Origin: a virus
Virus record (IMG/VR): IMGVR_UViG_3300037847_004131
Location: 1-20,524 of that record
DNA: 20,524 nt
Strand: one strand, 5' to 3'
Shown here piece after piece: positions 1 to 20,524 of the stretch. Position 1 is the first letter of the stretch. Each line of letters starts with the position of its first letter. The translations under genes and the position numbers were made by a program. Below the pieces are notes generated by a model, which had not been told where the DNA came from, made no database searches, and worked only from the letters and a program-made list of their open reading frames with translations.

Positions 1-845
1 GCTGCAGTTGCACTAGTAGAAGCATTACTTGCTTGTGTACTTGCTGTACTAGCTGATGTAGCTGCATTGGTTGCACTTGTAGCTGCTTCAGATGCTTTAG
101 TTGTTGCTGTAGTAGCTGATGATGCTGCTGCTGTAGCAGAACTAGCTGCTGCAGTTGCACTGTCAGCTGCAGATTTAGCATCTACTAATAATTCAAAATG
201 ATCTGTATCTGTTAAAGAATCTCCTACAACTGCATCTGCTACACAAATATATACATTGTTAAGTTGTCCTGCCGTTGTAGACTTTATTATATCTCTTTGC
301 ACATATGCTTCAGTAGTGACAGTAGCATCTGTTCCTTTGTATGTGCCTAATTCTTGTGTTACTGAAATTTCACCACTTGTATCAAAGGCAAGAATTTTAC
401 TTGCTCTATCACTTGCAGATGTGGTAAAGTCGGTAGAGGTCATAGTATTTGTTCTTGAAATTTTTATGCTTCTATCTATTTGTTCTTGTAGTTCTTGTGC
501 TATTGCTAGGTTCTTATCAAATGCACCTTCTACAGAATCTGCTGTAAATGGATCATTCTCAACAAGATCAAGTGTTTGTGTCTGAGTTGTGGATCTTCTT
601 ATAACTACTGTTTCAGTAGCTGTAGGGATATTCCCTGATGTAAATACTACATTACCCCCTGATGCAGTTCCTACACCAGAAACTGTGTAATGTGTTGTAA
701 GTGTTTTAACAGTTTCTGTACCTGCTGCAGATCTAATAATAACCTGTAAGTCTGCTTCTGCAGTAATTTTAAACTGATACGCAAAGGTATCGTTAGATCC
801 ATCACCAGAATAACTGTTTTTTATAATCGTTGTTGATATTGCCAT
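1..845 (-). CDS. T7-type tail fibre protein, N-terminal part (runs off left edge)
   Basis: The reading frame starts at ATG 845 behind an AGAGGAATA ribosome site and stays open for 281 codons to the window edge, so the C-terminus is missing. Residues 1 to about 130 resemble the T7 tail-fibre virion-attachment domain: an opening NSYSGDGSNDTFAYQF, a DLQV strand, a Y-T-V-SG segment and a VVIRRSTTQTQ strand followed by an acidic FTADSVEGAFDKN helix. In T7 this domain anchors the fibre to the tail. From about residue 223 to the edge the chain is almost entirely Ala, Ser and Thr in SATAA-like repeats, as seen in phage fibre stalks that trimerise. The receptor-binding tip lies beyond the window. It is the last virion gene seen, 32 bases after the gp16-like gene. 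High confidence in the family; receptor unknown. Confidence 0.88.
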   Translation of the reverse strand, partial: MAISTTIIKNSYSGDGSNDTFAYQFKITAEADLQVIIRSAAGTETVKTLTTHYTVSGVGTASGGNVVFTSGNIPTATETVVIRRSTTQTQTLDLVENDPFTADSVEGAFDKNLAIAQELQEQIDRSIKISRTNTMTSTDFTTSASDRASKILAFDTSGEISVTQELGTYKGTDATVTTEAYVQRDIIKSTTAGQLNNVYICVADAVVGDSLTDTDHFELLVDAKSAADSATAAASSATAAASSATTATTKASEAATSATNAATSASTASTQASNASTSATA

Positions 846-877
846 ATACTTATTCCTCTACTATTTTATCATAATAT

Positions 878-3800
878 TTATTCTTTTCCTATTTCCAAAC
901 CATAATTTTTTCTTTGTATTTCTCTAAATTTCAATGCATCTAAAGATATTCCTATTATTAGTTGATAAACTTGTTCTAGTTTTTCATATCTTTCATTAGG
1001 CGTTAATTTATCACTTTGTTGAATTAATGGTATTAAAGTTCTAAGCTCGTTAATATCATCTACACTATCTTTTATAGAAAGATAATCTACAAAATCTTCA
1101 AGTCTTTCTTCTTGTAACAATTTTATATCATCAACTCTACCTTGACTTTCTAAAAAGCTTAAACTATTTTGAAATTCTCTTACTTTGTTATATAAAGACC
1201 AAAGACGTGTAACAGGTTCAGAACTTAGACCAGGATTGTTTTTTACAAAAGATTTAATAACATATGTAGACGATAAATTATCAATCCAATCATCAGAATA
1301 TGTATCAAGTTTTGGTGATACACCTGTTTCTTTTAATACAAAATCAGATATGTTTAATGCTAATCTGCCCAAACCACCTGTCGTTGCTTTTATAGTATAG
1401 TCAATTTTTTGTGCAGATAAATCTTTTTCATATTTAAATAAAATTCTGCTAATTTGTTTTGCTGTTTCTGATGTAGAACCTGTTGCTTCAAAAATACCAT
1501 ATTTTCTTTTTTGACTTTCTGATACAATATCTCTTTTGTAAAATAAACTGTAATTAGTAGTAAGTTCTAAAGCTAATCTATAAGTATCTGGTGTTGTACT
1601 TGAAAAGAAATCACCTGCCCATCTTATAAAAAAAGCATTTTTATATCGTTCAAATTGTTCAGGATTTCCACTTTTAAAAGATTCTAAATAAATTTGTGGT
1701 AAAGCACCAAATAATTGATAAGTTTCGAATGGTCCTGGTTGATGTAAAAAACTATTAGTTCCTGGCAATTTCCAATTGAAACCCATGTATTTTTGATATT
1801 CTGATAATTGTTGATAATCAGGATCATCATGATTAATTAGCCAATTTATAGTTGCTGGTAAAGTTATGTATAGATAAGCTTTTATTGCTGTTGGTGTAAA
1901 TCGTGTACTAAATGCCTCAAACATTTTATCAGTTCCTAAAATTCTTGGTGAGTAAAAAGCTGACGTTTGATTAATAGCTTGTGTTTTTAAACCTTGTTTA
2001 GAAAAATCTATTAAATCTTTTGCTTCAAATGCTCCTATTTCCATAGCTTTTTCAAAACTAACATTATCTTTTCTTAGTCTATTAAAAGTAAGCTCCATAT
2101 CACCTAATTTAGATATAGATTCAGAAAAATCACCTATAGAATTATAGAGTTGTTTTAAAGCAAGTTTTTTATCTTTACCTTCTATTTGGTTTAAAAATCT
2201 TCTATTTTCAAAATATTGTCTAGCTTCTGGAGAAAAATATTCATTATCAAATTTTAAAAAAGTTTGCCTTGTAAGACCATAAGTCTTAGCATTTAGTAAA
2301 AATTTATTAGGATCATCTTTAAAAATATCAAAAGGTTTTTTTAATGATGGCATTTTAAAACTAAAAGGTTCTTTCCCAAAATATAAAAAAGCACCTCGTA
2401 AAGATGTATAAAATGGTAAATTATCTAAATTTTTACTATAAATAGCATTGACTACAGTATCTCTAAATAAATTTCTCAGTTGCATTTCAGGATCAACAGT
2501 AACACCAGCTTTTAAAACTTGTGTTTGTTTTCTCATTATTTCAAAATTTAATAAACTATTTGTTACATAAGGATTTTCAATTTTTAAAGCTGCTGCAAGT
2601 TCATCTGAAACTGTATATATATCTACAAATCCATCACGTTTTACAGCTATTTCATTTTCAGCTAGTGTAAAACCTTTTTTATCTTTGAATATTGTAAATC
2701 CTTCTACACCTGCTGATCTTAAAAGATCTGGCGATACATCAAATGCTTTAGATATATCTTCGAGTTCAACTTTAATATCTTTAACAGTATATTTTCTTTT
2801 ACCTAAAACTTCTGGAACTTTACTTTTATCAGTTTCATATGTTTTGTCAAAAAATTCTTTATTACTTTGATTTATTCTTGCTAATCTTACTTTATATAAA
2901 GTATTTTGTATTATTGTTTCTATTGGATTTATTACAGTTTGATCACCTCCTACATATTTATCGAACGGATGTGTAACAATATCTGAATATTTTTTACCAG
3001 CAAAAGATTCTGGTTTACTTATAACTTTGTGCAAAGGAACATAGTATCTATTAACTTCTGTCATAATTTCAAATTCTGCTTTAGACAAAAGTCCAGCATC
3101 TCTTTCATATTCTAAAACTTTTCGCTGCCAATCTTGCAATATTTTAGATGCTTGTTTTAAATTAGTAGGCGCATTATTTACAATATCTTGATGTAATTTA
3201 AGCTGTTCTTCTGTAAGCTTATGTTTGCCTTGTTTATACCTGTAAAGCAATCCTTCAGACTTTAGAAGTTGATTTAAAGATTCTGCATTTTTTTTAGTGT
3301 TTGCATATTTTTGTAATATAGTGTATAACCCAGGTGCAACAATTTTACCATTTATATCCCTAACACCAAAAGTTAAAAAACTACCAGCATAATCACCTGC
3401 TGCTTCATTTAATCTTAATCTAGAATATACATCTATATCTTTAGAATCTAAATTAAATCTATCTCTAATAGATTTTACTGTTTGCCTTTTATCTCTCCAA
3501 AGAATAGAAAATTTTTCCCAACCAAATTTAGCTTCATCACCTTTTTCTTTTATTCTTTTTATAAAACCTTGAAACCATGAATTATTTTTTGGCAGTTGTT
3601 CGTTTACAATAGTATCTTGCAATTTGTCCATAGCCTCATCAAATATTTTTTGTTTTTGAGTTTTTGTTTTTTTACCTTCAACTTTGCCTTCTGTAACTGT
3701 AATACGTTGTGGTTTGTCGCCACCAAATCCTTTAATTGTTCCTTCCTCTGTTATTTCTACTAAATCTCGTTTTATTTTATTATCATAAACAGCTTGTGCT

Positions 3801-4876
3801 TCTTCTATTTCAAGACTTAATCTAGTATCTTTTTTACCAGACACTTTGCCTGTTTCATCAATAAAAGTAACTTCTATTATTTCTGGTTGTGGTTTTTTTC
3901 TGTCATATGTTCCATCTTTTTTTCTTTTGAAAGTAACACCATTTTCACTAATAATTGTTTGTAAATCTTGTTTATTAAATTTTATATCTTCTAATACTTG
4001 TGTTACTGTTTTGCCTTCTAATATACCTTTTTCTTTAATAGCTTTTTGTAAATTAATTCTTTTTACATTAAATATTCCAAACATAAAAGCATCTGCTGTT
4101 GCTTGTTTTGCACTAGGAATATGATCATTGTAGTAATATCCCATAGCATGAAATGTTGCCATTTGACCTAAATAGTTTTGTAAAAATCCTTTTGCACCTA
4201 AAATTTTTGGTAAACCAAAAGTTGCACCTAAAGTCATTCCTGCTTCGTGTCCTGCTTTTCTACCTTCTTCTGCCCATATTTCCCACCATTCTGCAAAAGT
4301 ATCTACATCACCTCTTTCAAATGCTTTTAAATAAGTAGTTCTTATAGATTCTGTAACAAAACCAGCACCATAAGCTCCTATTGTAGGCGATTTTAATAGA
4401 TAACCAGGCGTAGCTCCTATACCCAAAGTAATAATATCTCCTAAAATAGTACCACCTTGTTCTGCTATTATTTCTAAAAAACCTGGATCTTCATATGTGC
4501 TTTTAAAACTTTTAGTATAATCAACACCAAGTTTTTGATCAGAATGAAATTGCACAGCAAGATTGAGTGTGCTTGTCCCATATCCTCTTTTTAAATATTC
4601 AAGAAAATCTAATTTTTCGTCTTCACCCAAAGCAAACTTTTTCATATCTGTTATAACATTATTCCAATATTCTCTACTATCTTGTGCAATTCTTCCTCTA
4701 GCATCAGGATCTTCTAATGCAGAAGAATAAATTTCTTTATTAATGCCTGGAGAAAAAGGATCAACATTAGGTGTAAAAATAGATTCTTGTTTTGTAAAAG
4801 GATCAACATTAGGTGTAAATATATTATCAGTATTTCCATAGTTAGGCTGTTCTTCTTGAATATATATCTCTGCCAT
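878..4876 (-). CDS. Large internal virion protein, T7 gp16-like (DNA ejection)
   Basis: This 1332-residue protein is close in length to T7 gp16 (1318) and sits in the gp16 position, between a gp15-like protein and the tail fibre. In T7, gp14, gp15 and gp16 leave the head at infection and build a trans-envelope channel for DNA entry. Visible features are a duplicated IFTPNVDPF peptide at residues 19-27 and 33-41, hydrophobic Gly-rich stretches around 135-180 and 210-265 that could insert in membranes, a highly charged middle, and an RNLFRD motif near 801-806 of a kind I associate with large phage polyvalent proteins. I see no clear lytic transglycosylase domain like the one at the N-terminus of T7 gp16. 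The start ATG follows AAGGATTAATA, two bases after the previous stop. Assignment rests on position, size and hydrophobic segments rather than strong similarity. Confidence 0.75.
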   Translation of the reverse strand: MAEIYIQEEQPNYGNTDNIFTPNVDPFTKQESIFTPNVDPFSPGINKEIYSSALEDPDARGRIAQDSREYWNNVITDMKKFALGEDEKLDFLEYLKRGYGTSTLNLAVQFHSDQKLGVDYTKSFKSTYEDPGFLEIIAEQGGTILGDIITLGIGATPGYLLKSPTIGAYGAGFVTESIRTTYLKAFERGDVDTFAEWWEIWAEEGRKAGHEAGMTLGATFGLPKILGAKGFLQNYLGQMATFHAMGYYYNDHIPSAKQATADAFMFGIFNVKRINLQKAIKEKGILEGKTVTQVLEDIKFNKQDLQTIISENGVTFKRKKDGTYDRKKPQPEIIEVTFIDETGKVSGKKDTRLSLEIEEAQAVYDNKIKRDLVEITEEGTIKGFGGDKPQRITVTEGKVEGKKTKTQKQKIFDEAMDKLQDTIVNEQLPKNNSWFQGFIKRIKEKGDEAKFGWEKFSILWRDKRQTVKSIRDRFNLDSKDIDVYSRLRLNEAAGDYAGSFLTFGVRDINGKIVAPGLYTILQKYANTKKNAESLNQLLKSEGLLYRYKQGKHKLTEEQLKLHQDIVNNAPTNLKQASKILQDWQRKVLEYERDAGLLSKAEFEIMTEVNRYYVPLHKVISKPESFAGKKYSDIVTHPFDKYVGGDQTVINPIETIIQNTLYKVRLARINQSNKEFFDKTYETDKSKVPEVLGKRKYTVKDIKVELEDISKAFDVSPDLLRSAGVEGFTIFKDKKGFTLAENEIAVKRDGFVDIYTVSDELAAALKIENPYVTNSLLNFEIMRKQTQVLKAGVTVDPEMQLRNLFRDTVVNAIYSKNLDNLPFYTSLRGAFLYFGKEPFSFKMPSLKKPFDIFKDDPNKFLLNAKTYGLTRQTFLKFDNEYFSPEARQYFENRRFLNQIEGKDKKLALKQLYNSIGDFSESISKLGDMELTFNRLRKDNVSFEKAMEIGAFEAKDLIDFSKQGLKTQAINQTSAFYSPRILGTDKMFEAFSTRFTPTAIKAYLYITLPATINWLINHDDPDYQQLSEYQKYMGFNWKLPGTNSFLHQPGPFETYQLFGALPQIYLESFKSGNPEQFERYKNAFFIRWAGDFFSSTTPDTYRLALELTTNYSLFYKRDIVSESQKRKYGIFEATGSTSETAKQISRILFKYEKDLSAQKIDYTIKATTGGLGRLALNISDFVLKETGVSPKLDTYSDDWIDNLSSTYVIKSFVKNNPGLSSEPVTRLWSLYNKVREFQNSLSFLESQGRVDDIKLLQEERLEDFVDYLSIKDSVDDINELRTLIPLIQQSDKLTPNERYEKLEQVYQLIIGISLDALKFREIQRKNYGLEIGKE

Positions 4877-4878
4877 TA

Positions 4879-6660
4879 TTAATCCTTTTTAATTTTTATA
4901 GATTGTGTAAACCCTTGTAGTCTTGGATTATAAACTTCGTCAAAAACATTTCTGTTTTCATTAATAGCTCTGTTAAAAGCATCTTCACCATAAGTATCAT
5001 AAAAATCTTTTTGATTTTTTAAAGAAGGATTATTGTATAATTTTTGTACTTCAGTTGGAGGCTTGTCTGTAGTTGCTGAACTTTTACTAATATTACCTAT
5101 AGGATCTTTAAATCTTTGATCTATATTATGAAATATAGAATTCTCACTTCTGAAATCTAATTTTATAGCATCATCATGTGAAATACCTTTCTTTCTTAAT
5201 TCTTTATATCTTTGACGCAACTCTTGTTGTGTTCTTATCCACTCTAAATTACCTTCAGGATTTAATACCCTACCTATTTCTGGATATATATTAAATTCTA
5301 TTTCATTAATAATATTAGAAAGTTCTGTTCTATGTAAAGCAGTTATGCTTTTAAGATTTGCATCTGATGAAAAATATTCGCCATATTCATCAAAAGATGT
5401 TTTATCAAGACCTTTGCCTAATAAATCTCTTAATGAAACATTTTCTAAAGGCTTATCATCATTAACACCTGGGATTGTTCTAATTTGGGCATTTTCATCT
5501 CTTATTGTTATTGTTGGTGCATCATAACTATCTACCTTAGAATCTTTAGCAAAAATTATTTTATCTAATTCATTAAGTAAATCAATATCAGTAAAATCTA
5601 ATTTTAAAATACCTTTTCTATATTCACGCACTTTTTTTATAATATTATCTCGTATTTCAATACCTTCTTCATTTTGCCAAGGGTAATTTCTTATTTCATT
5701 TATTTTAAGATTGTTTAAGAGAGCTTGATTTTCTGGTGAAAAAAGTTTGTCAAATTTTATTTGACCTTTAAGATTTATGTCGTCTGCATTTCTTTGATCA
5801 TTTTGTCTTTGTGTAATATTAAATTCATTAATATCTTCAACAAATTCATTCCATGTTTTTCTAGTAATATTTAAGTCAGGATCTATAAGTTTTCTATATT
5901 CTTCGCTACCATATGGTATTTTACTTATTCTGTTATAAATAGCTTGATAATTTAAAGCTTGATCCTCTCTTAATGGTATAGCTTTGCCCTCTTTATCAGC
6001 TAGAAATTTTATGTAATTATTTAAATATGCAGTACCAATCTCTTCTAAAAATTCTTGTTTATTATAAGGATATCCATTGTTTATCGCTAAAAGTTCTAAA
6101 TCAGAAGCAATTCTTTGACTACCTTGCAAATCTGAAAGCAAACCTATTGTTGACGTTTTAGTTGCCATACCATCTTTAACAGTTTTGTTACTAGAATCAA
6201 TATAATTACCTACCCTAACTTTATGAAATTTAGATTTCATAGAATCAAATTTTTGCAAATTGTTAACCATAACTGTTTGGTAATTAGATTGATAACGTTG
6301 TCCAACAGCTGGATCATTTTTCAAAAGTGATTTAGCATAAGCATCTTCTTGTTGAACAATTTTATTTTTCATTCTGTTTATTTCGTCAGGTGATAATTCA
6401 GCATTAGCTGGATTAGATGCTATTTCATAAAAAGCCTCATACATTCGCCTATTAGCTTTAGCAGTTTCATCTCCCACTTTCATAGTAATTCTTTCTTTTT
6501 CTACTTGATCATCTCTTTGTTTTTTTGCTATAGCAAATTTATTTACAATTTCAGCTAATCCTGAAAGAGGTGAAATGTTTGCAACTGATCCTGGATTAAA
6601 TTTAATATCACTACCTGCTTGTGATTTTATTTGTCCTCTAACTATTTTAATTTGTCCCAT
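4879..6660 (-). CDS. Internal virion protein, T7 gp15-like
   Basis: This 593-residue, soluble, highly charged and apparently helical protein has no signal peptide or membrane segment. It is somewhat shorter than T7 gp15 (747 residues). Its place between the small gp14-like and the giant gp16-like genes suggests the middle component of the internal core and ejection tube. The N-terminus (QIKIVRGQIKSQAGSDIKFNPG) is followed by long Lys/Glu/Gln-rich helices, for example around residues 45-130, and many Asn/Asp-rich turns. The gene starts three bases after the gp14-like stop and ends two bases before the gp16-like ATG, so all three are probably translated together. Function is inferred from gene order; I recognise no catalytic motif. 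Confidence 0.65.
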   Translation of the reverse strand: MGQIKIVRGQIKSQAGSDIKFNPGSVANISPLSGLAEIVNKFAIAKKQRDDQVEKERITMKVGDETAKANRRMYEAFYEIASNPANAELSPDEINRMKNKIVQQEDAYAKSLLKNDPAVGQRYQSNYQTVMVNNLQKFDSMKSKFHKVRVGNYIDSSNKTVKDGMATKTSTIGLLSDLQGSQRIASDLELLAINNGYPYNKQEFLEEIGTAYLNNYIKFLADKEGKAIPLREDQALNYQAIYNRISKIPYGSEEYRKLIDPDLNITRKTWNEFVEDINEFNITQRQNDQRNADDINLKGQIKFDKLFSPENQALLNNLKINEIRNYPWQNEEGIEIRDNIIKKVREYRKGILKLDFTDIDLLNELDKIIFAKDSKVDSYDAPTITIRDENAQIRTIPGVNDDKPLENVSLRDLLGKGLDKTSFDEYGEYFSSDANLKSITALHRTELSNIINEIEFNIYPEIGRVLNPEGNLEWIRTQQELRQRYKELRKKGISHDDAIKLDFRSENSIFHNIDQRFKDPIGNISKSSATTDKPPTEVQKLYNNPSLKNQKDFYDTYGEDAFNRAINENRNVFDEVYNPRLQGFTQSIKIKKD

Positions 6661-6663
6661 AAT

Positions 6664-7176
6664 TTAAAAACCCTGTCCTGCTGATCTACCTATACTGCTT
6701 CCTGAAGAATTTGCTCCAGCACTAAGGCCCCCTAGGGTTGTTCCAGTTGATGTTGTTGCTGGTGGTGTATAAGATTGACCTGCCATATATCCTGTTGCAA
6801 TACCACTTAATAATGTTTGGCCCATTTTAGCTGTATTTGCTGCTAATGCTCCAGCTAATCTAAAATCTCTAGCATTTAAATCATATAATATTTCTAAATC
6901 AGCAAAATACACAGCTTCATCATATTGATCTATAACAGTATCTAATTCATGCTTTGTTGTAAATTCATTCATAACAATGCCTCTAAGAGCTTGTGTTGCT
7001 ATTTTTTCAGATATTAAAGATTGTGTTTGTGAATTCAAATCTATTCTTTCTTTTATATCTCTTATTTTTTTAGCTCTTCTACCTGCCTTATCAGCTTGTT
7101 TTATAAATTTACGTTCTTGGTATTGACCGATTAAACTTAACCCAGTCGCTACTCCTACTGCTATTTGTAACCACAT
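6664..7176 (-). CDS. Small internal virion protein, T7 gp14-like
   Basis: This 170-residue protein (T7 gp14 has 196) begins with a hydrophobic segment, MWLQIAVGVATGLSLIGQY, followed by a basic helix rich in Lys and Arg (about 21-45), a long Ala/Gln-rich helix, and a Gly/Ser/Thr-rich flexible tail from about residue 133. The helix-plus-disordered-tail pattern and the position directly after tail tubular protein B match the smallest internal core protein of T7-like phages, which is placed in the host outer membrane during DNA entry. The start lies one base after the tail tubular B stop. Family call is from context and composition. Confidence 0.7.
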   Translation of the reverse strand: MWLQIAVGVATGLSLIGQYQERKFIKQADKAGRRAKKIRDIKERIDLNSQTQSLISEKIATQALRGIVMNEFTTKHELDTVIDQYDEAVYFADLEILYDLNARDFRLAGALAANTAKMGQTLLSGIATGYMAGQSYTPPATTSTGTTLGGLSAGANSSGSSIGRSAGQGF

Positions 7177-7177
7177 A

Positions 7178-9655
7178 TTAATCTGTTGTTACTAATGTTC
7201 CAGTAACTGCTAGAACTGTCATAGGTAGGGGTTGTGTCTGTTTTATGGTTATCTGACCATCTCTATCCCAACCTAAGTTAGTAACTCTTTTATCTCCTGT
7301 AAACGCTGGTATTGGCTCACCCATTGCATTTGCCGAACTTCTAAATGGAAGTTGGTCATTGTTAATAGTTACGCCAACACTATCTAATAATCTTACTATA
7401 ATTTCATTATACCTTTTTTTCCTGCCTTGTGCAGTACCTGCTTGTGCAGTACCTTCTGGTCTTAATGTTTTTATAGTAGAAACATAACCAAGACCTACCT
7501 CTATTGTTTTACTTTCAAATGTACTTGGAAGGCTAACTGTTACTGCTCCGTTAGTAACTTTTTGTTTTGGATACACTGCATCATCTATAAGTATTTGTAC
7601 TGTTTCACCTTCTAAATGATCTAAGCTTGTAACTGTTGTAGATGATCCTGTAACTGTTCCTGCAAGTCCAGAATCTTGATTTAATGTACTGTCTAAATAT
7701 TCTACATATTGTACTGTTGATCCGTTGATTAATCTTTGCACAATAATATAAACTGTATCTTCTGATGCCTCTGATATTGTTGTAATACTTTTTACATCTG
7801 CATGAGTTTCGTTTTGTATTGCAAGTCTTACAGGGCTACTGCTATCTACTGTAAGAAATCCTGTACTTTCTGGTGTAGTTTCTGTAATAGTTACTTCAGC
7901 ACTAGATACTGTAGCTGTAAAATCTGCATGACCATTTATAGCTGTCTGTAAATTACTTGCTGTCGTATTGTTATTTGTTTCTGTTTTAAATTCATTTGTT
8001 CCTGCAGTGCCTGTTGTAGATGTAAATGTAACAGTTGTGCCATCTGATTTTGTAAAAGTAAGTGTAGAACCTGATACTATATTCGCATAATCAGAAACTG
8101 TAACAGTACATGATTGTGATTTACCACCTATAATGTGTCTATGCCATGCAAGTATTTTTTCGTCTTTTAAATATGTAAGTCCAACTAGCTCACCATCATC
8201 TCTTACTGCATATAATATTCTGTCTGGTTCTTGTGCATATGCTAGATCAACAAGACCAGTGCCTGTTACATGATCTGCTAACAAGTTAAGATCTGGAGCT
8301 ATATAAGCATCATCTGCAAATCTAAACTCAAATGCTCTTACCTTTTGTCTTTGTCTTTGCACAAATAATACAGCATCATCAATTTGTACTGGTAATGTAC
8401 TATGTGTTCCATATGTAGTTTGTTGTGTAATATTTACATTGTCTGGTTTTAATGGTTCTCCAGTAGGTCTAGCTACTTTAAATTCACCACCTGCTGTTAA
8501 GATAATAAGATCTCTAGCTGGTGCTAATGCTCTAATAACATTTACTTTATTAGATGCAATGGTATATATAAATGCGTCAGATGCACTTGCATCATCTACA
8601 TCAAAATTTTCAAATAATCCAGACTGTGATGCAAATATAGTTTGTGGAAATGATGTTGTTCCACCATAAATTAATCGTTGTTCGAAAAAAGTAACAGCTT
8701 TTGGAAACCCTGTTGTGTCCGAAAAAGTTCCTAGTTGCCAATCTGTTGTTGCTGTAGAAGCATCTAAAGCTGTAAGTATTTCTATTGTTACATTTTGTGC
8801 ATCTGTAAATGCTGTTATTTTTGCATGACCATTATGTAATTTTACAAGTCTACCAACATCAGTTGATGCAAATAAATCTGCAGATGCAACTAATGCAACT
8901 CCTGTGCCAACTCCAGATGAACCTGGGTTTAAAGTTGTTGATGTAGTATTAGTATCTAAGTATGGTCCTTTTTCAAAAACTACATCTGCAAGTGTCCAAG
9001 ATGTATGTCCTGTTCTTGATAACTTTTCTGGCTCATGTGAAGGATGCACTATATACATTACATCTGCTGATTGTGCAAATTGTAAATCAAATACTTGTGC
9101 TGATGTATATGGTGTTGCAATTTCGTAAACCTTTGCTGCAGTACCACCTGATGTGTATGTAGTATAGTTAGTAGAATTTACACCTGACAATTCAAATGTA
9201 TGTGTTGTTACATTTGCTATCGTGTATCTTCTGCCATTTACTTCTGTCATACCACCTACGCTGTTAATCCAAACATCATCTCCATTACTGTAGCCATGTG
9301 AAGTAGCTGTGACAACTGCTGGATTTGCTTTTGTAATAGCAGATATAGATTTGTCTGCCTCTGTTATTTGTCCTTGATCTTTAAAAAATCTTATATACTG
9401 ATTGCCAAACTCTAACACATATGCTTGTTCATCATTAAATTCGAAAGGTATAAGTCTTGTAGTATTCGCAGAGTTTTTGACTTCACATATGAATCTACTG
9501 CCACTTCTTCTAGTTGCACCACCTTGTGGAAACACAGTCATGTTTTCTAGTGTTTCTACACCATTGCTATACTTGTCAAGATTAGTCTGTCCAAATAGTT
9601 TAGGACTAAGTTCACCTGCAGTAAAATTTGTTTGTATTGGATGTGTTCTAGCCAT
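7178..9655 (-). CDS. Tail tubular protein B (T7 gp12-like nozzle) with two extra beta domains
   Basis: The N-terminus is a strong family signature: QTNFTAGELSPKL, then a Tyr-Asn-Gly-Val-containing turn, NMTVFPQGGATRRSGSRF (about 39-55) and FEFNDEQAYVLEFGNQYIRFF (71-91). This protein forms the nozzle of the short tail in T7-like phages. Its 825 residues are close to T7 gp12 (794). Two modules look added. Residues about 104-176 (TATSHGYSNGD...GMTEVNGRRYT...FELSGVNST) resemble the FCCH-like beta module common in marine phage tail proteins. Residues about 510-617 (Thr/Ser-rich strands and an NLQTAINGHADF helix) split the conserved AWHRH...EDTVYIIVQRxINGxTVQYVEYL stretch. The ATG overlaps the tail tubular A stop by one base (TAATG), implying coupled translation. 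Very secure assignment. Confidence 0.95.
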   Translation of the reverse strand: MARTHPIQTNFTAGELSPKLFGQTNLDKYSNGVETLENMTVFPQGGATRRSGSRFICEVKNSANTTRLIPFEFNDEQAYVLEFGNQYIRFFKDQGQITEADKSISAITKANPAVVTATSHGYSNGDDVWINSVGGMTEVNGRRYTIANVTTHTFELSGVNSTNYTTYTSGGTAAKVYEIATPYTSAQVFDLQFAQSADVMYIVHPSHEPEKLSRTGHTSWTLADVVFEKGPYLDTNTTSTTLNPGSSGVGTGVALVASADLFASTDVGRLVKLHNGHAKITAFTDAQNVTIEILTALDASTATTDWQLGTFSDTTGFPKAVTFFEQRLIYGGTTSFPQTIFASQSGLFENFDVDDASASDAFIYTIASNKVNVIRALAPARDLIILTAGGEFKVARPTGEPLKPDNVNITQQTTYGTHSTLPVQIDDAVLFVQRQRQKVRAFEFRFADDAYIAPDLNLLADHVTGTGLVDLAYAQEPDRILYAVRDDGELVGLTYLKDEKILAWHRHIIGGKSQSCTVTVSDYANIVSGSTLTFTKSDGTTVTFTSTTGTAGTNEFKTETNNNTTASNLQTAINGHADFTATVSSAEVTITETTPESTGFLTVDSSSPVRLAIQNETHADVKSITTISEASEDTVYIIVQRLINGSTVQYVEYLDSTLNQDSGLAGTVTGSSTTVTSLDHLEGETVQILIDDAVYPKQKVTNGAVTVSLPSTFESKTIEVGLGYVSTIKTLRPEGTAQAGTAQGRKKRYNEIIVRLLDSVGVTINNDQLPFRSSANAMGEPIPAFTGDKRVTNLGWDRDGQITIKQTQPLPMTVLAVTGTLVTTD

Positions 9656-10233
9656 TATCTTCTAAAATCCGTAAATGTATCTGAAACAAGATCATCAATA
9701 AACCCTTCTTGTCCATCAATACTACGAGCTTCAGAAAGTTTAAGCTGGTAAAGCCTATACATTTGTTCTTGTACTTTTAGACTATTAGTTACTGGATATG
9801 CTAAGTCAGATGCAAGTTTAGTAATTAATGTGTCTACAAATAAAGAATCAAACAGTGTTGTGTCTGTAATCCTTGCAATATAAATTATCTTGGCAGTTTC
9901 TTCATCTGTTAACAACACCCTGCCTTGTGTTGAAAAATTTTCTACTTTAAATATATAATCCTCATATTCCATAGCTAATACTCTTAGACAATAAGGATCT
10001 GTAGGTAAGGCAAATTGATAATCATAGCCATATACAGGTGAGTCAGAAAGCTGTGTCAAACTTGCTCTTGTTATTGCAAAGTTCCAAGGATGACTTCTTA
10101 AACAAGCATCTCTTGCATCTTCGTAAAAAGCATTACATAATCTAGCTCTTTCTGAATCATCTGTTAAGGAAGTTATAGGATCATCTCCTAATCTTCTAAG
10201 TGCGTTTGAACATATTGAAACTTCTGTTGCCAT
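9655..10233 (-). CDS. Tail tubular protein A (T7 gp11-like adaptor)
   Basis: This 192-residue protein (T7 gp11 has 196) has the typical start STEVSICSNALRRLGDDPI-like pattern, here ATEVSICSNALRRLGDDPIT, followed by C-x(3)-Y-x-DARDACLRSHPWNFA (about residues 33-54) and a YDYQFALPTDPYCLRVL strand (70-86). These are hallmarks of the gp11 family, which forms a dodecameric ring joining the portal to the tail nozzle. The C-terminal half is helical, with long Leu/Lys/Glu helices that would contact the portal. The start ATG has AAGGTGAATT upstream and lies just after a hairpin that separates it from the decoration-type gene. Very secure. Confidence 0.95.
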   Translation of the reverse strand: MATEVSICSNALRRLGDDPITSLTDDSERARLCNAFYEDARDACLRSHPWNFAITRASLTQLSDSPVYGYDYQFALPTDPYCLRVLAMEYEDYIFKVENFSTQGRVLLTDEETAKIIYIARITDTTLFDSLFVDTLITKLASDLAYPVTNSLKVQEQMYRLYQLKLSEARSIDGQEGFIDDLVSDTFTDFRR

Positions 10234-10246
10234 AATTCACCTTGTA

Positions 10247-10270
10247 AGAGGGTAGCCGAAACTACCCCCT
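10247..10270 (-). other. RNA hairpin between decoration gene and tail tubular A
   Basis: On the minus-strand transcript, AGGGGGTAG pairs with CTACCCTCT over nine base pairs, including one G-U, around a TTTCGG loop. The third pair is a G-U on the minus-strand RNA but an A-C mismatch on the plus strand, which favours a function in the virion mRNA. The minus strand has no T-run after it, so it is not a normal intrinsic terminator. It could be a processing or stability element that lets the upstream capsid and decoration messages outnumber the tail message. Confidence 0.55.
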
Positions 10271-10280
10271 GTTGTTGTTT

Positions 10281-10790
10281 TTAGTCTACAACATATGTAA
10301 CGATAACTGTTACGTCACCAGCTGCTGCTGTTGCTGCTACGTTAGAAATAGTTAAAGCTATTCTTAAAACCCCACCTGGATCTGATGATAACCCACCATC
10401 TTCCCAAGCAAAGTTAGAAACTGCATTAACATTTCTAGCTTCGAAAGCAACTTCAGCTCCACTAGTTTCTGCAGCTTGTAAAGTTGTTATAGCTGTTGCA
10501 TAACAATCTTCATCAAGAACAGTACCATCTTCATAATATAGACCTACATTGGTTGTCAAAGTTGGTGAACCATTAGAATCTAGATCATCATTGAATAGTT
10601 TAATTGATAATACTTTTGCATTAGATGGGATTTGTACCATCATTAATACATCATCATTATCAATGTCGCCTGTTCCTGCTGCAATCGTTCCACTTGCTAC
10701 ACGCATCCTGCCCTCTAAACTTCCAGTTTCTAGGACCTCTCTAGGCGATGCGTCTAGTGCTGTAATTTCGACTGATTTAGCTGTTGCCAT
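10281..10790 (-). CDS. Putative capsid decoration or minor head protein
   Basis: This 169-residue acidic protein, rich in Ala, Thr, Val and Asp and poor in Lys, has regular beta-strand patterns such as RMRVASGTIAAGTGDI, VLMMVQIPSNAKVLSIKLFND and the terminal GDVTVIVTYVVD. It has no signal peptide or catalytic motif. It lies 15 bases after the major capsid gene behind a GGAGGAATC ribosome site and before the tail adaptor. In related podoviruses this slot holds a structural protein. A head decoration protein or a small fibre on the capsid are the best guesses. I do not recognise a named family, so the role is inferred from fold-like composition and position. Confidence 0.6.
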   Translation of the reverse strand: MATAKSVEITALDASPREVLETGSLEGRMRVASGTIAAGTGDIDNDDVLMMVQIPSNAKVLSIKLFNDDLDSNGSPTLTTNVGLYYEDGTVLDEDCYATAITTLQAAETSGAEVAFEARNVNAVSNFAWEDGGLSSDPGGVLRIALTISNVAATAAAGDVTVIVTYVVD

Positions 10791-10805
10791 TTTTGATTCC
10801 TCCTA

Positions 10806-11669
10806 TTAACTTTCAGTACATTCTATCTCAACAACTTTTTCATCTTCGATACGAGTTGCACCGATAGTCATTGACAAGAATACCTGTGTTGCATAATTTT
10901 TGTCTGCTCTTTCAGAAATTCTAGTTTGAATATCTGAGCCTACAGCAAGGCCGATACCAGATTTAGCAAATGCTAAAACTAATCTGTTGCTAGATGAGTT
11001 AGTATCTAGTCTTTCTGTTCTAATAAAATTGAATCCCATAAATGTATCAATTTCACCTTGAACAAGTGCTTTAACAGAGTTAAAGTCTGCAGATGTAATT
11101 TGTGTTATTGCTAACAAATCTGATAGTTGTTTAGATGTGCATACTAAATATCTTTCCTCTTCAGGATCAATATCAGCAGCATCTAAGATTTCTTTTGCTT
11201 CGATCAGTTTTGTAACTGATAAACCAGCAGAGCCGTGAGCAATTTTTTGCCCAGATGGTAATGCTACTGTTGTACCACCAGCTACGCCACCGAAGGCATT
11301 ACCAGAAGCTGCATCAATAATTGCATCATCCATTGCTCTTCCCATAGCCCATGCACCTGCTTGTGCATATTCAGACTGTGGGCTGATAAGCATCCTTACT
11401 TTATCTTCTTGATCAATTAAGTCTGCCCAATCGTAATCATCCATACTTACTTTCCTACGAGAGTGAGGTGTGTCAACTCTTGGAGTGTCGCTATGTCTGG
11501 ATGTTCTTTTTAGCGCAGCAGTTGAGCCAATTCTTTCAAAGAAATGAGATTTACCGACAACTGTTTCTGTACGGACTGCATCTCTAAGTCTTGAACCTTT
11601 TTGCTGTGCCAAATGAAATACATTACTTTTATACTGTTCTATAAAAGCTGTAGTTATTTGTACTGACAT
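10806..11669 (-). CDS. Major capsid protein
   Basis: This 287-residue protein starts MSVQITTAFIEQYKSNVFHLAQQKGSR-like (positions 1-27). A conserved block, DTPHSRRKVSMDDYDWADLIDQEDKVRMLISPQSEYAQAGAWAMGRAMDD (about 66-115), matches the short-podovirus capsid family; an HK97-type fold is expected but not provable here. A central YLVCTSKQLSDLL strand-helix unit and a C-terminal FLSMTIGATRIEDEKVVEIECTES beta segment fit the A domain and P domain edges. About 400 copies would form the T=7 head in a T7-type virion. It has the best ribosome site in the operon (TAGGAGGACTGAAATATG) and its own promoter and leader, consistent with high expression. It lies directly downstream of the scaffold gene. Assignment is strong. 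Confidence 0.92.
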   Translation of the reverse strand: MSVQITTAFIEQYKSNVFHLAQQKGSRLRDAVRTETVVGKSHFFERIGSTAALKRTSRHSDTPRVDTPHSRRKVSMDDYDWADLIDQEDKVRMLISPQSEYAQAGAWAMGRAMDDAIIDAASGNAFGGVAGGTTVALPSGQKIAHGSAGLSVTKLIEAKEILDAADIDPEEERYLVCTSKQLSDLLAITQITSADFNSVKALVQGEIDTFMGFNFIRTERLDTNSSSNRLVLAFAKSGIGLAVGSDIQTRISERADKNYATQVFLSMTIGATRIEDEKVVEIECTES

Positions 11670-11811
11670 ATTTCAGTCCTCCTATAAAAATATATTATCG
11701 GTATTTATCCAAATGGGATACCTTATAAAATACGTTTTTATCAAACGGATGTTTAACGCCTATCATGGCCACCCCATCTGTTATCCTTACGGGCAGAACT
11801 TTGGTATCTTA
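11670..11811 (-). promoter_or_regulatory. Structured 5' leader of the capsid mRNA
   Basis: About 140 bases separate the scaffold-side promoter from the capsid ATG, in an operon where most junctions overlap. On the RNA strand, GATACC (11808-11803) can pair with GGTATC (11722-11717). The same GGTATCC can instead form a local hairpin, TATCC-CATTT-GGATA (11720-11706), close to the capsid ribosome site. A second small stem joins TCTG with CAGA around a CC...GG core (about 11800-11778). The two pairings are mutually exclusive, like an attenuator or translational switch. The fold is predicted by eye only. Confidence 0.4.
11695..11766 (-). CDS. Possible 23-residue leader peptide upstream of the capsid gene
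   Basis: A 23-codon frame (MIGVKHPFDKNVFYKVSHLD, then KYR) lies in the 5' leader of the capsid mRNA and ends 25 bases before the capsid ATG. Its start codon shares ATGA with the stop of a five-codon frame (ATG GGG TGG CCA TGA, bases 11763-11777) that has AAGGATAACAG before it, so ribosomes could reinitiate. The frame covers the hairpins described for this leader. Its length alone could arise by chance. The coupling and the placement on a promoter-driven leader are the reasons to list it. Confidence 0.3.
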   Translation of the reverse strand: MIGVKHPFDKNVFYKVSHLDKYR

Positions 11812-11820
11812 ATTATAGCA
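11812..11820 (-). promoter_or_regulatory. Extended -10 promoter for the capsid gene
   Basis: Reading the minus strand, TGCTATAAT gives a perfect TATAAT preceded by the extended TGn element, just downstream of the scaffold stop codon. A -35 box 17 bases upstream is weak (TATGGA), as is usual for extended -10 promoters. Transcription would start near base 11805 and give a leader of about 135 bases. This would add capsid message on top of read-through from the terminase side and looks like host sigma-70 type recognition. Confidence 0.55.
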
Positions 11821-11828
11821 CAAGAAAA

Positions 11829-12674
11829 TTAATTTCCATAAACTTTTTCGTGCAATTGCCTCATTCTTTCTACCATTGACTTATGATCTCTATGTGAAGA
11901 ATCAAAATATGGATTCTTAGGATCAGCCATAATCTGTTCTATTTCTTGTTTTGCATCAAGAGTAGAAGCTGCAATAGTATTGTTTTGCGTGTTCTTTGCC
12001 ATTTCTTCTGTCACTTCTTGACCTAATCTAGCAAAAAATTTAATCATAGCTGGATCATTACCTGCTGGTCCATTAAGAACTTCTTTTAGTCCTTCATCAC
12101 CATATACATCAATAGCTCTCATAGCAGAACGCAGATTCTTATCATACTCAAAACCCCATTCTTGTTTTAGAGTTTGCTCTGCTTCTTCTCGTTGCACATT
12201 CATTTGTGCTTCTTGAAGCTGTCCAGTATTATCAATTTGATTTACTTGATACTGTAATAAAGCATTTACCTGATCGTTGTTTAGCCCTATCTTGTGTGCA
12301 ACATTTTTAAATTCACCTACTGCAGTTTCATTAAAATGTTGTTTATGAGTATCTGGAATAGATAAATCATATTTTGTAGGATCTTCAGGTCTGCCTAATT
12401 TATTATACAGTTCTGCTTTTTCCTCATCATTTTTAGGTAATGGTATTCTACTACCTATCATTTTTTGTTGATGAACTACTGTTTTTGCTAATGATTCTAC
12501 ATCATTTAGATTTTGCAAAGTTGGTTCATTCCTAAGTTCTTCTGGCAAAGATGATTTCCAATCAGTTTCTGTTTGATTATCACTTATGCCAGATCCTAAT
12601 ACAGATTCAGAATTTTGTTCTGTTTCTGGAGTAGGGTTGTCTGCCACTTCTGTGGTCGTTTGTTCGTCAGCCAT
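11829..12674 (-). CDS. Capsid assembly scaffolding protein
   Basis: This 281-residue, acidic, Gln/Glu/Asn-rich protein has a disordered N-terminus (about 1-35, many Thr, Glu, Asn), a conserved segment with WKSSLPEELRNEPTLQNLNDVESLAKTVVHQQKMIG (about 39-74), IPLPKNDEEKAELYNKLGRPEDPTKYDL (77-104), a long helical middle and a basic helical C-terminus ending MRQLHEKVYGN. This is the standard podovirus scaffold pattern. The protein fills the procapsid, nucleates capsid shell assembly and exits before DNA packaging; the basic C-terminal helix usually binds the coat protein. It lies between portal and capsid genes, as in T7 (gp8, gp9, gp10). The ATG follows GGAGGATAATAATA and overlaps the end of the preceding small gene. 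Confidence 0.9.
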   Translation of the reverse strand: MADEQTTTEVADNPTPETEQNSESVLGSGISDNQTETDWKSSLPEELRNEPTLQNLNDVESLAKTVVHQQKMIGSRIPLPKNDEEKAELYNKLGRPEDPTKYDLSIPDTHKQHFNETAVGEFKNVAHKIGLNNDQVNALLQYQVNQIDNTGQLQEAQMNVQREEAEQTLKQEWGFEYDKNLRSAMRAIDVYGDEGLKEVLNGPAGNDPAMIKFFARLGQEVTEEMAKNTQNNTIAASTLDAKQEIEQIMADPKNPYFDSSHRDHKSMVERMRQLHEKVYGN

Positions 12675-12891
12675 TATTATTATCCTCCTTTAAAAGATTT
12701 AGTATTCTGACTATCACTGCTCTTTGCCCTTCCTTAAAAGCAGTTTCATAGGGATCTTTACTAAAAGAACTCCTATGGTAATAAGCTGATGTAAGATCAG
12801 CTAAAACTCTTTCACCTTCTGGTGTGCTAAATGTTCCTCTATAGTCTATCTTCTGTTGTTTTAATTCTTGGTCTGAATCTTTATTCTTCAA
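12667..12891 (-). CDS. Bbp19-like small phage protein, TTG start
   Basis: A 74-residue protein with the pattern YRGTFSTPEGERVLADLTSAYYHRSSFSKDPYETAFKEGQRAVI (residues 17-60), which resembles the Bbp19-like family found next to portal genes in many podoviruses. Its function is not established. There is no ATG in the frame. The initiator appears to be TTG at 12891, inside the portal 3' end, supported by AGAGGAAGAGG six bases upstream. It overlaps the portal stop by 11 bases and the scaffold start by eight, so it should be translated by coupling and at a lower level. Confidence 0.75.
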   Translation of the reverse strand: MKNKDSDQELKQQKIDYRGTFSTPEGERVLADLTSAYYHRSSFSKDPYETAFKEGQRAVIVRILNLLKEDNNNG

Positions 12892-14548
12892 CTGCTACCT
12901 CTTCCTCTAAGCCTCCTACTACTTGCTCTAATACTTGTTGTGTATTTGGATCAGACGCATTTTTAAGGGCTGATGATTGTTTAGCTGCAATTTCTGCTTG
13001 TTGCTGTTGCATTTCCATTTGCTGTTGCATCATCTGTGCCTCCATTCTAGCTTGTCTAAGTTCATCTACTTCTTCTCTACCTCTGAGTACAGATTTAGGT
13101 ACACCAAGTAGTTCAGCTCTCATTCTAACTGCTTCATCATTATTCAAGATATCCATGACTGATGGATCTGCTTGTCCTAGTTGCATAGCTAACTGATACA
13201 ATCTTTCTACTGCTACTGCTTCTTCCATACGCTGTGATCTTGCGAGTGGACCTACATATTCAATATCTATAGATTGCCCTTCCAACAACTCTGGTGCTGG
13301 TAGAAAAGCATTTGCTCTAAACATAATACCAAACACTCTTTCTATAAGTGGGTTCAGAAATTCTGATTGGAATCTACCAAGTGTAGGACCTAGAAGTCTT
13401 TGCATAAGTTCGTATCTTACTTGTACTTCTGTAGCTGTCATCTGTGGTCCTTGTTGTAACTGTAACTGGTCTGAGTAGTATGCTTGTCTTATTGCAGTTT
13501 TAAGTTCGTTTTCTTTAAAAGCATTTAATTGCATATTTGCACCAGACTGAAATGGTTTTACTGCAGCATCACTTCTAATAACTGTAATACCACCAGGTGT
13601 CATTCTTACTCTACCTATAACACCATCATCCTGTACTAATAATGGAGGATCTATTGCTTTAGACCATGCTTTCAGTCCTAGCTCTACAGCTTTGTTTAAT
13701 GTTTTAATATCTGGTAAAGCATTGTAGGACGGGGAACGACCATATACTTCACCAGTAGCTTTTGACCATCTAGGTACAAGATATGGAAACTCATTGTATC
13801 CACCAGTTCTAACGACCATCTTATCTTGTTCACATACATGACAAGAATGAAATGGTAACTTTGTGTTGGATTTACCTAATGCTCTTTCATAATCTTCTGT
13901 AGGTTCTACTGCATGAATGAAATCAAATTTTTTATCTGGTTTCATTCTAGCTGCTTCTTGTATTTTTGGTCCTACATTTTCTTCACCAAATTCTTGTATT
14001 GCTTGTCTGGCAGTTAATTTATATCTTCTGTATAAACAATCTATATATCCACTTACATTTTCACCAATGTAAAATTCTGATATGTGCATTGTTTTAAAAT
14101 GTATAGAATCTATATCGTATCCTTTATTACCTTCCTCTACAAATAGACAACCTGTTCCTATAGAACAAAGATCAAGATATAGTTCATGTACTTCTGTATT
14201 AAAATTAGTTTGGTTAAATACATCATACATTCTTCTTGCAGAATCTTCTAACCATAACTGCACATCTCTATCTTGATTTATTTCATCATCTCTAATTTTT
14301 AAATGAAACCATTGTAGTGATGGTGATGTAAGAGTTCCTTGTAAACTAGCAGCTAATAAATTGTTTGCAGTTATAGCTGTAGAATCAAACAAGACCTCAG
14401 TTCTTTTATCTCCTTTTACTCTTACAAAAACTACGTCTGCTTTACGAGGCATAACATAGTCTAATATTTCTTGCCAATGATCTTCCCATGTGCCTCTACT
14501 AGAGGACATTTCTGAAAATCTTTTTTTTATATAATCAAACTTTTCCAC
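12881..14548 (-). CDS. Portal (head-tail connector) protein
   Basis: This 555-residue protein (T7 gp8 has 536) belongs to the T7-type head-to-tail connecting family. It begins MEKFDYIKKRFSEMSSSRGTW-like, with a W-x(2)-HWQEILDYVMPRKADV block (about 21-41). TGCLFVEEGN (130s), GRSPSYNALPDIKTLN (270s) and QMTATEVQVRYELMQRLLGPTLGRFQSEFLNPLIERVF (about 360-400) are the conserved clip and wing segments. The C-terminus is Gln/Met-rich (MMQQQMEMQQQQ) and probably forms the barrel. Twelve copies make the vertex through which DNA is packaged and ejected. The start is GTG, overlapping the upstream TAG by one base, with AGGTGG six bases before it. Secure. Confidence 0.94.
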   Translation of the reverse strand: MEKFDYIKKRFSEMSSSRGTWEDHWQEILDYVMPRKADVVFVRVKGDKRTEVLFDSTAITANNLLAASLQGTLTSPSLQWFHLKIRDDEINQDRDVQLWLEDSARRMYDVFNQTNFNTEVHELYLDLCSIGTGCLFVEEGNKGYDIDSIHFKTMHISEFYIGENVSGYIDCLYRRYKLTARQAIQEFGEENVGPKIQEAARMKPDKKFDFIHAVEPTEDYERALGKSNTKLPFHSCHVCEQDKMVVRTGGYNEFPYLVPRWSKATGEVYGRSPSYNALPDIKTLNKAVELGLKAWSKAIDPPLLVQDDGVIGRVRMTPGGITVIRSDAAVKPFQSGANMQLNAFKENELKTAIRQAYYSDQLQLQQGPQMTATEVQVRYELMQRLLGPTLGRFQSEFLNPLIERVFGIMFRANAFLPAPELLEGQSIDIEYVGPLARSQRMEEAVAVERLYQLAMQLGQADPSVMDILNNDEAVRMRAELLGVPKSVLRGREEVDELRQARMEAQMMQQQMEMQQQQAEIAAKQSSALKNASDPNTQQVLEQVVGGLEEEVAVEE

Positions 14549-14781
14549 TATTTACCACCTAACAATGTTTTACCAATATTAGCTTCTTCTTCAACACCAG
14601 CACCACCAGTTAAAATAGTAGAACTATAGCCCATTTTCTTGCCAGATATAAGTCTTTGCCTTTCTTTTTGCAATGCTTCCTCTGCTTTCCTTTCTCTTTC
14701 AAGAAGTTCTGCATCAGGTCCTGGTGGTAATTTTGGCATTTTTGGAGCAAGTATCGGTCCTATTATCGGGATATCACCCAT
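14548..14781 (-). CDS. Small virion-region protein with C-terminal STILTG...KTLLGGK motif
   Basis: A 77-residue protein with a Pro-rich N-terminus (GDIPIIGPILAPKMPKLPPGP), a charged Glu/Arg/Lys helix (about 23-45) and a C-terminal motif, STILTGGAGVEEEANIGKTLLGG (54-76). The same motif ends the 85-residue protein two genes upstream. Such short proteins are familiar next to portal genes in podoviruses and other tailed phages, where they are called hypothetical. The motif is probably a docking peptide, perhaps for portal or head. It overlaps the acetyltransferase gene by 19 bases and the portal gene by one. Confidence 0.75.
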   Translation of the reverse strand: MGDIPIIGPILAPKMPKLPPGPDAELLERERKAEEALQKERQRLISGKKMGYSSTILTGGAGVEEEANIGKTLLGGK

Positions 14782-15194
14782 CTGCAGTCCTCCTTTTGCA
14801 TACCATACAATGCAATGTCATATAGTTTATCATGTTTTTTAAGAAAATTCTTCAAATATCCTTCTTTTTTAAAACCAACACCTTCAATTAGTTTCATACT
14901 TCTTTTATTTTGAGCAGTACAAGTAGCAGTTACTCGCTGACATTTTGCTTGATTAAAAACATAATCAAACATTAATTTTATAAATCTACGTTGCACGTGT
15001 TTAGGATCATCAGATGCTATGTGAACATATATATTATTACCATCATAACCACAAAATAAAATAACTCCGACGATATTATCCCACTCATCTAAAAAACCAA
15101 TAGTAGTATAATCATCTACTTCTATATTAGCTCTAGGTTGTAACCACTCGTAAAATGTTTTACTCCACGACTGATCGTATATTGGTCTAATCAT
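14763..15194 (-). CDS. GNAT-like N-acetyltransferase
   Basis: A 143-residue protein that fits a GNAT fold: a predicted N-terminal region, a central VGVILFCGYDGNNIYVHIASDD strand pair (42-63), helix VQRRFIKLMFDYVF (67-80), a strand VTATCTAQNKRSMKLIEGVGFKKEGYLKNF (88-117) and a final DIALYGMQKEDCRW (126-139). The N-KRSM-KLIE-x-GF-KKEG block and the YGM-x(3)-EDCRW ending are typical of phage-encoded RimJ/RimL-like acetyltransferases. The usual acetyl-CoA loop (Q/R-x-x-G-x-G/A) is not obvious. Similar genes lie in the virion operon of other marine podoviruses. Substrate unknown; a structural protein or host target are both possible. It starts at TAATG with the gene before it. Confidence 0.75.
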   Translation of the reverse strand: MIRPIYDQSWSKTFYEWLQPRANIEVDDYTTIGFLDEWDNIVGVILFCGYDGNNIYVHIASDDPKHVQRRFIKLMFDYVFNQAKCQRVTATCTAQNKRSMKLIEGVGFKKEGYLKNFLKKHDKLYDIALYGMQKEDCRWVISR

Positions 15195-15451
15195 TATCCA
15201 CCTAATAAAGTTTTTTTAGTTTTTGCAGTTTCACCTAGACCTTCTGCACTTGTCAATATTGTTGAACCACCATATTGTGATGCAGATGATGCAAGTCTTT
15301 GTGCAGTTTGATCTGGTTTAGGTACAGATTCCATAAGTGCTTTTGGACTAGGTGTTTTTCGTTTTTTACCACCTAGCGATCCTAGCACAGTACCAACACC
15401 TTTACCTACGGCACTAACTATACCACCAATAGCTTTTGCTACTCCACCCAT
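15194..15451 (-). CDS. Small protein with Gly-rich hydrophobic N-terminus and STILT...KTLLGG C-terminus
   Basis: An 85-residue protein. Residues 1-28 are a Gly/Ala/Val/Ile-rich amphipathic segment (VAKAIGGIVSAVGKGVGTVL) that could associate with membranes or pack in a virion. A basic linker, KKRKTPSPK, follows. The C-terminus, STILTSAEGLGETAKTKKTLLGG (63-85), matches the end of the 77-residue protein two genes downstream at S-T-I-L-T, G-x-E and K-TLLGG. It overlaps both neighbours by one base (TAATG). No enzymatic motif. The two related proteins flank the acetyltransferase and may occupy related sites in the capsid or tail. Confidence 0.72.
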   Translation of the reverse strand: MGGVAKAIGGIVSAVGKGVGTVLGSLGGKKRKTPSPKALMESVPKPDQTAQRLASSASQYGGSTILTSAEGLGETAKTKKTLLGG

Positions 15452-15606
15452 TATTTCTTACTCCTTTTCTTTGGTGCATTTTTATGCACTTCTGTAAATG
15501 ACTTACCTTTTAACATTTCTTTTTTCATCTTTGCAAGTGTAGCTTTTGTATGATGTTTGCTATGTCTTTTCAAAGATTGTTCTTGTCGTTTAGTAAGTTT
15601 CTTCAT
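15451..15606 (-). CDS. 51-residue basic protein, MKKLTKRQ type
   Basis: Translation from ATG 15606 gives MKKLTKRQEQSLKRHSKHHT, then KATLAKMKKEMLKGKSFTEV and HKNAPKKRSKK, ending at TAA 15451-15453. It is extremely basic with many His and Lys. The KLTKRQ...LKRHSKHHT...M-KGKSF-x-H pattern is one I recognise from small hypothetical proteins of marine phages. It starts at an ATGA overlap with the preceding gene and ends at a TAATG overlap with the next, so it belongs to the operon. Function unknown; DNA or RNA binding is plausible from charge. Confidence 0.75.
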   Translation of the reverse strand: MKKLTKRQEQSLKRHSKHHTKATLAKMKKEMLKGKSFTEVHKNAPKKRSKK

Positions 15607-15755
15607 TTTTTCTTTGCAGTTTTTGCTGCTCTTTTAAAATTAGCTGCAGTTGGTGCGCCTTTAGATCCAGGCTTTCTCATTTTCTCACCACTACCTGCTT
15701 TAATCCTTTTACGTTTTTTATGTATGTTCGCATACAGTCCTGGTTTCTTCGCCAT
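15603..15755 (-). CDS. 50-residue basic protein, MAKKPGLYANIH type
   Basis: The ATG at 15755 opens MAKKPGLYANIHKKRKRIKA, then GSGEKMRKPGSKGAPTAANF and KRAAKTAKKK, with stop TGA at 15603-15605. The motifs KKPGLYANIH-x-KRKRI-x-AGSGEKMRKPGSKGAPTA recur almost unchanged in many marine and other podoviruses and myoviruses, so this is a real conserved gene despite its length. The role is unknown. It has one-base TAATG overlap upstream and ATGA overlap downstream. The very high Lys/Arg content suggests nucleic acid binding. Confidence 0.82.
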   Translation of the reverse strand: MAKKPGLYANIHKKRKRIKAGSGEKMRKPGSKGAPTAANFKRAAKTAKKK

Positions 15756-15904
15756 TATTTTTTCTTCCTTTTCATGTTTTTTGCAATAGCTTTAGCTACA
15801 GCTTTTGGCATCTTTGGGTTTTTTGCCATTAATTTTTTTGCACCATTTTTCTTTTTTGGTGGCCTTCCTTTTGTACTTCCGTATGTTCCTTTACCCATTG
15901 GCAT
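15755..15904 (-). CDS. 49-residue basic protein, MPMGKGTYGS type
   Basis: The ATG at 15904, behind GGAGGATATAATT, opens MPMGKGTYGSTKGRPPKKKN, then GAKKLMAKNPKMPKAVAKAI and AKNMKRKKK, with stop TAA at 15755-15757. MPMGKGTYGS-x-x-GRPPKKK is a recurrent motif of short phage proteins. The second Met (residue 3) is a possible start, but the first fits the ribosome site spacing. Highly basic C-terminus. It precedes the MAKKPGLYANIH gene with a TAATG overlap. Function unknown. Confidence 0.78.
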   Translation of the reverse strand: MPMGKGTYGSTKGRPPKKKNGAKKLMAKNPKMPKAVAKAIAKNMKRKKK

Positions 15905-15918
15905 AATTATATCCTCCG

Positions 15919-16203
15919 TTATGCTTTATTAGATTTTTTCTTTTTGTTTCTTGCTGCAAAATTTTTTGCTGCAGCTACAGAACCAAAACCCCATTTTTTT
16001 AGGGCTAATGCTTTCCTAGTAGGACGACCTTTACTATCTTTCATAGGTCCTTTCATACCAGCAAACCTTGCAGCAAAAGAAACACGTCTAGGGTTTGTGC
16101 CAGACTTGACAGGAGGTTTTAGATTAGCACCTTCTTTTCTTTTAAAGTACTTTCTACCTGCTGCAGTAAGTCCACCAGTTTTACTCTTGTGTTCTTTTCT
16201 CAT
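15919..16203 (-). CDS. DUF6321-like basic protein
   Basis: A 94-residue, strongly basic protein: KTGGLTAAGRKYFKRKEGANLKPPVK (8-33), RRVSFAARFAGMKGPMKDSKGRPTRKALALKKWGF (39-73), then a Lys-rich C-terminus. The GLTAAGRKYF-x-x-x-EG-x-NLKPPVK and GPM-KD-KGRPTR-x-ALAL-x-WGF blocks match what I know as DUF6321, a conserved phage protein next to the large terminase gene. Its start overlaps the terminase stop (ATGA). The role is not established. A DNA-binding or packaging accessory function fits charge and position but is inference. Confidence 0.82.
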   Translation of the reverse strand: MRKEHKSKTGGLTAAGRKYFKRKEGANLKPPVKSGTNPRRVSFAARFAGMKGPMKDSKGRPTRKALALKKWGFGSVAAAKNFAARNKKKKSNKA

Positions 16204-17612
16204 GCAAAAACATTAAACTCCGATTCAGCTTGTGTAAACATTGGTTCGTAGTTTTTAACTCTTGCTTTTCTTAATGACATAACTGCATATCGCATTGCAG
16301 ATATAACATCATCATGTGAAGCAACAATCTTACCATTCTTCCTATGATACATTCTAAGCTCTGTTAACAGTTTATCTTGATTCTTAAAAATTTTCAATCG
16401 TTTTGTTTGCATACGAGTATATAATTCCATGATACCAGCTTCAACTGAGTTACCACCTGATCCTTCTTTCTGTCCTTGCTGTGGTGGATTAGAAAAATGC
16501 TCTTTAGTCATAGACACACCTTCTGTTCTATATTGTTCTGTAAGTGATTTACCAGAACCTTTGTCAGCTTGTCTGCCGTCCATAGGCCAGATCACAGGTA
16601 TCCAGTTACCTCTTGCTTTTATTGCACTTGCATGAATAGGTACAGACTCTTGCCTCATTGCATAGCTATCATAAACATATGCTATATCAGAATCTCTATC
16701 CCATGTTACCCACACTGCTGCTGTCGGGTGATCCCAACCAAAATCTATGCCACATATTCTAGGCCAGTGGTCAGGTATATCTACTGGTTCACATACTATA
16801 TCATCTTCTGCAACAGGAAATACAAGACCAGAACCTAATTGTGGGATACCTTGTTCTCTCATCTTTCTTTCGTGTGGTGGTAATGCAGCAAGTATTTGTT
16901 CTCTTGCCTCTTTTGTCATGTGAGGTGCATCATCCCAACCAGCTTGTAGTAATGCTTGTCCAGGTCTTAGATCATTTACAAACTGTGCAACTGTTTCTGT
17001 CATGCCAGATTCTGGTGTAAAAGTCATATATACAATACCACCTCTGTCTGCAGTTCTAGTAAGTGCTTGTGTATAAATTTGTGTAGGTGGTTCTTCATCT
17101 AGCCAGACCACATCTACTGCCTCACCCATCCATTTTTCTCTGCCCATTTCATATGCTTTGAAGGCAAGTCTGGACCACCCCCCTGAAATATGTTTAACAA
17201 CAAGTGAGTTCATTGCATTAGGTACGCCTGGCTTTCTAGTTGTTTCTCCAATATCATCTAGTGGTATAGATCCTGTACCTTTGGCACTAGGATCATCTGG
17301 TTGACCTACAAGTTCTTTCTGACATACATCTCTAGTAGTTTCATTTGACACACCACCTACCCATGCTCTAATAGGTTTGTCAAACTTACGGCCTTTCCAC
17401 CAGTCTGGGTATTTGCCAGTTAAATGAAATGCCATTTCTGCTGCACCACAAAAAGATTTACCTATTCTGTTACCAGCCATAAGTAATCTTTGAGATGCTT
17501 TTGTATTATGAAAATCTACTTGATACTTATAAGGTTCATAATGTTTTAGTCTATTAGTTGCCTTTCTTCTTTCAAGCTCTTTAGCTATTTCTACGGCTCT
17601 TTCTAAACTCAT
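16200..17612 (-). CDS. terL: Terminase large subunit (packaging ATPase and nuclease)
   Basis: This 470-residue protein has all expected motifs. Walker A is AGNRIGKS (46-53), Walker B with catalytic Glu is DVVWLDEE (167-174) and the coupling motif is TFTP (197-200). The RNase H-like nuclease has GIDFGWDHP (288-296) and HDD (433-435), with a likely middle acidic residue at DGRQAD (345-350). It cuts concatemeric DNA and pumps it into the head through the portal. Length is normal for the T7 or P22 class. The ATG has GAGGAA about ten bases upstream and lies 32 bases inside the preceding small gene; no earlier in-frame start is better. Secure. Confidence 0.96.
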   Translation of the reverse strand: MSLERAVEIAKELERRKATNRLKHYEPYKYQVDFHNTKASQRLLMAGNRIGKSFCGAAEMAFHLTGKYPDWWKGRKFDKPIRAWVGGVSNETTRDVCQKELVGQPDDPSAKGTGSIPLDDIGETTRKPGVPNAMNSLVVKHISGGWSRLAFKAYEMGREKWMGEAVDVVWLDEEPPTQIYTQALTRTADRGGIVYMTFTPESGMTETVAQFVNDLRPGQALLQAGWDDAPHMTKEAREQILAALPPHERKMREQGIPQLGSGLVFPVAEDDIVCEPVDIPDHWPRICGIDFGWDHPTAAVWVTWDRDSDIAYVYDSYAMRQESVPIHASAIKARGNWIPVIWPMDGRQADKGSGKSLTEQYRTEGVSMTKEHFSNPPQQGQKEGSGGNSVEAGIMELYTRMQTKRLKIFKNQDKLLTELRMYHRKNGKIVASHDDVISAMRYAVMSLRKARVKNYEPMFTQAESEFNVFA

Positions 17613-17781
17613 TTAAAAATTCTTCCTCAGTATATAAGCATTTGTTCCAGCAAAATACATAATAATTGTTTTCATCTTTCTCTAATAAATCAAGAGCATA
17701 ACCACAACAAGGACAGTTATAATCTCCTTCATCACTACTTGGGTGATTTTCTTGCCAGTTTTCTAGTAGATATTCGTCCAT
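17581..17781 (-). CDS. Cys-rich 66-residue protein between the terminase genes
   Basis: Encodes an acidic N-terminus, then NCPCCGYALDLLEKDENNYYVFCWNKCLYTEEEF (about 22-55). Cys23, Cys25, Cys26, Cys44 and Cys48 (CPCC and C-x3-C) could form a zinc ribbon or knuckle. It starts at TAATG with terS and overlaps terL by 32 bases, so translation of the two terminase subunits passes through it. Small Cys-rich proteins in this slot occur in other phages, and a packaging accessory or nuclease-modulating role is possible. The family is not one I can name. Confidence 0.7.
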   Translation of the reverse strand: MDEYLLENWQENHPSSDEGDYNCPCCGYALDLLEKDENNYYVFCWNKCLYTEEEFLNEFRKSRRNS

Positions 17782-18206
17782 TAGTTAAGATCATCTTTAG
17801 GAGTTGTGACCACTTTAATGGTTGATAACAAATGATTCAGCTCCTGCTGTAGCTCCTCGTCTGATTTCTTATTTGTTACATCTTCTATCTTATTAACTGT
17901 CTGATAACCTGTTCTGTCAAGCAAAGAATTGATAGCACCTAGCTTAACAGACTGTGTAGTTTTCTCATCTTCTACCAGTTTTATAAGTTTATCTATGGCC
18001 AAAGGTGCAGCATTAGCCATTAACTTCCTAGTATGCTCTGTAATTTCGTTAGATAGCTTGTTTTTAAGCTCATATCCCTGTTGTTCTGCAGTTTTAGGGC
18101 TATATCCTGCTTTTATTGCAGATGCCGTTGCATTTCCTGTCTGTGAGTAGTGTTCTATAAAAGCTTTTTGTTTGTCTGTTAACTGTCTACTTATCATATT
18201 AACCAT
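17781..18206 (-). CDS. terS: Terminase small subunit
   Basis: A 141-residue protein with LTDKQKAFIEHYSQTGNATASAIKAGYSPKTAEQQGYEL-like sequence (about 9-47), the helix-turn-helix signature of the Terminase_2 small-subunit family (xtmA-like). A helical oligomerisation region follows (about 60-115) and then an acidic tail. It recognises the packaging start on the phage DNA and stimulates the large subunit. The first ATG (18206) has only a weak GAG nearby, and a second ATG three codons later is possible. As first gene of the leftward operon it may be nearly leaderless. The adjacent GC-rich island at 18307-18345 is a candidate recognition region. Confidence 0.9.
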   Translation of the reverse strand: MVNMISRQLTDKQKAFIEHYSQTGNATASAIKAGYSPKTAEQQGYELKNKLSNEITEHTRKLMANAAPLAIDKLIKLVEDEKTTQSVKLGAINSLLDRTGYQTVNKIEDVTNKKSDEELQQELNHLLSTIKVVTTPKDDLN

Positions 18207-18249
18207 TCTAACTCATTTATCTTGTATATGCAACAACAATGAACACCTT

Positions 18250-18263
18250 AACTTATGTTAATA
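18250..18263 (+). repeat. 14-base repeat AACTTATGTTAATA, copy 1
   Basis: This motif recurs at 20105-20118. Here it lies inside TTAAC-TTAT-GTTAA, a perfect five-base inverted repeat just upstream of terS, and could be an operator or a leftward control element. Confidence 0.45.
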
Positions 18264-18306
18264 CATCAAAATACCCTACCACTGTGGGAACTAATCCATA
18301 TATATA

Positions 18307-18345
18307 TAGTCGACCAAGCCGTTTTGGGTGGTACCCCCCTTGTAA
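18307..18345. other. GC-rich island beside terS (candidate packaging or control site)
   Basis: A segment well over half G plus C stands in an otherwise AT-rich non-coding region, 100 bases upstream of terS. It includes GTCGAC (18309-18314), a run GGGTGG meeting ACCCCCC around GGTACC (18330-18335), and ACTAGT immediately after (18345-18350). Packaging sites often lie near terS. The evidence is position and composition only. Confidence 0.3.
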
Positions 18346-18396
18346 CTAGTACCTAACAAGTAACTATTTATTTGTTTTGGTTGCTGATTGCTAGAA

Positions 18397-18412
18397 AGTG
18401 AGTGAGTGAGTG
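18397..18412 (+). repeat. AGTG tandem repeat, four units
   Basis: Four perfect AGTG units follow GCTAGAA in the divergence region. Short tandem repeats of this sort can serve as binding arrays or arise by slippage. There is no gene around it to explain it. Confidence 0.7.
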
Positions 18413-18450
18413 TTGTAAACCATATTTTTTACACTTCAAAGAAGATCCAA

Positions 18451-18465
18451 TTGAGTTAGATCTAA
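18451..18465 (+). repeat. 15-base repeat with palindromic core, copy 1
   Basis: TTGAGTTAGATCTAA occurs here and, identical, at 18945-18959. The core TTAGATCTAA is a perfect 10-base palindrome, as expected for a dimeric repressor site. This copy lies in the divergence region. Confidence 0.6.
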
Positions 18466-18514
18466 AAATTTATATTTTATATATAGTCTTATTGGTAGTA
18501 ACATTTCATTATTG

Positions 18515-18556
18515 CTTTAGATTCTTTACAAGATTATTACGGCCGTTAATCTAAAG
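18515..18556. other. Competing hairpins in the divergence region
   Basis: CTTTAGATT (18515-18523) is the exact inverse of AATCTAAAG (18548-18556), giving a nine-pair stem with a 24-base loop. Inside it, AGATTA-TT-ACGG pairs with CCGTTAATCT (18531-18552), a ten-pair stem with a two-base bulge, using the same right arm. Only one can form at a time. No T-run follows on either strand. It may be an origin, a binding site or a regulatory RNA part. Confidence 0.5.
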
Positions 18557-18666
18557 TATTAAATTATTTTGTTTACTAATAAATATAATATAAATCTATC
18601 TTATATAATTATATCATACTAAAGTTTTATTGATGAAAAAAAATAATAATAAATTTTAGAATATAC

Positions 18667-18696
18667 TTGACAATATATTATATGGTATGTTATTAT
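18667..18696 (+). promoter_or_regulatory. Rightward sigma-70 type promoter for early genes
   Basis: A perfect -35 TTGACA (18667-18672) is followed 18 bases later by TATTAT (18691-18696), one mismatch from TATAAT. A perfect TATAAT at 18694-18699 is also present, but its 21-base spacer is too long. Transcription would begin close to the ribosome site GGAGG (18703-18707) of the first rightward gene. This is the strongest promoter seen in the non-coding region. Confidence 0.65.
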
Positions 18697-18716
18697 AATA
18701 TTGGAGGATAAAAAAT

Positions 18717-18938
18717 ATGGAAAATAAAGGTAGATTTAAGTTGGATCTTAATCCAGTTTATAAAACTGAAAAATGGTTTGATTTAAGAAGATTGGAATTT
18801 ATCGAAAAAACTATACAAAGGCATTTGGATAAACCTAGAAAAGATAGTAAAAAAGCTTTACAAAGGTTAAGATCAGAAAGAACTAGGTTAAGAAAAAAAT
18901 ATTTAATAGGCCAAGTTATAGAAATAGAATATATATAA
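18717..18938 (+). CDS. Early-type basic protein, unknown
   Basis: A 73-residue, highly basic, helical protein (FDLRRLEFIEKTIQRHLDKP, then KKALQRLRSERTRLRKKY in the second half) with a GGAGGATAAAAAAT ribosome site directly behind the rightward promoter. It is the first gene of the rightward unit, so probably expressed immediately after infection. The Arg/Lys-rich coiled pattern would suit nucleic acid or host protein binding. I recognise no family. Confidence 0.75.
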   Translation: MENKGRFKLDLNPVYKTEKWFDLRRLEFIEKTIQRHLDKPRKDSKKALQRLRSERTRLRKKYLIGQVIEIEYI

Positions 18939-18944
18939 TAAATT

Positions 18945-18959
18945 TTGAGTTAGATCTAA
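18945..18959 (+). repeat. 15-base repeat with palindromic core, copy 2
   Basis: Same TTGAGTTAGATCTAA as 18451-18465, here extended to a 12-base palindrome GTTAGATCTAAC (18949-18960). It sits in the 45-base gap between the first two early genes, 24 bases before the second start codon, so a bound protein or a small hairpin could affect that gene. Confidence 0.6.
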
Positions 18960-18983
18960 CACGATCACAAGGGAGGATAGAAT

Positions 18984-19178
18984 ATGAATAATAAATTACA
19001 CAAAGAAATAAGGGAAGAGTTTAATATTGATATATTAGATTTACCAGCATATCAAATAGGGATTATAGAATATTTTTATAATGATATGAATAAATCAGAC
19101 AATCTTAATCAATATAAAAATAAAGGATTAAAATTATATGATTATATAAGGGAGGTTATAAAAAATGTTAACAGTTAA
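18984..19178 (+). CDS. Early-type small protein, unknown
   Basis: A 64-residue protein (NNKLHKEIREEFNIDILDLP, then YQIGIIEYFYNDMNKSDN and an Ile/Tyr/Asn-rich C-terminus) with ribosome site GGGAGGATAGAAT. The palindromic repeat at 18945-18959 lies between it and the previous gene. Its 3' end overlaps the next gene by 14 bases, and its GGGAGG near the end serves as the next ribosome site. No known domain. Confidence 0.75.
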   Translation: MNNKLHKEIREEFNIDILDLPAYQIGIIEYFYNDMNKSDNLNQYKNKGLKLYDYIREVIKNVNS

Positions 19179-19386
19179 ATTTTATAGAATAGTTCAAAAT
19201 GGAATTAAAACAAAAAAGCCATTTTATGAAGTGTCATTTACTGACGACAATTGGGAAGCTAAAGAGATTGCAGGAAATAAAATCCCGTATGATGTTTATG
19301 GGATGGCAGGATCCTGTATGGAGGCAGATTTAATAAACCATGAATATAGAAATAGCAATTATGTTATGGAGGTAATAAAACAATGA
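19165..19386 (+). CDS. Early-type small protein, unknown
   Basis: A 73-residue protein with alternating beta-like sequence, LTVKFYRIVQNGIKTKKPFY then EVSFTDDNWEAKEIAG, and a C-terminal VYGMAGSCMEADLINHEY helix region. The ATG is preceded by GGGAGGTTATAAAAA, inside the previous gene. Its stop TGA overlaps the ATG of a tiny membrane peptide (ATGA). The function cannot be named. Confidence 0.75.
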   Translation: MLTVKFYRIVQNGIKTKKPFYEVSFTDDNWEAKEIAGNKIPYDVYGMAGSCMEADLINHEYRNSNYVMEVIKQ

Positions 19387-19454
19387 TAAAAACTATAATA
19401 AGTATTTTTATACTTTGCTACATATCAATTTTAATAATGGGAGGTCATTTATAA
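19383..19454 (+). CDS. 23-residue single-pass membrane peptide
   Basis: ATG 19383 opens MIKTIISIFILCYISILIMG then GHL, stopping at TAA 19452-19454. It is one hydrophobic helix of about 18 residues after a short basic start. GGAGGTAATAAAACA, inside the previous gene, gives it a good ribosome site. It is tied to both neighbours by overlap (ATGA before, TAATG after), so it is translationally coupled and unlikely to be chance. It could be a membrane toxin, a superinfection or lysis-timing peptide, or a holin-like factor; none is provable. Confidence 0.6.
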   Translation: MIKTIISIFILCYISILIMGGHL

Positions 19455-19873
19455 TGAAATTACACCATAAAAAATACACTAAAAATTATCAAGATTATAT
19501 ATTATCAACTTTAACGGAGGATCACGAAAGAAAACCTTTTAAAACAGATGAAGATAAAATAAATTATCTTTTTTACAGGTTTTATAACGAATATGGATGG
19601 CATATAAAACGATACGGAAAACAACAGGCAATGACTGATTGGTTAAGTGGTCTAGCTATAAATATTCCTTGTTACAATTGCGATATTATAGAACTAGCAA
19701 TTAAAATGGGAAGTGTTAACGAAGATCTTACGGAAAAGGAAAGGGATCAAATTGTTGATAATTATTTTAATTTTATGGCCAAAATAATATTAAAAATGGA
19801 AAATAAAATAACTACACATGGTTTTATAAAAACACACAATTCATTTAAAAGGATGGTTAAAGGCAATGAGTAG
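19454..19873 (+). CDS. Early-type protein of unknown function, 139 residues
   Basis: The better start is ATG 19454, behind GGGAGGTCATTTATA and overlapping the TAA of the membrane peptide. An upstream in-frame TTG (19415) would run through that peptide and lacks a ribosome site. The protein has a FYNEYGWHIKRYGKQQAMTDWLSGLAINIP-like core (about 40-75) followed by CDIIELAIKMGS and an acidic helix. Similar conserved cores occur in small hypothetical proteins of marine phages. There is no catalytic motif. The next gene starts eight bases before its end. Confidence 0.75.
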   Translation: MKLHHKKYTKNYQDYILSTLTEDHERKPFKTDEDKINYLFYRFYNEYGWHIKRYGKQQAMTDWLSGLAINIPCYNCDIIELAIKMGSVNEDLTEKERDQIVDNYFNFMAKIILKMENKITTHGFIKTHNSFKRMVKGNE

Positions 19874-20105
19874 ACATAGAAAACACGAAATTACGGCAAG
19901 GGTAACAGGTTTAAAAAGGCTAAATAATAGCTTTAATGGTAACCCTAATTATATGATTTATACAGATAACGGAGTCACTAGAACTAGAAGTGACGATATG
20001 TTAAATTATAAAATTTCTTATAATATGCAAAATAAAACTTACAAGTTTTATATTACAGAATATAAGAGTGGTAAAACATATCTTGATAATTTCGAAAAAA
20101 TATAA
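19866..20105 (+). CDS. Early-type small basic protein, unknown
   Basis: A 79-residue basic protein with SRHRKHEITARVTGLKRLNN, then an SFNGNPNYMIYTDNGVTRTR-like segment (about 22-41) and a beta-rich end. The S-x-x-GNP-x-Y pattern followed by a Thr-Arg turn recurs in small phage proteins of unknown role. The ATG overlaps the previous gene by eight bases with GGATGG or AAAGG upstream. A beta-barrel nucleic acid binding fold is possible from composition, not shown. Confidence 0.7.
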   Translation: MSRHRKHEITARVTGLKRLNNSFNGNPNYMIYTDNGVTRTRSDDMLNYKISYNMQNKTYKFYITEYKSGKTYLDNFEKI

Positions 20106-20118
20106 ACTTATGTTAATA
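20105..20118 (+). repeat. 14-base repeat AACTTATGTTAATA, copy 2
   Basis: Second copy, in the short gap before the 114-residue gene. The inverted arms are reduced to AAC and GTT. In AT-rich DNA a 14-base match could be chance, but both copies are intergenic and immediately upstream of a gene. Confidence 0.4.
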
Positions 20119-20140
20119 TATACATAACGGAGGATAGACA

Positions 20141-20485
20141 ATGGATAGAAAAAAAATAGAAAAGCAAATTTACAATCATTATTATAATCAATTAGATCAG
20201 TTAATTAAAAATAGAATAAAGTTTTTAAATGACAATCTAAGCAAAAATAATAAAATTGAGAATTGGGACTGGTTAAAAGGTACAGTTATAAGAGAATTTG
20301 AAAGACTTAAAAATTGTTATATAGATACCATAAATGATGAATTTGTAGAAAATGCGAATTTTGAATACCAAGCTGAATGTTTTAATTTAACGGGTATTGA
20401 TCCTTATACTAAATTAAATAGTAAAATAGGTGCATTATTAATTCTAGGTAAAGAATTATATAGTGAAGTTTACAGAAATAATTAA
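20141..20485 (+). CDS. Early-type protein, unknown, helical
   Basis: A 114-residue, Lys/Asn/Ile-rich helical protein: MDRKKIEKQIYNHYYNQLDQ, then a WDWLKGTVIREFERLKNCYIDTI core and a C-terminal SKIGALLILGKELYSEVYR helix. The ATG follows GGAGGATAGACA, identical to the site of the next gene, after a short gap holding a repeat copy. I recognise no domain. Confidence 0.72.
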   Translation: MDRKKIEKQIYNHYYNQLDQLIKNRIKFLNDNLSKNNKIENWDWLKGTVIREFERLKNCYIDTINDEFVENANFEYQAECFNLTGIDPYTKLNSKIGALLILGKELYSEVYRNN

Positions 20486-20500
20486 AATGGAGGATAGACA

Positions 20501-20524
20501 ATGAGTGACGATATACAAATTAGT
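20501..20524 (+). CDS. Start of another early-type gene (cut by right edge)
   Basis: ATG 20501 is preceded by GGAGGATAGACA, 15 bases after the previous stop, and opens MSDDIQIS before the window ends. The identical ribosome site makes a real gene likely, but identity cannot be judged. Confidence 0.6.

Follow-up and report, generated by a model that had tools for sequence, protein, structure and literature searches.

Relatives of the phage studied here are among the most abundant viruses of seawater, and how such phages draw an excess of capsid protein from packed operons is a question that the locus described here makes testable. The window, i.e., the whole stretch of 20,524 bases that was analysed, is an IMG/VR virus record in which the structural operon lies on the minus strand in the order terminase, portal/connector, scaffold-like, major capsid, next gene, tail tubular and large virion proteins; the gene behind the capsid gene gives a weak structural-protein match. 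The product of the major capsid protein gene (10806–11669, minus strand; PHROG 3437, E=4.6e-101) shows 79% identity to the capsid of Pelagibacter phage Baldr and 59–62% to those of HTVC010P and HTVC028P. As judged from sequence, the window phage is related to the SAR11 podoviruses (Baldr, HTVC010P), and a SAR11 host is presumed from these relatives and HTVC028P. In GenBank, the locus tags of two records appear to have been swapped, OQ414636.1 (Baldr) being tagged EXVC031PHodr and OQ414635.1 (Hodr) EXVC032PBaldr.

The scaffold-like gene adjoins the capsid gene, and between the two lies a leader gap with a promoter-like element. A sequence-only reading had taken this gap for the leader of the capsid mRNA, equipped with a promoter and switch-like hairpins; a promoter-like element and functional hairpins are indeed supported, but the hairpins that covary are not those that it named. 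Comparative analysis indicates that the gap encodes a real, conserved structured RNA of ~110 nt, starting from about the predicted +1. The leaders were drawn from 80 related IMG/VR loci and from a scan with the hairpin-B pattern described below (98 stretches, of which those read were capsid leaders, bar four chance matches); the alignment set comprised 69 distinct leaders, and covariation was counted on 65 distinct aligned rows. Because MAFFT alone misaligned hairpin A between clades, the covariance model R1 was seeded from seven well-aligned leaders and extended by cmsearch. It matches the window at 11699–11810 (minus strand, as are all coordinates of the leader; E=5.9e-15) and was found in every relative of the window's clade that was tried.

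In the R1 alignment, which is fitted to the model and hence biased toward it, standard pairs occupy 95.4% of the cells, and compensatory double changes are present in 22 of the 27 pairs (65 rows). When the 3' partners were slid by 1–3 columns as a control, 27–50% of the cells were paired and at most 10 pairs showed double changes; the covariation score of 0.45 for the 65 distinct leaders likewise fell below 0.05. The seven seed rows, which were not fitted, are 96% paired, with double changes in 12/27 pairs. Additionally, G-U cells outnumber A-C cells by 96:8 in the R1 clade and by 32:1 in the HTVC010P-type sister clade, thus identifying the selected molecule as RNA of the capsid strand rather than DNA or an antisense RNA. 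The covariation test of capsid leaders that the sequence-only reading had proposed is therefore strongly positive, but for other hairpins.

The RNA is built from hairpin A, hairpin P2, a hairpin P3 that is optional, a pair of small pseudoknots and, last, hairpin B. Hairpin A (11771–11805) opens with an outer helix of three pairs (11805–11803 with 11773–11771), all of which show double changes and which are 91% paired. Its inner part (11777–11797) consists of a helix in which all pairs covary (11797–11794 with 11780–11777), an internal loop in which C11793 stands opposite AUAA (11784–11781), and an end helix CC/GG with the loop GUAA. The letters GGAUAACAG of this hairpin (window 11793–11777) are also present in E. 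coli 23S rRNA at 2446–2454 (L507), in the peptidyl-transferase part, with CCCC at 2063–2066; this likeness may be due to chance, and other clades differ at those positions. Hairpin P2 (11758–11769; GCC/GGC, loop AUGAUA) contributes four model pairs, all with double changes and 98% paired. Hairpin P3 (11725–11741) has five pairs, again all with double changes.

The two pseudoknots were recognized by mutual information. In pseudoknot 1 (11748–11764), GAU of the P2 loop (11764–11762) pairs with AUC (11750–11748) in 88% of cells, and GAU/AUC is replaced by GCA/UGC and GGU/ACC; in pseudoknot 2 (11733–11747), CGU (11747–11745) pairs with ACG of the P3 loop (11735–11733) in 99%, and its third pair appears as U-A, U-G, A-U or C-G. 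Taken together, both pseudoknots are paired in 92.9% of cells vs 19–42% when slid, and the strand AUCCGU thereby bridges the loops of P2 and P3. P3 and the pseudoknots are missing in several clades. Hairpin B (11700–11722) is 100% paired and mostly invariant, with the stem GGUAU/AUACC, C11717 opposite AUAA (11708–11705) and the end helix CC/GG; its variants lead from GGUUU/AAACC to GGUAU/AUACC and GGUGU/AUACC, and the end pair C-G becomes G-C in one leader (L016). In the window, hairpins A and B thus have in common a one-by-four internal loop, with C opposite ANAA, and a CC/GG end helix, and a strict descriptor of this twin loop has exactly two matches, A and B, on both strands of the window (41 kb).

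The pairings on which the sequence-only reading was built are literally present in the minus strand: the promoter letters TGCTATAAT at 11820–11812, GATACC at 11808–11803, GGTATC at 11722–11717 and TATCC-CATTT-GGATA within 11720–11706, together with ATGGGGTGGCCATGA and the 23-codon frame. It had proposed a switch between two mutually exclusive hairpins, together with translation of a five-codon and a 23-codon frame, a model that now seems hardly credible despite the existence of these pairings and frames in the window; capsid output might still be coupled to the level of ribosomes or of an RNA-binding protein, as that reading also suggested. GATACC/GGTATC is paired in 52% of cells vs 20–40% when slid, double changes are not enriched, and the first G of GATACC is already C in a leader whose capsid is 96% identical (L008). 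TATCC/GGATA is without covariation, one of its five pairs being mismatched in 57 of 64 sequences. Neither of the two mutually exclusive pairings is accordingly conserved or covarying beyond controls. The 23-codon frame is confined to near-identical leaders, namely those of the window, L003, L004 and L008; in L007, whose capsid is 99% identical, the deletion of one base shifts it, and all other clades lack it and have unrelated short frames instead. No conserved upstream open frame, as leader-peptide or coupled-frame control would involve, was found among these leaders, since the frames differ between clades; the ATGA overlap of the two frames falls inside hairpin P2, and on comparison of the sequences both frames are best described as by-products of the P1/P2 sequence that break freely. 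Judged by the criterion which the sequence-only reading had set itself, its structural part holds, though for another structure, and its coding part fails.

The promoter claim fared better. The extended -10 element TGCTATAAT (TGnTATAAT; 11812–11820), with a predicted start at ~11805, keeps the same spacing to the RNA in relatives: 72 distinct relatives have a hexamer that agrees with the -10 consensus at five or six of its six positions, mostly 15–18 nt upstream of the loop-A cytosine, and in 55 of them it carries the TG extension. Since shuffled windows of the same composition frequently reach 5/6 as well, the evidence for a promoter lies in its fixed place and the TG, not in the hexamer score. 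TGnTATAAT occurs twice on both strands of the 20.5-kb window, in the capsid leader and at 18616 (minus strand); the latter site lies in a gap of ~500 nt between the minus-strand structural genes and plus-strand genes and is probably another phage promoter. Because the promoter is directly upstream, the RNA is placed at the 5' end of the transcript, and the predicted start falls at about the position where pairing in hairpin A begins. The published pelagiphage transcriptome (PMC12753301) covers pelagiphage types other than this group.

An independent set of leaders is provided by the HTVC010P-type sister clade, in which a related RNA is preceded by a promoter-like TTG..TATAAn. Among 18 such leaders, pairing holds in 98.4% of the cells and double changes are seen in 14 of 28 pairs, with a covariation score of 0.33 vs at most 0.09 in the control. 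Hairpin A is strand-swapped in this clade, reading (GUAAG)-ACAA-UUC-GNRA-GAA-C-(CUUAC), with the stem variants UUAGG/CCUAA and AUAAG/CUUAU and a change of the end helix from UUC/GAA to UCC/GGA, and hairpin B retains C opposite A[UG]AA. The corresponding model, R2, finds one copy in each of 9 HTVC010P-type records and also matches a freshwater leader (L284, E=0.003). Many phages of the HTVC010P type have hairpin A within an upstream gene, and their promoter call is weaker. In leaders such as L300 and L301, it lies in the end of a small upstream gene, whose stop codon is contained in the loop of the next hairpin (GAAUAGA), and RNA and protein constraints therefore overlap. In phages that lack this extra gene (L315, L317, L318, L319, L326, L331, L334 and others), an operator-like inverted repeat, AATCCCTTG...AAGGGATT, encloses the promoter-like TTG/TATAAG upstream of the leader.

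The RNA is a single-copy element. A search of 24 whole phage records with R1 gave one copy each in 23 and, in the remaining record (G014), a weak second match (E=0.13); complete genomes have one copy, always at the capsid gene. The pattern GCCC-N-GGAYAAC occurs at most once per record and is present in 7 of 16 diverse records, with one occurrence overall for the reversed control. The twin loops extend to Vibrio phage CKB-S2, in which the hairpins lie at -94 and -55 from the annotated start of a capsid gene whose product is 31% identical to that of the window, and to L285, L499 and others. Among 38 leaders of diverse capsid relatives, 25 contain at least one descriptor match and 8 contain two, 11 of the 38 being flagged as biased because they were fetched through the motif itself; for the 27 leaders obtained otherwise, the figures are 14/27 and 6/27. 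Random 190-nt windows from the same loci yielded at least one match in 11/2023 and two in 0/2023. The descriptor was shaped on the first clades, and the distant leaders are thus the fair part of this test. No match was found in the leaders of ZP6, K300, YeP5, 1.182.O, MEP301 and more, and the strict descriptor fails on HTVC028P (L083) and on the freshwater leaders L283, L287 and L291, in which similar hairpins can be drawn by eye.

Alteromonas phage ZP6 (L090) and Vibrio phage K300 (L504) have a strong extended -10 (TGCTATAAT and TGTTATAAT, respectively) some 110 nt upstream of the capsid gene. Behind it come two stretches that resemble hairpins and have GGGUAGC/AGGUAGC in common where the other leaders have C/ANAA; these phages may represent another class of twin-hairpin leader. 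The matches listed for a hairpin-A pattern with 15 fixed bases were mostly due to chance, and loci taken from that pattern were flagged as biased. In 84,980 genomes, the exact hairpin-B pattern, which can miss divergent host copies, gave 83 scattered, chance-like matches; the single one that was read (L245) is a phage capsid leader in a MAG. The contig on which it lies, NHDJ01000148.1, is labelled Verrucomicrobia bacterium TMED56 but includes the leader and the beginning of a capsid gene of the present phage group, so that phage DNA has probably been assigned to a bacterial MAG.

At the other end of the putative transcription unit, the gap behind the gene that follows the capsid gene contains a GC-rich hairpin, GGGUAG-UUUCGG-CUACCC (10250–10267, minus strand), without a U run. 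A strong hairpin of about -15 to -22 kcal/mol is found at the equivalent place in most of the 26 relatives examined; it is weak in Baldr, and HTVC010P and L050 showed no gap of this kind. Certain clades (L035-type) have UUUUU behind it, as in an intrinsic terminator, and often there is no U run. The hairpin is likely to be the 3' end, or a barrier, of the capsid mRNA, and the proposed unit would comprise its own promoter, the 5' RNA, the capsid gene and one further gene, and the 3' hairpin.

We propose, with a probability of roughly 0.4, that the leader is a cis-acting 5' guard of a separate capsid mRNA, with a factor docking at the twin loops. The promoter between the scaffold-like and capsid genes would start a dedicated capsid mRNA, whose first ~110 nt would fold compactly into the twin C/ANAA hairpins and, in the window's clade, two pseudoknots, with the 5' end lying within the outer helix of hairpin A. 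The folded leader would then block 5'-end-dependent decay, the twin loops would offer two identical docking sites to a trans factor, more likely a protein than a metabolite, and the short mRNA (the capsid gene and the next gene, with the GC hairpin at its end) would outlast and outproduce the neighbouring structural mRNA. Here we infer the start site, the binding of a factor, the stabilisation and the direction of the effect. In enteric bacteria, a 5'-terminal stem-loop protects mRNA. Protection alone leaves the anatomy unexplained, since a simple 5' hairpin would protect without conserved loops or pseudoknots; the conservation of the twin loops suggests that something binds them. The location at the 5' end, the variable spacing to the ribosome site, the hairpin on the 3' side and the occurrence in a single copy make a module that keeps a separate capsid mRNA intact and productive the best fit, against which stand the weaker promoter call in HTVC010P-type phages and a 3' hairpin that is frequently without a U run.

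The main rival, which we regard as distinctly less likely, is a feedback operator: the capsid, scaffold or another phage protein, perhaps as a dimer, would bind the twin C/ANAA hairpins, and excess subunits would repress capsid translation or destabilise the mRNA. A loop motif that is present twice is typical of sites bound by protein, the RNA occurs once per genome and always at the capsid gene, a scaffold-like gene is adjacent, and the autoregulation of the P22 scaffold provides a precedent. However, the loop is retained while capsid identity drops to ~31%, and the structure ends 15 nt upstream of the Shine-Dalgarno AGGAGG (11678–11683), which lies outside the covarying match ending at 11699, and further off in other phages. 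Between hairpin B and the start codon there are 53 to 99 nt, depending on the relative, and the leader is thus unlike an operator that must cover the ribosome site. Control of translation is nevertheless compatible with the data, since the mean probability that the Shine-Dalgarno is unpaired is only 0.40 on plain, unconstrained folding. Ranked next, and improbable, is a put-like RNA, in which the nascent leader would bind its own RNA polymerase and suppress pausing or termination over the late genes. Two bulged stem-loops straight after a promoter, as in HK022 putL (PMC9378689), and the free distance to the gene are in its favour, but there is one copy per genome, and the GC hairpin conserved 1.4 kb downstream, with its U run in some clades, would be pointless if always read through. 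A metabolite riboswitch, whose pseudoknotted fold would bind a small molecule and control capsid expression, accords with the compact fold, the two pseudoknots and the conserved unpaired bases; it is very improbable in view of the limitation to one structural gene, the loss of the pseudoknot core in several clades and the chance-type matches in bacterial genomes, bar one phage contig. No conserved terminator and no conserved partner for the Shine-Dalgarno were seen among the aligned leaders, a point against a riboswitch that is tempered by the low unpaired probability of the Shine-Dalgarno given above.

With somewhat less confidence than in the 5' guard, we suggest that the twin C/ANAA RNA is an old and widely shared capsid-expression device of podovirus-like phages, from SAR11 to freshwater and Vibrio phages, in which one hairpin can swap strands. 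It would be read by a factor common to very different hosts (RNA polymerase, nuclease or ribosome), and the leaders of ZP6 and K300 would use the second twin-hairpin class based on GGGUAGC. The twin loop offers a defined target for finding the reading factor, and Vibrio phage CKB-S2, which carries it, a culturable host for tests.

Rfam 15 gave no gathering match in the window, permissive thresholds on the leader returned chance matches only, and none of ten related loci had a match at E<=1. No published description of this RNA was found in the literature covered, which excludes subscription papers. Several known systems nevertheless resemble the leader in part. The T7 gene 10 leader combines the phi10 promoter with an RNase III site and thus likewise places its own promoter and a hairpin directly before the major capsid gene; in contrast, T7 employs its own polymerase and a long duplex, whereas a sigma70-type promoter, short hairpins and a different loop are found here. 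A T7-type RNase III site was considered and rejected, since it needs a long, near-continuous duplex with an asymmetric internal loop and the helices of the leader are short, with 2–9 pairs. The ompA-type leaders carry 5'-terminal stabilising stem-loops and have in common with the present RNA a structured 5' end, a highly expressed mRNA and an expected hindrance of 5'-end-dependent decay; the capsid leader, for which stabilisation is presumed, is far more elaborate, with twin conserved loops, P2, P3 and pseudoknots. The operator leaders of ribosomal-protein and coat-protein genes are cis-acting RNAs with conserved internal-loop sites before the gene of an abundant assembly protein, as here, but the capsid leader is without an Rfam match and does not overlap the ribosome site. 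HK022 put (putL/putR), compared by description, is also a phage RNA at or near the transcript start with two bulged stem-loops, and hairpins A and B do form two stem-loops close to the predicted start; put, however, occurs twice in its genome, at early promoters, and exerts its anti-termination effect by binding the zinc-binding domain of the RNA polymerase beta' subunit, whereas the leader occurs once, at the capsid gene, and is marked by C/ANAA loops, by pseudoknots and by a GC hairpin downstream. The manA, wcaG and PhotoRC-II RNAs, structured RNAs of marine cyanophages from comparative genomics (PMC2864571), are linked to metabolic or photosynthesis genes and not to a capsid gene, and the leader gave no Rfam match. 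It apparently serves to control or protect the viral mRNA that is in greatest demand. Structured phage leaders are already known; a capsid-specific one with twin C/ANAA loops across such distant phages appears to be new.
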